A stretch of 64,000 nucleotides of DNA from Neolewinella litorea (lineage in GTDB: Bacteria; Bacteroidota; Bacteroidia; Chitinophagales; Saprospiraceae). A program made the position numbers and the translations under genes. Shown piece after piece: positions 1 to 64,000 of this stretch. Where the stretch lies: NCBI RefSeq assembly GCF_004803465.1, contig NZ_SRSF01000012.1, forward strand, positions 1 to 64,000. The letters run 5' to 3'. The notes beneath the pieces were generated by a model, which worked only from the letters and a program-made list of their open reading frames with translations, was not told the DNA's origin and made no database searches. Numbering within the stretch: the stretch's first letter is position 1; every line of letters begins with the position of its first letter.

Positions 1-230
1 ACTTCCAGGGTAGCGGCGGCCGCCGCTGCTGGCTCTGGGGGCGGCGGCGAACATTTTAGACTAATGAAGCCCACGTCGGCCGAAGGCGCCTGCCTGAGAG
101 TCCGGGACTTGCGACGCCAATAATGAAAGGTAGCGTAGCTGATCCCCGCCTCGGCGCAGAAATCCTTAATCGACTGGCCCGAACTGGCCTGGCGCTCCAC
201 CAGGGCCTGCATTCTCTTTGCTTTATCCAC
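1..230 (-). CDS. tnpA: IS66-family accessory protein TnpA, partial
   Basis: The frame is open from a GTG at 230 to the window edge (76 codons). It begins VDKAKRMQALVERQ and continues through SIKDFCAEAGISYATFHYW, the helix-turn-helix region typical of the small TnpA/OrfA protein of IS66 elements. A proline- and alanine-rich linker follows. TnpA is an accessory DNA-binding protein encoded ahead of TnpB and the TnpC DDE transposase, which would lie outside the window. A TTG five codons upstream is an alternative start. The C-terminal end is missing. Confidence 0.75.
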   Translation of the reverse strand, partial: MDKAKRMQALVERQASSGQSIKDFCAEAGISYATFHYWRRKSRTLRQAPSADVGFISLKCSPPPPEPAAAAAATLE

Positions 231-299
231 GATTGCTTTTGCCCGCAAAACTCTTGCTCACTATACCCCTAAACAAGACGGGGTTGCTCGGACGCTTAC
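1..299 (-). mobile_element. End of an IS66-family insertion element (truncated by window edge)
   Basis: The element reads leftward off the window. Its outer end is placed at 299 because the reverse strand there starts GTAAGCGTCC, matching the GTAAGCG terminus known for IS66-family inverted repeats. About 70 bases of non-coding end separate this terminus from the tnpA start at 230. Immediately outside, at 300, an unrelated transposase reading frame resumes, so the element appears to have inserted into it. Only one end is visible, so the expected 8-bp target duplication (candidate 300-307) cannot be tested here. Confidence 0.7.
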
Positions 300-624
300 A
301 CTGGAGCAGCGCTTGACGATCTTCTACGAGAAGTACAACAATAGCCGGGTGCATACAGCAATCGCTATGCTGCCACCAGCGCTATTTTGGGAGGCGTGGC
401 AGCAAAATCAGGTCGTAAGGAGCAGGGATAAGCGCGGTCGCAATATCTTTAAGCTCAAACAACCACGCTACCTGCTATCGGGGAACCTGAAGCAGGAGGC
501 TGCATCTCGCTTAGCCGCTGCTCGGCTCGAAGCCGATGAGCGGGTAGAAAATAAGGTGAACGGGCCCGTCACCAATACACAACCGCAGCTATCGGTAACC
601 CGAACTGTACGAAAGTCCGATTAA
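300..624 (+). pseudogene. C-terminal fragment of an IS3/IS481-like DDE transposase
   Basis: The frame runs from the IS66 boundary to a TAA at 622-624. It opens LEQRLTIFYEKYNNSRVH and contains the YNN-R-H-A-PPA-F pattern that ends the integrase core (rve) domain of IS3- and IS481-type transposases. About 70 residues of charged tail follow. The catalytic D, D and E region is absent, so the gene is a remnant, probably split by the IS66 insertion at 299/300. A TTG at 313 is the first possible start but is not believed to be real. Confidence 0.65.
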
Positions 625-757
625 TAAGGGGGCAAACCAAGCTCCACCCCCACCACGCAGGACTGCCCATAAACCCCTATCTTATAAATGGCCTACAGGT
701 ACTCCTTTCGCACGGGGGACCCTACCGGTCATGTAACACTCAAAACAAAGCACAACA

Positions 758-1639
758 ATGGAAACCAGGACAATAGCGGTGATCGGAGCCACGGGCGCCC
801 AGGGCAAGGGAGTAGTCAATGCCCTGGTCCGGGAAGGCTCCTTTACGGTGCGGGCCATCACCCGTAAGCCGGATGACTACGGGGGCAAAGCCGATGCGGT
901 AGTACACGGCGATCTGACGGACCCGGATTCGTTAACCCACGCCTTCCAGGATGCTTACGGGGCGTTCGTCGTCACCAATTTCTGGGAGGGGGCCGACGAG
1001 CTGGCCCAGGGCAAGCAGGCCGTTGAGGCGGCCCGGGAGGCAGGGGTAAAGCACTTCGTATGGTCCACCCTGCCGAACGTGGAAGAGATAAGCTCGGGGA
1101 AGTTCGAGGTGCCGCACTTCACCGGGAAGGCCAAGGTGGATGAGTACGTCAAGCGGGCCGGATTTGAATACTTCACCTTCGTGCAGGCACCCTTCTATTT
1201 TCAGAACCTGTCCGGTATGCTCGGTCCGCAAGCCCAACCCGACGGCTCTACGGGATGGACGCTACCCATCGACCCCGCCAAAAGGGTTATCCACATGGGC
1301 GACGTCAACGACCTGGGCAAGGTGGTGGCGGGGGCCTTCCTGCACCCCGACAAGGTGGGAAAGGGCAGCTACCTGTCGATGGCGGCCGGGGCCTACAGTT
1401 TCAACGATGTGCTGGAGGCTTACCAGGCCAACGGGAAGGAATATACCTTCAATCGGGTACCCGGAGAGCAATTCCCAACCTTCTTTGAAGGGGCGGGGGA
1501 AATCGCGCAGATGCTGGCCTACTTCGAGGCGTACACCTACCTGGGGCCGGATTCGGAGCATAGCCTCCAATCGGCCAGGGAGGTGGCAACGGGAAAATTC
1601 AAAAGCCTGAGTGAATGGGTCAAGCAAAATGTAGGTTGA
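758..1639 (+). CDS. NmrA-like NAD(P)-binding oxidoreductase/sensor
   Basis: This 293-residue protein starts with a beta strand followed by G10-A-T-G13-A-Q-G16, the glycine-rich dinucleotide-binding loop of atypical short-chain dehydrogenases of the NmrA/HSCARG type. Family features are the IGATGAQGKGVV opening, a conserved Rossmann core and a C-terminal region with a GKEY segment. Such proteins bind NADP(H) and act as reductases or redox sensors; the substrate cannot be read from sequence. It is cytosolic, with no signal peptide. It stands alone, 133 bases after the transposase fragment and convergent with the rhodanese gene. Confidence 0.85.
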   Translation: METRTIAVIGATGAQGKGVVNALVREGSFTVRAITRKPDDYGGKADAVVHGDLTDPDSLTHAFQDAYGAFVVTNFWEGADELAQGKQAVEAAREAGVKHFVWSTLPNVEEISSGKFEVPHFTGKAKVDEYVKRAGFEYFTFVQAPFYFQNLSGMLGPQAQPDGSTGWTLPIDPAKRVIHMGDVNDLGKVVAGAFLHPDKVGKGSYLSMAAGAYSFNDVLEAYQANGKEYTFNRVPGEQFPTFFEGAGEIAQMLAYFEAYTYLGPDSEHSLQSAREVATGKFKSLSEWVKQNVG

Positions 1640-1698
1640 GGTCTGAGAAATAGGTGGCCCACGATTCCGACCCCAGTGATGCGGCGAGCGTGTGTCAA

Positions 1699-1995
1699 TT
1701 ACAACCCATCCCAGCGCCCGCCATTAATCGCCTCGATGCCGTTGGCCTGCAGTTGGCGGGCCGCGATACCGCTGCGGTTACCGGAGCGGCAGCAGGTGAT
1801 GATGTGCTGATTCAGCTGCCGCATTTTCGGCAGGGACTGCTCCAGTTCCTGCAGGGGAATATTGACGCTGTCTTCGCGGTGGCCCTGCTGGAATTCCTGG
1901 CGGGTGCGCACGTCGACAATCGTTCCCTGGGCCAGGGTGTCGGGGGAGATCTTTTCGTTTGATCCTCCGAAGAGTTTGGTTAGGAAGTCTAGCAT
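1699..1995 (-). CDS. Rhodanese-like domain protein
   Basis: A 98-residue single-domain rhodanese. The active-site loop is C69-RSGNRS, preceded by VDVRTRQEFQQGH, the usual substrate-side motif, and followed by a short C-terminal helix. An in-frame upstream extension to 2136 exists but is not rhodanese-like, so the ATG at 1995 is preferred. The protein probably accepts or transfers sulfane sulfur. It lies 155 bases downstream of, and on the same strand as, a sulfide:quinone oxidoreductase, which fits handling of persulfide made from sulfide. It is cytosolic. Confidence 0.85.
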   Translation of the reverse strand: MLDFLTKLFGGSNEKISPDTLAQGTIVDVRTRQEFQQGHREDSVNIPLQELEQSLPKMRQLNQHIITCCRSGNRSGIAARQLQANGIEAINGGRWDGL

Positions 1996-2150
1996 GAAAT
2001 CATGGTTGGGTAAAGGCATCGATCCGCTGGGATCGCGCGCTATGTGATGAGCGAGGTGCTGTTTCGCTACCCTACAAAGGTCGGGGGTGGGCCGGCCGCA
2101 GTCGGTGATGCAGGTCACAGTAGCGCGATTTTTCAATCCGGATCGGCGCG

Positions 2151-3398
2151 CTACACCTCCTGCCCCTTCAGCATCTGGTTCCAGTACATATAGGGTAGCA
2201 TGTACTTCTTCAGCAGCCAGAGGCGGAAGTGTTCCTTGGAGCTGTCCTTGATGAGCATCTGCTTCAGCTTGGGATCGGGGGTGAAGTTGTTGTCGTAGTC
2301 GAATTCGGCCAGCACCATCTGCCCGTAGTCGGTGACGAGGGGGCAGGAGGAGTAGCCGTTGTAGGACAGGTTGCCCATCCGCTCGTGCTGGATCAGGCGG
2401 TGGAGGTTATCCACGATTACGGGCACCTGCTTGCGGATGGCGGCTCCGGTTTTGGCGGTGGGAACACCGGCCACGTCGCCGAGGCTGAAGACGTTCGCGT
2501 AGCGGGTGTGCTGCAGGGTGTGTTTGTCGACGTCGACCCAGCCCTTGGCGTTGGCCAGGGAGGAGGAACGTACGAAGGCGGGAGCCACCGAGGGCGGGGC
2601 CGTGTGGAGCATGTCGTAGTGGATACCGGTGAGGTCGCCGTCGGTTTCGGTACGCACGTCCTTGTGGTTATACTCCTTCATGTGGTCGGCGAAGCGGTAC
2701 CAGGCGATGCGGTTGGGCCCGTCGACCCTGGTGAGCTGGTAGCCAAAGCGGAGGTTGATGTCTTTGCGGTCCACCACCTCCATGAGCGTTTTGGCGATCT
2801 GCTTGATGCCGAAGATGATGGTGCCGGAGGTAGCGAAGACCACTTCCACCCGGTCGCGCATGCCCTCGTTGGCCCAGTGGCTCTCGGCGAGGTACATGAT
2901 CTTCTGGGGCGCGCCGCCGCACTTGATGGGGGTGGTGGGCTGGGTGAAGAGCGCCGTACCGCCCTGGAAATTCTTGATGACCCGCCAGGTATGCTCGGGG
3001 TCGGTGTAGACGCTGCAGACGACGCCCTGGTCGATGGCGTCCCCCAGGCCGGGTACCAGGCTGAAGTCGTAGGCCAGGCCGGGCGCCACGACGAGATAGT
3101 CGTAGGTGATGTCTCCGCTGCTGCCCGTGTGTACCGTATTGTTTTCCGGGTCGAAGCCGGTGGCGCGGTCCTGGATCCAGGCGGTCTTGCCGGGGATGAC
3201 GGAGCCCATGGGGCGGGCCGTCCTGGCGTAGTTGTAGGTGCCGGCCCCGACGAGGGTCCAGGCGGGCTGGTAGTAATGGGTATCCGCGGGTTCGATGATG
3301 GCAATGTCGGTCAGTCCCTTTTGCCTGATGAGCTGGGCGGCCGTCATGATGCCACCGGTACCGCCGCCGATGATGAGAATTTGATAATGGTTGGGCAT
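2151..3398 (-). CDS. sqr: Sulfide:quinone oxidoreductase, SQOR-like (type II)
   Basis: This 415-residue flavoprotein has an N-terminal FAD-binding G11-G-G-T-G-G16 loop and a second FAD motif, VFSLGDVAG, near 303-311. C160 in IKCGGAPQKIMYLAE and C352 in SCPLVTDYGQ sit where mitochondrial SQOR carries its redox-active cysteine pair; both segments resemble the animal enzyme closely. It would oxidise sulfide to sulfane sulfur and pass electrons to the quinone pool at the membrane. The ATG at 3398 sits directly before the FAD motif; upstream in-frame codons look like non-coding leader. A rhodanese gene follows on the same strand. Confidence 0.88.
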   Translation of the reverse strand: MPNHYQILIIGGGTGGIMTAAQLIRQKGLTDIAIIEPADTHYYQPAWTLVGAGTYNYARTARPMGSVIPGKTAWIQDRATGFDPENNTVHTGSSGDITYDYLVVAPGLAYDFSLVPGLGDAIDQGVVCSVYTDPEHTWRVIKNFQGGTALFTQPTTPIKCGGAPQKIMYLAESHWANEGMRDRVEVVFATSGTIIFGIKQIAKTLMEVVDRKDINLRFGYQLTRVDGPNRIAWYRFADHMKEYNHKDVRTETDGDLTGIHYDMLHTAPPSVAPAFVRSSSLANAKGWVDVDKHTLQHTRYANVFSLGDVAGVPTAKTGAAIRKQVPVIVDNLHRLIQHERMGNLSYNGYSSCPLVTDYGQMVLAEFDYDNNFTPDPKLKQMLIKDSSKEHFRLWLLKKYMLPYMYWNQMLKGQEV

Positions 3399-3635
3399 GG
3401 AGCGTTGAGGTTTCTCCAAAATTATCCGGGGGGTGCCGGCCGGTTGCTGATATCCATCACTGCGGTCGACCGAATGCATCACTTCACGCACCCCACATTA
3501 CCCGCGGGAATGCCGGGGCACAGTCGCCCGCGCTTGCCTGGATACCGCAGAACGCCTAAATTAATTGGCATTAGTGAGCACCCCATTTGCCATATCCGCA
3601 TCCGTCGTTTGACCGGTAGCCCAAGTAACCCCGCC

Positions 3636-4508
3636 ATGCGATACACCCTTTGCCTTTTCCTGTTGCTGCAAGCCTGTTGGCTGCCGGCACAGATCATTGA
3701 CGTACACCTCCACGGTTATACCGACCAGGATTACTGGGGCGGGCGACCGCACCCGTCCGGCGCGGAGTCGCCCCCGACGGCCGGGGAGCATATGCGGCAG
3801 ACGATCGCCCTGATGGACCAGCACGACATTGAGTATGCGGTGGTGAGCGGCTCCCCCGAGGCTACCGCCCAATACGTCGCGGCGGATCCCCGCTTCATTC
3901 CGGGGTATATGGATGACGGGTCACTAATTCCCGTCTCCGAATTTGAGCAGCTCATCAAGGAGGGCAGGATCAAGGTATTCGGGGAGGTCAGCGGGGTGTA
4001 CCGGGGTGCTACCCTGAACGATTCCATCTATCAACCCTACCTCGCCCTTTGCGAGGAGTACGGCATCCCCGTGGCCTACCATACCGGCGGTGGCCCGCCC
4101 ATGACGCCCTATCGGTGCTGTCCGGAGTTCCGGATCTCCCTGGGCGACCCCTTCCTCATCGAGGACGTGCTCGTGCGGTACCCCAGGCTCCAGCTCTCCC
4201 TGATGCACGGCGGGGAGGTCTTCTTCGAACACGCCGTACGGATGATGACCATGTACCTCCACCTCTATGTCGACCTGGGCGTACTGCTCTGGGCCGCACC
4301 GCCGGTGCAGGACTACGCCGTCCGCCTGCTGAAGCTGGCCAAGCAGCACGGCGTCCTCGACCGGGTGATGTTCGGTTCCGACCAGATGGTGTGGCCGGGA
4401 GGAATCACGAAGTCCGTGGAGTTCCTGCATTCCCTCGACTTCCTGACGGAGGAGGAAAAACGGATGATCCTTTACGATAATGCGAGGCGGTTCCTTAAGC
4501 TGGAGTAG
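3636..4508 (+). CDS. Exported amidohydrolase family protein
   Basis: A 290-residue protein with a cleavable signal peptide (about residues 1-19, ending LPAQ). The mature part opens IIDVH24LH26, the HxH metal motif of the amidohydrolase-2 (TIM-barrel) superfamily. Later segments AYHTGGG, LMHGG and MFGSDQMVWP fit the remaining metal and active-site positions. It is probably a periplasmic hydrolase or decarboxylase of unknown substrate. A longer open frame extends upstream to 2229, but that part is antisense to the SQR gene, so the ATG at 3636 is chosen. It is divergent from sqr. Confidence 0.82.
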   Translation: MRYTLCLFLLLQACWLPAQIIDVHLHGYTDQDYWGGRPHPSGAESPPTAGEHMRQTIALMDQHDIEYAVVSGSPEATAQYVAADPRFIPGYMDDGSLIPVSEFEQLIKEGRIKVFGEVSGVYRGATLNDSIYQPYLALCEEYGIPVAYHTGGGPPMTPYRCCPEFRISLGDPFLIEDVLVRYPRLQLSLMHGGEVFFEHAVRMMTMYLHLYVDLGVLLWAAPPVQDYAVRLLKLAKQHGVLDRVMFGSDQMVWPGGITKSVEFLHSLDFLTEEEKRMILYDNARRFLKLE

Positions 4509-4554
4509 GTGCCGGGAGGGGCGCCCACGCGCCGCTTGGGCAGGCGTTCAGGGA

Positions 4555-4896
4555 ACCGCAGATTTCGCAGATTAGTCGCAGATTTTCGCAGGCGTACTGT
4601 CCTACCTCTCAGTTAACGTCCTCCACTCGGCGAGTGGAAGCGCCCGCCTATGCGCCGCGGGGGCAACATCTGCGTGAATCCGCGAAACCAAATCAGCGGA
4701 CATCTGCGGTTAAAAAAGCGAAGCGTGAGAAGCGTTCAGATCACCGCAGATTACACGGATTCGTCGCAGATTGCTTTCGGTAGTATCCTCATCTCAATCA
4801 CTGCCTTCCACTCGGCGAGTGGAAGCGCCCTCCTACGCGCCGCGTGGGCAACATCTGCGTGAATCCGCGAAACCAAATCAGCGGACATCTACGGTG
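4555..4896. repeat. Two tandem copies of a ~185-188 bp intergenic repeat
   Basis: Copy 1 spans about 4555-4715 and copy 2 about 4743-4896. Each starts with an ACCGCAGATT word with further CGCAGATT repeats. It then has a perfect palindrome, TCCACTC-GGC-GAGTGGA (4622-4638 and 4807-4823), and ends with a nearly identical block containing GCAACATCTGCGTGAATCCG. The copies differ mainly in their first third. No protein-like frame spans them. The rest of the 4509-5060 gap, apart from these copies, shows nothing recognisable. Confidence 0.8.
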
Positions 4897-5060
4897 AGAA
4901 GACAATACTTGCGGGGAAGCGCCGGCCCGCCCATCAACCGGAAACCTCCAGCCGGCGGGTGGAGGGTCCGGCCGGGCAGCTCTCGCCAGCATTATTCACC
5001 ATAAAATCCCCTATTATACTGGATGCATTCCTGATCATTCCACTACACTCCCTGCCCGCC

Positions 5061-6275
5061 ATGAATATTTATCTACTGTCCTTGTCAGTACTGCTCGCGC
5101 TGCTCGTGGCAGGCTGCTCCCCCCAATCCTCCCCTGCGCCCCTGGCCGACGGCAATCGCGCCACCCCGGCCCCGCCGCTGCGCGTCCTGCACGACGGCTC
5201 GGAGCAGGAACGGGCGGCCCTCGACGAGCCCTTCGTGGGCGTCACCACCGAAGGGTCGGTGGTCCCCGGGCTGTACACCCTGCAGGCCACCGGGGTCAGT
5301 ACCGCGCCGCTGCGGGAAGCGGTGAAGGCCTTCCGCGCCTCCCTCACCGACGAGCAAAGGGCCGCCAGCAGTTTCCCGATCGACGACGAGGAGTGGCGCC
5401 GGTGGACCAACATCGACATCAAGTACTACAAGCGACAAGGCGTCGGCCTCAACGAACTCACGCCGGAGCAGCGGGAACTGGGCCTGAACATCCTGCGTGC
5501 CGGACTGAGTCCGCAGGGCTACCAAAAGACCAAGGACATCCGCAAGATGGAAGGCTACCTCGCCCGCCTATCGGGGGCTTTCGAGGTCGTCGGCCCCGAT
5601 CTGTACTGGTTCACCTTCTTGGGCGAGCCATCCACCACGGAGCCCTGGGGATGGCAGTTCGACGGCCACCACCTGGTCATCAACTACTTCGTCCTGGGCA
5701 ACCAGGTAGTGATGACGCCCACCTTCATGGGCTCGGAACCAAGCTACATCGCATACGGAGAAGATGCCGGCACCCGCACCTTTGAACGGGAGGAAGCCCT
5801 TGGCATCAGTCTGTACCAATCCCTCACCGACCGCCAACGCCAGGCCGCCACCCTTTACGACCGCAAGGAAGAGAACTACACCCTGGCCGGCGCCTTTCAC
5901 GACAACGCCGAGGTACCCTACGCCGGGGTACGCGCCTCCAACTTCACCCCGCGCCAGGTGAGCCTCCTGAGCGAATTGCTCGGGGAGTACGTCAACAATA
6001 TGGCCGAGGGTCACGCCCGGGTAAAGATGGCCGAGGTGGAAAAGCACCTGCCCGATACCTGGTTTGCCTGGGTGGGCGATACCGGGGGCGGCGGCCCGTT
6101 CTACTACCGCATCCAGAGCCCCGTGATCCTGATCGAGTTCGACCACCAGCGGCCCGTCTTCCTGGAGGGTGACCGGCCCACCCGCGCGCACGTTCACACG
6201 GTGGTCCGTACCCCCAACGGCAACGATTACGGCAAGGACCTGCTTGGCCAGCACCTCGAGCGGCATCCGCACTGA
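5061..6275 (+). CDS. DUF3500 domain lipoprotein
   Basis: A 404-residue protein whose N-terminus is a lipoprotein signal with lipobox LVAGC19. The open frame reaches back to 4959, but the ATG at 5061 gives the signal peptide. The body matches the DUF3500 family: a helical N-terminal half (LTDEQRAA...), a central PWGWQFDGHHLVINY segment, the EPSYIAYG stretch and a C-terminal H-HTVVRTPNGNDYG block. DUF3500 proteins are secreted or periplasmic and of unknown activity. It is preceded by the repeats above and followed by a 240-base gap before the YceI gene. Confidence 0.85.
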   Translation: MNIYLLSLSVLLALLVAGCSPQSSPAPLADGNRATPAPPLRVLHDGSEQERAALDEPFVGVTTEGSVVPGLYTLQATGVSTAPLREAVKAFRASLTDEQRAASSFPIDDEEWRRWTNIDIKYYKRQGVGLNELTPEQRELGLNILRAGLSPQGYQKTKDIRKMEGYLARLSGAFEVVGPDLYWFTFLGEPSTTEPWGWQFDGHHLVINYFVLGNQVVMTPTFMGSEPSYIAYGEDAGTRTFEREEALGISLYQSLTDRQRQAATLYDRKEENYTLAGAFHDNAEVPYAGVRASNFTPRQVSLLSELLGEYVNNMAEGHARVKMAEVEKHLPDTWFAWVGDTGGGGPFYYRIQSPVILIEFDHQRPVFLEGDRPTRAHVHTVVRTPNGNDYGKDLLGQHLERHPH

Positions 6276-6360
6276 GCGGTGTAGCGCCTTTTGAAAGCGA
6301 TCCGATTCCGTCCCATCCGATTACGTAGTTTTTCCGTCACTGGCACCGAATGTCACCGTA

Positions 6361-6380
6361 GGCGCCGGAGCGCGGGTGCC
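6361..6380 (+). repeat. 20-bp GC-rich word, copy 1 (exact inverse copy at 11911-11930)
   Basis: This intergenic 20-mer (GGCGCCGGAG then CGCGGGTGCC) recurs exactly, in reverse complement, at 11911-11930. Related GCGGGTGCC-containing words occur in other gaps near 15771-15788, 31491-31511 and 60251-60270. It probably marks a short dispersed intergenic element. The remainder of the 6276-6515 gap shows only the promoter-like word at 6485. Confidence 0.6.
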
Positions 6381-6484
6381 GGGTAAAGTGGTTGCACCCG
6401 CCCCCTGCGGCACCCCTACCGTCCACAGTGCGCAACATCATCGCCGGCACTGATACAGGTCAGCCGGCCGGCCGGGGGGCGGGG

Positions 6485-6492
6485 ATAATTTT
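6485..6492 (+). promoter_or_regulatory. Candidate Bacteroidota -7 promoter element upstream of yceI-1
   Basis: TAATTTTG matches the TAnnTTTG -7 consensus and lies 23 bases before the ATG at 6516. No convincing TTG is seen about 20 bases upstream, so only the -7 word supports it. Confidence 0.45.
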
Positions 6493-6515
6493 GGGCCATC
6501 AACCGCCCATCCCCT

Positions 6516-7124
6516 ATGAAATTCAACAGTGCCCCTATGGCCTTCTTGCTGACCTGCCTCCTGTGGCTCCCTGCCGGCGGCACCGCGCAAGTGCATTACG
6601 AAATACCCGACAATGGCCAGGGTACCATGCGGGTGTCAGGCACCTCCACCCTCCACGATTGGGAAATGGTCACGCACGAAATGACCGGAACCGCGGAATT
6701 CGTGTTTGCCCCCAAAGGCAAGCGCACGCTGACGGCCCTGCAAGCGCTCACCTTCGCCCTGGAGGTGGAGGATCTGAAAAGCGACAACAAGGGGCTGGAC
6801 AAGAACGCCTACGCCGCGCTGATGTCCGACCGGCACCCCTGCATCCGATATTTCTTGTCGTCCGCCACGGTGGCCCCCGCGGGGGAGGGCTTCCTGCTCC
6901 GTACACGTGGCCGCCTCACCGTTGCCGGTACGACCCGCGACATTCAAATGGACGTCCGGGCCGTCGTCAACGCGGACGCCTCCGTCACCTGCACGGGCGC
7001 TTACACCCTGAACATGACCGAATACGGCGTGACACCCCCCTCCTTCATGCTCGGCGTGATGAAAACGGGGGAGCTGATCACCCTGGATTTCGTGGTCACC
7101 TACGCGAAGTCGGCGGGCGTCTAA
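6516..7124 (+). CDS. YceI family protein, copy 1
   Basis: A 202-residue exported protein with a signal peptide (about 1-24, ending GGTAQ). It has the YceI lipocalin-like fold signature: STLHDW at 44-49, a KSDNKGLDKNAY segment, RGRLTVAGTTRDI, and a TEYGVTPPSFMLG tail. YceI proteins bind isoprenoid-like lipids in the periplasm; in Bacteroidota the role is unclear. A second gene of identical length lies at 13844, and each is followed within 40 bases by a matching barrel gene, so the two probably form a functional pair. Confidence 0.88.
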   Translation: MKFNSAPMAFLLTCLLWLPAGGTAQVHYEIPDNGQGTMRVSGTSTLHDWEMVTHEMTGTAEFVFAPKGKRTLTALQALTFALEVEDLKSDNKGLDKNAYAALMSDRHPCIRYFLSSATVAPAGEGFLLRTRGRLTVAGTTRDIQMDVRAVVNADASVTCTGAYTLNMTEYGVTPPSFMLGVMKTGELITLDFVVTYAKSAGV

Positions 7125-7160
7125 TAGCCTCTTATCCAACCACGAACAACGTTTGCCACC

Positions 7161-8441
7161 ATGAAATATCTACCCCTCCTCATTGCCTGCCTACTTGCAT
7201 CAAGCCTCTACGCCCAGCAGCCGGAGCTGCAGTTTTTCCGCCCGAATGACCTCCGCGGTCTCCACGTATTCGAAACTCCCAAGCTGGACACCGTGCCCTT
7301 CGACGGCGTAAAGGTCCGCGTAGGCGGCGACTTCGCGATGCAGTTCCAGTCGTTGAACCAGCAAAACGACGCCCGTAACCTGGTGGAACTCGGTACCAAC
7401 TTCAACCTGCCCACCGCCAACCTGAACCTCGACGTGCAGTTGATGGAAGGCGTCCGGATGCACCTGACCACCTACCTCTCGGCCCAGCACCACCAGGAGG
7501 CCTGGGTGAAGGGCGGACACCTGCAGGTGGACAAGCTGGATTTCATCCGGCCCGGCTTCCTGGAAGGATTCATGAAGGTGGCTACGATCCGCGTCGGACT
7601 GGATGAGTTCAACTACGGGGATCCCCACCTGCGCCGGAGCGACAATGCGCGGGTCATCTTCAACCCCTTTGTGGGTAACTTCATCATGGACGCCTTTTCG
7701 ACCGAGGCATTCGGGGAGCTGACGTTGCGGCACCATGGCCTGCTGGCCGTCGTGGGGGTCACCAACGGCAAACTGAACCAGAACGTCATTGTCAATCCAA
7801 ATACCGACAACCAGTTGTCCTACTACGGGAAGGTAGGCGTGGACAACCAGCTGAACGAGGATCTGCGTCTCCGGCTTACCGCTTCGATCTACGCCAACCA
7901 CGGCACCACCACGGGTACCTGGCTTTACGGTGGCGACCGCGCCGGCAGCCGCTACTACAAGGTCCTGCAGACCCTACCCGATTCCCTGGGCAATACGCAG
8001 GGCGGCGACTTTGAGGGACGGTTCAACGCCCGCTTCCTGAAAGTCACGGCCGTGCAGGTCAATCCCTTCATCAAGTACCGGGGCCTGGAGTTCTTCGGCG
8101 TAGTTGAAGTGGCCTCGGGCAGCAACGAGGGCAACCGTCCGGAATCGGGCCGGGAAGGAGCCTTCACTCAACTGGCCGCGGAAGTATTGTACCGCTTCGG
8201 CGCCGACGAGCGGTTTTACCTGGGCGGTCGCTACAACACCGTGCGGGGCAAAGCCACCGAAAACGCCACCGAGGATCTGCAGATCAATCGCCTGAATGTC
8301 GGCGGCGGCTGGTTCCTTTCCAACAACGTCGTCACCAAAATCGAATACGTCCAGCAGCGCTACACCGGCGATGCCTGGACCGGTCGGTTCGCCGGGGCGG
8401 AGTTCAGCGGGGTTAACCTGGAGGCGGGTATTAGTTTTTGA
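7161..8441 (+). CDS. Outer-membrane beta-barrel (porin-like) protein, copy 1
   Basis: A 426-residue protein with a signal peptide (about 1-18, ending LYAQ) and a long series of alternating aromatic/polar strands ending in GISF, a C-terminal phenylalanine as expected of barrel proteins. Segments such as NFNLPTANLNLDVQL and GGRYNTVRG suggest a porin related to phosphate-selective or OprP-like barrels, but the exact family is not certain. It lies 36 bases after yceI-1 and is probably co-transcribed. A paralogue at 14487 aligns over the whole length. Confidence 0.75.
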   Translation: MKYLPLLIACLLASSLYAQQPELQFFRPNDLRGLHVFETPKLDTVPFDGVKVRVGGDFAMQFQSLNQQNDARNLVELGTNFNLPTANLNLDVQLMEGVRMHLTTYLSAQHHQEAWVKGGHLQVDKLDFIRPGFLEGFMKVATIRVGLDEFNYGDPHLRRSDNARVIFNPFVGNFIMDAFSTEAFGELTLRHHGLLAVVGVTNGKLNQNVIVNPNTDNQLSYYGKVGVDNQLNEDLRLRLTASIYANHGTTTGTWLYGGDRAGSRYYKVLQTLPDSLGNTQGGDFEGRFNARFLKVTAVQVNPFIKYRGLEFFGVVEVASGSNEGNRPESGREGAFTQLAAEVLYRFGADERFYLGGRYNTVRGKATENATEDLQINRLNVGGGWFLSNNVVTKIEYVQQRYTGDAWTGRFAGAEFSGVNLEAGISF

Positions 8442-8449
8442 GGGGGGGC

Positions 8450-8775
8450 ACGCCAGACCCATTCCCGTACACGCATCATCGGGAGACCCATTCCTATACA
8501 CGCATCGCCGCGAGGCCCATTCATCCGGACGATTTATCGCGAGGCCCATTCCTCCGTGGCGTCGGAATTGACCCCGCTAGGGAGTGGCCGTCCCTTTCAG
8601 GGCCGGGCCTGGGGGTGCCGGTCAGGCCGGGGGGGTCTCTACGCGAGGACCGCTACCATACACGCAACATCGCGAGGCCCATTCCTCCGTCCCGTCGGAA
8701 TTGACCTCGCTAGGGAGTGGCCGTCCCTTCCAGGGCCGGGCCTGGGGGTGCCGGGCAGGCCGGGGGGCGCCAGCT
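8450..8775. repeat. Dispersed intergenic repeat, two main copies plus fragments
   Basis: Two copies about 133 bases apart (starting near 8539 and 8672) share GCGAGGCCCATTCCTCCGT, then CGTCGGAATTGACC, CGCTAGGGAGTGG and a CCTTYCAGGG block. Two or three short fragments of the opening word lie between 8458 and 8530. The same family recurs at 54513-54775. The gap from 8442 to 8834 contains nothing else recognisable. Confidence 0.8.
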
Positions 8776-8834
8776 TCCACCCGCACGGCCTAATTTAGAG
8801 CCATCCAGTCCCTCACCCCGCTAAACAATTATTT

Positions 8835-9215
8835 ATGCAAGCCACTCCGGAACACCACGCGCGCATCGCCCGCATGACCTTTGCCTCCGTGTATCCCCAT
8901 TACGTGACGAAAGTGGAAAAGAAGGGCCGCAGCCGGGCGGAACTGCACACGGTGATCGAATGGCTGACCGGCTACAATGAAAAAGACCTGCAGCAAATCA
9001 TCGCCGAACGGCAAACCTTCGAGACATTCTTTAAGCGAGCCACCCTACACCCGAACGCGCACCTGATCACGGGCACGATCTGCGGCTACCGCATCGAGGA
9101 ACTGGACAACACCCTGACCCGCCAGGTACGCTACCTCGACAAGCTGGTGGACGAACTCGCCCGCGGGCGCAAACTGGAAAAGATCCTGCGCCCCGACCCG
9201 CCCGCTCCGAAATAG
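8835..9215 (+). CDS. DUF2200 domain protein
   Basis: A 126-residue cytosolic protein matching DUF2200 throughout: ARIARMTFASVYPHY at the start, KVEKKGRSRAELHTVIEWLTGY centrally, then the ERQTFETFF and ICGYRIEELDNTLTRQVRYLDKLVDELA segments. Length equals the usual family size. Function is unknown; the fold is predicted helical. It is a stand-alone gene between the repeats and an alcohol dehydrogenase on the same strand (59-base gap). Confidence 0.9.
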   Translation: MQATPEHHARIARMTFASVYPHYVTKVEKKGRSRAELHTVIEWLTGYNEKDLQQIIAERQTFETFFKRATLHPNAHLITGTICGYRIEELDNTLTRQVRYLDKLVDELARGRKLEKILRPDPPAPK

Positions 9216-9274
9216 GCAGCCGCCGGTTATCAGGAACATCCACCACCCCTCGCTGTTCCCCAATAAACAATCCA

Positions 9275-10294
9275 ATGTCAAAAGTGAAAGCATGGGCCGC
9301 CCAGGAGCCCAAAGGAAAACTGCAACCCTTCGAGTACGAGGCTGGCCCGCTCGGTCTGGAGGACGTAGAAGTTGAAATCGAATACTGCGGGGTCTGCCAC
9401 TCCGACCTCTCCATGCTCGACAACGAGTGGGGCATCACCACCTACCCCTTCGTACCCGGCCACGAAGCCATCGGCAAGGTGGTCGCCCTGGGAGATATCG
9501 CCAAGGAGAAAGGACTGAAGGTCGGCCAGCGCGTAGGCGTGGGCTGGACGGTGAAGAGCTGTCTCCACTGCGAATACTGCCTGCAGGGCGACCAGCAGAT
9601 GTGTACTTCGGTACAGCCCACCATCGTCGGCCACCACGGTGCCTTTGCCCAGTCGATCCGCACCCACTGGGTGTGGGCGGTGCCCATTCCCGAGGGTGTG
9701 TCCCCCGACTCGGCCGGCCCCCTGCTCTGCGGCGGCATCACCGTCTTCGCTCCCCTGCTGGACAACGCCATTTCACCCACCGACAAGGTGGGCGTCTTCG
9801 GCATCGGAGGCCTGGGGCATATGGCCCTGAAATTCCTCAAGGCCTGGGGCTGTGAAACCACGGCTTTCACCTCCTCCCCCTCGAAACACGACGAGGCCCG
9901 CGCGTTCGGCGCCACCCACATCGCTTCCAGTGTCGACTCCGAGGAAATGGGGGCACTGGCGGGCAAGTTCGACTTCATCGTCATTTCCGCCAACGCCTCC
10001 CTCGACTGGGACGCCATCATCGCCATGCTGAAGCCCGGGGGCAAGCTGCACATCGTAGGAGCCGTACTCGAGCCCATCCCGGTGCACGTCATGTCGCTCA
10101 TGCTGAGCAAGCGGTCCATCTCCAGTTCGCCCACCGGCAACCGGAGCCAGATGGACAAGATGATGCAGTTCGCCGCCCACCACCAGGTGGCCCCCCAGGT
10201 GGAGCACTTCCCCATGAGCAAGGTGAACGAGGCCATGGACCACCTGCGGGCGGGCAAGGCCAGCTACCGCATCGTTTTGGAGGCGGATTATTAG
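9275..10294 (+). CDS. Zinc-dependent NAD(P) alcohol dehydrogenase (CAD/YahK type)
   Basis: A 339-residue medium-chain dehydrogenase. Catalytic zinc ligands are C41 (in CGVCHSD), H63 (in GHEAIGKV) and C152 (LCGG). Structural zinc cysteines are C96, C99, C102 and C110. The dinucleotide loop is G176-I-G-G-L-G181. The pattern fits cinnamyl-alcohol-dehydrogenase-like aldehyde reductases that use NADPH on broad aldehydes; the exact substrate is not evident. It is cytosolic and monocistronic, closed by a strong terminator at 10321. Confidence 0.9.
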   Translation: MSKVKAWAAQEPKGKLQPFEYEAGPLGLEDVEVEIEYCGVCHSDLSMLDNEWGITTYPFVPGHEAIGKVVALGDIAKEKGLKVGQRVGVGWTVKSCLHCEYCLQGDQQMCTSVQPTIVGHHGAFAQSIRTHWVWAVPIPEGVSPDSAGPLLCGGITVFAPLLDNAISPTDKVGVFGIGGLGHMALKFLKAWGCETTAFTSSPSKHDEARAFGATHIASSVDSEEMGALAGKFDFIVISANASLDWDAIIAMLKPGGKLHIVGAVLEPIPVHVMSLMLSKRSISSSPTGNRSQMDKMMQFAAHHQVAPQVEHFPMSKVNEAMDHLRAGKASYRIVLEADY

Positions 10295-10320
10295 TCAGCA
10301 TAAGCTACGCCAGATCAGCT

Positions 10321-10349
10321 AGGGCCTTCCGTACGGGAGGCCCTTTTTT
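10321..10349 (+). terminator. Rho-independent terminator after the alcohol dehydrogenase
   Basis: Stem AGGGCC plus CC pairs (10321-10329) closes with GGGAGGCCCT (10335-10344) around a short loop, followed by six to seven T. It sits 27 bases after the stop at 10294. Confidence 0.85.
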
Positions 10350-10577
10350 ATGCGTAATACAAGGTGGCAGGCATCGTGGTCCGTGGAGATGCAGCGCCCC
10401 CCCTGTTGGCGGCGGAGCGCGGGATCCGTGGTCGGTGGATCAATCCCCTACCATCGATTTTTCCTCCCCGAAATTTCTGCAATTGTCCGTGTGACCCTTC
10501 CCGAAAAAAGCCGTCAGACGGAAGCTGAAACCGCGCTACATTACCGCCCCTTACAAGGGAAAAACGCCGCTCAATAG

Positions 10578-11900
10578 ATGTATACCCTCCTGCTGCTCAC
10601 CTTCGTGGTGGGCTACTTCTGCATCGCCCTGGAACACCCCCTCAAGATTGACAAGACGGCGTCGGCCCTGCTCACGGGGGTCCTTTGCTGGACGGTGCTG
10701 GTCATGGGGCAGGAAGCCCTTTTTCCCGGCGGGGTAGCGCCCGGTCTTCTCGAGGAGACCATTCTGCTCCACGTCGGCGAGATCGCCGAGATCCTCTTCT
10801 TCCTGCTCGGCGCGATGACGATCGTGGAGCTGATCGACACCCACGGCGGCTTCCAGGTGATTACGGAGCGCATCCGAACCACCGACCGGGTGAAGCTGCT
10901 CTGGATTCTGGGCTTCGTCACCTTTTTTCTCTCCGCGGTGCTGGACAACCTCACCACCACCATCGTCATGGCCACCCTGCTCAAGAAGCTGATCCGCGAC
11001 AAGGAAGACCTCTGGTTTTTCGGCGGCATGGTGGTCATCGCCGCCAACGCCGGCGGCGCCTGGTCGCCCATCGGCGACGTCACCACCATCATGCTCTGGA
11101 TCGGCGGGCAGGTCACCGCCCCCAGCATCGTGGCCGGACTGCTCCTGCCGAGCCTGGTCTGTCTGCTGGCGCCCCTGGCCGTCCTCTCATTCACCAAGCG
11201 GGGCAGCGTATCGCCCCCCAGCCGCTTCGACCTTGAGAACGGCGGCGGCGGCGGCCTCCACCACCAGCCGGTGGCCGTCAGCCCCGGCGAGGCTTCGCTG
11301 GTGCTCTGGCTGGGCATCATCGCCCTCCTCTTCGTGCCCGTCTTCAAGACCGTGACCCACCTGCCCCCCTTCATGGGCATGCTGCTCAGTCTGGGCGTGC
11401 TGTGGGTGGTCACCGAGCTCCTCCACAAGCGCAAGCCCGAAGACGAGCGCCACTCCCTGTCGGTGGCCGGGGTGATCCGGCGGGTGGACACCCCCAGCAT
11501 CCTGTTCTTCCTGGGCATCCTGCTGGCGGTGGCCAGCCTGCAGACCGCCGGCCACCTGAGCCAGATGGCGGTCATCCTGAACGATACCTTCGGCAACATC
11601 TACGTAATCAACCTCATCATCGGCCTGGTGTCCGCCATCGTCGACAACGTGCCCCTGGTGGCCGGTGCCATGGGTATGTACTCCCTGGCCGACTACCCCC
11701 AGGACTCCAATTTCTGGACCTTCCTGGCCTACTGCGCCGGCACCGGTGGCAGCAGCCTGATCATCGGTTCGGCCGCCGGCGTGGCCATCATGGGCCTGCT
11801 GAAGATCGACTTCATCTGGTATCTGAAGCGCATCACCTGGCTGGCCCTGGTGGGCTACTTCGCCGGTGCGGTGGTGTACTATCTCCAGCACGGCCTCTAG
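10578..11900 (+). CDS. nhaD: Sodium:proton antiporter, NhaD family
   Basis: A 440-residue polytopic membrane protein with about 12 to 13 hydrophobic segments. Diagnostic stretches are AEILFFLLGAMTIVELID, FFLSAVLDNLTTTIVMATLL, GGAWSPIGDVTTIMLW and, in the second half, SAIVDNVPLVAGAMGMY, all typical of NhaD/ArsB-like ion transporters. It would exchange Na+ or Li+ for H+ at the inner membrane, which suits a saline habitat. A glycine-rich cytoplasmic loop lies near residues 220-230. The 283-base gap upstream holds only the terminator of the preceding gene and no recognisable promoter. Confidence 0.9.
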   Translation: MYTLLLLTFVVGYFCIALEHPLKIDKTASALLTGVLCWTVLVMGQEALFPGGVAPGLLEETILLHVGEIAEILFFLLGAMTIVELIDTHGGFQVITERIRTTDRVKLLWILGFVTFFLSAVLDNLTTTIVMATLLKKLIRDKEDLWFFGGMVVIAANAGGAWSPIGDVTTIMLWIGGQVTAPSIVAGLLLPSLVCLLAPLAVLSFTKRGSVSPPSRFDLENGGGGGLHHQPVAVSPGEASLVLWLGIIALLFVPVFKTVTHLPPFMGMLLSLGVLWVVTELLHKRKPEDERHSLSVAGVIRRVDTPSILFFLGILLAVASLQTAGHLSQMAVILNDTFGNIYVINLIIGLVSAIVDNVPLVAGAMGMYSLADYPQDSNFWTFLAYCAGTGGSSLIIGSAAGVAIMGLLKIDFIWYLKRITWLALVGYFAGAVVYYLQHGL

Positions 11901-11910
11901 GGTTTTATAC

Positions 11911-11930
11911 GGCACCCGCGCTCCGGCGCC
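11911..11930 (-). repeat. 20-bp GC-rich word, copy 2 (inverse of 6361-6380)
   Basis: Exact reverse complement of the word at 6361-6380, sitting in the 54-base gap between nhaD and the DUF2490 gene. Confidence 0.6.
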
Positions 11931-11954
11931 CCCCCTACTACTACGACCCCGTCT

Positions 11955-12680
11955 ATGCCCCACCCCCGGCCCGCGCTGCTGTTGCTGCTGTTGCTGCTCA
12001 CCTCCGCCGCCTGCGCCCAGAAAACCGTCGACACCCAGCAACTCGGGTGGGTGAGGTACCACCTCCGCCTCCCGCTCCAGGGGCCGTACGCCCTGCGGCA
12101 GGAACTGGAGGAACGCGCCTACTGGTTCCCGTGGCGGCAGCACCAGCTGGTTTCCCGTAGTGTAATCGAGCGCCGCTTAGGCCGGGACTGGAACGCCGGT
12201 CTCGGCCTCACCGTTTTCCGGCAGTCGCTGCCCCACGATCCCCACGCCGTGATCACCCAGACCCGCACCGAAGTCCGCCCCATGCTGGAGCTGGCCGGCC
12301 TGCAACCCCTGAACGATAAGCTGGCCCTCCACCACCGCTACTGGGCTGAGCTGCGGTACTTCGGCGGGACCGATGGCGGACTGTCCTTCGCCAACTACCG
12401 CTTCCGCTACCGCCTGGAGCTGCGCTACCGCCCCCACCCCGAGTGGCAGTTGCGCGCCTTCGACGAGATCATGGTGAACGCCGGTCGGCAGGTGGTGGCC
12501 AACACCTTTGACCAGAACCGCTACGGCGGCAGCCTGCAGTACCAGTTCAGCAAGCAGGTGGGCGCCGAGCTAGGCTACCTCCGCTGGTTCCAGCAACGGA
12601 GCAGTGGCGATGAATTCTACGACCGCCACATCGTCCGCCTCACCCTTCACCATCAGTTGCCGGCGCCGCGGCGCGACTAA
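11955..12680 (+). CDS. DUF2490 domain outer-membrane protein
   Basis: A 241-residue protein with a strongly hydrophobic signal peptide (a run of leucines, cleavage near SAACAQ). The mature part is rich in aromatic and arginine strand patterns (RPHPEWQLRAFDEIMVN, YGGSLQYQFSKQVGAELGYL) as in DUF2490 proteins, predicted outer-membrane beta barrels of Bacteroidota. Function unknown. It lies between nhaD (54-base gap) and the anion permease (10-base gap), all rightward, so the three may form one operon. Confidence 0.82.
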   Translation: MPHPRPALLLLLLLLTSAACAQKTVDTQQLGWVRYHLRLPLQGPYALRQELEERAYWFPWRQHQLVSRSVIERRLGRDWNAGLGLTVFRQSLPHDPHAVITQTRTEVRPMLELAGLQPLNDKLALHHRYWAELRYFGGTDGGLSFANYRFRYRLELRYRPHPEWQLRAFDEIMVNAGRQVVANTFDQNRYGGSLQYQFSKQVGAELGYLRWFQQRSSGDEFYDRHIVRLTLHHQLPAPRRD

Positions 12681-12690
12681 CGCCTAGCCT

Positions 12691-13710
12691 ATGTCCGAGT
12701 TATTCAATTCCCTGACGATTCCCTTCCTCCTGGCCATGTTCCTCGCCGTGAATATGGGGGGCAGCGGCACGGCCCCGGCCTTCTCGGCGGCCTACGGGGC
12801 CAGCGTGATCCGCCGGTCGCTCATTCCGGGGCTCTTCGGGGTGATGGTGCTTGCCGGGGCCCTGCTGGCCGGGCAGGAGGTTTCCCTGACGCTGGGCAAG
12901 GGGCTGCTGGACCAGTCTTACTTCACCCCCCTGATTACCTCCCTTATCCTGTTTTCCATCGGCATCACCCTGCTGGTTTCCAACCTGATCGGCGTACCCC
13001 AGTCGACCAGCCAATCCACGGTACTCTCCATCGCAGGGGCGGCCACGGCGCTGGAGGGGCTCAATACGCGGAAACTGTTCTACGAGATCATCCCCACCTG
13101 GGTCATCCTGCCCATCGTGGCCTTCGTGATCATGCTCTTCTTTTCGCTGTTCATCCTCCCCCTGTTACGGCGGACGATCTTCAACACCGACTACGCCCAC
13201 CTGCGGCACCACCCCTTCCTGAAGGCCCTGCTCATCTTCAGCTCCCTCTACGTAGCCTTCTCTATAGGCGCCAACAACGTGGCCAATGCCGCGGCGCCCA
13301 TTGCCTCCCTCACCGCCAACGAACTGGGGCCCCAGGCCGCCGGCAACTTCCTGCCCATCATCATCCTTTCGGTCCTCATCGTGGCCCCCTGCTTCGCCAT
13401 CGGCAGTTCGCTGCTGGGCCACCAGGTGACGGAGACCACCGGCAAGGAGATCGTGCAGGTGAGCCCCTTCACGGCCACCGTCATTGCCCTCATCGTGGCC
13501 ACCCTCTTGCTCTACGCCTCAGTGCAGCAGGGCATCCCCACCTCCCTGGTGCAGCTGAACGGGGCGGCCTTCATCGCCCTGAGCATCAGCAAGAAGGGCT
13601 GGCAACAGACCTTCTCCAACCGCACCGTGAGGTTGTTCTTCTCGGTCTGGGGGGTGGCGCCGGTGATGGCTTACATCCTGACTTACCTGTTGGTCCTCGC
13701 CCTCGTCTAG
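12691..13710 (+). CDS. PiT-family anion permease, probably CysP-like sulfate permease
   Basis: A 339-residue membrane protein with two inverted PiT repeats. The second repeat has the canonical GANNVANAAAP motif, while the first has NMGGSGTAPAFSAAYG (about residues 21-36) instead of a GANDVAN-type motif. That asymmetry, together with LIGVPQSTSQSTV, resembles the Bacillus CysP sulfate permease more than classical phosphate PitA, from recalled family features. Either phosphate or sulfate could be the substrate. It follows the DUF2490 gene by 10 bases. Confidence 0.75.
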   Translation: MSELFNSLTIPFLLAMFLAVNMGGSGTAPAFSAAYGASVIRRSLIPGLFGVMVLAGALLAGQEVSLTLGKGLLDQSYFTPLITSLILFSIGITLLVSNLIGVPQSTSQSTVLSIAGAATALEGLNTRKLFYEIIPTWVILPIVAFVIMLFFSLFILPLLRRTIFNTDYAHLRHHPFLKALLIFSSLYVAFSIGANNVANAAAPIASLTANELGPQAAGNFLPIIILSVLIVAPCFAIGSSLLGHQVTETTGKEIVQVSPFTATVIALIVATLLLYASVQQGIPTSLVQLNGAAFIALSISKKGWQQTFSNRTVRLFFSVWGVAPVMAYILTYLLVLALV

Positions 13711-13843
13711 CACCTGGTTACCGGCTTGCGCAAGATCAGCGCGCGGGCTGACCCATGTCAGCTTCCCGCCCCGGGTGCCCCGATCCCTTTGGTCTGCTTA
13801 TCCGGATTCCCAGCGCCTGGGCCCCGGAGTAAGTTGACCAACG

Positions 13844-14452
13844 ATGAATGTACCGACCGCCCCCCTTTGCCTCCTGTTCCTTTACCTGCTGCTGACGGGC
13901 AGCCAAGTCCATGCGCAGACGCGCTACCTCATCGACAGCAGCCAGGGGACGGAACTCCAACTCCGGGGCACCTCCACCCTTCACGACTGGCAGATGGTGG
14001 CCACTACGGTGACCGGAGCGGTGGAATTCGCCTTTACCCCGGATGGTACAGGCGACCTGTCCGCCCTGGAATCAATGGCCTTCTCCCTCAAGGTGCAAGA
14101 CCTGTGCAGCGGCAACCGCGGGCTGGACAAAAACGCCCACCGCGCCCTGAATGCCGAAGCCCACTCCTCGATCACCTACGTCCTGGCTTCCTCTACCCTG
14201 TCCCGGGTACAAGACGGCTACCGGCTGCAGACCCGCGGCCGGCTCACCATTGCCGGCACCGCCCGCGACATCAAGATGGAAGTCCGCCTGGTCGTCGGGG
14301 ACAACGGCACCATCACCTCCCGCGGCACCCACGAACTGAAAATGACCGACTACGGGGTCACGCCGCCCAGCTTCATGCTCGGGGCGATGAAAACGGGGGA
14401 CGATATGACCCTGGAATTTACCGTCGTATTCAAAAAATCACCGGGCGCCTAG
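13844..14452 (+). CDS. YceI family protein, copy 2
   Basis: A 202-residue protein, the same length as the copy at 6516. It has a signal peptide ending VHAQ, STLHDW at 44-49, SGNRGLDKNAH, RGRLTIAGTARDI and TDYGVTPPSFMLG. It is clearly paralogous to copy 1 with conserved motif positions. It is probably periplasmic and lipid-binding. The barrel gene follows 34 bases later, reproducing the arrangement at 6516-8441. No TAnnTTTG word was seen upstream, unlike copy 1. Confidence 0.88.
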   Translation: MNVPTAPLCLLFLYLLLTGSQVHAQTRYLIDSSQGTELQLRGTSTLHDWQMVATTVTGAVEFAFTPDGTGDLSALESMAFSLKVQDLCSGNRGLDKNAHRALNAEAHSSITYVLASSTLSRVQDGYRLQTRGRLTIAGTARDIKMEVRLVVGDNGTITSRGTHELKMTDYGVTPPSFMLGAMKTGDDMTLEFTVVFKKSPGA

Positions 14453-14486
14453 CCGCCCGCTATTGTAGTGCCATAAATCCGACGTG

Positions 14487-15766
14487 ATGAAAACCATACT
14501 CCTGTTCCTCTCCTGCACGCTGGCCGCCACCCTGGCCGCCCAGCCGGGCCAACTGCAGTTTTTCCGTCCGAACGACCAGTACGGGCTGACCACCTTCGAA
14601 GCCGCCAAGGCGGATACCCTGCCCTTCGACCGGGTGGCGGTGCGCGTCGGCGGAGACTTCGCCATGCAGTTCCAGGGCCTCGGCCAAAGCAACGACGCCG
14701 GCAACCTGGTAGAGCTCGGCACCAATTTCAACCTGCCCACCGCCAACCTCAACCTCGACGTGCAGCTGTCCGACGGCCTGCGGATGCACCTGACCACCTA
14801 CCTCTCCTCCCGCCACCACGCGGAGGCCTGGGTGAGGGGCGGCTACCTGCAGGTCGACAAGCTCGATTTCATCGCCCCCGGTTTCCTGGCGGGCCTCATG
14901 GAGGTGGCCACCCTCCGGGTGGGGATGGATGAATTCAACTACGGCGACGCCCACTTCCGCCGGACGGACAACGCCCGGGTCATCTACAACCCCTTCGTGG
15001 GCAACTACCTCATGGATGCCTTCTCCACCGAAGCCTTCGGCGAGGTTACCCTGCAGCACCACGGACTGCTGGCCGTCATCGGCATCACCAACGGCAAGCT
15101 CAATCAGAATGTGTTAGTCAACGACCGCAGCGACAACCACCCCTCCTTCTACGCCAAGGCGGGCATCGACCAGCGGGTAAACGATGAGCTCCGGATGCGG
15201 CTTACGGTATCCGTATACACCAATCCGGGACAGACCACCGGCACCTGGCTCTACGGGGGCGACCGCTCCGGCAGCCGGTACTACGGGGTGCTCCACACGG
15301 TGGCCGACAGCCTGGGGCAAACCCAGGGCGGCGACTTTGAAGGCCGTTTCAACGCCCGCTTCACCAAGCTGGTCGCCGTACAGCTCAACCCCTTCATCCA
15401 GTACCGGGGCCTCGAGTTTTTCGGGATCCTCGAACGCGCCGCGGGCAACAACAACATTCCCACGCCGGAAGGCAACCGGGAAGGTGCGTTTACCCAGCTG
15501 GCCGGTGAAGTCGTGTACCGCTTTGGTCGGGGCGAGCGGTTCTACCTGGCCGGCCGCTACAATACTGTCCGCGGCAAGCGCACCGAGAGCGACCCGGAAG
15601 ACCTCACCATCAACCGCCTGAACCACGGGGGGGCTGGCTCCTCACCCCCCACATCGTGACCAAGGTGGAGTACGTCAGCCAGCGGTACACCGGCCCGGCC
15701 TGGACGGGAAGGTTCGCCGGTGCCGAGTTCAGCGGCATCAACCTGGAGGCAGGCATCAGCTTCTGA
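14487..15766 (+). pseudogene. Outer-membrane beta-barrel protein, copy 2, frameshifted in a poly-G run
   Basis: It aligns end to end with the 426-residue barrel at 7161. Near 15627-15633 there is a run of seven G; adding one G restores the frame, giving GGGWLLTPHIVTKVEYVSQRYTG and the same C-terminal ending (GISF) as copy 1. The corrected length is exactly 426 residues, equal to copy 1. As written, the frame stops at 15659 after a short unrelated tail. The ATG at 14487 is preferred over the GTG one codon earlier. The lesion may be a real mutation, slippage-based phase variation, or a homopolymer sequencing error. Confidence 0.8.
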
Positions 15767-15823
15767 GGGGCGGCGGGGCGCGGGTGCCAACGCCTGTTTT
15801 GCTGGCAACCGGCAAAATTTAAA

Positions 15824-15856
15824 ACTCCGGGCTCCCCGAAACGGGAAGCCCGGAGT
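15824..15856. terminator. Bidirectional terminator between converging genes
   Basis: ACTCCGGGCT (15824-15833) and AGCCCGGAGT (15847-15856) form a perfect 10-bp stem with C/G-rich extension and a GAAA-containing loop. A T/A-rich flank lies on its left side (for the leftward T9SS gene). It separates the barrel gene and the T9SS cargo gene. Confidence 0.75.
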
Positions 15857-15888
15857 CGGGTTTGGATGATCGCCTTTAGCTGCTTTGG

Positions 15889-18800
15889 TTAGCGCTGAAT
15901 CAGCAAGCGGCGGGTCTGGAGGCCCCACTCCCCTATTGCGCTCAGGGTGTATACACCCGGCACAAAATGGGCACTGGATAAATCGATAATCAGGCTCGAT
16001 TCGCCCGCCTCCACTTCACGTTCCCACACCTTCCGGCCGCGCAGATCAAACAGGATAATCCGGGTCTCGGAGGGAAGTGCCGTGAGAGAAACCTTGACCG
16101 AGCCTGTCGCCGGGTTCGGGTACACCTCCAGCTGCGGGCTTACCTCCACCGCACTCGCCGGCCTATCGTCCCCGTCATTCGCGGATTTGTTATTCGCCTT
16201 CCGGTTGCCGCCACCGCCGCCTTTGCCGGCGTGCACCTGCAGGTTGCCTCCGCCGAGCAGCTGCTGGACGGTTTGGGTGCCGTCCCAGTGACTGGCGTAG
16301 CGCAGGCCGCCGTCGTTGTCGTACAGGGTCAGTCCGATCAGGTCCATATCGCCGGGCTCGCCGTTGTCGGTCATCACGACCTGGAAATCGCCGTTGCCAA
16401 ATACGAAGACCGGGTTGTTGGGATCGGTGACGTCCTGGACGTTGGCCTTGCCGTAGAATATCGCTTGTCCGGAGTTTGGATCAAATGCCAGCGAAGTCAT
16501 CCTGTTGCCCTTCACCTGATAGGTGTGGCGCACCCCGTCGGCTTCCGTACGCCGGATGAGCGTCCGTATGTTACCCTGCAGCCTGGTACCGGCCTTGTTG
16601 TAGCGGATGTTGAAGCCGAAGTTGTTCTTCGAGCCCGCATCGCCGGCCAGCGGCCCGGCCGAACTTTCGAGGATGAGGTACCCGCCGCCGGTCACGAAGT
16701 TATCCAGCGGTTTGGAGATGGTGATGACCTCGTCGTCTTCCACCGCGTCCCGGCTGTAGTAGCCGCAGACCCGTATACCGATGGCGAAACTCTCGGAATC
16801 GGCGTTGCCGATATCCACGCCGGCCCAGGTATAGACCGCTATGCCGACTGTGGGGTCGCCGGGGTCGATCGGCACGACCGGAATCGGTGTGGCGTTGATC
16901 ACGCCACCATCCCGATCGATGAAATCGACCGTGGCGTAGCCGATATCTCCCGGTGCCGTATCCCCGCTGGCATCCGGCGTAAGGCTGATGTCCCGGATCG
17001 TGGCGCTGAGCAATACGTCAGCCGTACTGCTGTTCTTGCTGGACGTAGCCACAAACAACGCGCCGGTGTAGGTAATGCGCGCATCTTCGGGCTCGATGGT
17101 GAAGGGGATGTCCTCGTCCGAGCTGGGCTGGTACATGGTAGCCGTTCCGGCGTAGGTGACATCCACGTCATACCCATTGACCGGATCGGAATCACAGCCC
17201 GCCGAGGGCTCCTGGTCGATCAGCAGGCTGGCCGTAGCCACGCCGCTCGTCTCGGTAGTGGCCGACACCGTTTGGTCGCCAATCGTGAAGACCACGGTCT
17301 GGCCGGCAATTCCACCTCCGGAGAGGTCATCGGTCAACAGTGCCTGCAGGGCCACGGTATCGGAGTACTGCACCGACTCCTCCCCCTGGTAGACCAGCGT
17401 GGTCGGGCGTTTGAGTACCCTTACCGTCGTCTGGCAGTCATCCGAGTTGCCACTTGCATCCTGAGCAGTTAGCGTAACGTTGAAAGTGCCCAATGCACTA
17501 AAGTTATTGGGAATGACCCAGAGGCTGCTCACGGCGCAGTTGTCGGTGCTGCCTGCGTCGATGGCGTCTATGTCATCGTTGGTTAGCGTATAGTTGCCAC
17601 CGAGCCCCATGAAGACGTCGATGGGCTGGCAGAGCACTGTGGGGGGTATGTTGTCCTGTACCGTAACGATAGCATTGCATACGGAGGAATTGCCGTTGAC
17701 ATCGGTCACCGTCAGTGTGACCGGGTTCTGGCCGAGGTCGTCGCAACCGAAGGTTGTCTGGCTCAGGCTCATTTCGGCGATGCCGCAGGCGTCGCTTGAA
17801 CTGTTGTTTACCGCCTCGGCCGTCGTCGTGCCTACGCCCGCTGCATTAAGCTGCACGATCACGTTTTGACAACTGGCAGTGGGGAATTCAATATCCGTCA
17901 CCGTTACCTCAATACTGCAGGGCTCGCTATGGTTACCGGAAGGATCGCTGGCACTAAAGGTTACCATTGTCGTCCCAACCGGGAATCGTTCCCCTGCCAG
18001 GGTACTTCCGTGGTTGTAGTCATTGGTGATGGTCAAGTTCCCGCAGTTGTCCGTAGCCGTTGCATCGAATTCCGTACCCTGCGCCGTGTAGAAGCATTCC
18101 CCGGGATCGTTATTTCGGTTCTGGGGCGTAGCTACGCAGGTAACGGCCGGGGGTACTTCATCGACCACCGTCACCGTCGCCGTACAAGTCGATTCGGCGC
18201 CTTTATCGTCGGTTACCGTCAGGGTGACATTCGTCACGCCCAGGCCATAGGGTCCGGCGGGCGATACGCTGAACGTCAGGGGATCTCCATCGGGATCCGT
18301 GGAGTCGAAGTCAAAGGCTTGGGCTAACGCAGTTCCCTGACAGTCAGCGTCGGCCGGGACGGTGATGTTTTGGCAGCTGGCGACCGGCGGCTGGTTGCAG
18401 GGGAAATTGGTATCAACAATTGTAAGGGTAATAGTGCATGTGGTCTGATTGCCATTAATATCATTTTTGAAGATGGTAATGGGATTAGGACCAAGGTTCG
18501 CACAGGTATAAACTGTAGGTCCCGTGAAACCTACGCCTCCCGGTAAACCACAGTTGTCGGTCTGTGACACCACACCCGGGCCATCCACCAGAGGATTAAA
18601 TTGTACGGTGCCATCCGCACCCAGCTCTAGGGTCACATCCTGACAGGTAATGACCGGCGGCTCATCGTCAATAACCTTGATGGTATGGAATACTTCAACA
18701 GCGTTGCCGGAACCATCAGCGACCTGGTATCTCCGCACGATGATCCGCGAATTGGCGGCGTTGCCGATGGCGCCGTTGTCCGTTTCATCTACGTAGCTGA

Positions 18801-20079
18801 CCTGAACCGGGCCGCAATTGTCTGCTTCGCCGATCACCACTGCCGGGTCGGGAGCGGGGACGTCCGAATCACAGGCGTAGGTGGAGGTCGCCGGGTCGGA
18901 GGCTGCTGGGGGCAGGTTATCCAACACGGTTACCCGGGCCATACATTCATCGGTAAGGGAAGCCCCGTCGGTGACCGTAAGGGTAACCATGAGGTTTACA
19001 TCCCCCAGGTCGGTGCAGGTAAACAGGGTGCGGTCGAGCGACAGCGTCACGGCGCCACAATCGTCGCTGCTGCCCATATCCACGGCTTCCGGGGTAAGGG
19101 TGGCGGTTCCGAATTCGTCGAGGTATACCGTCACGTCCTGACAAAGAGCCTCCGGAGGTGTATCGTCCACGTTCTGACATACACAATCGACGTCCAGAAA
19201 GTCTGTCGTACAGTCATTGCCGTCATCGCAACTGGCCTCATCGACCAGGCAGCGGGTATCCTGTGTCCCCCCGCCGGTGACGGTGGCGGTCTGGGAGCAT
19301 AAGCCCTCGCCGGTATAGCTCTCAAAAGTGCTGGAGGGCGGGTCGGGGAGGCTGGCTACACTATTGGAATAAAAAACCGTGGCGGGGTCGGAAACCACGC
19401 GCACTTCCCACCGCACCGCAGTTGGATTGAAGGCCACCTCCATCCCTTGCAGGGCATTGGTATAAATATTTCGACCGGTATGATCAGTACCCGTCTGAAC
19501 GAAATCCAGGGTTATACCTCCGAAACAATAACTGGTCACCGCGACGCCGTCAAAGGTAGGGTCACAGCCGTCGGGGGCCCCGTCACCGTCACGGTCCAAC
19601 TTGTCGTCAAAACCCGGACAGGCATCGACATCGTTGCAAACGCCATCGTTGTCGTCATCACCGCCGGCGGCGCTGCAGGGGTCCGGTCCGGCCGTATCCT
19701 GCGTGCCGGTGCCGGTAACCGAAACGGGTGCGTCCAGCGGCGGCGGGCAGAGGTTGGTCCCATGGTAAGTGGCTGCGAGGCTGCTGGGGGGATCGGGGGC
19801 AAAGGAATTCGTTCCCGTTGCGTAGAAGACGAACTGGGCATCATTGATGACGCGGATCTCCCAGCGCATCAATAGCGGGTTATAGGCAATACGAAGGCTG
19901 GAATTGGTCGTTGGGTCCCCATCGTCGTCGATATACTGGTTACGGCCGTCTACCGTAGCGTCGTAGGAGAAATTAACGGTATCGGGCCCGAAACAGGGTG
20001 CCACTACCCTTATGGTTCCCGCTTGTGCGGACAGGGCCAGAGAAATCAGCAGCAGGAACAGGGTAGTAAAGCATTTCAT
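15889..20079 (-). CDS. Large secreted multidomain protein with HYR/Ig-like repeats and T9SS sorting domain
   Basis: A 1396-residue protein. It has a signal peptide (1-20, ending ALSAQA), then two copies of an N-terminal module ending GTGTQDT/GGGTQDT around a calcium-binding D-rich stretch (DDDNDGVCNDVDACPG, thrombospondin-3-like). About seven HYR/Ig-like repeats with CQDV-TVYLD-type openings follow, then an invasin-like Ig region and a VTGGGYLI...NFGFNIRY module known from other secreted proteins (post-COAP-1-like). It ends in a T9SS type A sorting domain (VYPNPATGSVKVS to RLLIQR). It should be exported to the cell surface or medium, as an adhesin or matrix protein. It is last in a leftward cluster with collar and LRR genes. 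Confidence 0.85.
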   Translation of the reverse strand: MKCFTTLFLLLISLALSAQAGTIRVVAPCFGPDTVNFSYDATVDGRNQYIDDDGDPTTNSSLRIAYNPLLMRWEIRVINDAQFVFYATGTNSFAPDPPSSLAATYHGTNLCPPPLDAPVSVTGTGTQDTAGPDPCSAAGGDDDNDGVCNDVDACPGFDDKLDRDGDGAPDGCDPTFDGVAVTSYCFGGITLDFVQTGTDHTGRNIYTNALQGMEVAFNPTAVRWEVRVVSDPATVFYSNSVASLPDPPSSTFESYTGEGLCSQTATVTGGGTQDTRCLVDEASCDDGNDCTTDFLDVDCVCQNVDDTPPEALCQDVTVYLDEFGTATLTPEAVDMGSSDDCGAVTLSLDRTLFTCTDLGDVNLMVTLTVTDGASLTDECMARVTVLDNLPPAASDPATSTYACDSDVPAPDPAVVIGEADNCGPVQVSYVDETDNGAIGNAANSRIIVRRYQVADGSGNAVEVFHTIKVIDDEPPVITCQDVTLELGADGTVQFNPLVDGPGVVSQTDNCGLPGGVGFTGPTVYTCANLGPNPITIFKNDINGNQTTCTITLTIVDTNFPCNQPPVASCQNITVPADADCQGTALAQAFDFDSTDPDGDPLTFSVSPAGPYGLGVTNVTLTVTDDKGAESTCTATVTVVDEVPPAVTCVATPQNRNNDPGECFYTAQGTEFDATATDNCGNLTITNDYNHGSTLAGERFPVGTTMVTFSASDPSGNHSEPCSIEVTVTDIEFPTASCQNVIVQLNAAGVGTTTAEAVNNSSSDACGIAEMSLSQTTFGCDDLGQNPVTLTVTDVNGNSSVCNAIVTVQDNIPPTVLCQPIDVFMGLGGNYTLTNDDIDAIDAGSTDNCAVSSLWVIPNNFSALGTFNVTLTAQDASGNSDDCQTTVRVLKRPTTLVYQGEESVQYSDTVALQALLTDDLSGGGIAGQTVVFTIGDQTVSATTETSGVATASLLIDQEPSAGCDSDPVNGYDVDVTYAGTATMYQPSSDEDIPFTIEPEDARITYTGALFVATSSKNSSTADVLLSATIRDISLTPDASGDTAPGDIGYATVDFIDRDGGVINATPIPVVPIDPGDPTVGIAVYTWAGVDIGNADSESFAIGIRVCGYYSRDAVEDDEVITISKPLDNFVTGGGYLILESSAGPLAGDAGSKNNFGFNIRYNKAGTRLQGNIRTLIRRTEADGVRHTYQVKGNRMTSLAFDPNSGQAIFYGKANVQDVTDPNNPVFVFGNGDFQVVMTDNGEPGDMDLIGLTLYDNDGGLRYASHWDGTQTVQQLLGGGNLQVHAGKGGGGGNRKANNKSANDGDDRPASAVEVSPQLEVYPNPATGSVKVSLTALPSETRIILFDLRGRKVWEREVEAGESSLIIDLSSAHFVPGVYTLSAIGEWGLQTRRLLIQR

Positions 20080-20170
20080 GGCTTGAAACTTTATGTTTGT
20101 TCACTCAGATAGTGTGTGGGGTGCCGCGGGCGCGTACTGGCCTATGGTAAAGGGATAAGCTGTTCAGGTA

Positions 20171-20704
20171 TCAGTTCCTGCTTGGAAAAAGGCCGACAAC
20201 GGCCATGGAATAGCCAATCCCCAGCAAGGGGTTCCTGATATTGAAGGGTACGTTAGCGCCGGTATTGGCAATAGAAAGCGTTCCAGCTCCCGACTGTCCG
20301 GCGCCGGGGGGAACGCTGGTATATATGGTTTCTCCGGCGGAGTTGACCGCCAGGTGTTTGTTTTCACCTGCTCCCTCCAGACCGGGACCCGCCCCCATAC
20401 GAAGGGTTCCCTGGTGATTATGCGCGGGCAGATTGTTCACCGTGAGCAATACATCGCTGCGTCCGCCGCGTCCTCCTATTTGTATACTGGCGAGCCCTGG
20501 TCCCTGCCCATTGTGCACCGCCAGTCTGCCGCGCAGGTCCGGAAGGGCGAAGGTGGTCGTTCCATTGCCGCCGAATTGCGTACCCAGCAAGGAATACAAC
20601 GACTGATTTTGGCTAATGGGTAAAATTTGCCCTTCGCAGAGGACCCACCCGCGCGGCGGAAAGTTGAATCCGAATACCTGCACCTGTCCGAGAAATGGTT
20701 CCAT
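20171..20704 (-). CDS. Phage tail collar domain protein (microcystin-dependent protein-like), copy B
   Basis: A 177-residue protein starting MEPFLGQVQVFGFNFPPRGW, the hallmark opening of MdpB/tail-collar proteins (PF07484 type). It contains LLGTQFGGNGTTTFALPDLRGR and NNLPAHNH, both conserved in the family. The annotated frame extends upstream to 20791, but the ATG at 20704 gives the family start. Collar domains cap tail fibres in phages and occur in bacterial proteins of unknown role. A paralogue of identical length lies at 21396-21929. No phage genes are nearby. Confidence 0.88.
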   Translation of the reverse strand: MEPFLGQVQVFGFNFPPRGWVLCEGQILPISQNQSLYSLLGTQFGGNGTTTFALPDLRGRLAVHNGQGPGLASIQIGGRGGRSDVLLTVNNLPAHNHQGTLRMGAGPGLEGAGENKHLAVNSAGETIYTSVPPGAGQSGAGTLSIANTGANVPFNIRNPLLGIGYSMAVVGLFPSRN

Positions 20705-20762
20705 GTTGAAAAAGGGTGAAGTGAGTGAAATAAGGTCGGTAAACCAGCAGAGCGTTGGTCGA

Positions 20763-21386
20763 TCAGCCCGTTCGGCAGAGGATGCCCGCACCGTTCTGCA
20801 ACCGAATAATTTCCCGGTGAGGCAGATGGTCGTTGGGTAGTATGTGGAAATGTCGCAGGCGGTCCGCGTGACCTTCCGTCAGTCCGGCGAGACTTGTCAG
20901 GTGGTTATGGGTAGCATAGAGGGTGTGCAACCGGGTCAGGCCGGCTACGGGTGCCAGGGAAGTCAGTCGGTTATGCTGCACGAACAGCGATTCCAGGTGG
21001 GTAGCTCCCTCGATACCCTTCAGGGAGGTGATCCGGTTATTATGCAGAAACAAGTGGCGCAGTTCGGTGTGGCGGACGAGCTCCGTCACACCGCTCAGGG
21101 CCATATCGGATACCGAAAGGAAACGCAGGTGATACAGGGGTATCAGTCCGGAAAGGTTGGTCAGCGGTGTGGTGACGTTGGGGTGCATCGCCAGCGGCCC
21201 GGCGAACCGGAGGGTATCGATGTTCAGCAACAAAAGCATCAGCTGATCGTCGTGGGGAGGCTCCGCGGTGGGCCCTGACTCAAACACCACCTCGTTGTAG
21301 GCCATCTTCCATTGCAGTTCCAGCTCCCGCCACCAGCCGCGGGCGCGCTGCAGTTCCGAAGACGTGGTTTTGATGATGAAATTCAT
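20763..21386 (-). CDS. Leucine-rich repeat protein
   Basis: A 207-residue protein without signal peptide. From about residue 75 it has four to five LRR units of the L--L-L--N-I/L-SL type (LRHLFLHNNRITSL, LESLFVQHNRLTSL, LHTLYATHNHLTSL). The N-terminal 60 residues include GWWRELELQWKMAYNEVVF, seen in LRR proteins that accompany bacterial collar genes. It is probably a protein-binding scaffold. It sits between two collar genes (9 bases after one, 58 before the next) on the same strand. Confidence 0.82.
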   Translation of the reverse strand: MNFIIKTTSSELQRARGWWRELELQWKMAYNEVVFESGPTAEPPHDDQLMLLLLNIDTLRFAGPLAMHPNVTTPLTNLSGLIPLYHLRFLSVSDMALSGVTELVRHTELRHLFLHNNRITSLKGIEGATHLESLFVQHNRLTSLAPVAGLTRLHTLYATHNHLTSLAGLTEGHADRLRHFHILPNDHLPHREIIRLQNGAGILCRTG

Positions 21387-21395
21387 GCCGGGGAG

Positions 21396-21929
21396 TTAAG
21401 TGCGAGAGGGGAAAATGCCTACCAGCGCGATCGCGTGGAGGATGCCGAGGTACGGGTTGCGGATGTCGAAGGACTGATTCGACCCGGTGTTGCTAACAGC
21501 CAATTGGTTGGCCGCCAGCTGGCCGGCAGCGGGGGCTACTGAAGTGAAAATGGTTTCACCGGCGGAGTTGGCCGCCAGGTAAGCTCCGTCGCCGGTGGCC
21601 AGCAGTCCCGGTCCGGCACCCAGTTTAAGCGTGCCATCGTGGCTGTGGCTGGGTAGATTGGAGGTGATCAGAATTACCGACTCCCGACCCGATTTTTCCC
21701 CCCAACTGACCGGGCTCAGTCCGGGGCCCGAGCCGTAATGTACAGCAGACCGACCCCGCAGGTCGGGCAGGCCAAAGGTGGTACTGCCGTTGCCACCAAA
21801 GGTGGTACCCAGCAGCGCGAATACTGCGGAGTAAGCATGAATGGACAAGAGCTGTCCATCGCAGCTGGCCCAGTTGCGGGGCGCGAAGTTGAAGCCGAAG
21901 ATCTGTACCTGGCCAATAAAGGGTTCCAT
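21396..21929 (-). CDS. Phage tail collar domain protein, copy A
   Basis: A 177-residue protein with the same architecture as copy B: MEPFIGQVQIFGFNFAPRNW, LLGTTFGGNGSTTFGLPDLRGR, SNLPSHSHDG and a C-terminal IRNPYLGI. Equal length and conserved motif positions show a tandem duplication interrupted by the LRR gene. Function unknown; no signal peptide, so export would need another route or the protein is intracellular. It lies 9 bases upstream of the LRR gene and 30 bases after a small exported protein gene. Confidence 0.88.
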   Translation of the reverse strand: MEPFIGQVQIFGFNFAPRNWASCDGQLLSIHAYSAVFALLGTTFGGNGSTTFGLPDLRGRSAVHYGSGPGLSPVSWGEKSGRESVILITSNLPSHSHDGTLKLGAGPGLLATGDGAYLAANSAGETIFTSVAPAAGQLAANQLAVSNTGSNQSFDIRNPYLGILHAIALVGIFPSRT

Positions 21930-21959
21930 GAAATAATGGTTTAAGGAAGTGAAGTAAGC

Positions 21960-22250
21960 TCAGTAGGTAGCCGCGCGCAACCGTCCCTTATGGAGTGACA
22001 GAGCAATTGTTTTTCCGTCCGCATTGAGGAAAGTGAGACCCCCTGGTCGGCGATTCAGTACCTGCACCGGATGCGCCAGCCGGTCCAGGATATCCGGCGT
22101 CATAGCCGGGTACTCCAGCAGTTGGGCACGAAACGCTTTGAGTAAATCCGCTTCTTGCGTACCGGCACCCCGGTTCATTGCGGCAAGCCCCCCGGTGACC
22201 AGGGATCCCGCCGTAAGTGCCAGACAAGAGACTAATGTTCTTCTATTCAT
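21960..22250 (-). CDS. Small exported protein of unknown function
   Basis: A 96-residue protein. MNRRTLVSCLALTAGSLVTG resembles a signal sequence with a possible lone lipobox-like cysteine at residue 9, but no true lipobox. The rest (QEADLLKAFRAQLLEYPAMT..., LTFLNADGKTIALSLHKGR) matches nothing I recognise. It is first in the leftward cluster and 30 bases from the first collar gene, so it is probably co-transcribed with it. Confidence 0.6.
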   Translation of the reverse strand: MNRRTLVSCLALTAGSLVTGGLAAMNRGAGTQEADLLKAFRAQLLEYPAMTPDILDRLAHPVQVLNRRPGGLTFLNADGKTIALSLHKGRLRAATY

Positions 22251-22760
22251 AATACATGATTATGGTGATGCTTTCGGTCAATTCAATTCCTGCAACGGTC
22301 CACCAACAGGAGCAGCAAGCCTACGGAGGCCGTAGAGCAGAGGCGTGGGTTTGACCAGAACGGTCGGGGTACCGTTACCGTAAACGGTCCCACCGGGGGC
22401 GGCCCAGGTTGATGATGTGCGATCGGCTGTAGTCTCGACTCGACGCACGCTGGCTTATCCTCCGGCTTGCAGCGGACGGCAGCGGGTGTACTACAGGATC
22501 AATGCTTCGTGAAGAAAATTTCCCGGCGTGAAGGCTCGGATAGACAGTGCATGCCTGAAATTGAGACTAAGGCGGGGGCGGCGGAAAGGGATCCTGGATC
22601 AAAATATTAATTACAGGAATCTAACGGGGCAGTAGTACGCGTCTACCACCTAATCCCAAATGTCCAGGATGAGGTTCAATCCCTATGGAATACCACTTTA
22701 AAATTAGGTGTTTAAACTACACCAGTCAATAACCTCCCTCACATCTTTGATTATTTATTT
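22251..22760. other. Gap with no recognised feature
   Basis: This is the upstream region of the leftward collar/LRR cluster. I see no coding frame with family resemblance, no tRNA and no clear TAnnTTTG promoter. A few short A/T-rich patches lie near 22600-22740. Confidence 0.5.
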
Positions 22761-22763
22761 TCC

Positions 22764-23251
22764 ACCATGGGGGTTCACCGCTGCATACGGCATCTTGTGG
22801 GTGGGTAAACGCGGTGGTAATTGCCGGCTTGAAGAATTACTGCGCCCTCATCTTCTTCAAAACGGCCTTGCTGATGAACCCGCGCGGCCTGCTTAATCCA
22901 GCCTCGCGAGCATCGGCAGGCGATGCGGCAAATGCGATTCACCAAGCCTGGACGAGATCCTGCAATACCAGGCTACCCTGGAATCCTGTCTCCGGGGCAG
23001 CCCGGGAGGTGGAAAGGGCCGGTCTGAAGGTCAGGAAACTGAATCCTTCGGAACTGGAGGTGCCGGAAGAGTTCCAGGTGCAACTGGATGCCTCCCCCAA
23101 GCTGAAGACCGCCTTCGAGAGCCTCACGCCGGGCCGGCAACGGGCTTATTTGATGCACTTTGCCTCCGCCAAGCAGGCGAAGACCCGGGTGGCGCGGGTC
23201 GAGCGGTACATCCCGCACATTCTCGACGGGAAGGGCATCGACGACCGCTAG
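22764..23251 (+). pseudogene. Degraded YdeI/OmpD-associated family gene
   Basis: Pieces of a YdeI protein (DUF1801 plus YdeI domain) are spread over several frames. PWGFTAAYGILWVG lies in one frame, VVIAGLKNYCALIFFKTALL from 22814, QAMRQMRFT from about 22911 in a second, SLDEILQYQATLESCLRG from 22945 in a third, and the C-terminal EVERAGLKVR...LTPGRQRAYLMHF...ILDGKGIDDR back in the first. At least three frameshifts occur within about 150 bases, and the N-terminal half is missing, so it is not a functional gene. The stop at 23249-23251 abuts the purK stop. Confidence 0.8.
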
Positions 23252-24403
23252 CTACTCTGCCGCGACGATCCGGAGCAGACTTTTGGCCTGGGCCGCCCGT
23301 TGGCGGGCCATCGCCACCGTATCGCCGAGGGCCGTCAGGTGACCCATTTTCCTGAAAGGCCGCGTTTCCGCCTTGCCGTAGAGGTGGGGGTGTACTTCGG
23401 GGATGGCGAGCACGTCCATCCAGCCCTGGTAGCGGGTCGGGCCCCGACTGCCTTCCTCTCCGAGCAGGTTGATCATGGCGGCGGGGCGCAGGAGCTGGGG
23501 ATCGCCCAGGGGCAAGCCGAGTATGGCACGCAGGTGCTGTTCGTACTGGCTGGTGGCACAGGCCTCAATGGTGGGGTGTCCGCTATTGTGGGGGCGGGGC
23601 GCTACCTCGTTGACCAGCAGTTCACCGTCGCGGGTCAGGAAGAGTTCGACGGCGAGCAGTCCTACGATCTCCATCTTCTGGGCTACGTCGACGGCCAGTT
23701 TGCTGGCGCGACCGTCGGTATCGCCGTCGAGGGCGGCCGGACAGATCAGGAACTCTACCAGGTTGGCGGTGGGGTGGAATTCCATTTCCACGGTAGTGAA
23801 TACCTTGACCTCGCCCGTGGCGGAGCGGGCCACGATCACGGCCAACTCCTTCTCGATATCGGCCAGGTCTTCGATCAGGCTCGGCCCTTCCAGCAGCCGC
23901 TGCTCCAGGTCTTGCCGCGTACGAATGACGGACACCCCCTGCCCGTCGTAGCCTCCCGTACGAGTCTTCTGTACGAAGGGCAGTTGCACGGCACCCGCGT
24001 TCACCGCCCGTATGATCTCCTCCTTGCTACCGAACAGCTGAAAATCGGTGGTGGCGATGCCGTGGTCGGCGTAGAATTGTTTCTGCAGACCCTTGTCCTT
24101 GATCAGGTCAATCACGGCGGGCTGGGGGTAGACCTTCACCCCGGTTTTTTCCAATTCGTGCAGCGCGCGGGTATCGATGTGCTCGATCTCGATGGTGAGC
24201 ACGTCCAGGCCGTGGGCAAAGGCCATCACGTCCTCATAATCGCGGAAATCGCCGTGTTGGAATACCGTGGCGTAGGGCGCAGCGGGGAAATTCTCGTCGC
24301 GGTCGAGCACGTAGATGGGCAGGTGCCACTCGCTGGCCGCCTGACAGAGCATTTTACCGAGTTGGCCGCCGCCGAGGATGCCTAGTTTGGGAAAGTTGGA
24401 CAT
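23252..24403 (-). CDS. purK: 5-(carboxyamino)imidazole ribonucleotide synthase
   Basis: A 383-residue ATP-grasp enzyme of purine biosynthesis: it carboxylates AIR to N5-CAIR with ATP and bicarbonate. It opens with KLGILGGGQLGKMLC, the PurK signature. Central ATP-grasp segments are VQKTRTGGYDGQGV and EKELAVIVARSATGEV, and the metal/active region is LLVNEVAPRPHNSGHPTIEA. Length is normal for PurK. It is cytosolic and leftward, with its start just left of the first repeat array; no PurE partner is next to it. Confidence 0.95.
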   Translation of the reverse strand: MSNFPKLGILGGGQLGKMLCQAASEWHLPIYVLDRDENFPAAPYATVFQHGDFRDYEDVMAFAHGLDVLTIEIEHIDTRALHELEKTGVKVYPQPAVIDLIKDKGLQKQFYADHGIATTDFQLFGSKEEIIRAVNAGAVQLPFVQKTRTGGYDGQGVSVIRTRQDLEQRLLEGPSLIEDLADIEKELAVIVARSATGEVKVFTTVEMEFHPTANLVEFLICPAALDGDTDGRASKLAVDVAQKMEIVGLLAVELFLTRDGELLVNEVAPRPHNSGHPTIEACATSQYEQHLRAILGLPLGDPQLLRPAAMINLLGEEGSRGPTRYQGWMDVLAIPEVHPHLYGKAETRPFRKMGHLTALGDTVAMARQRAAQAKSLLRIVAAE

Positions 24404-24471
24404 GGAGCTAAGGTAGCTGTCGTACCGGAAACACGATATCGGGAATCCGTTTTCTTTGCGTGGTTGGTCAA

Positions 24472-25065
24472 CACGGGCTGAGGGCTTTCAAGCCCGATGG
24501 TACCTCCCCACTCTGCCAGCCTCCCAGGCAACTTGCCGGCTCAAGCCGTCGCTACACGGGCTGAGGGCTTTCAAGCCCGATCGTACCTCCCCACTGCCAG
24601 TCTTTCGAGCAACTTGACGGCTCAGGCCGTTGCTAGACGGGCTGAAGGCTTTCAAGCCCGATATCACCGCCGCGCCGCCGGCCTTTCGAGCAGCGTGACG
24701 GCTCAAGCTGTCGATGATTTACTCGTAGCGGCGGCTTGAGCCGCCTTGCTGCAGTTTTTCGAGCAGCTTGACGGCTCAAGCCGGCGCTACATGGGCTGAA
24801 GGCTTTCAAGCCCGATTTCAATGTCCCACCGCCAGTCTTCCGAGCAGCGTGACGGCTCAAGCCGGCGCTACAGGAACGGGCTGAGGGCTTTCAAGCCCGA
24901 TATCACCGCCGCGCCGCCGGCCTTTCGAGCAGCTTGACGGCTCAAGCTGTCGATGATTTACTCGTAGCGGCGGCTTGAGCCGCCTTGCTGCAGTTTTTCG
25001 AGCAGCGTGACGGCTCAAGCCGGCGCTACAGGAACGGGCTGAGGGCTTTCAAGCCCGATCGTACC
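24472..25065. repeat. Palindromic repeat array 1 with two Uma2 gene-end remnants
   Basis: Six units of the CGGGCTGAGGGCTTTCAAGCCC type start near 24474, 24556, 24637, 24790, 24874 and 25034. They alternate with the palindrome GACGGCTCAAGCCGTC and its variants. Units 3 and 5 contain an insert (24710-24750 and 24949-24990) that encodes VDDLLVAAA-stop, identical in protein sequence to the end of the Uma2 gene at 25158 but with different synonymous codons. Array units are otherwise 81-85 bases as in array 2. No protein is believed encoded. Confidence 0.85.
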
Positions 25066-25157
25066 GCAACGCCGCCTGTATCCAGAATGCACCCCACGGC
25101 TAACTGAAAAACCTTAAGCAACTCCGGTTGCGTTAACTTAGTACCAAGTTGCCTGCC

Positions 25158-25754
25158 ATGTCACAGTTACTTACCGCCGCGGAAACTATCGCCCAGCTGC
25201 CCACCATGCGTTGGACCCTCGACCGCTACCACAAGATGGTGGAGGCGGGGTTGTTGGACGAATACGATCGGGTGGAACTGTTGTTTGGAAAACTGGTGCA
25301 AATGTCTCCTGTAGGAATTTTACACGGAAAGACCGTCAACAACCTTTTGCGTCACTTCACGCGCATTTTGCCCGAGGAAAACTACACGGTCGGCATTCAG
25401 AACCCCGTAACGTTGATCGACGATTCGGAACCCGAACCCGACCTTTACGTAGCAAAAGGTCCACTTAAATCGTATGACCGCCATCCCTTTCCCGAGGATC
25501 TTTATCTGGTCGTGGAGGTTTCCGACAGCACGCTTAACCATGACCGCACGGCCAAAAAGATAGCCTACGCCGTGGCCGCCATAGAAGAATACTGGATCGT
25601 CAATATCTACGAGAAGCAGATCGAGCGATTCACCGACCCCCTCCCGGCGGAGGGCACCTACGCAAAGCAGGAAATATTTAAAGCAGGAAGCACCTTTTCC
25701 AGTCTGCAACTGGGTGATTTTGCCGTGGACGATCTGCTCGTAGCCGCGGCTTGA
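25158..25754 (+). CDS. Uma2 family PD-(D/E)XK endonuclease-like protein
   Basis: A 198-residue protein of the Uma2/DUF820 family, restriction-endonuclease fold. The putative catalytic set is D95 (EPEPD), E120 (VVEVS) and the K133/K134 pair (RTAKKIAYA), in the order expected for PD-(D/E)XK nucleases. The typical TLDRYHKMVEAGLL, LLFGKLVQMSP and EEYWIVN segments are present. The role of Uma2 proteins is unknown. The gene lies between two palindromic repeat arrays, and its last codons and stop fall inside a palindrome (GGCTTGAGCC) continuous with array 2. A TTG at 25149 is an alternative start. Confidence 0.88.
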   Translation: MSQLLTAAETIAQLPTMRWTLDRYHKMVEAGLLDEYDRVELLFGKLVQMSPVGILHGKTVNNLLRHFTRILPEENYTVGIQNPVTLIDDSEPEPDLYVAKGPLKSYDRHPFPEDLYLVVEVSDSTLNHDRTAKKIAYAVAAIEEYWIVNIYEKQIERFTDPLPAEGTYAKQEIFKAGSTFSSLQLGDFAVDDLLVAAA

Positions 25755-26795
25755 GCCGCCTTGCTGCCAGTCTTTCCAAGCAGCTAGACGGCTCAAGCCG
25801 TCGCTACACGGGTTGAGGGCTTTCAAGCCCGATTCCCCCGCCCCACTGCCAGTCTCCGAAGCAACTTGCCGGCTCAAGCCGTCGCTACACGGGCTGAGGG
25901 CTTTCCAGCCCGATTCCTCCGCCCCACCGCCAGCCTCCCAAGCAGCTTGACGGCTCAAGCCGTCGCTACATAACGGGTTGAGGGCTTTCAAGCCCGATTC
26001 CTCCGCCCCACCGCCAGCCTCCCAAGCAGCTTGACGGCTCAAGCCGTCGCTACACGGGTTGAGGGCTTTCAAGCCCGATTCCCCCGCCCCACTGCCAATC
26101 TCCCAAGCAGCTTGACGGCTCAAGCCGTCGCTACACGGGTTGAGGGCTTTCAAGCCCGATTCCCCCGCCCCACTGCCAATCTCCCAAACAGCTTGACGGC
26201 TCAAGCCGTCGCTACATAACGGGCTGAGGGCTTTCAAGCCCGATTCCCCCGCCCCACTGCCAGTCTCCGAAGCAACTTGCCGGCTCAAGCCGTCGCTACA
26301 CGGGCTGAGGGCTTCCCAGCCCGATTCCTCCGCCCCACCGCCAGCCTCCCAAGCAGCTTGACGGCTCAAGCCGTCGCTACATAACGGGTTGAGGGCTTTC
26401 AAGCCCGATTCCTCCGCCCCACCGCCAGCCTCCCAAGCAGCTTGACGGCTCAAGCCGTCGCTACACGGGTTGAGGGCTTTCAAGCCCGATTCCCCCGCCC
26501 CACTGCCAATCTCCCAAACAGCTTGACGGCTCAAGCCGTCGCTACACGGGCTGAAGGCTTTCAAGCCCGATTCCCCCGCCCCACTGCCAATCTCCCAAAC
26601 AGCTTGACAGCTCAAGCCGTCGCTACACGGGCTGAGGGCTTTTAATCCCGATTCCTCCGCCCCACCGCCAGTCTTCCCAAGCAGCTAGACGGCTCAAGCC
26701 GTCGCTACATAACGGGCTGAGGGCTTTCCAGCCCGATTCCTCCGCCTTGCTGCCAGCCTCCCATGCAGCTAGACGGCTCAAGCCGTCGCTACGGT
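25755..26795. repeat. Palindromic repeat array 2, about 12 units of 81-85 bp
   Basis: Units start near 25809, 25890, 25974, 26055, 26136, 26220, 26301, 26385, 26466, 26547, 26628 and 26713. Spacing is 81 bases, 84 when TAA follows GCTACA, and 85 for the last-but-one. Each has a first hairpin (CGGGYTGAGGGCTTTCAAGCCCG), a C-rich linker (CCCCGCCCCACYGCCA) and a second hairpin (GACGGCTCAAGCCGTC) ending GCTACA. The five-unit block 25809-26219 is repeated at 26220-26627. The units abut directly without unique spacers, so it is not a CRISPR. Reverse-strand open frames across it are read-through. Confidence 0.9.
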
Positions 26796-26815
26796 GATTC
26801 GTCATCTCCACCAAC

Positions 26816-26850
26816 AAAAAGCCCCCCGACAATCAAATTGTCGGGGGGCT
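26816..26850 (-). terminator. Strong terminator for the membrane pyrophosphatase gene
   Basis: AGCCCCCCGACAAT (26820-26833) pairs perfectly with ATTGTCGGGGGGCT (26837-26850) around a 3-base loop. Read on the minus strand the stem is followed by five T, 64 bases beyond the hppA stop. Confidence 0.9.
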
Positions 26851-26913
26851 ACGCTGACCGGCAACTTTCGTGGTCGGGCAGTATCTGGAGCAGCGGAACG
26901 GCTGGAGCCGTCG

Positions 26914-29175
<2,262 letters not shown>

Positions 29176-29310
29176 AAAAGTGAGGAGATTAACTTGTTGT
29201 TGAAGAAAGAAGGGTTCCGTCTTCGATGACAAGCGATCTAGATGGCCGCAGGGGGCAAAACAAAAGGCAACGCCCTACGCTTCAAAAGTTCGATGATCGA
29301 AATGTGACGC

Positions 29311-29318
29311 CAAAAGTA
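29311..29318 (-). promoter_or_regulatory. Candidate -7 promoter element for the pyrophosphatase gene
   Basis: On the minus strand TACTTTTG matches TAnnTTTG, 135 bases before the ATG at 29175. No TTG at the usual -33 spacing was found. Confidence 0.4.
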
Positions 29319-29352
29319 ATGATTCTTGGCAGACATTTCCTACCGGGCCACT

Positions 29353-31416
29353 TTACCGTACAAATGCCTGCACCACCCGACCACCGGCACCGGTAATTTC
29401 GAGAAAGTACACGCCGGCCGGTAGCGCACGCACATACAGGTCGTATGTGTATAGTCCCGCAGACTGCCGTTCGGTACGGGGCGTTCCGATCTGCCGACCC
29501 GCGGCGTCGAGCACCCGCAGCCGGGTGTCCCCCGCGCTTTGCAGCCCGTACTGCACGTAGAGCCGATCGGTGACCGGGTTAGGATACACCGACAATAACC
29601 GCAGGCCCGACGGTGACCGTACCTCCGTCGACATCCGGGGCGGATCGGCCGGGGCGGGCCTGTCCTGCACCCGCTTCGGAGCGGCCGGGGCCGCGGCCCG
29701 GCCCAGTTGGTGCGTGCCGTGCTGATTGGTAAGCCCCACGTCGAATCGCTCCGGGGCCCCCGCTTCCAGGATGTTGCTGTAGTAGTAGTCCGCCTGCACC
29801 CGCTGTGGCCCCACGTCGAGCAGAAAGTAGCCGTGGCTCAGCAGGTCGACGTACTTCATGTGGGGGTTGGGGTTGCCCAGATTCACCCCCGGCGTGGGGA
29901 TGAGCGGCTGGTTGATCTGGGCCGACAGCTGCTCGGCGGGGCCCTTGCCCACCGTTTCGTCGAAGTTGGCCGAGGTGATGCTCGGGGTCAGGAATTCCAC
30001 CGCCACGGCACCCGCGGCAGTCGCCGGATCGTAGCTGGGGCTGGCCCGGTACCGGGGGATGCTGTCGAATCCCGGCAAACTGATGAAGGAGATCAGCGTC
30101 GGCGTCTTCGTTACCTCGTAGGCTACACTGGAATGGAAACTGCCGGTAAGGATTACCACATCCTCGATGTCGTTGTCTTCCAGGAAATCGATCATCTCGT
30201 TCCGCTCCGCCGGATAGCCGGCCCAGGTGTCGAGGAACATACTTTCGGTCTGGGAATACGTGCGGTCGATGGCCACCCCCGCCCATCCGATGTTGAAGGG
30301 CGAGAACATGACCTGCTGTCCGATCAGCTTCCAGCGGGCGGTCGACTGCCGCAGCTGGTCTTTCAGCCACGTTTTTTGCGGGGCCCCGAGCAGGGTACGG
30401 TCGGCTGCCTGCAGGGCCGGGTCGAGCACGTTTTCGATCTGCATTTCCCGGGCTTCGATGCGGGTGTCGAGCATGAACAGGTCCACGAGGTTGCCGTAGC
30501 TCAGCCGCCGGTAGATGCTGCCGCCCTGGGGATCGCGGATCGGGAGCCATTCGATGTAGGCCTGCCGGGCCGCGGCCTTGCGGGCCTGCCAGTCGCCCTC
30601 CCGGTTCGGCTGGTGGCCGGCGGCGCCGTCGGTGTAGCTGTTGTTGGCGTATTCGTGGTCGTCCCAGACCGCAATCAGGGGGTGCTGCTGGTGGACGTGC
30701 ATCAATTGGGTATCCAGTCGGTAGGTACTGTAGCGGGCGCGGTATTCAAAGAGGTTCACGACCTCGATGGCCGGATCCACGGGCCGCTCGTTGATGATCG
30801 AATCAGTGGCTACGCCGGGGTTGGCCGTTTCGTAGATGTAATCGCCGAGGTGCAGTACGGCGTCGAGGTCGTTGCGGGCCGCCAGGTGCCCGTAGGCGTT
30901 GAAGTAGCCGGCCTGGTAGTTGCTGCAGCTGACCACCCCGAATTTAAGCTGGTCCACGTTGGCTGCGGTCGGCGTCGTCTTCGTACGGCCGGTCAGGGAG
31001 TTGGCCCCCAGCGCCGTAAATCCGTAGTAGTAGGTGGTGCCCGCCGCCAGGCCCGTTACGTCGATTTTGACCGTATAGTCGCGCTCGGCGGTAGTGGTGA
31101 AGGAGCCGGTCTTGACGGACTGTTTGAGTTCGGTATCGCGGGCGACCACCCACGTCACTTCAATGGGCTCACCGTCGTAGGTTTCCGGGGTGACGCGCGT
31201 CCAGATGATTACCCGGTCGGCCAGCGGATCGCCCGAGGCCACGCCGTGGTAAAAGGGCTTGAGGCGTTCCTGCAGCACCTCGCCTCCGGGCGGATCGGAA
31301 GGACGACTGTTACGGTACAGCGTACTCCCGTATTCAAAATTCAGGCTTTCCTCCTGGGCGTGTGCCGCGGTGGTCACCAGCAGGAGGAAAGAAAGGGCAA
31401 GGGTGATGGTTTTCAT
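29353..31416 (-). CDS. PhoD-like alkaline phosphatase/phosphodiesterase with T9SS sorting domain
   Basis: A 687-residue exported enzyme. Signal peptide 1-20 (ending TAAHAQ), then an N-terminal PhoD Ig-like domain starting PFYHGVASGDPLADRVIIWTR. The metallophosphoesterase core follows, with FGVVSCSNYQAGYFNAYG, LHLGDYIYE and AVWDDHEYANN, and the C-terminal catalytic part has VVILTGSFHSSV. After a proline-rich linker comes a T9SS sorting domain (LLSVYPNPVTDRLYVQYG to GGRVVQAFVR). It should release phosphate from diesters outside the cell. The ATG at 31416 gives the signal peptide. It diverges from the riboswitch operon. Confidence 0.9.
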   Translation of the reverse strand: MKTITLALSFLLLVTTAAHAQEESLNFEYGSTLYRNSRPSDPPGGEVLQERLKPFYHGVASGDPLADRVIIWTRVTPETYDGEPIEVTWVVARDTELKQSVKTGSFTTTAERDYTVKIDVTGLAAGTTYYYGFTALGANSLTGRTKTTPTAANVDQLKFGVVSCSNYQAGYFNAYGHLAARNDLDAVLHLGDYIYETANPGVATDSIINERPVDPAIEVVNLFEYRARYSTYRLDTQLMHVHQQHPLIAVWDDHEYANNSYTDGAAGHQPNREGDWQARKAAARQAYIEWLPIRDPQGGSIYRRLSYGNLVDLFMLDTRIEAREMQIENVLDPALQAADRTLLGAPQKTWLKDQLRQSTARWKLIGQQVMFSPFNIGWAGVAIDRTYSQTESMFLDTWAGYPAERNEMIDFLEDNDIEDVVILTGSFHSSVAYEVTKTPTLISFISLPGFDSIPRYRASPSYDPATAAGAVAVEFLTPSITSANFDETVGKGPAEQLSAQINQPLIPTPGVNLGNPNPHMKYVDLLSHGYFLLDVGPQRVQADYYYSNILEAGAPERFDVGLTNQHGTHQLGRAAAPAAPKRVQDRPAPADPPRMSTEVRSPSGLRLLSVYPNPVTDRLYVQYGLQSAGDTRLRVLDAAGRQIGTPRTERQSAGLYTYDLYVRALPAGVYFLEITGAGGRVVQAFVR

Positions 31417-31564
31417 AGGCGAGGCATAAAGCAACCTGCCCTAAAGGTACGCTCCCCTACTCCCTTCGAAACGGTAGCTTTTCTTCGGGGGCGGGGCCGC
31501 GGGTGCCGCGTATCACCCGGGCAGGCCGTGCCCCCTGGCTCCGGCGCACACGACGCCGGACCTC

Positions 31565-31595
31565 TTGCAACTCTGCATATCGACTCTTATCTTTG
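31565..31595 (+). promoter_or_regulatory. Bacteroidota promoter of the SAM-riboswitch operon
   Basis: TTG at 31565-31567, a 20-base spacer, then TATCTTTG at 31588-31595: both boxes and the spacing match the Bacteroidota sigma-ABfr consensus (TTG, 19-20 bases, TAnnTTTG). Transcription would begin about 31602, just before the riboswitch aptamer. Confidence 0.8.
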
Positions 31596-31627
31596 CCGCC
31601 CTATCCCCGCAGCCGTGCGGGGGTCAC

Positions 31628-31738
31628 TTTATAACGAAGGGTGGAGAGATCAGGCTCTGTGAAACCCTGGCAACCACTTTCCCGATGGCTCGGGAAAAAA
31701 GGTGCCAAAGCCTGTCCCGCCGTGCGGGAGACTATAAA
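31628..31738 (+). ncRNA. SAM-I (S-box) riboswitch
   Basis: The region contains the S-box core: GTGGAGAG near 31641, GTGAAACCCTGGCAACCA near 31659, a variable stem CTTTCCCGATGGCTCGGGAAA, and GGTGCCAAAGCCTG near 31701. A P1 stem can be drawn between TTTATA (31628-31633) and TATAAA (31733-31738), with a further hairpin TCCCGCCGTGCGGGA inside. The start codon of the first gene lies 11 bases after P1, so ligand binding could block initiation; no separate terminator stem was seen. It controls a PLP decarboxylase gene followed by metY and metX. Confidence 0.87.
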
Positions 31739-31749
31739 ACCATTGTATT

Positions 31750-33291
31750 ATGCCACATGCCACCTCCGGGAGCGTTCCCGGCACTTCTCCCCTCTTTTCC
31801 GACCGCGACAGCCTGCCCGATCTATTGGCCGCCGTCCTCGAAGAGTCCACTCATTTCCTCACTACCCTCCCCCAGCGCCGCGCCGGCGCCCGTGTGCCCT
31901 TTGCGGAGCAGCTCCCGCCCACCCAATTTCGGGGCGGATTCATCCGGGGAACCCAGCTGATCTACGATCAGGAATTCGGCGAGGGCCGGGGCGCGATCGC
32001 TACCCTGCGGCACTGCATCCGCCGCTTCGACGAGGTCGTTGTCGCTTCCTCCTCCCCCCGCTACCTCGGCTACGTCACCGGCGGCGTAACCCCGGCCGCC
32101 CTGGCGGGCGACTGGCTGGCGAGCGTCTACGACCAAAATCCCCAGGGGCTAAAGTGGTTCGGCGACGCCTCCGGACGCATCGAGTACGAGACGATCCGTC
32201 TGCTGCGGGAACTCCTGGGCCTGCCGGTCGAGTTCCACGGCGGCTTCGTGACCGGCGCGACCATGAGCAACTTCACCTGCCTGGCCACCGCACGGCAGTG
32301 GGTGGGCGACCGGGAAGGGCACGATGTGGCCCGCGACGGCCTGCACCGGAAGATTCGCGTCTACGCCGCCACCCCGCATTCCTCCGCCGTCAAGGCCCTC
32401 GCCATGCTCGGTATGGGAACGGCGGCCCTGGTCCCCGTGGCTACCCTGCCGGGGCGGGAAGCCATGGATGTGGATGATCTGGCGCGGCTACTCGCCCTCC
32501 ACCCCGACGAGCCTTCCATCGTGATCGCCAGCGGGGGCACCGTCAATACCGCCGATTTCGACGATTTCCGGGCCATTGCCGCGCTGCGTGAGCAGCATCC
32601 CTTCTGGCTGCACATCGACGCGGCTTTCGGTGGATTCGCCGCCCTGCTGCCCGCGCAGGATGACCCGGCCCGCGACCAGTACCCCGGCGGTCGCCTGCAG
32701 GCGTGGGAGGAAGCCGACAGCATCACCGTAGACAACCACAAATGGCTGAACGTACCCTACGACAGTGGCACCTGGTTCGTGCGGAAGTCCCACGAGGCCC
32801 TGCAGACCGCCGCCTTCCGCAACGGCAATGCCGCTTACCTCGGCGTTGGGTCGGCGGATTACAACTACCTTAATCTGGGTCCGGAGAACAGCCGCCGCCT
32901 GCGGGCCCTGCCGGTGTGGTTCACCCTCCGGGCCTACGGTGCGGCCGGTTACCGCGACATCGTGACCCGCTGCGTGGCCGCCGCCCACGAACTGGGGGAA
33001 AAGCTGTCCGCGCACGACGATTTCGAGCTTCTGGCGCCTGTACGCCTCAACGTCGTGGCCTTCGCCCCGCGCCAGGGCGATGCACAACTCGTGCGGCAGT
33101 ACCTGCAACGCCTGAACGACAACGGCCGCTACTTCCTTTCCCCGGTCACGCTGAACGGCCGGTCCGGGCTGCGCGCGGCCTTCGTCAACTGGCAGATCTC
33201 GGACCGCGAGGTGCGCTGGCTCTTTTCCGAGCTCCAGCAAACCCTGCTCGCCGTGACTTCCCCGGCACCCGCGAACCCGCCCAAAAATTAA
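31750..33291 (+). CDS. PLP-dependent group II amino-acid decarboxylase
   Basis: A 513-residue pyridoxal-phosphate enzyme of the aromatic-L-amino-acid/glutamate/aspartate decarboxylase superfamily. The Schiff-base lysine is K331 in TVDNHKWLNVPYD; the preceding IDAAFGG supplies the PLP-nitrogen aspartate, and FVTGATMSNFTCL and YAATPHSS the cofactor-phosphate region. The substrate cannot be assigned. It is cytosolic and the first gene behind the SAM-I riboswitch, 62 bases before metY, so methionine or SAM status should control it. This linkage is unusual. Alternatives include a decarboxylase acting on a sulfur amino acid, which is inference only. Confidence 0.87.
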   Translation: MPHATSGSVPGTSPLFSDRDSLPDLLAAVLEESTHFLTTLPQRRAGARVPFAEQLPPTQFRGGFIRGTQLIYDQEFGEGRGAIATLRHCIRRFDEVVVASSSPRYLGYVTGGVTPAALAGDWLASVYDQNPQGLKWFGDASGRIEYETIRLLRELLGLPVEFHGGFVTGATMSNFTCLATARQWVGDREGHDVARDGLHRKIRVYAATPHSSAVKALAMLGMGTAALVPVATLPGREAMDVDDLARLLALHPDEPSIVIASGGTVNTADFDDFRAIAALREQHPFWLHIDAAFGGFAALLPAQDDPARDQYPGGRLQAWEEADSITVDNHKWLNVPYDSGTWFVRKSHEALQTAAFRNGNAAYLGVGSADYNYLNLGPENSRRLRALPVWFTLRAYGAAGYRDIVTRCVAAAHELGEKLSAHDDFELLAPVRLNVVAFAPRQGDAQLVRQYLQRLNDNGRYFLSPVTLNGRSGLRAAFVNWQISDREVRWLFSELQQTLLAVTSPAPANPPKN

Positions 33292-33308
33292 GCCCCAAGC
33301 CCACGTAA

Positions 33309-34640
<1,332 letters not shown>

Positions 34641-34709
34641 CCACCGGCGGTTGTTCGTCGGGGGGTGCCGTGGGGTGCCTCCCGCCGAATACCGCATTTC
34701 ATCTACGAC

Positions 34710-35189
34710 ATGACACCGGAATACTATCAGGATCAGTACCGCGTATTGCATGGCAAAATGCCCATGTTCGGATCGGGCGTGGAAGAAAGCCTGGAGCCGA
34801 TCCCGGAGGCGGACTTCCACCGCCCGGTGGGCCACCGCACCATCGCACAGTTGATCGGGCACATCGTGGCCTGGCGGCGCAACAGCGCCCTGCGTTTCCA
34901 GCGCCTGCCCAGGCCGAAGATCGAGTTGAATTCACCGGAGGACTGGCCCGACTACTCGCACAAATCGAAGGACGAGATGCTGGCCGAACTGGCGGAAACC
35001 AAAGAATTGATGCTGCAGGCGGTGGAGGCCTTCGACTACGGCACCCTCGAGGATCAGATTCACCCCGACTACTACTACCGCCAACGCCACGCCCTGGACG
35101 GGGCCGTGCAGCACGACATCTACCACCTCGGGCAGATCAACCTCATTGCCAGCATTTTGCGTTCCACGCCGGCGGAGCCGGCCCAATAA
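34710..35189 (+). CDS. DinB family protein
   Basis: A 159-residue helical-bundle protein of the DinB/YfiT metal-binding group. Histidines in HRTIAQLIGHIVAWRR and in the C-terminal HDIYHLGQINLIASIL fit the metal triad of the family. A start at 34665 is possible, but the ATG at 34710 gives the family N-terminus. DinB-type proteins include thiol-dependent S-transferases; the activity here is unknown. Its position between metY and metX (stop 11 bases before metX) suggests co-regulation with methionine synthesis. Confidence 0.82.
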   Translation: MTPEYYQDQYRVLHGKMPMFGSGVEESLEPIPEADFHRPVGHRTIAQLIGHIVAWRRNSALRFQRLPRPKIELNSPEDWPDYSHKSKDEMLAELAETKELMLQAVEAFDYGTLEDQIHPDYYYRQRHALDGAVQHDIYHLGQINLIASILRSTPAEPAQ

Positions 35190-35194
35190 TTTTG
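35187..35194 (+). promoter_or_regulatory. Candidate internal -7 element before metX
   Basis: TAATTTTG matches TAnnTTTG and overlaps the dinB stop codon, 6 bases before the TTG at 35201. It could allow leaderless metX expression independent of the upstream riboswitch. Confidence 0.35.
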
Positions 35195-35200
35195 TCCGCC

Positions 35201-36301
35201 TTGACCAAGTACCTGTACATCAACGAACCTTTCACGCTGGAAGCCGGAGCCACCCTGCCTTCCCTGACCGCGGCCTACCATACCTATGGGCAACTCAACG
35301 CGGCCCGGGACAACGTCATCTGGATTTGCCACGCCCTGACCGCCAACAGCGACTGCGAAGACTGGTGGCCGGGACTGGTGGGACGGGGGTGTACGATCGA
35401 TCCGGAGAAGTACTTCATTATCTGCGTCAATATGCTTGGCAGCTGCTACGGCAGTACCAGTCCGCTGAGCCACAACCCGAAAACGGGGCACCCCTACGGA
35501 CTGGACTTTCCGCTCATCACCACCAAGGATAATGCCCGCTTCTTTTCCCTGGTGGCCGGCCACCTCGGAATCCGGGGCATCCGGCTCCTGATGGGCGGCA
35601 GTATGGGTGGCCAGCACGCCCTGGAATGGGCCTGTATGGAGCCCGAGCGGTTCGATTTGCTGTGTGTGCTCGCGACCAATGCCCGCCACTCGGCCTGGGG
35701 TATCGCCTTCAACGAGAGCCAGCGCATGGCTTTGCGGGCGGATACCACCCTTGGCACCGACTCCCCCGGCGCCGGTAAGGCAGGGTTGGAGGCTGCGCGG
35801 GCCATTGCCATGCTCTCCTACCGTCATTACCGGACCTACGTAGGTACCCAATCGGAACAGGAAGGCGAAAAGTACGACGACTACCGGGCCAGCAGCTACC
35901 AGCGTTACCAGGGGTACAAACTGTGGAAGCGATTTGATCCCCTGTGTTACTATGCCCTCTCGCGGGGCATGGACAGCCACGACGTGGGCCGCGGCCGCGG
36001 CGGGGTGGCCAAGGCCCTGCAGCGCATCCGGGCCTCGACGCTCGTCATCAGCATTGACACCGACATTCTCTTTCCCATTGAAGAGCAGGCGGTACTGAGC
36101 CGCCACATTCAGAACAGCCGACTGGAGGTGATGCACTCCGACTACGGGCACGACGGTTTCCTGACCGAGGCGGTCAAGATCGGTGAATTTCTGAGTGATT
36201 TCCTGAGCGACCAGCTGCGCATCGATGCCTCAACGAAGCGTGCCTTTACCGACGCCCTTACCGGGCGAAAGTTTGCGGTGCCGGGATCGGAGGAGGTGTA
36301 G
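35201..36301 (+). CDS. metX: Homoserine O-acetyltransferase
   Basis: A 366-residue alpha/beta hydrolase. The nucleophile S134 sits in GGSMGGQHALEW, D is expected near ISIDTDILFP, and the catalytic H is in YGHDGFL. GCTIDPEKYFIICVNMLGSCYGSTSP is the conserved N-terminal MetX signature. It acetylates homoserine for MetY. No ATG precedes the conserved part; the TTG at 35201 is chosen, with TTG 35192 as the alternative. Its 3' end overlaps the oppositely oriented lysozyme gene by 44 bases. The longer open frame back to 34670 is antisense-like noise over dinB. Confidence 0.93.
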   Translation: MTKYLYINEPFTLEAGATLPSLTAAYHTYGQLNAARDNVIWICHALTANSDCEDWWPGLVGRGCTIDPEKYFIICVNMLGSCYGSTSPLSHNPKTGHPYGLDFPLITTKDNARFFSLVAGHLGIRGIRLLMGGSMGGQHALEWACMEPERFDLLCVLATNARHSAWGIAFNESQRMALRADTTLGTDSPGAGKAGLEAARAIAMLSYRHYRTYVGTQSEQEGEKYDDYRASSYQRYQGYKLWKRFDPLCYYALSRGMDSHDVGRGRGGVAKALQRIRASTLVISIDTDILFPIEEQAVLSRHIQNSRLEVMHSDYGHDGFLTEAVKIGEFLSDFLSDQLRIDASTKRAFTDALTGRKFAVPGSEEV

Positions 36302-37022
36302 TCAGGTATCGGCTGACGGCCAGCGGGTCGTGGTGGTTGGCGGGGTAGGGGATGCAAAGGGCGTCCAGTTGGGCTTCAGTGCCCGTAAAGACGTTGCGGT
36401 CTACCGCCCCGACGATGCCGGGGGAGGTGGCGTTGTCGGTGTACTGCCAGAACTGATAGGGACGGCCGCACACAGTGACCGGCTCCCGGTGCCCGTAGCG
36501 GGCCAGCCACAATGGGTACTCGTCGAATTGCCCGGCCAGGTGGCGGTTGTAGAAGTTGAGGCCGGTATAGAGGATCGGCTTCACGCCGTAGTGATCCTCG
36601 GCTAGGGTGAGCCATTCGCGTATGTGGGCTACGAGTTCCGTGCTGCTGAGGTTGCCACGCTTTTCGACGTCCAGGACGGGGGGAAGGTCTCCTGGTTCCA
36701 GCTTAACCAAGTCGATGAAGTTGCTGAGTTGCCGTTCGACACTGGTGTGGGGCAGGAAAAAGTGGTAGGCACCCCGGCGGAGACCCGCCCGGCCGGCTTC
36801 GGCCCAGTTGGCGCGGAAGGCCAGGTCGCGGTGGTTCCAGCCTTCGGAGGCTTTGATAAAGACGAAGTGATGGCCGGCTTCGGCTACACTATCCCAGTCT
36901 ACCACACCCTGGTACCGGCTCACGTCCAGTCCGCCTACGGCATACCGCATACTTACGTCTTCCCGGTCGCACGACAGGAGCAGACAGCACAGGCAGCCAA
37001 GAAGCGATAGGGTACGGATCAC
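36258..37022 (-). CDS. GH25 lysozyme-like lipoprotein
   Basis: A 254-residue protein with lipobox LLLSC18. The GH25 muramidase fold is evident: D33 in GLDVSRYQG, FIKASEG, GAYHFFLP, D118 and E120 in VLDVEKRG, and W-rich YQFWQYTDN with a following D. The D...D-x-E residues are the catalytic set of N-acetylmuramidases. Anchored by lipid, it probably acts in the periplasm or at the outer membrane to cut peptidoglycan. It overlaps the metX 3' end by 44 bases in convergent orientation. Confidence 0.9.
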   Translation of the reverse strand: MIRTLSLLGCLCCLLLSCDREDVSMRYAVGGLDVSRYQGVVDWDSVAEAGHHFVFIKASEGWNHRDLAFRANWAEAGRAGLRRGAYHFFLPHTSVERQLSNFIDLVKLEPGDLPPVLDVEKRGNLSSTELVAHIREWLTLAEDHYGVKPILYTGLNFYNRHLAGQFDEYPLWLARYGHREPVTVCGRPYQFWQYTDNATSPGIVGAVDRNVFTGTEAQLDALCIPYPANHHDPLAVSRYLTTPPPIPAPQTFAR

Positions 37023-37097
37023 AAGTGAGCGGGGATTAGCGAATCAGGTATCTAATCTACGAAATACGGCGAAATCGGGATGGCTCCGTCAATTATT

Positions 37098-37667
37098 TTA
37101 TTCTTCGGCCAGTACGCCGCGAATATTCCAGTTCACGGTTTCGCTGGTTATGTCGTTGAAACTGGCCCACTGGGTAGCGGTGGAAAGCAGGAGCAGATCG
37201 CCGTTGGGATCATAGGTGCGTCCCGCGTCGCAGCCTACCGAGAAGGGTTGTCCGTCGGCCAGCTCTACTTCGACGGCGAGCCACAGGCCTTCGCCGGTTA
37301 TTTCGATGCCGGGTATGAGCCGGTCTTCGATCCATTCGGTATTGCTGATGCGGCTGGTGATATCGCGGCGGTACAGTTCCGGACCGGGCGTCCGGTTATC
37401 GGGTCCTTCCCCGAATACAACGACGGTGGTTGCCAGTGGCACCTGCGTCAGGTAAAAGGTGATCCGGTCCAGGGTGCGGCCGGTATAGGGTTGAGTCTCC
37501 GAGGGCGGAAAGTACGCGGCGAAGAGGTTGCGGCCCGGCGGCAGCTGGGGGGCGGAGGCGTTTGGCCCGTCGTAATTCAGGGTGGTAATGGTGGCGGGGT
37601 CATCCGATTTACAGCCGGTTGCCAGGGTAGCGGCTGTGATCAGCAGGAGGAACAGTAGGTGTTTCAT
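37098..37667 (-). CDS. Lipoprotein of unknown function
   Basis: A 189-residue protein starting MKHLLFLLLITAATLATGC, a lipoprotein signal. The open frame to 37829 is longer, but the ATG at 37667 gives the signal. The mature part is beta-rich (LDRITFYLTQVPLATTVVVFGEGPDN, GLWLAVEVELADGQPFSVGCD), resembling the C-terminal beta-sandwich modules of Bacteroidota surface lipoproteins; no family is assigned. It is leftward and stands alone, 75 bases upstream of the lysozyme gene. Confidence 0.65.
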   Translation of the reverse strand: MKHLLFLLLITAATLATGCKSDDPATITTLNYDGPNASAPQLPPGRNLFAAYFPPSETQPYTGRTLDRITFYLTQVPLATTVVVFGEGPDNRTPGPELYRRDITSRISNTEWIEDRLIPGIEITGEGLWLAVEVELADGQPFSVGCDAGRTYDPNGDLLLLSTATQWASFNDITSETVNWNIRGVLAEE

Positions 37668-37754
37668 TGGGCGGCGCTTTGGGGAGATAAGTTCGGGATA
37701 ATGGCTTGAAGTGGCGGGGGAAGGTGGCTTAAGGTTTTGGTAATTGTTGGCTGA

Positions 37755-37955
37755 CAGACGTCGGACGTGGCAGTCCTGCCATTTTTGCAGACGTCGGACG
37801 TGCCAGGTGAATATTTTCTGATATTTCATTCATATTTGAATTGATATTCCTTTTTGGCACTTAATAATTAAGCAAAACCAGTAATTACAAGGCCCGACAA
37901 GTTGGCAGACGTCGGACGTCTGCCAACTTGTCGCTACTGACACGTCCGATGTCTG
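37755..37955. repeat. Inverted-repeat cluster upstream of the MATE gene
   Basis: The 14-base word CAGACGTCGGACGT occurs at 37755, 37788 and 37906, and a one-mismatch inverse at 37941-37955. The copy at 37906 lies in a perfect 39-base inverted repeat (two 19-base arms, 37895-37913 and 37915-37933, around one base). Between the copies is an A/T-rich stretch (37805-37885). The rest of the 37668-37981 gap is unremarkable. Confidence 0.85.
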
Positions 37956-37981
37956 CCAAGCCCCGCGCTACCTTCGCCCCC

Positions 37982-39328
37982 ATGAACCGCGAGATCCTGC
38001 GCCTGGCTATCCCCAACATCCTGAGCAACATCTCCGTGCCGCTGATCTCCAGCTTCGATACGGCCCTGATGGGCAATCTCGGCGGCACCCACATTGCGGC
38101 GGTCGGACTGGGCAGCATGGCCTTCAACTTCGTATACTGGAATTTCGGTTTCCTGCGCATGGGTACCACCGGACTCACCGCCCAAGCGTTCGGGCGGGGC
38201 AGCCTGAACGGACAGGCCCAATCCCTCCTCCGCGGGGCCGTGCTCGCACTCGGGATCGGCCTCTGCCTGGTATTGCTGCAGCAACCCCTGGTCCGTTTCA
38301 CGGAATGGCTGCTCAACATCCGCAACGACCAACTGGCCCTGGTTGAGGAGTACTTCTTCATCCGCATCCTTGCCGCGCCGGCCGCCCTGCTGCAGATGGT
38401 ACTGCTGGGCTGGTTCTTCGGGCGGCAAAATGCCGTGTGGCCCCTGATCCTGACCCTGGCCGTCAACGTCGCGAACCTCGGACTGAGCTACTACTTGGTG
38501 ACCCAGGCGGAATGGGGCATCGCCGGCGTGGCCTGGGGTACGGTGGCCGCGCAGTATTTCGGACTCTTGCTGGGGATCGGGTTCCTGGTGTACGGCGGAC
38601 TGCGCAGCCGAAATTGGCCGCTTACCCGCAAGACAGCGGACCCGCGCGCCGCCGCCCCGGAAGAGGTAAGTCTGGGAGCCTTCTTCCGGATCAACCGCGA
38701 CATCTTCATCCGCACGGTGTGCCTGACGCTGAGTTTTGCGTTCTTCTACAACCGCGCAAACGCCCTCGACGTGGGTACCGCTACCGTTGCTGCCAATGTC
38801 ATCCTGCTGCAGCTGGTGAACTGGCTAAGCTACGGGGTGGACGGGTTCGCCTTCGCCGCCGAGAGTCTGGTAGGTAAGTACGCCGGTGCCGGTGACCCCG
38901 TCCGACTGCGCCGCGCCATCTGGCGGATCATGGCCTGGGGCATGGGACTGGCGGTCGTGTACGCCCTGACCTACTGGATGGGCGGGAGGTCGCTGCTGCA
39001 ATTGTTCGCACCGGAGGCCAGTGCGGCCGCCACCCTGGCTGTGACGCTGCAGTACCTGCCGGTGCTGGTGCTGTTCTGTCTGCTGGCCACGCCCTGTTAT
39101 TTGCTCGACGGGGTCTTTGTGGGACTCACCGCAGCGCGCGCCATGCGGCAGACGATGCTGCTGGCCCTGGCCGGCTACCTGGGGGCCTATTACCTGGTGG
39201 GGCAGTACTTCGGCAACTACGGATTGTGGGGCAGCCTGCTCTTCTTTATGGTGCTGCGGGCGGGCATGCAGTGGGCTTGGTGGCGGCTCGGTTGGGTATC
39301 GGAGTTACGCAGCATCGAGGCGGGTTGA
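37982..39328 (+). CDS. MATE family efflux transporter (DinF-like)
   Basis: A 448-residue protein with 12 hydrophobic segments arranged as two six-helix halves. It opens REILRLAIPNILSNISVPLIS and contains FDTALMGNLGGTHIAAVGLG, as in the NorM/DinF MATE group. MATE pumps export cationic drugs or metabolites using Na+ or H+ gradients. The ATG at 37982 sits 5 bases after a near-consensus TACCTTCG word; an upstream in-frame start at 37928 lies inside the inverted repeat. It is 50 bases from gatA. Confidence 0.88.
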   Translation: MNREILRLAIPNILSNISVPLISSFDTALMGNLGGTHIAAVGLGSMAFNFVYWNFGFLRMGTTGLTAQAFGRGSLNGQAQSLLRGAVLALGIGLCLVLLQQPLVRFTEWLLNIRNDQLALVEEYFFIRILAAPAALLQMVLLGWFFGRQNAVWPLILTLAVNVANLGLSYYLVTQAEWGIAGVAWGTVAAQYFGLLLGIGFLVYGGLRSRNWPLTRKTADPRAAAPEEVSLGAFFRINRDIFIRTVCLTLSFAFFYNRANALDVGTATVAANVILLQLVNWLSYGVDGFAFAAESLVGKYAGAGDPVRLRRAIWRIMAWGMGLAVVYALTYWMGGRSLLQLFAPEASAAATLAVTLQYLPVLVLFCLLATPCYLLDGVFVGLTAARAMRQTMLLALAGYLGAYYLVGQYFGNYGLWGSLLFFMVLRAGMQWAWWRLGWVSELRSIEAG

Positions 39329-39366
39329 AGGGGTGGCCGGATTACCGAAGTAGCGGAAGGGCCGGT

Positions 39367-39374
39367 TACCTTTG
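39367..39374 (+). promoter_or_regulatory. Candidate -7 promoter element directly before gatA
   Basis: TACCTTTG is an exact TAnnTTTG match, with the ATG only 4 bases after the G, so the transcript would have almost no leader. Confidence 0.5.
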
Positions 39375-39378
39375 CGGG

Positions 39379-40824
39379 ATGTTCTACACCTCCATCGCCG
39401 CGACCCAGCAGGCCCTCAACGCCGGGGTAGTCACCACCGTGCAGTTGGTGGAACGCTACCTGGACAGCATCGGCGACCAGCGTTACCTGAACATCTACGT
39501 GGAGGTATTCGCCGACGAGGCGCTGGAGCAGGCACGGGAACAGGACGCCCGCCGCCGTGCGGGGGCCGCACTGGGCAGACTGGCCGGAGTAGTCATCAGC
39601 ATCAAGGACGTCATCTGTTACCGGGATCACGCCGTCAGCGCGGGCTCGGCGATGCTCGAAGACTTCGTCTCCCCCTACACCGCCACCGCCCTGCAGCGGC
39701 TGTTGGACGAGGACGCCATCGTGATCGGGCGAACCAACTGCGATGAATTTGCCATGGGAAGCGGCAACGAGAACAGCCACTACGGTCCCACCCGTAACGC
39801 CGCCGACCCCGCCCGGGTGCCCGGGGGCAGCAGCGGAGGCGCGGCCGTGTCGGTGCAGGCCAATACCTGTCTGCTGGCCGTAGGTTCCAGCACCGGGGGT
39901 TCGGTGCGGCAGCCGGCTTCCTTTTGTGGACTTTACGGCTTCAAGCCTACTTACGGTCGCATCAGTCGCCACGGCCTGATCGCCTACGGCAGCAGCTTCG
40001 ACCAGATCGGGCTGCTGTGCCGTGATCCGGCCGATATCGCCCTGGGACTGGAGCTCATGGCCGGCGCCGACCGCTACGACGCCACGGCACCCAACCGGCC
40101 CGTACCCCCCTACTCCGCCGCCCGCAGCGAGGGACCCTACCGCATCGCCTACTTTCCGGAGGTGCTGGAAAACGAAAGCGTGGACGCGGCGATACGCCAA
40201 ACGACTACCGACGCCCTGGCCCGGCTGCGCGCCGAAGGACATACCGTGGAACCGGTGAGTTTTGATTACTTCGACTACGTGGTGCCAACTTACTACGTCC
40301 TCACCACCGCCGAAGCGAGCAGCAACCTGAGTCGCTACGACGGTATGCGGTACGGCTACCGCAGTCCGGATGCCGGAACCCTCGAAGAGACCTACAAACG
40401 CAGCCGCTCGGAAGGCTTTGGTACCGAGGTGCAGCGACGAATCCTACTGGGCACTTTCGTACTGAGCAGCGGCTACTACGACGCCTTCTACGGCAAGGCC
40501 CAGCGGGCGCGGCGGGTCATCCAGGAGCAACTGCGGGGGATCCTGGCCGATTACGACTTCATCCTGATGCCGGTATCCCCGAGTCAGCCCTGGCCGGTGG
40601 GCGATCAGATCGACGATCCCGTGGCCAACTACCTGGCCGACATCTACACTGTACTGGCCAATCTGGCCGGCCTGCCGGCCATCGCCGTTCCCGCCGGCAC
40701 CGAACCCGGTGGTCACCTGCCGGTAGGCTACCAGCTCATGGCCGACCTGTGGGAAGAGGAGAAACTGCTCGCCTTCACCCAAGCGATACGGCAAAGTGCC
40801 ACAGCCCCCCCGCCGGCTCAATGA
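39379..40824 (+). CDS. gatA: Aspartyl/glutamyl-tRNA amidotransferase subunit A
   Basis: A 481-residue amidase-signature protein. The Lys-Ser-Ser catalytic triad is K76 (SIKDV), S151 (GGSSGG) and S175 (STGGSVRQPAS); the spacing 75 and 24 equals that of Staphylococcus GatA. It also has VIGRTNCDEFAMGS and FKPTYGRISRHGLIAYGSS, both GatA-specific. Its glutaminase activity supplies ammonia for converting Glu-tRNAGln or Asp-tRNAAsn to the cognate form. GatB and GatC are not nearby. The 3' end overlaps the convergent VOC gene by 50 bases. Confidence 0.95.
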   Translation: MFYTSIAATQQALNAGVVTTVQLVERYLDSIGDQRYLNIYVEVFADEALEQAREQDARRRAGAALGRLAGVVISIKDVICYRDHAVSAGSAMLEDFVSPYTATALQRLLDEDAIVIGRTNCDEFAMGSGNENSHYGPTRNAADPARVPGGSSGGAAVSVQANTCLLAVGSSTGGSVRQPASFCGLYGFKPTYGRISRHGLIAYGSSFDQIGLLCRDPADIALGLELMAGADRYDATAPNRPVPPYSAARSEGPYRIAYFPEVLENESVDAAIRQTTTDALARLRAEGHTVEPVSFDYFDYVVPTYYVLTTAEASSNLSRYDGMRYGYRSPDAGTLEETYKRSRSEGFGTEVQRRILLGTFVLSSGYYDAFYGKAQRARRVIQEQLRGILADYDFILMPVSPSQPWPVGDQIDDPVANYLADIYTVLANLAGLPAIAVPAGTEPGGHLPVGYQLMADLWEEEKLLAFTQAIRQSATAPPPAQ

Positions 40825-41149
40825 GGTGAATCTCGCGGAGCCCCCATGGATAATCGGTGGGCCCCTTAAGCCGCACGCCCGGGTACCGCTGGTCCAGCTT
40901 CAGTTCCTGCAGTTCCTTCCACAGCAGGTCGAGGTCCGGGACGAAAAGGAACAGCATGGTATTCTCCGCCCACACCTTTTGGTAGGCATCCTGTAGGTAG
41001 AACTGGGATTGCCCCAGGGTGAAGAGGGACAGTTTGGGATCGATCTCCACTTCGGTAGCCCCCAGTTCGCGGTAAAAGGCCCGCGAAAGGCTAAAATCCT
41101 TGGCGGGAATGAAAGTGCGCAGGCCCGAAGTATGCTCCAGTGCGGTCAT
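40775..41149 (-). CDS. VOC/glyoxalase-like protein
   Basis: A 124-residue single VOC fold of two beta-alpha-beta-beta-beta units: LRTFIPAKDFSLSRAFYRELGATE at the start, SLFTLGQSQFYLQ, then NTMLFLFVPDLDLLWKELQEL and the C-terminal REIHLIEPAGGLWHF (metal-type E and H). The exact activity (lactoylglutathione lyase, bleomycin binding or other) is not evident. It is leftward and overlaps the gatA 3' end by 50 bases. Its promoter word lies in the U-tract of the ompA terminator. Confidence 0.85.
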   Translation of the reverse strand: MTALEHTSGLRTFIPAKDFSLSRAFYRELGATEVEIDPKLSLFTLGQSQFYLQDAYQKVWAENTMLFLFVPDLDLLWKELQELKLDQRYPGVRLKGPTDYPWGLREIHLIEPAGGLWHFAVSLG

Positions 41150-41153
41150 AAAA

Positions 41154-41161
41154 CAAAAATA
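41154..41161 (-). promoter_or_regulatory. Candidate -7 promoter for the VOC gene
   Basis: On the minus strand TATTTTTG fits TAnnTTTG, 4 bases before the ATG at 41149, and it uses the T-tract of the ompA terminator. Confidence 0.5.
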
Positions 41162-41191
41162 GCGGCGCTCCCAATATGAGGACGCCGCTAT
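41159..41191 (-). terminator. Terminator of the ompA-like gene
   Basis: ATAGCGGCG (41159-41167) pairs with CGCCGCTAT (41183-41191). On the minus strand the stem is followed by TTTTTGTTTT. It begins 25 bases beyond the stop of the gene at 41216. Confidence 0.85.
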
Positions 41192-41215
41192 CGTGTAAAA
41201 GAGTTGTTAGGAGGC

Positions 41216-41896
41216 TTATTCCGGAACGGTAAGGCTACCATCCTGAGCTTTCTGCTGCAGTTGCTCGTTGGCGGTGATGGCTACCTCCACGCGGCGGTTG
41301 GCCTGGCGGCCTTCCGGGGTATCGTTGGAAGCTACGGGCTGGGTTTCTCCGTGGCCTACGGTGACCATGCGGGCGCGGCTGACGCCGAGCTCAGCAAGGT
41401 AGTCGGCAACGCTGGCGGCACGCTGCTCGCTCAGGCGCTGGTTGGAGGCGTCGCTGCCTACGCTGTCGGTGTGTCCGTCGACGGTGATGTCGGTTTCGGG
41501 GTACTTATTGAAGATGTCGGCCATGCGGCGCAGTTCGATCTTGCTGGCTTCCGTGAGTTCGTACTTGGCTGTGGGGAAGAGGATACCGCTGTCGAAGGTC
41601 ACCATGATGCCTTCACCAACGCGCTCCACTTCGGCGCCCTCGATCTGCTCGATCTCTTCGGCCTGCTTGTCCATATAATCGCCGATCACGGCACCCGCGG
41701 CACCGCCGATGACGGATCCGATGATGGCACCCTTGGTGCCGCTGCCGTTGTTCTTGCCGATGGCTCCACCGACTACGCCGCCGACGGTACCGCCGATGGC
41801 GCCGCCTTTCACGGCTTTGCTGGTATTACACCCCGTAGCGAAGACCAGTGCAAAGGCCAGCAGCAGGAGTGTGAATGATTTTCCGATAGTTTTCAT
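41216..41896 (-). CDS. OmpA family lipoprotein with glycine-zipper segment
   Basis: A 226-residue protein. Lipobox FATGC23, then a glycine zipper (GGAIGGTVGGVVGGAIG and GAIIGSVIGGAAGAVIG, residues about 31-75). The OmpA C-terminal domain has the peptidoglycan motif TDITVDGHTDSVGSDASNQRLSEQRA and ends HGETQP...RRVEVAI. It should anchor the outer membrane to peptidoglycan. Its own terminator follows at 41191. It is leftward, upstream of VOC and separated from the desaturase gene by 69 bases. Confidence 0.92.
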   Translation of the reverse strand: MKTIGKSFTLLLLAFALVFATGCNTSKAVKGGAIGGTVGGVVGGAIGKNNGSGTKGAIIGSVIGGAAGAVIGDYMDKQAEEIEQIEGAEVERVGEGIMVTFDSGILFPTAKYELTEASKIELRRMADIFNKYPETDITVDGHTDSVGSDASNQRLSEQRAASVADYLAELGVSRARMVTVGHGETQPVASNDTPEGRQANRRVEVAITANEQLQQKAQDGSLTVPE

Positions 41897-41965
41897 AATG
41901 CTTTGATTGTAGGTAATGCAACTGTTAAAACCCTATGTGTACACCCCATGTTTGCTAAGGTGCTG

Positions 41966-43444
41966 TTAAGGATTTGGTACCATTTCCCCTACAATGCGGG
42001 CCGAGAGCAGGCAAAGCGGCACGCCCCCACCCGGGTGGACGCTACCCCCCAGGAAGTAAAGACCGTCTATTTCCCTACTGAAGTTTGGGTGCCGCAGGAA
42101 GGCGGCCATGCGGTTGTTGCTGCTGCTGCCGTAGAGCGCCCCCTGGTGGCTTCCGGTAAGGGTCTCGATGTCGGGCGGGCGCACGATCCGTTCGGCGCGG
42201 ATGTGGCGTTCCAGGGTGTTGGGCGCGGACGCGGGTGCCAGGTGTCGACCGAGAACCGCGATGACCGTCTGGCGCAGCTTCCGGGTCATGGCGGGCCAGT
42301 CCTGTCCGGTATGGGCCGGGGCATTCACCATCACGAACCAGTTTTCCTGACCGGGGGGCGCATCGCCCGGGACTTGCTTGCTGCTCACGTTGACGTAAAT
42401 CGTCACGTCGTCGCTGAGCTCGCCCGATTCAAGGTGGCTGAATTCGGAAGCATAGTCGCGGCTGAAGAAGATGTTGTGCAGTCCCAGCTCCGGGAACGCG
42501 CGGTCTACCCCCCAGTAGAAGATCACCGCGCTGGTGCTTTTTTGCTGCCGGAGGGTCCTTTCCGGGCGCCGGGCACCCGGTAGCAATCGGTCGTAGGCGA
42601 GCCACACGTCCATGTTACATACTACAGTGTCGTAGCCGATGTTCTCGGCTCCGAGTCTGATGCCCTGCACCTGCGTTCCCGCCCGGTTGATGCGGTCCAC
42701 CCGCCGATTGAAGTGATAGCGTACGCCCAGTCGCCGTCCGACCTCGTACACGCTCTCGGCGATGTCGTACATGCCCCCCGTGGGCAGGTAGGCCCCGAAA
42801 TGGTGCTCGAAGTGGGGGATCATGGATAGCAGTCCGGGGGCCTTGTAGGGGTTGCTGCCGTTGTAGGTGGCGAAGCGGTCGAAGAGTTGCACCAGGCGGG
42901 GGTCACCGAGGGCCGCCTCGTGTACTTCGTGCATGCTGCGGAACAAGTCGAGCCCCGGAATTTTGAGCATGGCGTAGGCCACCTGCGGATCGAGCCAGGT
43001 GCCGAGCTTATGGAGGCTTTTCTCCAGGAAGGTGCGGCCGGTGAGTTCGTATTTGCGTGCCGCCGTTTCCATGAAGGCGCGTAGGGCCGCTTCGCTGACG
43101 TCGAAGGTGCGGGCCGCCTCCCGGACAAGCTCATCGGTGGCGGCGGGGGCGACGAAGCGGGTGCCGTCGGGCCACCAGTAGCGGCAGACTTCATCCAGGC
43201 GCACGTAGTTGAAGTGGTCGCGGGGATCCTCCCCGGCCAGTTCGAACAGCTCGTCGACGTACTGCGGCATGGTGAAGAGGGAGGGCCCGAAGTCGAAGCG
43301 GTAGCCCCCCGGCAGGGAAAACTGGCTGAGCTTGCCGCCGGGTCCGTCCGCGGCTTCGTAGACGTCCACGGAATGACCGGCGGCGGCGAGGCGGACGGCG
43401 GCGGCAAGTCCGGCAATTCCGGCCCCGATAACGGCGGTTTTCAT
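41966..43444 (-). CDS. Phytoene desaturase family carotenoid oxidoreductase
   Basis: A 492-residue flavoprotein. The FAD-binding G7-A-G-I-A-G12 loop is at the start, GPGGKLSQF and YRFDFGPSLFTMP follow, and the C-terminal FLGGSVHPGGGVPLCLLSARI is the CrtI/CrtD signature. It introduces double bonds into carotenoid intermediates, giving pigments; whether CrtI or CrtD cannot be decided. Upstream extension of the frame to 44044 covers the RNase P RNA and is not coding. No other crt gene is in the window. Confidence 0.92.
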   Translation of the reverse strand: MKTAVIGAGIAGLAAAVRLAAAGHSVDVYEAADGPGGKLSQFSLPGGYRFDFGPSLFTMPQYVDELFELAGEDPRDHFNYVRLDEVCRYWWPDGTRFVAPAATDELVREAARTFDVSEAALRAFMETAARKYELTGRTFLEKSLHKLGTWLDPQVAYAMLKIPGLDLFRSMHEVHEAALGDPRLVQLFDRFATYNGSNPYKAPGLLSMIPHFEHHFGAYLPTGGMYDIAESVYEVGRRLGVRYHFNRRVDRINRAGTQVQGIRLGAENIGYDTVVCNMDVWLAYDRLLPGARRPERTLRQQKSTSAVIFYWGVDRAFPELGLHNIFFSRDYASEFSHLESGELSDDVTIYVNVSSKQVPGDAPPGQENWFVMVNAPAHTGQDWPAMTRKLRQTVIAVLGRHLAPASAPNTLERHIRAERIVRPPDIETLTGSHQGALYGSSSNNRMAAFLRHPNFSREIDGLYFLGGSVHPGGGVPLCLLSARIVGEMVPNP

Positions 43445-43483
43445 GTGGGGAACAACCCTGGGCGGGGCAAAGGGTTTATTTGA

Positions 43484-43899
43484 CTGACCGTCCACTCCAC
43501 CGCTGGTCGTCCCGATTCCGATCGGGGCGGCAAGAGGAAAGTCCGGGCAACGCAGGGCACCACGCCGGCTAACGGCCGGGGTTCCGCATCGATTCCCATC
43601 GGTGCGGGATACGGAAAGTGCAACAGAAAGCAAACCGCCCTGCTCCCGAGCGATCGGGGCAGGGTAAGGGTGAAACCGTGGGGTAAGAGCCCACGACTTC
43701 CCGTAGCAATACGGGATGGAGGTAAACCCCGTGGGTTGAAATACCAAACAGCGCTCAATGGCCGGCCCGGTCTCCCGATTGCTATCGGGAAAGAGCGCGG
43801 GTAGGTAGATAGAGCCGTCGGGCAACCGCCGGCCTAGATAAATGGTGGAGCGCCCCTCCCCGGAGGGGCTGACAGAACCCGGCTTATCGGAACGGTCAC
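43484..43899 (+). ncRNA. rnpB: RNase P RNA, bacterial type A
   Basis: The conserved GAGGAAAGTCCGGGC (from about 43533) and the closing GACAGAACCCGGCTTAT (from about 43871) are both present, as in rnpB. Arms TGACCGT (43485-43491) and ACGGTCA (43892-43898) make P1, fixing the ends. The internal GTGCAACAGAAAG and AGATAAATGG motifs also fit. The length is about 415 bases, with several hairpins capped by CCGAT...ATCGG-like loops. It processes pre-tRNA 5' ends. A TTTATTTG word at 43475 resembles a -7 promoter box. Confidence 0.93.
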
Positions 43900-43903
43900 T
43901 TTT

Positions 43904-43936
43904 GACGGTCCCGTCTCCTCGGAGATGGGGCCGTCG
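43904..43936 (+). terminator. Terminator-like hairpin after rnpB
   Basis: GACGGTCCCGTCTCC (43904-43918) pairs with GGAGATGGGGCCGTC (43921-43935) with few mismatches. The following run is short (CGCCTTT), so termination strength is uncertain. Confidence 0.6.
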
Positions 43937-44101
43937 CCTTTCAGGTCGAGGGCCGGCGGGCCGAGTGATGGGGAACCACGGAGGTAAAGGCAACCCGCCT
44001 ATCGGCAGGACCTTGGAGCCAAGCCCCACACACCAGGCTTTCACCAGAGGGCCCGTATACGTCGTAGCTTAGCAACGACTGCCCGTCCAAAGCCGACCAT
44101 T
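43937..44101. other. Unassigned 165-base gap between rnpB and sulfatase gene
   Basis: It is G/C-rich with several short inverted repeats (for example GGCCGGCGGGCC and ACGTCGT..ACGACT) and a purine-rich GGGGAACCACGGAGGTAAAGG stretch. It matches no riboswitch or small RNA that I recognise, and no protein frame is convincing. Confidence 0.4.
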
Positions 44102-45676
44102 ATGAGATTACTACTGCTCCTGAGCCTCCTGGCGAGTTGCGCCGCTCCCCCGACAGCCGCCACCGATGCGCCGGAAAGCCCCTTGAACGTCATCTTCATC
44201 CTGGCCGACGACCTGGGATACCACGATCTGGGTGCCACGGGATCTACCTTCTACGAAACGCCGAACCTCGACCGCCTGGCCGCCCAAAGCGTCACCTTCA
44301 ACCGGGCCTACGCCGGCAGCCGGGTGTGCAGTCCGTCGCGTGCCAGTATCATGCTCGGACAGTTCACGGCCACCCACGGCATCACCGACTGGATCGGCGC
44401 CCGGGCCGGGGAAGACTGGCGCGACAATGAGCGCTACACCACCCATTTGCCGCCCGATTACGTTCGGGTACTGCCCGACTCCGCCCTCACGCTGGCGGAG
44501 GCTTTTCGCGGGGCCGGCTACCGCACCTTTTTCGCCGGTAAGTGGCACCTGGGCGGAGAGGGCAGCATGCCCACCGATCACGGCTTCGACATAAATATCG
44601 GCGGTAACGACAAGGGCTCCCCGGCGGGTGGCTTTTTCGATCCCTACGACAACCCCCAACTGCCCAATCGTCGCCCCGGGGAGAACCTGTCGATGCGCCT
44701 GGCCGACGAAACCGCAGACTTTATTAAACAGCGGGGCGACGCTACACCATTCTTTGCCTTCCTCAGCTTTTACGCGGTACACGCTCCCATCCAAACCACC
44801 GAGGCCAACTGGCGGCACTTCCGCGACAAGGCCGTCAATGGCGGCATCGCCGAACACGGTTTCGCCATGGAGCGTCGCCTGCCCATCCGCACGGTGCAGG
44901 ACAACCCCGTGTACGCCGGGCTGGTCCGTCAGATGGACGAGGCGATAGGACAACTGCTCAACACCCTGGACAGCCTGGGACTCACCGACAATACCCTCAT
45001 CGTCTTCACCTCTGACAACGGCGGAGTGGCCAGCGGCGACAACTACGCCACCAGCAACCTGCCCCTCCGCGGCGGCAAGGGGTACCAATGGGAAGGCGGC
45101 ACCCGCGAGCCACTCCTGATGTACATCCCCTCCCTGCCGGGTCAGCGTACCGTGGACGCGCCAGTGATCGGGGCCGACCTCTACCCCACCCTGCTATCGC
45201 TGGCGGGCCTCGACGTGGACCCTCCGCAGGTGATCGACGGCAGGGACCTCACGCCCCTGCTGCGCGGCGACGACTGGCCCGAGCGCGCCCTGATCTGGCA
45301 CTACCCTCACTACGGCAACCAGGGCGGGGATCCGAGCAGCGTGATCCGGCGCGGCGACTGGAAACTGATCCACTACTGGGAAGACGGCCACGATGAATTG
45401 TACGACCTGGGGCGCGACGCGCGGGAGCAAGCCGACGTGGCAAAGCGCCATCCGGCCGTGGTAGAGCGCCTGAGAACGGAATTGCTCACCTTTCTGCAAG
45501 ACCGGGGCGCCCGCTATCCCCGACCCGACCCCCTTTACGATACCGAAATGGACCAGCGCAAAGCGGTATTCTACCGCGATACCCTACGGCGGCGGCTGGA
45601 AGCGCAGCGGACCGAGATGTTCCACGTGGAATGGTCGCCCAATGCCGACTGGTGGGGCAGCAGGGTCGAGCGGTAG
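44102..45676 (+). CDS. Exported sulfatase (arylsulfatase A family)
   Basis: A 524-residue lipoprotein-type sulfatase. Signal and lipobox LLASC13 near the start, then metal ligands D36 and D37 in FILADDLGY. The formylglycine cysteine C76 lies in VCSPSR, the type I maturation motif. FFAGKWHLG and FTSDNGG complete the active site. It would hydrolyse sulfate esters, for example from marine polysaccharides; substrate unknown. It is not next to SusC/SusD genes, and no sulfatase-maturating enzyme is in the window. Start ATG at 44102. Confidence 0.93.
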   Translation: MRLLLLLSLLASCAAPPTAATDAPESPLNVIFILADDLGYHDLGATGSTFYETPNLDRLAAQSVTFNRAYAGSRVCSPSRASIMLGQFTATHGITDWIGARAGEDWRDNERYTTHLPPDYVRVLPDSALTLAEAFRGAGYRTFFAGKWHLGGEGSMPTDHGFDINIGGNDKGSPAGGFFDPYDNPQLPNRRPGENLSMRLADETADFIKQRGDATPFFAFLSFYAVHAPIQTTEANWRHFRDKAVNGGIAEHGFAMERRLPIRTVQDNPVYAGLVRQMDEAIGQLLNTLDSLGLTDNTLIVFTSDNGGVASGDNYATSNLPLRGGKGYQWEGGTREPLLMYIPSLPGQRTVDAPVIGADLYPTLLSLAGLDVDPPQVIDGRDLTPLLRGDDWPERALIWHYPHYGNQGGDPSSVIRRGDWKLIHYWEDGHDELYDLGRDAREQADVAKRHPAVVERLRTELLTFLQDRGARYPRPDPLYDTEMDQRKAVFYRDTLRRRLEAQRTEMFHVEWSPNADWWGSRVER

Positions 45677-45685
45677 CCGACGCCG

Positions 45686-46135
45686 CTATTGCTCGTGGGG
45701 AGCTTTTTTGCCGCCGCGGAGCTCCGGGCGGTCGGTCAGTTGCACGATCATCATCCGGCAGGGCTTGCCGTCTAGTACGCCGGATCGGTGACCCTTCTCG
45801 CCGGTGGTGCCCTGGTCGGCCCCGAAGCTCAGTTCGCCCTCCCGCATTTCCACACGTTGTCCGTCCATGGTTTCCACCCACCAGCCGCCGCTGAGGGGGA
45901 TGATCCACTGCGGGGCGGGGTTTTCGTGCCAGTCGCCGTCGAAGTCGGCCGGAAGCTCGCTGAAGATGATCTGGGTATTGCCCTTTGCGAGCTTGTTGTT
46001 CCACTGCGCGCCGGAGTTGCCGCCCATGCTTTCCTTTTCGAAGCCGGTGAGGTATTCCTTTTTTTGACGACTGGTGCCTTCGGCGTCGGTGTAGACGTGC
46101 CAGTAGGGGATGCTGGGTTTTTGGGGGTTGGCCAT
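45686..46135 (-). CDS. Cupin-like domain protein
   Basis: A 149-residue protein with a small beta-barrel pattern: IIFSELPADFDGDWHENPAPQWIIPLSGGWWVETMDGQR then MREGELSFGADQGTTGEKGHRS, the two cupin-motif regions with histidines at W-H-E and G-H-R. It is probably a cytosolic metal-binding dioxygenase-like or isomerase-like fold of unknown substrate. It ends 9 bases after the sulfatase stop, convergent. The hairpin array at 46193-46312 lies in its 5' leader region, downstream of the ROK gene. Confidence 0.75.
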   Translation of the reverse strand: MANPQKPSIPYWHVYTDAEGTSRQKKEYLTGFEKESMGGNSGAQWNNKLAKGNTQIIFSELPADFDGDWHENPAPQWIIPLSGGWWVETMDGQRVEMREGELSFGADQGTTGEKGHRSGVLDGKPCRMMIVQLTDRPELRGGKKAPHEQ

Positions 46136-46192
46136 GGTGCGGTTGTTGAGCGGGTTGGGAGCATATACGCTGGCCGCTGTGGTGAATACTTC

Positions 46193-46312
46193 GCTGCCTG
46201 AGGCAGCTTTGTACTAGCGCTGCCTGAGGCAGCATTTTGCTGGCGCGACCTGAGGTCGCTTTGTGCTGGCGCTGCCTGAGGCAGCTTTGTACTGGCGCGG
46301 CCGGAGACCGCG
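46193..46312. repeat. Array of five hairpins at 26-bp period with covarying stems
   Basis: Hairpins start at 46193, 46219, 46245, 46271 and 46297, exactly 26 bases apart. Three are GCTGCC-TGA-GGCAGC. The third is GCGACC-TGA-GGTCGC, with compensatory changes at two base pairs. The fifth is GCGGCC-GGA-GACCGC, with one mismatch. Spacers are variants of TTTGTACTGGC. The array fills most of the gap between the ROK gene stop and the cupin gene start, both leftward. Confidence 0.9.
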
Positions 46313-46314
46313 TT

Positions 46315-47205
46315 TTACAGGAGGGCGGCGCCGAAGACGCCGGCTGAGTCGCCCAGCTTGGGTTTGAGGAAGCGGGTGCCCATGCGGGGGTTGAAGAGGT
46401 GATCGACGACCTGGGGGACGCCGCCGGTGTACACCTCCTCGATGTTGCCGAGGCCGCCGCCGAGGACGACGACGTCGGGGTCGAGGACGTTGATGATGTT
46501 GGCGATGCCCTTGGCGAAGTAGTGCAGGAAGCGTTCGATGGTGCGCGTAGCCGCGGCGTCGGTACCGGCCCGGTGGCGGGGCACGATCTCGCGCATCGTC
46601 AGGGAGCGGCCGCTCATGCGCAGGTAATAGCGTTCGAGGGCGGGACCGGAGATGATCTGCTCGGTACAGCCGATGCGGCCGCAGTAGCAGTGCCCCCCGG
46701 AGTGGTCGAGAAAGGTGTGGCCCCACTCCCCGCCGATGCCCTGGGCGCCGCCGATGATCTTGCCATCGATGATGACGCCGCCCCCCGTGCCGGTACCGAG
46801 AATGACGCCGAACACCACCTTGGCGTCGGGGGCTTCCTCGGGAACGCAGCCGATGAGGGCTTCGGCCACCGCGAAACAATTGGCGTCGTTGGCCAGCGTG
46901 AGGGGCTTGTCGATCAGGCGTTCCAGGTCCCGGCCGAGGGGCTTGCCGTTGAGCACCACGGTATTGCTGTTCTTCATGAGCCCGGTGGGCGGGTCGATGG
47001 TACCGGGAGTGCCGATGCCCACGTGGCCGGCGGTCAGTCCGGTCACCTCCTCCATCTCGCTGACCACGCGGGCGATTCCCTGCAGGATATGCTCGTAGCC
47101 CTTTTCCCGTTCCGTGGGGATGCGGCGTCGTTCGATCACCTTGCCCTGTTCGTCCAGGACAACGCCTTCGATTTTGGTGCCGCCGAGGTCAATGCCGAAT
47201 TTCAT
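46315..47205 (-). CDS. ROK family sugar kinase
   Basis: A 296-residue kinase. ATP phosphate-binding loop FGIDLGGTKIEGVVLD at the start, NDANCFAVAEA with D107 as catalytic base, LGTGTGGGVIIDG, and the zinc site E160-W-G-H163 with C173, C175 and C180 in CYCGRIGC. It phosphorylates glucose or N-acetyl amino sugars; the sugar is not determined. It is cytosolic, leftward and upstream of the hairpin array and cupin gene. The stop TAA at 46315 directly follows the last hairpin. Confidence 0.9.
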   Translation of the reverse strand: MKFGIDLGGTKIEGVVLDEQGKVIERRRIPTEREKGYEHILQGIARVVSEMEEVTGLTAGHVGIGTPGTIDPPTGLMKNSNTVVLNGKPLGRDLERLIDKPLTLANDANCFAVAEALIGCVPEEAPDAKVVFGVILGTGTGGGVIIDGKIIGGAQGIGGEWGHTFLDHSGGHCYCGRIGCTEQIISGPALERYYLRMSGRSLTMREIVPRHRAGTDAAATRTIERFLHYFAKGIANIINVLDPDVVVLGGGLGNIEEVYTGGVPQVVDHLFNPRMGTRFLKPKLGDSAGVFGAALL

Positions 47206-47280
47206 GTAGGTGGATTTCCGGTAAAGTATTGCTTTTCGGGATTTTCCGGGCGCCCGCGCGCCGCCGCCCCCGAAAACGCG

Positions 47281-47486
47281 CTATTTCGGCAGCATGGCGC
47301 GCCGCACGAGCAGGTAGAGCAGGGGCCGAAAATGGGCAGCAACAGGACGGCGTAAACGATACCACTGCCGAGGCCTGCCTCCCGGCGCCGGGCCATGTCG
47401 TTGCGGGCCAGCTTCAGGATGGGGCGGTAAACGAGGACGACCACCACGATAACGAGGAGGCCGAACAGCAGGCTGCTGGAGGACAC
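47281..47486 (-). pseudogene. Small two-helix membrane protein (PLDc_N-like), frameshifted
   Basis: From a GTG at 47486 the protein reads MSSSSLLFGLLVIVVVVLVY then KLARNDMARRREAG and YAVLLLPIFGP, two membrane segments like the phospholipase D N-terminal domain (PLDc_N) family. As written the frame then runs into an unrelated tail, ending at 47202. Adding one C to the run at 47322-47325 (GGGG on the plus strand) restores LLYLLVRRAMLPK and a stop at 47281, giving 68 residues. A real mutation or a homopolymer error is equally possible. Confidence 0.6.
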
Positions 47487-47540
47487 GGGCGGGATGTTTA
47501 CCTATCTGAACCCCATGGGGGGGTCCTTGTTTCAATGGGC

Positions 47541-47999
47541 ATGATTACACTCAAAGCAGGCGACGACGCCCCCCCCTTCACCGCTACCGTACAGGATGGA
47601 TCCCAGGTTTCCCTGAGCGACTACCGGGGCAAGAAGCTGGTGCTGTTCTTCTACCCCAAGGACGATACCCCGGGATGCACGGCCGCGGCCTGCAGCCTCC
47701 GCGACGGCTTCGACGAGCTGCGCGACGCGGGCTATGAGCTGCTCGGCGTAAGCCCCGACCCCACTGAGAAGCACCGCAAATTCATCGACAAGCACGGCCT
47801 ACCCATGCCGCTGATCGCCGACGAAGACCACCGCGTGATGGACGCCTACGGGGTATGGGGGCCCAAGAAATTCATGGGCCGGGAGTACGACGGCGTACAC
47901 CGCACCACCTTCGTGATCGACGCCACGGGCAAGATAGAGCGGGTCATCACCAAGGTGAATACCAAGAACCACGCCGCCCAGCTACTGGAGACGGCGTAA
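47541..47999 (+). CDS. bcp: Thiol peroxidase of the BCP/PrxQ family
   Basis: A 152-residue atypical 2-Cys peroxiredoxin. Peroxidatic C46 and resolving C51 lie in TPGCTAAACSLRD, and the flanking LVLFFYPKDDTPGC, ADEDHRVMDAYGVWG and RTTFVIDATGKI are typical. It reduces hydroperoxides using thioredoxin in the cytosol. An ATG two codons earlier (47535) is an alternative start. Its stop is followed at once by the LysE gene (TAA, then ATG at 48000), so both are co-transcribed. Confidence 0.93.
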   Translation: MITLKAGDDAPPFTATVQDGSQVSLSDYRGKKLVLFFYPKDDTPGCTAAACSLRDGFDELRDAGYELLGVSPDPTEKHRKFIDKHGLPMPLIADEDHRVMDAYGVWGPKKFMGREYDGVHRTTFVIDATGKIERVITKVNTKNHAAQLLETA

Positions 48000-48626
48000 A
48001 TGCTGGGCTATATCTGGGAAGGAATTCGGGCGGGCCTGGTGCTCTCCCTGCTGGTGGGCCCCCTGGTGGTCCTGCTCGTGCAGCTGAGCCTGCGCCGGGG
48101 TACCCTGGCGAGCTTTGCCGCCGCGCTCGGCATCTGGACCAGCGACGTGCTCTACATTTCCGCCTCCCACTTCGGCCTGGAGGGGCTGGAGCGCCTGCTC
48201 GACTATGAGTACCTGAACGAGATCGTGGGTACGGTAGGCTCCATCCTGCTCGTAGGCGTAGGGGTGGTAATGTGGTTCCGCGATCCGCCGAACCTGAAAG
48301 CGAAGAAAATCATGCCGAGCCGCCGCGGCCTGCTCAGCGCCTGGGCACAGGGGTTTGCCGTCAATATGTTCAATCCCTTCACGGCCTTCTTCTGGTCGAC
48401 CTTCGTGGTCACGCAGGTCCACAACCACGACCTTCTGCCGGATCAGGCCCTGGCTGTATACGGCGGTATCCTGGGTACCCTGATCGTGGCCGATTCGGCG
48501 AAGGTGCTGGGGGCCCGTAAGCTGCGCGAGCTGCTGCGTCCGGCCACCATGCTGCGGGCCCAGCGGGCGGGTGCCGTGGCCCTGGGGGTCTTCGGTCTGT
48601 TGTTGGCGGCCCGCGTCTGGCTTTAG
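48000..48626 (+). CDS. LysE/RhtB family amino-acid exporter
   Basis: A 208-residue membrane protein with about six hydrophobic segments. The opening GYIWEGIRAGLVLSLLVGPLVVLLVQLSLRRG resembles LysE transporters (GP-V-L-Q-SL-RG), and FNPFTAFFWSTFVV matches the conserved N-P-x-x-x-x-F-W region. It probably exports amino acids or small metabolites across the inner membrane. The gene begins on the base after the bcp stop, and its 3' end overlaps ruvC by 4 bases in convergent orientation. Confidence 0.85.
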   Translation: MLGYIWEGIRAGLVLSLLVGPLVVLLVQLSLRRGTLASFAAALGIWTSDVLYISASHFGLEGLERLLDYEYLNEIVGTVGSILLVGVGVVMWFRDPPNLKAKKIMPSRRGLLSAWAQGFAVNMFNPFTAFFWSTFVVTQVHNHDLLPDQALAVYGGILGTLIVADSAKVLGARKLRELLRPATMLRAQRAGAVALGVFGLLLAARVWL

Positions 48627-49201
48627 CGGACGCGGTCGGCGTTGGCCTTGAGGAAGCCTTCCCACCCCGAGAAACTCTTCTTGCCCGGCAGGGCGCTGCG
48701 GTTCTGGTAGAAATGACACATGGCGGCGCCGAGGGCGTCGGTGGCATCGGCCAGGTAGCGGCTGCCGTCGAGGGCGAATTCGTTTTCCAGCATGGCGGCC
48801 ACCTGTTCCTTGCTTGCGTTGCCGTTGCCGGTGATGCTCTGCTTGATCTTGCGCGGGGCGTATTCGGTCACCGTAAGCCCTTCCCCAATGGCGGCGGCCA
48901 TGCACACACCCTGGGCGCGGCCCAGCTTGAGCATCGACTGCGGGTTCTTGCCGAAGAAGGGGGCCTCGATGGCCATGATGGTGGGCTGGTGCTCGCGAAT
49001 CACCTGGGTGAGGCGGCGATGGATCAACTCCAGCCGGCGGGAGTGATCCTTGAGCTGGGCCAGCTTCAGTACGCCGAGTTCGACGATGCGCCGGCTGCGC
49101 GGGTGCACCTCGACCACCGCAAACCCCAGGACCACGGTGCCGGGGTCGATACCGATGATGCGGTAAACGGCCGGTTCAGCAGTGGGGGTTGAGGCGGGCA
49201 A
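48623..49201 (-). CDS. ruvC: Crossover junction endodeoxyribonuclease RuvC
   Basis: A 192-residue Holliday-junction resolvase. Acidic catalytic set: D19 (IIGIDPG), E79 (AIEAPFF), D152 and D155 (ADATDALGAAMCH), with E. coli-like spacing. Conserved YAPRKIKQSITGNGNASKEQV lies between. It resolves Holliday junctions with the RuvAB motor during recombinational repair; ruvA and ruvB are not adjacent. About 10 N-terminal residues before the core may not be translated; the ATG at 49201 is used. Leftward, convergent with lysE. Confidence 0.95.
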   Translation of the reverse strand: MPASTPTAEPAVYRIIGIDPGTVVLGFAVVEVHPRSRRIVELGVLKLAQLKDHSRRLELIHRRLTQVIREHQPTIMAIEAPFFGKNPQSMLKLGRAQGVCMAAAIGEGLTVTEYAPRKIKQSITGNGNASKEQVAAMLENEFALDGSRYLADATDALGAAMCHFYQNRSALPGKKSFSGWEGFLKANADRVR

Positions 49202-49400
49202 GGGCTAACAATTGAGTGAGTAAATACGAAAAGGGGCAACCTGCCGCGGGAGGTCCGCGCAACAATTAAGGTAGTGCAAGGTAGGCGGAAAAGGTTGAGT
49301 CCAACAAATTTTTTGTTATCCGGCGGACTGAAACGTTTTGGAGGACCGCCCCCGGAGCCCGCCCGGAAACGGCCCGCGACGGCGTACTTTGGCGGCGCCC

Positions 49401-50378
49401 ATGCCTTATCATGCCCTCTTTTCGGCCTTGTCTCCCTACCGCAAAACGCTGCTGCGCGTGCTGGCGGCCGGGGTGGTACTGGTCTTCGTGTACCAGTTCG
49501 TGGGCCTGAGCCAACGGATCGACTGGCGGCAGTTCGCCGCCTCCCTGGCGCGGCCGGGTAACGGGTGGAAATTGGCACTGGTATTGCTGCTCATGCCACT
49601 CAACTGGGCGCTGGAGGCCAGGAAGTGGCATTTGCTGCTCGATGCCTTCGTGCGCTGGCCCTTCCGGCGGGTCTGGCGGGCCACCCTGGCGGGAGTAAGC
49701 CTCAGCGCCGCCACCCCCAACCGCATCGGTGAGATCGGGGGCCGCCTGCTCGTGGCCGAGCGCGGGGAGTGGACCGCCGTGACGGCCGCCTCATTGCTCG
49801 GCAGCCTGTGCCAGTGGGTGGCTTTCCTGCTGCTGGCCTGGCCCGCGCTGGTGTATACCCTGGCGGCCCTGCCCGGGGTGCTCGACGGCATCCCGCTGTG
49901 GATACTGTTGCCGGCGGGGCCGTTGCTGCTGTTGATCGTCTACGTTGGTGGTAAACCCCTAATTCGGTGGTTGCTGGACGTAGTCGAACGGCAGTTTGGT
50001 CGGGACATGGACGTACTGCGCGCGGCCCTCCCAAACGTTACCCTTTCGTTACTGTTGCGGAGCAGCGTATACGCCAGCGTGCGTTTTGTTGTTTACTGTA
50101 CGCAACTGTACCTGTTGCTGTGGTTTTTCGGCTTGCCTCTCCCCTTTATTTCGGGGCTGGCCGGGATCGCGGCCATTTATCTGGTGCAGGCGGGACTGCC
50201 CCTGCCCCCGGGGCTAAACCTGGTAACGCGCACCGAACTCGGCCTGCTGCTGTGGTCGGTGGACGCGGAGGGGGCTGTGGCGGTACTGGCAGCATATACC
50301 GCCCTGTTCGGCGTTAATGTATTGCTGCCCGCGCTGCCCGGGTACTGGCTTATCGTCAGAAAAACAAAAATTGCATGA
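49401..50378 (+). CDS. Flippase-like (LPG synthase transmembrane type) membrane protein
   Basis: A 325-residue polytopic protein with 7 to 8 hydrophobic segments, of the UPF0104/lysylphosphatidylglycerol-synthase TM family. Family features are NWALEARKWHLLL, the FRRVWRATLAGVSLSAATPNRIGEIGGRLLV region with polar residues in membrane, and GLPLPPGLNLVTRTELGLLLW. It is thought to flip or modify lipids. The ATG at 49401 is preferred over the longer frame from 49338; a TACTTTG word 12 bases upstream resembles a promoter box. Its stop overlaps the DUF3108 start (ATGA). Confidence 0.8.
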   Translation: MPYHALFSALSPYRKTLLRVLAAGVVLVFVYQFVGLSQRIDWRQFAASLARPGNGWKLALVLLLMPLNWALEARKWHLLLDAFVRWPFRRVWRATLAGVSLSAATPNRIGEIGGRLLVAERGEWTAVTAASLLGSLCQWVAFLLLAWPALVYTLAALPGVLDGIPLWILLPAGPLLLLIVYVGGKPLIRWLLDVVERQFGRDMDVLRAALPNVTLSLLLRSSVYASVRFVVYCTQLYLLLWFFGLPLPFISGLAGIAAIYLVQAGLPLPPGLNLVTRTELGLLLWSVDAEGAVAVLAAYTALFGVNVLLPALPGYWLIVRKTKIA

Positions 50379-51250
50379 ACCCCCTTGGTCTCAAGTACCT
50401 GCTGTTGCTGCTGCTGGCTCTGCCCGTGACCGGGAGCCAGAAGACCTGGCCCGATGGTACCCCGCCGGCACCCGCGCTCCGCGCCCAGAACGGGGGAAAC
50501 ACGGACGTATGCGGGATCGACAACACCACCTTCCGCGCCGGGGAACAGATCGTGTACAAGCTCTACTACAACTGGAACTTCGTGTGGCTGCCCGCCGGGG
50601 AAGTAACCTTCAACGTGCACGACCTCGAAAACCAGTACCGCATCACCGTGCGCGGCCGTACCTACCCGAGCTACGAGTGGTTCTACAAGGTCACCGATAA
50701 CTACACCAGCTACCTGGACAAGGAAACCCTGCTGCCCAAGATCCACATCAAGGACATCCAGGAAGGGGGCTACCAGCGCTACGACCGCACTACCTTCTAC
50801 CAGGACGAACAGCGCATCGTGAGCCACCGCGGCAAGACCCGAAAGGACACCAAGCCGAAGTACATGGACGTGGACCCCTGCATGCACGACCTGATCTCCA
50901 TCATCTACTTCGCCCGCAACCTCGACTACGCCTCCCTGCGCCCGAAACAGGAGATCCCGATCAAGATCCTCATGGACCAGGAGATGCATCCGCTCAAGAT
51001 CCGCTACCTGGGCCCGGAGGAGGACGTGAAAGTGAAGGGCAGCGGCCGGTTCAACACCCTGCGCTTCAGTCCGCAACTCATTACCGGCGAACTGTTCAAG
51101 GAGGGAGACGAGATGAAAATCTACGTGAGTAACGACCGCAACAAGATCCCCGTATTGATCGAATCGCCCGTCACGGTGGGCAGCGTCAAGGCCGTCCTCA
51201 AATCCTACAAAGGGCTGCGCTACCCCCTCGAAGCCAAGATCGGGGACTAG
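50375..51250 (+). CDS. DUF3108 domain protein
   Basis: A 291-residue protein with a hydrophobic N-terminus (KYLLLLLLALPVTG), probably a signal peptide. The DUF3108 core is seen in FRAGEQIVYKLYYNWNFVWLPAGEVTF, the YRITVRGRTYPSYEWFYKVTDNYTSYLDKETLLP stretch, and DLISIIYFARNLDYASLRPKQEIPIKILMD. Such proteins are periplasmic, beta-rich and of unknown function. The start ATG overlaps the previous stop by the ATGA sequence, indicating translational coupling to the flippase-like gene. Confidence 0.85.
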   Translation: MNPLGLKYLLLLLLALPVTGSQKTWPDGTPPAPALRAQNGGNTDVCGIDNTTFRAGEQIVYKLYYNWNFVWLPAGEVTFNVHDLENQYRITVRGRTYPSYEWFYKVTDNYTSYLDKETLLPKIHIKDIQEGGYQRYDRTTFYQDEQRIVSHRGKTRKDTKPKYMDVDPCMHDLISIIYFARNLDYASLRPKQEIPIKILMDQEMHPLKIRYLGPEEDVKVKGSGRFNTLRFSPQLITGELFKEGDEMKIYVSNDRNKIPVLIESPVTVGSVKAVLKSYKGLRYPLEAKIGD

Positions 51251-51406
51251 CAACTCTTAAGTGCTTTTCGGCCGGCCAACAGCCTTTTCGGCCTGAGCCG
51301 TGTTGGTAAAAGTAGCTCGACGGCGCTGTGGGGCCCGGCCCGCCGCGACTTGCTCAACTTAGTTGTCTCATTTTCAACCGGAACGGCAAAATCATAACCC
51401 GCCCAG

Positions 51407-52036
51407 ATGAACCGTATTCTCCTTACCGTGCTCGTGGTAGTCCTCTCGTTCCTGCTCGGCGTGGCGGCCCTGTCTCTGTGGAACAGCCACCGCGAGGAGC
51501 AGCGCGTGCACGAGGAGGCCACCATTTTGTTGGAGCGGGTGCGCAACGTGATGAAGCTGGTCACGGTGGAGGGCGACGTCAGTGAGATCTTTCACGCGAC
51601 CTCCTCGCGCACAGTGACGCTGTACCTGCCCCTGCCCTCGCAATTCTCGTTTGACAAGAAGGCCACCGTGGAGGTGCGCGGCACCGTACTGGTGGGCTAC
51701 GACCTGGAGCAGCTAGATATTTCCCTGGACCCCGACCGCCGGGTCATGACGATCCGCAACCTGCCGGAGCCGGAAATTCTGGCCATCGACCACGAGATGA
51801 TTTACCGCAATCTCGACGAGAGCTGGTTCAACACCTTCAGCGCCGAAGACTACAGCCGCCTGAACCGGCGGGCCAAGGAACGACTGCACGATGCGGCCCT
51901 GGAGAGCGAACTGATGGCGCGTGCGCGGGAGCAGGGCAACGCCGTAATCGACGGCATCGGGTACCTGGCCGGCAGCGCGGGGTATGAATTGGTGGTGGAG
52001 GGCTCGGATCTGCCCGCTCCGGTGGTGCGGGATTAG
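51407..52036 (+). CDS. DUF4230 domain protein
   Basis: A 209-residue protein with one N-terminal membrane segment (LLTVLVVVLSFLLGVAALSLW). The periplasmic body resembles DUF4230: the central VTVEGDVSEIFHATSSRTVTLYLP segment, ATVEVRGTVLVGYDLEQLDISLDPDRRVMTIRNLPEPEILAID, and a helical tail RRAKERLHDAAL. Function unknown. A 156-base gap separates it from the DUF3108 gene, without recognised features apart from a G/C-rich stretch. It is convergent with the plug lipoprotein gene. Confidence 0.85.
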   Translation: MNRILLTVLVVVLSFLLGVAALSLWNSHREEQRVHEEATILLERVRNVMKLVTVEGDVSEIFHATSSRTVTLYLPLPSQFSFDKKATVEVRGTVLVGYDLEQLDISLDPDRRVMTIRNLPEPEILAIDHEMIYRNLDESWFNTFSAEDYSRLNRRAKERLHDAALESELMARAREQGNAVIDGIGYLAGSAGYELVVEGSDLPAPVVRD

Positions 52037-52048
52037 CCGTGATCGATA

Positions 52049-52483
52049 CTACTTCTTCAGGCGAATCTCGATAACCCCATTGGCGCCTTGCATGCCGTAG
52101 CGGTTGGTATCGCTGACGTTCTTCAGTACTGTCACGCGGGCGATCTCGTTGATATCGATGGCATTGTAGACCGAGGCGAAGTTGTTGCCGAGAACGGTGC
52201 CGTTGACGACGAAGAGCGGGGTGGAATCGGAATTGAAGTTGACGTCGCCCCGGATGCGTACCGTCGCCTCGGGACCGCTGCCGCGGACGCTCACGCCGGC
52301 CACTTTGCGCAGGTAAGACGACAGGTCGTTGCCGGTGGAGGCGGCATCCACTTCGACGGAATTGCTACCCCGTGAATTGTCGATGGCGCGTTGGGCGGTC
52401 TCCGAATCGGTAGCCCCCCGCGGAGTGCCGCAGGAAAGGGTACCTAAGGCTAAAACGAGCAGGAGAGCTGACAGGCGAAGCAT
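52049..52483 (-). CDS. Stand-alone TonB-dependent receptor plug lipoprotein
   Basis: A 144-residue protein: lipobox GTLSC18, a short polar linker, then a complete plug domain (LRKVAGVSVRGSGPEATVRIRGDVNFNSDSTPLFVVNGTVLG... and ARVTVLKNVSDTNRYGMQGANGVIEIRLKK). It has the N-terminal plug fold of SusC-like receptors without barrel. It would be attached to a membrane by lipid on the periplasmic or outer face. The role is unclear; such proteins are found across Bacteroidota. Leftward; its start lies about 105 bases from thrS, divergently. Confidence 0.8.
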   Translation of the reverse strand: MLRLSALLLVLALGTLSCGTPRGATDSETAQRAIDNSRGSNSVEVDAASTGNDLSSYLRKVAGVSVRGSGPEATVRIRGDVNFNSDSTPLFVVNGTVLGNNFASVYNAIDINEIARVTVLKNVSDTNRYGMQGANGVIEIRLKK

Positions 52484-52533
52484 GGGTAAAGAGTTACAGA
52501 GGCGAAAGACCTTAAAGATACCTACTTACTAAT

Positions 52534-52541
52534 TAGCTTTG
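52534..52541 (+). promoter_or_regulatory. Candidate -7 promoter element for thrS
   Basis: TAGCTTTG matches TAnnTTTG, 47 bases before the thrS ATG. No TTG at standard spacing was seen. Confidence 0.5.
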
Positions 52542-52588
52542 CGGCCCCGTTCACCCTTCGTCCGTAAGAAGGCCAAAATCCTACCCCG

Positions 52589-54511
52589 ATGATCGACATC
52601 ACCCTCCCCGACGGCAGCGTGCGCCAGTACGAAGCCGGCGTCACCTCCCTGGACATCGCCCAGAGCATCAGCGCCGGGCTGGCCCGCAACGTGCTCAGCG
52701 CACGCGTAAACGGCATCATCATCGATGCCAACCGACCCATCGAGGAAGACGCTAGCGTGGAACTTCTGACCTGGAACGACCAGGGCGGCAAGGAGACTTT
52801 CTGGCACTCCACGGCCCACCTGATGGCCGAGGCCCTGGAAGAACTTTATCCCGGCGTGAAACTGGGCATCGGGCCCGCCGTTGAGAACGGCTTCTACTAC
52901 GACGTGGATACCGGCGACGACCGCACGATCAGCTCCGAAGACCTGCCCCGCATCGAGGAAAAGATGCTCGAACTGGCCCGGCGCAAGGTGGAATACATCC
53001 GCCGGCCCGTCAGCAAATCTGAGGCCGTGACCTATTTCACCGAGAAGGAAGACCCCTACAAGCTGGAGCTCCTCGACCGACTGGAAGACGGCAGCATCAC
53101 CTTCTACACCCAGGGCAACTTCACCGACCTCTGCCGTGGGCCGCACATCGGCAACTCCGGCGCCATCAAGGCCGTCAAGCTGATGAAGGTGGCCGGCGCC
53201 TACTGGCTCGGCGACGAAAAGCGCAAGCAGCTCACCCGCATCTACGGCATCTCCTTCCCCAAGGCCAAGGAACTCAAGGAATACCTGGACCTGCTCGAGG
53301 AAGCTAAGAAGCGCGACCACCGCAAGCTCGGCCAGGAGCTCGAGCTCTTCATGTTCAGCGAAAAGGTAGGCGCGGGCCTGCCCATGTGGCTACCCAAGGG
53401 TACCCAGCTGCGGGAGCGCCTGATCAATTACCTCAAGGACCGGCAGGAGAACGCCGGCTACCAGCAGGTGACCACGCCCCACATCGGCAAGAAAGACCTC
53501 TACGTGACCAGCGGCCACTGGGAGAAGTACGGGGCCGACAGCTTCCAGCCCATCAAGACCCCGCGGGAGGGCGAGGAGTTCATGCTCAAGCCCATGAACT
53601 GTCCGCACCACTGCGAGATGTACAAGTTCCGCCCCCGCAGCTACCGCGAACTGCCCCTCCGCCTGGCGGAGTTCGGGACCGTCTACCGCTACGAGCAGAC
53701 GGGCGAACTGCACGGGCTCAGCCGCGTGCGCGGCTTCACCCAAGACGACGCCCACATCTTCTGCATGCCCGACCAGGTGAAGGGCGAGTTCCTGGCCGTC
53801 GTGGACATCGTTAAGGAGGTACTCGGCATGATCGGCTTCGACGACGTCACCGCCCAGATCTCCCTGCGCGACCCCGCCACCCCCGAGAAGTATATCGGCT
53901 CGGAAAAGAACTGGGCCTCGGCCGAGCAGGCCATCATTGACGCCTGCGCCGAGATCGATATGAAGACCGTCACCGCCTACGGCGAGGCGGCCTTCTACGG
54001 TCCGAAACTCGACTTCATGGTGCGCGACGCCCTCGGCCGGCAGTGGCAGCTGGGTACCGTACAGGTGGACTACAACCTGCCCGACCGCTTCGAACTGGAG
54101 TACATCGGTGCCGACAACCAGCCGCACCGGCCGGTGATGATCCACCGGGCCCCCTTCGGCTCACTGGAACGCTTCACCTCCATCCTGATCGAGCATACCG
54201 GCGGCAAATTCCCCCTCTGGCTCACGCCGGAGCAGCTGACCATCCTGCCCATCAGTGAGAAATTCAACGACTACAGCCGGGAGGTTCTCGCCGAACTGGC
54301 GCGCCACGACATCCGCGGCTCGGTCGACGACCGCAACGAAACCATCGGCCGCAAGATCCGCGATACCGAACTCAAACGCATACCCTTTATGCTCATCGTG
54401 GGCGAAAAGGAAGTGGAGAACGGACAGGTAGCCGTGCGCGTGCAGGGCGAAGGCGACCGGGGAGCTATGACGGTGGAGGAATTTGTGGAGTTTTTCCGGA
54501 CGCAGCTTTAG
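52589..54511 (+). CDS. thrS: Threonyl-tRNA synthetase
   Basis: A 640-residue class II synthetase. N-terminal TGS domain ([28 protein letters not shown]), editing domain with [10 protein letters not shown] and [10 protein letters not shown], catalytic core with motif 2 [23 protein letters not shown] and zinc cysteine in [10 protein letters not shown]. The C-terminal anticodon-binding domain starts about residue 540 ([10 protein letters not shown]...). Length is standard. It charges tRNAThr and proofreads Ser. Monocistronic, with a promoter word at 52534. Confidence 0.97.
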
Positions 54512-54512
54512 G

Positions 54513-54775
54513 GTTCGCGAGCTTTGGTGGTTCGTGAGCTCTGCTCGCGGTCAATGCGCATATTCCGCGAGGCCCATTCCTCACTGCGTTCGGAATTGAC
54601 CCCGCTGTTTGAAGCCGTCCCTTCCAGGGCCGGGCGTGGTTTGTTCGCGAGGTTTGGTGGTTCGTGAGCTCTGCTCGCGCCCAATGCGCATATTCCGCGA
54701 GGCCCATTCCTCACTGCGTTCGGAATTGACCCCGCTAGATGAAAGCCGTCCCTTCCAGGGCCGGGCGTGGGTGAT
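54513..54775. repeat. Dispersed intergenic repeat, two tandem ~130-bp copies
   Basis: Copies start at 54513 and 54643. Each has GTTCGCGAGSTTTGGTGG, TGAGCTCTGCTCGCG, CGCGAGGCCCATTCCTCACTG, TTCGGAATTGACCCCGCT, and a CCCTTCCAGGGCCGGGC end. The later parts match the family at 8539-8760. Reverse-strand open frames here are repeat read-through, not genes. Confidence 0.85.
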
Positions 54776-54798
54776 TCGCAAGCTTAGCTCGCGAGCCA

Positions 54799-55203
54799 TC
54801 ACCGCCCCTCAAAGACGCGCCGTTTGCCGTAATAATTATAGAAGAAGACCACCCCGGTGGCCACGCCCTTGATAAGCCACTCGCGGTCGCCGAGTAGCGG
54901 GAAGTAGTGCAGGCCGAATACAAGGGCGGCATCGAGCAGCAGTCCGCCCACGCTCACCAGCATGCTCAGGGCGAAAGCCGAGCGCAGCGACCGCCGCAAT
55001 TCAAAAACGAAGTAGCGCTGGAGAAAGAAGTTGAGCACCACGCTGCTGGAGTAGGCGATCAAAGTGGCGGGGACGGGGGGCAGGTACCGGTCGACGAGCA
55101 GCAGGTAGAGTCCGTAATTGATGGCCGTGGCCACCAGTCCGGTGATCGCAAAGGGGAGCTTTTTCCAGCCGAAGCGCCAGATTTTGCGGACGTGCGGTTT
55201 CAT
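54799..55203 (-). CDS. GtrA family membrane protein
   Basis: A 134-residue protein with four hydrophobic segments (FAITGLVATAINYGLYLLLVD; ATLIAYSSSVVLNFFLQRYFVF; SMLVSVGGLLLDAALVFGL; KGVATGVVFFYNYYGKRRVF), matching GtrA, which helps transfer lipid-linked sugars in cell-surface glycosylation. Inner-membrane; partner glycosyltransferase not in the window. Its start ATG overlaps the stop of the nucleotidase gene (ATGA), so the two are translated in sequence on the minus strand. Confidence 0.9.
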   Translation of the reverse strand: MKPHVRKIWRFGWKKLPFAITGLVATAINYGLYLLLVDRYLPPVPATLIAYSSSVVLNFFLQRYFVFELRRSLRSAFALSMLVSVGGLLLDAALVFGLHYFPLLGDREWLIKGVATGVVFFYNYYGKRRVFEGR

Positions 55204-55748
55204 CCTTCCCGGGCGATCTCGGCGCGGCGCAGGTTCCGGAAGTAATCCCGGATTTCGATCCAGTTGTCGAAGCGGGGGTAGCCCCCGTCGTCCAGGGCGT
55301 TGTGGCTGGCGGTGAAGAGCAGTCCCTGCCCGTTGAAGGTATCCAGGTTACTCACCTTGTCGTCGATCATGTAGTCGCCGTGCACGATGCTCTTGTTGCC
55401 GCAGAATACGATCCGCTTCCAGTGGATGAAGGGCATGTGCTCCTCCAGCCATTCCCACTTGTCGGTGAAACAGTTCTTGAACTCCGTGGCGGCCGTGACC
55501 ACGTACACCTCGTAATTTTCGTATAGCTCGCTTACCACCTCCCGGGCGTCTTTCATCACGGGCAGATGCCGGAAGAAACCCGGTTTGTGGAGTTCATCCC
55601 GCATGGCTTCGATGCCGGGCAGCTCGTAGATCTTCTTCCCGTAGTATTCCTGGGGATCGACTTTGCGGCCGTACTGTTTTTCAAAGAGACGATGGTACTC
55701 CTGGTAGTTGTCTACCATCACCTCGTCCATGTCGATGCAAATGCGCAT
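55200..55748 (-). CDS. 5'(3')-deoxyribonucleotidase (NT5C type, HAD superfamily)
   Basis: A 182-residue HAD phosphatase. D6 and D8 in ICIDMDEVMVDNY are the nucleophile and acid. VYVVTAATEFKNC supplies motif II, KRIVFCGNKSIVHG the lysine, and DYMIDDKVSNLDTF motif IV. It matches the NT5C family that dephosphorylates deoxyribonucleotides. Cytosolic. Its stop overlaps the GtrA start. It is 15 bases downstream of the RND permease stop, and same-strand, so it may be part of that operon. Confidence 0.85.
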   Translation of the reverse strand: MRICIDMDEVMVDNYQEYHRLFEKQYGRKVDPQEYYGKKIYELPGIEAMRDELHKPGFFRHLPVMKDAREVVSELYENYEVYVVTAATEFKNCFTDKWEWLEEHMPFIHWKRIVFCGNKSIVHGDYMIDDKVSNLDTFNGQGLLFTASHNALDDGGYPRFDNWIEIRDYFRNLRRAEIAREG

Positions 55749-55763
55749 TAAAATTTCCTTTTG

Positions 55764-58700
55764 CTATTGCTCTACCCGGGTGATTCCGATCGGCTTGTCG
55801 GGGTCGTACCCGCCTTCTTCGAGTTCCTTGAAGGCCGGCTCCACCTCGTGGTATTCGGGGCGTTGCCCGCTGGTCATACGCTTGACGCTCACCCTTCCGC
55901 GGTTGAGGAGAACGATCAACGAAGGCAGCAACAACAACAGTACGACGGTGGCCGCCAGCAATCCGAACGCCACCGAAATGGCCATGGGAATGAGAAACTG
56001 CGCCTGCCGGCTTTTTTCGAGCAGCAGGGGGGCCAGACCGGCGAAGGTAGTCACCGAAGTAAGCAGGATGGGCCGGAAGCGGCTGCGGCCGGCTTCGTTG
56101 AGGGCCTCCATCATATTCATTCCACTGCGGATATTGTCGTTGTAGGTGGCAATGAAGACCAGGCCATCGTTGACGATGATGCCCACCAGGGCGATAATCC
56201 CCAGGCCGGAGAAAAGGGAAATGGGCTTGCCCATCAGCCAGTGGCCGAGGATCACGCCAATCAGTCCGAACGGCAGCAGGAAGAATAGCAGACTCGCCTG
56301 TCCGATCGACCGGAAAGTTAGCGCCACTACGAAGAACATTAATCCCAGCACCACCGGCAGGACGATCTGCAGGGAGGCCGCCGTTTTTTGCTGGTTGCGT
56401 ACCTGTCCGTCGGCTACCGTGGAAACGCCGGGGTAGTTACGCAGTACCCGGGGAATGATCTCGTCGGCCACCAGCGCGTTGACGTCGGTTACGGATACGG
56501 AGTTGTCGGCGATGTCCGCCTCCACCTTCACCTCGCGCTTGCCGTCCGTGTGGTTAATGGCGATGACGCCCCGCTGCGGCTCCAGGTTAACAATCTCGGA
56601 GACCGGATAGGCCCCGCCGCCGGCCACCCGGATGCGCATGTTGTTCAGGTCGGCCAGGCTGCGGCGGCTGTCCTCGCCGTACCGCAGCCACACGCGCACC
56701 TCGTCTTCTCCGCGCTGCAGGCGCTGGGCCTCGGCCCCGAAGAAGGCGGCACGCACCTGCCCGACGATGTCCTGCAGGTCCAGGCCCAGGTAGCGGGCCT
56801 TGTCCTTGAGGGATATGTTGATCTCCCGCAGGCCTTCCTGATCGTTGTCGACCACGTCGGTAAGTTCGGCCATCTGCTCCAGTTCGGCCTTGACGTCTTC
56901 GGTGGCCTTTTCCAGTTCCTCGATGTTGTTGCCCACCAGGCTCACACTAACGGGCTTGCCGAAGAACGAGCGCCCGCCGTAACTGAGAATCTCCGCCTCC
57001 TCGATGGGGCCGACTTCCTCGCGGATGGCGTTTTGTACGTCCCGCAGGGCCAGGTCGCCGCGCTCCTCGCCGGGCAGCAGGGCGATGGTCGCCGAACCCT
57101 GGTAGGTGGTAGGGCCAAGGCGGATCTCAATTCGTTCGACGACCTCGCGGCCGTCGTCAAAGACCTCGGCGCTCATGCGTTCGTTGACGCGCTGGGCCGC
57201 CGCCTGTATGCGCTGGAGTATCTCCCGCGTCTTGTCTTCGGGCGTTCCGGCGGGCATCTGCAGGGTCACGGCTACGTCGTCGCTCTCGATAATGGGAAAG
57301 AAGGTGGTCTTAACGAAGCCGCCACCAACCAAACCGACGCTCAGAAAGAGCACGGCCACGCAGATCGCCAGCGTAAGAAATTTGAAGCGCATGGTCCAGT
57401 TCAGGACCGGCGCGTACATCCGGTCGCGCAGCAGGTTCATCAGCCCGTCGAACCGCCGCTGCAGCCAGTTGGGCTTATTATCCTTGTCGAGTGCCCGGGA
57501 ATGCGCGATGTGGGTAGGCAATATGACGGCCCCCTCCACCAGGGAGAAGATCAGAGAGAAAATGACCACTATTGCCATCTCCAGGAAGAAATCACCCAGG
57601 CTGCCGTCCAGGAAGAAGAAGCTGGAAAAGGCGATGACGGTGGTGATGATGGCGGCGAATACCGCGCCGAGTACGTCCATTGTGCCGTCCAACGCCGCTT
57701 TCACCCGTGGCAGTCCCTTCTCGTGGTAGCTGTAGATGTTTTCCCCGATCACGATGCCGTCGTCGACCAGGATGCCGATCACGATGATCATACCGAAGAG
57801 GGAGATGACGTTGAGCGTCACGTCAAGGGCGTTGGCGATGATGAACATGCCCGCAAAGCTGATCGGGATCGACAGCGCTACCCAGAAGGCCAATCGCCAG
57901 TGCAGGAAGACCGCCAGCAGCAGGGCCACGATCACGAACCCCTGTATTCCGTTGGTCTGCAGGGTATTCATCCGCTGCCGCAGGGTCACGCTGGCGTCGC
58001 TGATCACGGTGGCCTGGATGGTCAGGTTTTCCTCGTTGAAGCGTTCGATGTACCCCTTCACCATATCGGTGATGGTAAGCATATCCTCTTCCAGGGTATT
58101 CTGCACGTTGATGCTCACGCTGGGCGTTCCGTCGAGGTAGGTGCGGTTGGGCTGGTCGGCCCAGCGGTCGCGCACGGTGGCCACCTGGCTGAGGCGCACC
58201 GTGCCCCCCTCCGGCGTGGTCTTCACCACGATGTCTTTAAGTCCGTCGGCGTAGTATTCCTTGTTGCGGGCGCGCAGCAGGAGTTCTTCCTTGACGCCCT
58301 TTACCGTTCCGCCAGTGATGTCCACGTTGGTGCGCCGCACGGCATCCGCCGCTTCCTGGAAGGTGAGTCCGTAGGCTTGCAGGTCCGCCTCCCGGAAGGC
58401 GATTTCGATCTCTTCGTTGGGGAAGCCCGCAAGCTCTACCTTGGAGATGCCCTCCATGGCCAGCAGGTCGTCCTCAACCTGACGAGCGGCCGCTTTGAGG
58501 GCACTCAGGCTCACGCCCTCGCCGGACAGCGCGAAGGTGATGGCCCGCCCGAGCCGTTCCTGTTTGAAAATTACCGGGGGTTCCATCCCCACCGGGAAGC
58601 TGTTGATGCGGTCTACCTCGTTCTTCACTTCCTGCAGCACCAGGTCGGTGTCGTAGCCCTTGAGCACCTCCACGGTGATGTTGCCGCTGTTCTCCGAGCT

Positions 58701-58952
58701 CACGCTGGTGTAGCGTTCGATGCCGGTCAGGCCCTTGAGGTTTTCCTCGATTTTGTTGACGATGCCCTCCTCTACTTCCTCGGGGCTGGCGCCGGGGTAG
58801 ATCACCTGGATGGTAATGGTGCGGCTGGCAAATTCCGGAAAGAAAGTGGACTTCATCTGCAGCAGGCTCACCCCTCCCATGAGGAGCAGTCCGAACATGA
58901 TGAGGTTGGCCGCGACCGGGTACTTGATGAAGTAGTGAATAAATCCTCTCAT
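55764..58952 (-). CDS. RND efflux permease (inner-membrane pump)
   Basis: A 1062-residue RND transporter with 12 membrane helices and two large periplasmic loops. The N-terminus MRGFIHYFIKYPVAANLIMF, the GASPEEVEEGIVNKIEENLKGL segment, and TM4 with GILVDDGIVIGENI (carrying the conserved D pair) place it among HAE1/hydrophobe exporters. C-terminal TM10-TM12 region has NDGLVFIATYND and RFRPILLTSVTTFAGLAPLL. It uses the proton gradient to export hydrophobic compounds together with the adaptor encoded 9 bases upstream. No outer-membrane channel gene is adjacent. Confidence 0.93.
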   Translation of the reverse strand: MRGFIHYFIKYPVAANLIMFGLLLMGGVSLLQMKSTFFPEFASRTITIQVIYPGASPEEVEEGIVNKIEENLKGLTGIERYTSVSSENSGNITVEVLKGYDTDLVLQEVKNEVDRINSFPVGMEPPVIFKQERLGRAITFALSGEGVSLSALKAAARQVEDDLLAMEGISKVELAGFPNEEIEIAFREADLQAYGLTFQEAADAVRRTNVDITGGTVKGVKEELLLRARNKEYYADGLKDIVVKTTPEGGTVRLSQVATVRDRWADQPNRTYLDGTPSVSINVQNTLEEDMLTITDMVKGYIERFNEENLTIQATVISDASVTLRQRMNTLQTNGIQGFVIVALLLAVFLHWRLAFWVALSIPISFAGMFIIANALDVTLNVISLFGMIIVIGILVDDGIVIGENIYSYHEKGLPRVKAALDGTMDVLGAVFAAIITTVIAFSSFFFLDGSLGDFFLEMAIVVIFSLIFSLVEGAVILPTHIAHSRALDKDNKPNWLQRRFDGLMNLLRDRMYAPVLNWTMRFKFLTLAICVAVLFLSVGLVGGGFVKTTFFPIIESDDVAVTLQMPAGTPEDKTREILQRIQAAAQRVNERMSAEVFDDGREVVERIEIRLGPTTYQGSATIALLPGEERGDLALRDVQNAIREEVGPIEEAEILSYGGRSFFGKPVSVSLVGNNIEELEKATEDVKAELEQMAELTDVVDNDQEGLREINISLKDKARYLGLDLQDIVGQVRAAFFGAEAQRLQRGEDEVRVWLRYGEDSRRSLADLNNMRIRVAGGGAYPVSEIVNLEPQRGVIAINHTDGKREVKVEADIADNSVSVTDVNALVADEIIPRVLRNYPGVSTVADGQVRNQQKTAASLQIVLPVVLGLMFFVVALTFRSIGQASLLFFLLPFGLIGVILGHWLMGKPISLFSGLGIIALVGIIVNDGLVFIATYNDNIRSGMNMMEALNEAGRSRFRPILLTSVTTFAGLAPLLLEKSRQAQFLIPMAISVAFGLLAATVVLLLLLPSLIVLLNRGRVSVKRMTSGQRPEYHEVEPAFKELEEGGYDPDKPIGITRVEQ

Positions 58953-58961
58953 GGTTACGGC

Positions 58962-60161
58962 TTACTTAAGGCTGCTGGATAGTTCCGAGCCCCCGTCGGC
59001 GGCGGCCGCGGCGGCGGGGGTGCTGGTATCCGTGGGCTCGGCGATACGTACCAGCATGCCGTCAAAGGCACCGGGTACCGTGCTCGTGAGCAGCTGGTCG
59101 CCGTCGGACAGGCCGCTCACGATCGCCGTGCGGCGGTTGGCCTTGCGCACGGTGACGGGCTGCAGGGAGAGCAGGGAATCGTTGCGCACCACGTACACCT
59201 GCTGCTCGTCGATGAGCAGCGTGCGGTCGATCTCCACCACGTTGTCCAGGGTGCGGGCGGCGGCCTCCCCGCGCATGTACATGCCTTCGCGCAGGCCTTC
59301 GCCGCTGACGCCGATGTAGACTTCCACCGTCTGCGAGCCCTCGTCGATCTGGTCGCTGATGCGGCGAATGGTGCCCGTCCAGCGGCCGTCGATGTCCTCA
59401 CTATAGAGGTCCACCTTACCCCCCGTCTGCAGGTAGCTCAGGTCGGAAAGGGGTACCGTGGCCACCAGTTCGTAATAGCCCGTGGCCATGAGTTCGCCGA
59501 GCGCCTGACCGGGCCGTACCACCGCCCCGCGATCGATCATCACCTGCGTGAGCACTCCGGCAAAGGGGGCTCGGATCAGGTATTTGCTCAGGCGTTCCTC
59601 CAGGCTCTTGATGTTGTAGTACTGGGTAAAGAGGTTACGTCCGGCCACGAACAGCTTTTCCCGCTGGTCGGCGGCCGTGGGCAGCGGAGGCAGGGGCTCG
59701 TCCACGTTGAAGTTGTCCAGGTAGGTCTCCCAGGCCGGAAAGCTTTCGGGGTAGTCGATCTTCAGGTCGGGCATGATCTGGGCGATCGAGTTCAACAGCG
59801 TGGCCTTCTGGGCCTGCAGGTTGAGGCGGGGCTCGGTGTCGTCGATGCGCAGGATCACCTCCCCCTTGGGAAAGTAGGTACCCTCCTTCAGCGGCCGGCC
59901 GGTTTCTTCCACCATGCCACCCACTTCGCTGTAGAGTTCAATCTTGTTGTAGGCCTGCAAGCGCCCCTGTACATCCAGGGTGGTAGCGATATCGGCGTTG
60001 TTCACCGTGCGGGTTTCCACGGTACGGACCCGCTTTTCCACCGGACGCCGCGGGGCCTCCTCCTTAAGGGAAGATAGGTAGCGCATGCCGAAAAACCCGA
60101 GCGCAATGATGCCGGCACCCAGCAGGAATTTTAGTACGTTTCTTACGGTCTTGTTTTTCAT
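58962..60161 (-). CDS. RND efflux periplasmic adaptor (membrane-fusion protein)
   Basis: A 399-residue adaptor. N-terminal helix (VLKFLLGAGIIALGFFGMRYL) as an uncleaved membrane anchor or signal, lipoyl/barrel-hybrid halves (NKIELYSEVGGMVEE and YLIRAPFAGVLTQVMIDRGAVVRPGQALGEL), an alpha-helical hairpin between, and a C-terminal domain with SDGDQLLTSTVPGAFDGMLVRI. It links the permease to an outer-membrane channel. The gene lies 9 bases before the permease on the minus strand, so one transcript is expected. Confidence 0.92.
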   Translation of the reverse strand: MKNKTVRNVLKFLLGAGIIALGFFGMRYLSSLKEEAPRRPVEKRVRTVETRTVNNADIATTLDVQGRLQAYNKIELYSEVGGMVEETGRPLKEGTYFPKGEVILRIDDTEPRLNLQAQKATLLNSIAQIMPDLKIDYPESFPAWETYLDNFNVDEPLPPLPTAADQREKLFVAGRNLFTQYYNIKSLEERLSKYLIRAPFAGVLTQVMIDRGAVVRPGQALGELMATGYYELVATVPLSDLSYLQTGGKVDLYSEDIDGRWTGTIRRISDQIDEGSQTVEVYIGVSGEGLREGMYMRGEAAARTLDNVVEIDRTLLIDEQQVYVVRNDSLLSLQPVTVRKANRRTAIVSGLSDGDQLLTSTVPGAFDGMLVRIAEPTDTSTPAAAAAADGGSELSSSLK

Positions 60162-60278
60162 AACTGCTGGATTGGGGTGGGCCGGGGTGACAGGTAGGAA
60201 ACCGGCGGAATGAAGTTGGGTTGCAACCGGTGGATCAATACAACATCAAGGGGGCGCGGACGCGGGTGCCGTATCGGG

Positions 60279-61049
60279 TCAAAAGGGCCAGAATGCCTTG
60301 GCCAGCGCACCCACGATCACTAAGATAAGCAATCGGTAGGCCCAGACACCGGCCCGCGGGTGGTTGGCCGCGTGTCGGGCCGTCAGGTACCCGCCCACCG
60401 TCTGCCCGATGGCCATAAGCAGCCCGATCTCCCAGTCGATCAATCCGCGCCAGGCAAAGATAGCCACCGCTACGGCGGTATAGATCAGCACTACGATGCC
60501 CTTGACCACATTCGCCTGGATGATCTCGTACTTGGCCACCAGTACCATCAGGGCCAGGAAAAAGATCCCCATGCCCATCTGGATGAAGCCGCCGTAGATA
60601 CCAAGAGCGAAAAAGGCCGGTACGGCAATCCAGAGCGAGAGGGGTTTCTTGGCCGGTTCGGTGCGCAGCCACCGCTTGGGGTTCACCAGTACGACCAGTA
60701 GCATCACGAACAGCAGGTAGCGGAAAATGGACCGATAAGTGGCGTTATCGACGACCAGACTCAGCCAAATGCCCACCAGCGCACCCAGGGTGGCTACCAG
60801 AATGATGCCCCACATGTCGCGGCGGTGCTGGTCGGAAAGCGACAGTCGCCCGCCCCGCTGGAAGGCCCAGGTACCGGCCGCGCTCTGGGTTACGATGCCG
60901 ACGCGGTTGGTGGCGTTGGCCACGTCGGCCGGCAGGCCGAGGACCTCCATGAGGATGGTCAGGGTGATGGCGCTTCCGTTGCCGGACAGGGTATTGATGC
61001 CGCCGGCCAGCAGGGAGCCAACCAGGGCAATGAGGTAGTCGACGATCAA
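60279..61049 (-). CDS. TauE/SafE (sulfite exporter family) membrane protein
   Basis: A 256-residue protein with 8 hydrophobic segments in two repeats: LIALVGSLLAGGINTLSGNGSAITLTILMEVLGLPADVANATNRV and, later, FFALGIYGGFIQMGMGIFFLALMVLVA, the TauE signatures. It probably transports sulfur-containing or other anions. The TTG at 61049 is chosen as start because it overlaps the RDD stop (TTGA) and gives the family N-terminus; a longer frame to 61214 runs antisense over the RDD gene. A 117-base gap separates it from the RND adaptor. Confidence 0.87.
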   Translation of the reverse strand: MIVDYLIALVGSLLAGGINTLSGNGSAITLTILMEVLGLPADVANATNRVGIVTQSAAGTWAFQRGGRLSLSDQHRRDMWGIILVATLGALVGIWLSLVVDNATYRSIFRYLLFVMLLVVLVNPKRWLRTEPAKKPLSLWIAVPAFFALGIYGGFIQMGMGIFFLALMVLVAKYEIIQANVVKGIVVLIYTAVAVAIFAWRGLIDWEIGLLMAIGQTVGGYLTARHAANHPRAGVWAYRLLILVIVGALAKAFWPF

Positions 61050-61780
61050 CGGGTAAGTACGATATAGTCCAGCAAAAGGGTCTCCAGAAACTGCTCGGCG
61101 TCCGCTGCGGCTTCCTCCGGATCGATGCCCAGCAAACCGGCCAGCCGCGCTCCGGCCAGCTGTACGGCCTCCCGGTGGGCGGCGTTGCGGTAGCGGCGGT
61201 AGCGCAGGAGGCATTCCTGTACAGTGAGCATATCCGCTTCGGCAAGCCGTTGCACAGCCGGATAGCGGGCCCGGTGCTGCTCACGGTTGCGGATGGTAAG
61301 TACGTCGGCCAGACTGAGGTCGGCGGCCGGATCATCCTGTATGACGACCGTGCGGGCCACGATGTCGCCCAGCCGCTGACTGCGCCCGCCGGTGGTGATG
61401 AACAGTAGGGCCAGCGTACCGGCGGTAAAAAGTACGTCGGGAAGCAGGAAGAGCGCCCGGGTCAGGTGGTCCGCCGGGGTGAGCTCCTCGCCGTCCAGCC
61501 GGATCACCCGCAGGTGGAGCAGGCGTTTGCCGACCGTCCGCCCGCTCCCCAGCCACTCCGAAACGAAGAAGTAGAGCACCGCCCAGAAAATCGGCCCCAG
61601 GCGAAGGGCCACCTCGCGGTTAAACCCCGAACCGAACTGCTCGGCCGTGTAGAGTACCACGAGGTAAGCTACCAATAGTACCACCGCGTCGATCAGCCAG
61701 GCCCCGATACGGGTGCCAATGCGCGCCGTTTCGCAGTCGATGCTGACATTCTGGGTGGTATGGATGGTGACGGACGGCAT
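61046..61780 (-). CDS. RDD family membrane protein with helical C-terminus
   Basis: A 244-residue protein. The RDD domain has R and D-rich RIGTRIGAWLIDAVVLLVAYLVVL, SGRTVGKRLLHLRVIR and QRLGDIVARTVV, with four membrane segments. The C-terminal 80 residues (EQHRARYPAVQRLAEADMLTV... LLLDYIVL) are helical and cytoplasmic. RDD proteins may carry ions or small solutes. The TGA stop overlaps the TauE start, so the two are coupled. It is divergent from the histidine kinase (112-base gap). Confidence 0.85.
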   Translation of the reverse strand: MPSVTIHTTQNVSIDCETARIGTRIGAWLIDAVVLLVAYLVVLYTAEQFGSGFNREVALRLGPIFWAVLYFFVSEWLGSGRTVGKRLLHLRVIRLDGEELTPADHLTRALFLLPDVLFTAGTLALLFITTGGRSQRLGDIVARTVVIQDDPAADLSLADVLTIRNREQHRARYPAVQRLAEADMLTVQECLLRYRRYRNAAHREAVQLAGARLAGLLGIDPEEAAADAEQFLETLLLDYIVLTR

Positions 61781-61892
61781 CTGGATGACGCCAAAGTTAC
61801 TAAACCTTTAAAGGCATTACCGTGCTGTATACTAGCCAGGCCTCCGCGCGTACTATTTTCTGCCCGTCTTCCCGCTGCAGCCTTTCCACCCC

Positions 61893-63308
61893 ATGAGTAA
61901 GAAATCGATATACCTCATCATCGGCCTGATCGTGACGGCCATTGTAGGTCTCATCATCCTTCAGCTGCGTCTGATCCAGACCGGACTGGAAGTGAACAAG
62001 GAACGCTACGACCGAGCCATTCAGAGTGCCCTGAAGAAAGTGGCCGACGAGGTCGAGGACGACGAGGAAGATGAAATCCGCCTCACCCTGAACAACGGCT
62101 ATGCCGGCGGGGTACCCGACGGCCTCTACGGCGAACTCCTCATCGGCACCCGCTCACCAGGATTACTCAGCACCCGTTCCATCCGCATCAGCCCCAACTC
62201 TTTCCGCCTGCGCGCCCAGTTCGCCAACCGTAACCTGGATGAAAGGATCGACCGCGAGGCCATCCACCAGAAGTTGATGAAGGAACTCCGCAACGCGGGC
62301 GTCAACGACCCCCTGGAATACGGCATCTACGATACCCGCCAGCAACGCTTCATCTCCCGCAACGGCCGGTTGCTGTCGCCGGCCGGGTCCGATACCTCCC
62401 GCCATCAGGATCTGATGCACGGCGACTACGTCGTGAGCCTCTTCGACGAAGACGCCACGGTACCCGGTGAGATCAGGGCCTACAGCCCCGATAAGAACAG
62501 TGTCATCTACAGTTCGCTCTACGGCAACTTCGCCGTCAGCCTGCTCTTCGTGCTCATCATCCTGGGCTGCTTCATCTATACGATCTACGTCATCCTGATG
62601 CAGAAGAAGGTCTCGGAAATGAAGACCGACTTCATCAACAACATGACGCACGAGTTCAAAACGCCCATCGCCACCATCTCCCTGGCTACCGACAGCATCG
62701 TCAGTCCGCGCATCAGCGGCGACCCTACGAAGGTTCAGCGCTTCGCCCGGATCATCAAACAGGAGAACAAAAGGATGAACGATCAGGTAGAAAAGGTCCT
62801 GCAGATGGCAAAACTCGATAAATCGCGCCTGAATCTTAACCTGACTGCCGTGGACCTTAACGAAGTAGTACAGAGCGCCGTGGAATATATCTGCCTTCAG
62901 GTGGAACCGCGCGGCGGCACCGTTACTACCGATCTGCGCGCCGACCCCTCCGTGGTGGAGGGCGACCTGACGCACCTTTCCAGCCTGATTAATAACCTGC
63001 TGGATAATGCGAATAAATATTCCCCGGACGCCCCGCGCATCACCGTAACCACTACAAATGTGGCCCGCGGCGTGCAGGTAACGGTGGCCGACCAGGGCTT
63101 AGGAATGACCCGCGAAGCACGAAAAAACATTTTCGACCGTTTTTACCGGGTACATACGGGTGATCGCCACGATGTTAAAGGGTTCGGATTGGGCCTTTCT
63201 TACGTTAAAACGATTACCGAGGTACACGGCGGAAGTATCGAGGTAAAGAGCGAGCTCGGAAAGGGCAGCAGTTTTATCGTCACCTTTCCTTACCGACAGC
63301 CCGATTAA
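61893..63308 (+). CDS. Sensor histidine kinase
   Basis: A 471-residue two-component kinase. It has two membrane segments (about residues 6-25 and 210-232), a 180-residue periplasmic sensor part with an acidic stretch VEDDEEDEIRL, then the DHp domain with H253 in NNMTHEFKTPIATIS. The ATPase domain follows: N box NNLLDNANKYSP, G1 ADQGLGM and G2 GFGLGLSYV. No HAMP domain is evident. The signal sensed is unknown. It pairs with the response regulator 39 bases downstream. Confidence 0.93.
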   Translation: MSKKSIYLIIGLIVTAIVGLIILQLRLIQTGLEVNKERYDRAIQSALKKVADEVEDDEEDEIRLTLNNGYAGGVPDGLYGELLIGTRSPGLLSTRSIRISPNSFRLRAQFANRNLDERIDREAIHQKLMKELRNAGVNDPLEYGIYDTRQQRFISRNGRLLSPAGSDTSRHQDLMHGDYVVSLFDEDATVPGEIRAYSPDKNSVIYSSLYGNFAVSLLFVLIILGCFIYTIYVILMQKKVSEMKTDFINNMTHEFKTPIATISLATDSIVSPRISGDPTKVQRFARIIKQENKRMNDQVEKVLQMAKLDKSRLNLNLTAVDLNEVVQSAVEYICLQVEPRGGTVTTDLRADPSVVEGDLTHLSSLINNLLDNANKYSPDAPRITVTTTNVARGVQVTVADQGLGMTREARKNIFDRFYRVHTGDRHDVKGFGLGLSYVKTITEVHGGSIEVKSELGKGSSFIVTFPYRQPD

Positions 63309-63347
63309 AAGCATATCGATACCATTAGTATTTAAAGCACCCATGCA

Positions 63348-64000
63348 ATGAGCGATTCCAACCCCATCGAAGCCAAACTACTCCTCGTAGAGGACGACCG
63401 CAATTTTGGCGACGTACTGAGGTCTTACCTGGAAGCCCACGATTACGACGTCACCCTGGCCACCGATGGCGTAGCCGGTCTGGAAGCCTACCGCCGCGGC
63501 GAGTGGGACCTCTGCATCTTCGACGTGATGATGCCCCGCCTAAGCGGTTTCGAACTGGCCAAGAAGATCCGGGAGAACGACGCCCAGACCCCCATCATCT
63601 TCCTGACCGCCAAGGCCATGAAGGACGACGTCCTCAACGGCTTCGAACTCGGGGCCGACGATTACATCACCAAGCCCTTCAACAGCGAGGAATTGCTGGC
63701 CCGCATCAACGTTATTCTTCGTCGCAGCCAGACGCCCACCGACCCGAAGGAGGAACAGACCGATTTCGAGTTCGGCAATTTCCACTTCAACTTCCCCCTG
63801 CGCATCCTCACCTTTACCGACGAAAACGGCCAGAAGAGCAAGGATAAACTCAGTCCCAAGGAAGCCCAGCTCCTGCGCCTGTTCGCCATCAACAAAAACG
63901 ACATCCTGAGCCGCAGCGAGGCCCTGACGAAGATCTGGGGCGAAGACAATTACTTCACGGCGCGGTCCATGGACGTATTCGTCACCAAACTGCGCAAGTA
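63348..64000 (+). CDS. OmpR/PhoB-type response regulator, cut by window end
   Basis: The frame runs from ATG 63348 to the window end without a stop (217 codons seen). Receiver domain: AKLLLVEDDRNF (acidic pocket), D59 in IFDVMMPR, T in FLTAKA and K in ITKPF. From about residue 130 a winged-helix output domain of the OmpR/PhoB kind begins (LSPKEAQLLRLFAINKND, LTKIWGEDNYFTARSMDVFVTKLRK). It is the partner of the kinase at 61893, in the same operon. The protein is missing only a few C-terminal residues. Confidence 0.92.
   Translation, partial: MSDSNPIEAKLLLVEDDRNFGDVLRSYLEAHDYDVTLATDGVAGLEAYRRGEWDLCIFDVMMPRLSGFELAKKIRENDAQTPIIFLTAKAMKDDVLNGFELGADDYITKPFNSEELLARINVILRRSQTPTDPKEEQTDFEFGNFHFNFPLRILTFTDENGQKSKDKLSPKEAQLLRLFAINKNDILSRSEALTKIWGEDNYFTARSMDVFVTKLRK

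Follow-up and report, generated by a model that had tools for sequence, protein, structure and literature searches.

A GTAG-tagged REP/REPIN family between purK and hppA in Neolewinella litorea: a Uma2 gene whose 3' end a REPIN has rewritten, and a tail that probably stems from a lost tandem copy

Introduction

The gap between purK and hppA on contig 4 of the 4.40 Mb genome of the marine bacterium Neolewinella litorea (G000; RefSeq assembly GCF_004803465.1, NZ_SRSF01000012.1) holds a single Uma2 gene between two arrays of palindromic repeats, and the array on its purK side carries two further copies of the last codons of a Uma2 gene. What are these repeats, what moves them, and how did the end of a gene come to lie within them? 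A sequence-only reading of the window, by which we mean the whole stretch of DNA that was analysed (64,000 nucleotides, positions 1 to 64,000 of the contig), had taken the array for a platform of Uma2 genes, which would be gained and then deleted by recombination between repeat units, somewhat like REP/RAYT pairs.

The purK-hppA locus

Genomes were compared across a set of 21 from the genus, including the sister species N. aquimaris (G006; locus L080/L242) and N. maritima (G124), and genes were called with our own codon-usage score, not from annotation. The gap and its two neighbours contain the following features.

23252..24403, minus strand: purK, the left neighbour, encoding 5-(carboxyamino)imidazole ribonucleotide synthase; NCBIfam TIGR01161 (366.6 bits against a cut-off of 318.4)
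24400..24457, plus strand: leader between purK and array 1, which aligns with the stretch just 5' of the N. aquimaris purK-side Uma2 gene; local alignment
24472..25062 (about), plus strand: array 1, on the purK side of Uma2, made of GTAG-tagged REP units (type A) and of palindrome units of type B
24710..24724, plus strand: first copy of the Uma2 tail remnant (V-D-D-L-L), which agrees with the N. aquimaris tails at 10 of 12 bases
24725..24790, plus strand: REPIN built as GTAG-hairpin-spacer-hairpin-CTAC and joined to tail copy 1; RNA folding gives -47.4 kcal/mol (z -7.8)
24949..24963, plus strand: Uma2 tail remnant, copy 2, a duplicate of the same event; segments 24637-24791 and 24876-25030 match at 152 of 155 bases
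24964..25029, plus strand: REPIN joined to tail copy 2; repeat comparison
25158..25754, plus strand: Uma2 gene (PF05685) of 198 aa with an uninterrupted frame, its stop and the four codons before it being REPIN-derived; Pfam
25740..25807, plus strand: REPIN over the Uma2 3' end, TGA stop in the first hairpin; folding gives -43.5 kcal/mol (z -8.6), and both G006 genes have homologous REPINs
25740..26792, plus strand: array 2, in which type A and type B make up about 12.5 units of 81-84 bp
26897..26917, minus strand: REP with the TAG stop of hppA inside its GTAG
26914..29232, minus strand: hppA, the right neighbour, encoding a sodium-translocating pyrophosphatase and running towards Uma2 (convergent); NCBIfam NF001955 (1131.8 bits against a cut-off of 1059)

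Both tandem arrays that had been noticed in the sequence are present, at about 24472-25062 and 25740-26792, and their spacing is mostly 81-84 bp, with some steps of 73 and 85 bp in array 1. On the hppA strand, an intrinsic-terminator-like hairpin followed by a T run was seen by eye at 26815-26851, beyond the REP that overlaps the hppA stop.

The repeat family

The palindromes of the arrays belong to a GTAG-tagged REP/REPIN family, whose elements are small relatives of single-strand transposons. Type A, GTAGCGNCGGCTTSAGCCGNC in the GTAG-first orientation, is a short palindrome with GTAG at one end, and most units add a second palindrome, type B (CGGGTTGAGGGCTTTCAAGCCCGAT); in 122 of the 204 first units, found with a search core that excluded GTAG, the tag stands before the core. 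Two REPs in inverted orientation form one hairpin, and at 25740-25807 and 24725-24790 the folding energies given above were equalled by none of 200 shuffles; such REP pairs were reportedly named REPINs in a 2011 study. At one mismatch or less, 69 REP copies were found in the N. litorea genome, compared with 0 for a reversed control, and REPs occur in 12 of the 21 genomes of the genus. The searches were ungapped, so that units with a longer hairpin are missed (for example at the RAYT gene of G006, see below), and retrieval covered 5 of the 14 REP clusters of G116 and, of the 98 REP copies of G131, those in RAYT loci. Rfam at its gathering thresholds gave no match at the arrays.

The GTAG REP/BIME families with a RAYT that are described in PMC2817692 (2010) and PMC3733652 share with these repeats the 5' GTAG, the short hairpin, the inverted pairs and the arrays, and, in the same accounts, also the location at gene 3' ends, the REPs beside the transposase gene and a copy number that tracks the presence of the RAYT. 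The GTAG repeats presented in PMC3733652 come from Proteobacteria, Cyanobacteria, Chloroflexi and the PVC group, whereas the Neolewinella family is found in Bacteroidota; unlike those families, the units of the window arrays also carry a second palindrome without GTAG, namely type B. This palindrome alternates with type A at 24472-26792, and in other parts of the genome it occurs in groups that lack type A (e.g. at G000:C7:32109-32581 and C39:113039-113576).

The likely partner transposase

The transposase gene at G000:C34:210297-211049 was recognised through its stop codon, which lies inside a REP; it is a fifth such gene, overlooked by the initial Pfam scan of this genome. Its product, P0002, passes the NCBIfam model NF047646 (REP_Tyr_transpos; 86.7 bits, cut-off 80) and matches Y1_Tnp (28.5 bits, cut-off 23); REPs stand on both sides of the gene, and the stop in question is a TAG within the GTAG of the REP. 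None of the four Y1 transposase genes first shown by Pfam in this genome has a type A REP within 1.5 kb. P0002 has homologues of 44% identity or more in 7 of the 21 genomes, and the REP is carried by all seven of these and by 5 of the 14 others (Fisher P 0.007), with means of 38 and 2.4 copies, respectively; the five genomes in which the REP is found but no close RAYT homologue count against the pairing.

Within 1.5 kb of the P0002 homologue, GTAG units are found on both sides in G000, G130, G131 and G137, whereas G116 and G121 have them on a single side. The G006 homologue shows 0 units by the ungapped search, yet GTAGCGACGGCCTTCAGCCGTC is present at its stop codon; the sequence that comes after this homologue, CAGTAGCGACGGCCTTCAGCCGTC, is a REP whose hairpin is slightly longer. 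The TAG stop of the RAYT gene falls within the GTAG of a REP in G006, G131 and G137 as it does in G000. A second copy in G116 (L269) has no GTAG unit within 1.5 kb (another G116 copy, at C38:2367, lies outside the sample), and among 21 more distant RAYT loci (L255-L268, L271-L277) a single GTAG unit was found, in L272. Taken at the level of gene and repeat sequences, the REP/REPIN elements were most likely moved by the genus's own RAYT, which is predicted to act on these REPs. The comparison with REP/RAYT pairs had been drawn as a loose analogy, and it holds in a stronger sense: the arrays themselves belong to a REP/RAYT family, with GTAG REPs and an NF047646 RAYT that has REPs beside it.

As set out in a 2018 survey of HuH enzymes (PMC6006769), TnpA-REP subclass 2.4 (RAYT group 4) is abundant in Cyanobacteria and Bacteroidetes and has the motifs NH[IFV]H and YIxNNP, and because this subclass is reported there, REP/RAYT systems of Bacteroidetes are already in print. 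Compared by motifs alone, P0002 fits the first of these with NHVH and the second, loosely, with YILYNP.

Other palindromes accompany other transposase genes. A short array of GCTGCCTGAGGCAGC palindromes with a 26 bp period lies at 46192-46306 of the window, and the same palindrome occurs three times downstream of another Y1 transposase gene of the genome (L049, G000:C23:220856), which suggests a second REP/RAYT pair. The Y1 transposase gene of L048 (G000:C36:120403) is flanked on both sides by CCCGACATCCTGTCGGG-type palindromes, 13 in 3.3 kb, and we regard these as a further REP-like family of N. litorea.

REPs and stop codons

The TAG stop of the upstream gene is the TAG of the REP's GTAG in 24 of 51 scorable cases, hppA included, and no other offset was seen more than twice. 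Cases were scorable when a coding frame ended between -100 and +25 of GTAG, which applies to 51 of the 122 first GTAG units, and the sample comprised the window and 73 fetched loci from seven genomes (G000, G006, G116, G123, G130, G136 and G137); the 24 overlaps are partly orthologous (L045 and L216) and thus not all independent. The pattern persists when the coding threshold is moved between 0.05 (29/57) and 0.30 (19/28). Among the units that face away from the gene (17 at the main threshold), offset -4 is the sole one seen three times, which we read as the place where the symmetric unit also shows GTAG to the gene.

For two genes, the position of the stop was compared in relatives. Of 19 relatives, 9 share the codon at which hppA stops, another 9 stop one codon later and one stops four codons later. 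For the L196 gene of G006, 19 of 20 relatives place the stop no more than two residues away, and in the remaining one the frame is broken there. By this comparison, the REP seems to sit at, or a codon or two from, stops that already existed. Di Nocera 2013 (PMC3733652) states that GTAG termini often give a TAG stop to flanking ORFs; the overlap counted here in Neolewinella had in this way already been put into words for other organisms.

The REPIN-derived end of Uma2

The Uma2 gene at 25158-25754 matches Pfam PF05685 with 107.9 bits (cut-off 27, E 5e-31), and its product is predicted to be nuclease-like. The protein does end VDDLLVAAA-stop inside a palindrome, as had been read from the sequence. 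Its final codons, GTA GCC GCG GCT TGA, are REP sequence (written GTA GCx GCG GCT TGA, they are the REP itself, GTAGCGNCGGCTTGAGCC), and the REPIN at 25740-25807 supplies the residues VAAA and the TGA. Among the 54 gene ends listed, Uma2 is the sole gene that is read on into the hairpin, via GTA to TGA. The Uma2 genes beside hppA in G122 and G124 have other C-terminal residues and no REP, and a frame-broken Uma2 copy beside hppA in G136 likewise has no REP. The REPIN has rewritten the C terminus of the Uma2 protein.

In N. aquimaris, the purK-hppA gap contains two tandem Uma2 genes, which are 63% identical to each other and both end in GATGATTTATTAGTAGCG, followed by a REPIN (the shared ending is also written GATGATTTATTA-GTAGCGTCGGCTTGA). 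As the same REPIN ending is found at the window Uma2 and at both N. aquimaris genes, the REPIN would have been in place at the gene end before the two species split.

Repeats and Uma2 genes across the genus

The proposal that Uma2 genes have in the array a platform or homing site of their own can draw on the Uma2 3' ends lying within REPINs at the purK-hppA locus of two species and on a Uma2 gene of G137 (L105, G137:C2:1805332-1805874) with six GTAG REP units, arranged as three inverted pairs, from about 70 nt past its stop; this last case is the only result that favours a wider link between REPs and Uma2. Against it, 41 of 44 Uma2 loci in the genus have no type A GTAG unit in the fetched stretch, GTAG REPs being found at the window, its G006 orthologue and L105, and a Uma2 gene that ends inside a REP is seen at the first two only. 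These 44 loci are the window, L040, L080, L081 and L092-L131, with 8 weaker or partial matches left out, and some of them stop at a contig edge, where a REP could be missed (17 nt past the stop in L119, 46 nt in L129). The Uma2 genes that G122 and G124 have at the same locus are free of REPs, as described above, and the second Uma2 gene of the N. litorea genome has no REP unit within about 3 kb. At L103, a GTAG hairpin of another type was seen by eye downstream of the Uma2 gene.

The copy numbers of REP and Uma2 are not correlated over the 21 genomes (Spearman -0.32, P 0.15), where the Uma2 counts are matches to one protein query, fragments included (N. litorea counts as 1 and Pfam finds 2 there). 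Both are present in 9 genomes, Uma2 only in 8, REP only in 3 and neither in 1, and the extremes include REP-rich genomes without Uma2 matches (98 and 0 in G131) as well as Uma2-rich genomes without REPs (9 Uma2 matches and 0 REPs in G134). The enrichment of the unit beside Uma2 genes that a platform would call for is not seen in related genomes, the G137 case apart, in a comparison made by locus and by genome. We have rejected the platform, which we judge very unlikely, on these counts, REPs occurring in their genomes irrespective of Uma2; the array has no special relation to this gene family, and what its repeats most likely preserve is the trace of a gene lost in the ordinary way.

The tail remnants of array 1

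The two extra copies of GTCGATGATTTACTCGTAGCGGCGGCTTGAGCC, starting at 24710 and 24949, are indeed there. The bases 5' of GTAG at 24725 and 24964 read GATGATTTACTC, which agrees with the N. aquimaris tails at 10 of 12 positions, being equally close to both copies of that species, and with the window Uma2 at 9 of 12. Among 243 GTAG units, drawn from the window, from L080 and from a further 73 fetched loci, at least 10 of 12 bases upstream of GTAG match a Uma2 tail only at the two remnants and at the three real Uma2 ends, the next best unit reaching 9; with random bases, the chance of such a match is 3.8e-5 per unit. In blastn, tail copy 1 matches both Uma2 genes of G006 with an E of 9e-4 over 27 nt, REP bases included. 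With just about 12 gene-derived bases, the tail might be read as repeat sequence extended by chance or by selection and having nothing to do with Uma2, but the match is unique among the 243 units, keeps exact register to GTAG and is located where N. aquimaris has the gene, and we find such an origin scarcely credible.

The sequence-only reading had held that all differences from the Uma2 gene are synonymous and that the copies come from independent, once-functional paralogues. All codon changes are synonymous, but just three substitutions in four codons count; the differences in the VAAA-stop codons are a polymorphism of the repeat and not gene evolution, because these codons are REP sequence. 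The left joint had been placed at GCCGTCG, and GCYGTCG does also fit the neighbouring REP; no more than about 12 bases (D-D-L-L) are unambiguously gene-derived. Both remnants share these 12 bases and the REPIN within one duplicated segment of array 1 (24637-24791 and 24876-25030), a recent tandem amplification step, and since its two halves are identical at 152 of 155 bases, the remnants go back to one event; two independent remnants are rejected on the same grounds. The tails are not recent copies of the gene at 25158, from which they differ at 3 of 12 bases, and what stands of the paralogues is that the tail most likely derives from another once-complete Uma2 copy, as one remnant and not several. 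Searched with blastn and tblastn, array 1 yielded no further piece of the body of a second Uma2 gene.

Probable loss of the purK-side copy

The tails of the window sit on the purK side of Uma2, where N. aquimaris has its second Uma2 gene. In the tree, the window Uma2 is nearest to the hppA-side copy of N. aquimaris, and the purK-side copy of that species groups with genes of other species (82/85 at full length, 96/92 over the first 60 columns), in a full-length tree with 8 of 16 inner branches under 80. The leader and start of the window Uma2 match the N. aquimaris hppA-side gene, with 87-90% identity over the first 120 nt, and the leader at 24400..24457 aligns with that of the N. aquimaris purK-side Uma2 (score 24 beyond the purK ATG; maximum 16.5 in 500 shuffles). 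Position and tree suggest, as the simplest reading, that the window lost its purK-side Uma2 and kept the tail. In the purK-hppA gaps of G123, G128, G137 and G131, which by eye hold other repeats, other sequence or almost nothing, no Uma2 remnant was found by eye and tblastn.

The window Uma2 is a mosaic, with a 5' end like the N. aquimaris hppA-side copy and a middle nearer the purK-side copy. This suggests gene conversion between the tandem Uma2 copies, by which the orthology of these genes would be blurred.

In the common ancestor with N. aquimaris, a REPIN would have been placed at the 3' end of Uma2 between purK and hppA, replacing its last codons and stop; Uma2 would then have come to stand in two tandem copies, each with a REPIN tail, and the arrays would have grown by tandem amplification of REP units. 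In the lineage of the window, the purK-side Uma2 would have been deleted, possibly through microhomology or slippage, with its last codons left on the REPIN and the left break where the REP's AGCCGTCG meets the gene's GCYGTCGAY, and the segment of tail and REPIN would later have been duplicated once. The order of these events is a proposed one, and we hold it to be likely that REP/REPIN insertion, a tandem Uma2 pair, loss on the purK side and duplication of the tail, with no special tie between array and Uma2, jointly explain the locus.

Several points keep the gene loss from being certain: the small size of the gene-derived part, about 12 bases, the lack of any other piece of the gene body in array 1, the equal closeness of the tail to both N. 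aquimaris copies, the mosaic make-up of the window Uma2 and a published precedent for tails captured without a loss (PMC2817692). The Uma2 tail with its REPIN could instead have been copied into the array by template switching: the precedent consists of four rayt 3' ends inside BIMEs (PMC2817692), the GCYGTCG joint fits a short-homology switch, and array 1 has already duplicated tail and REPIN once. However, a simple local switch predicts tails in array 2, downstream of the surviving Uma2, and both lie upstream, where N. aquimaris has a second gene. The three bases that separate tail and window Uma2 argue against a recent copy. We consider such a capture rather unlikely and prefer the loss of the purK-side copy.

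Meaning and outlook

Our literature search found nothing relevant on Uma2 with palindromic repeats or REPs, nor on Neolewinella repeats. The nearest parallel is the capture of rayt 3' ends inside BIMEs as described in PMC2817692, where, as in the window, a gene tail, its stop and the next REP become part of an array; unlike in that case, the tail of the window is from Uma2 and not from a transposase, and the donor copy has apparently been lost. What the region shows is a REP/REPIN-RAYT family of Neolewinella, together with one gene whose end a REPIN has rewritten and a tandem copy of that gene, probably lost, that is kept as a tail. More tentatively, and with considerable doubt on our part, REPINs fused to gene 3' ends may be recurrent points of breakage and joining, at which cassettes of tail and REPIN are duplicated and gene bodies lost, and may in this way drive the turnover of tandem genes in the genus; if this is true, the Uma2 locus would be a case of REP-driven tandem-gene turnover caught in the act. 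A puzzling repeat region is explained by a known kind of mobile family, with its likely transposase named, and it offers a readable case of a REPIN that rewrote the C terminus of a protein and of a probably lost gene that left only a tail joined to a REP.
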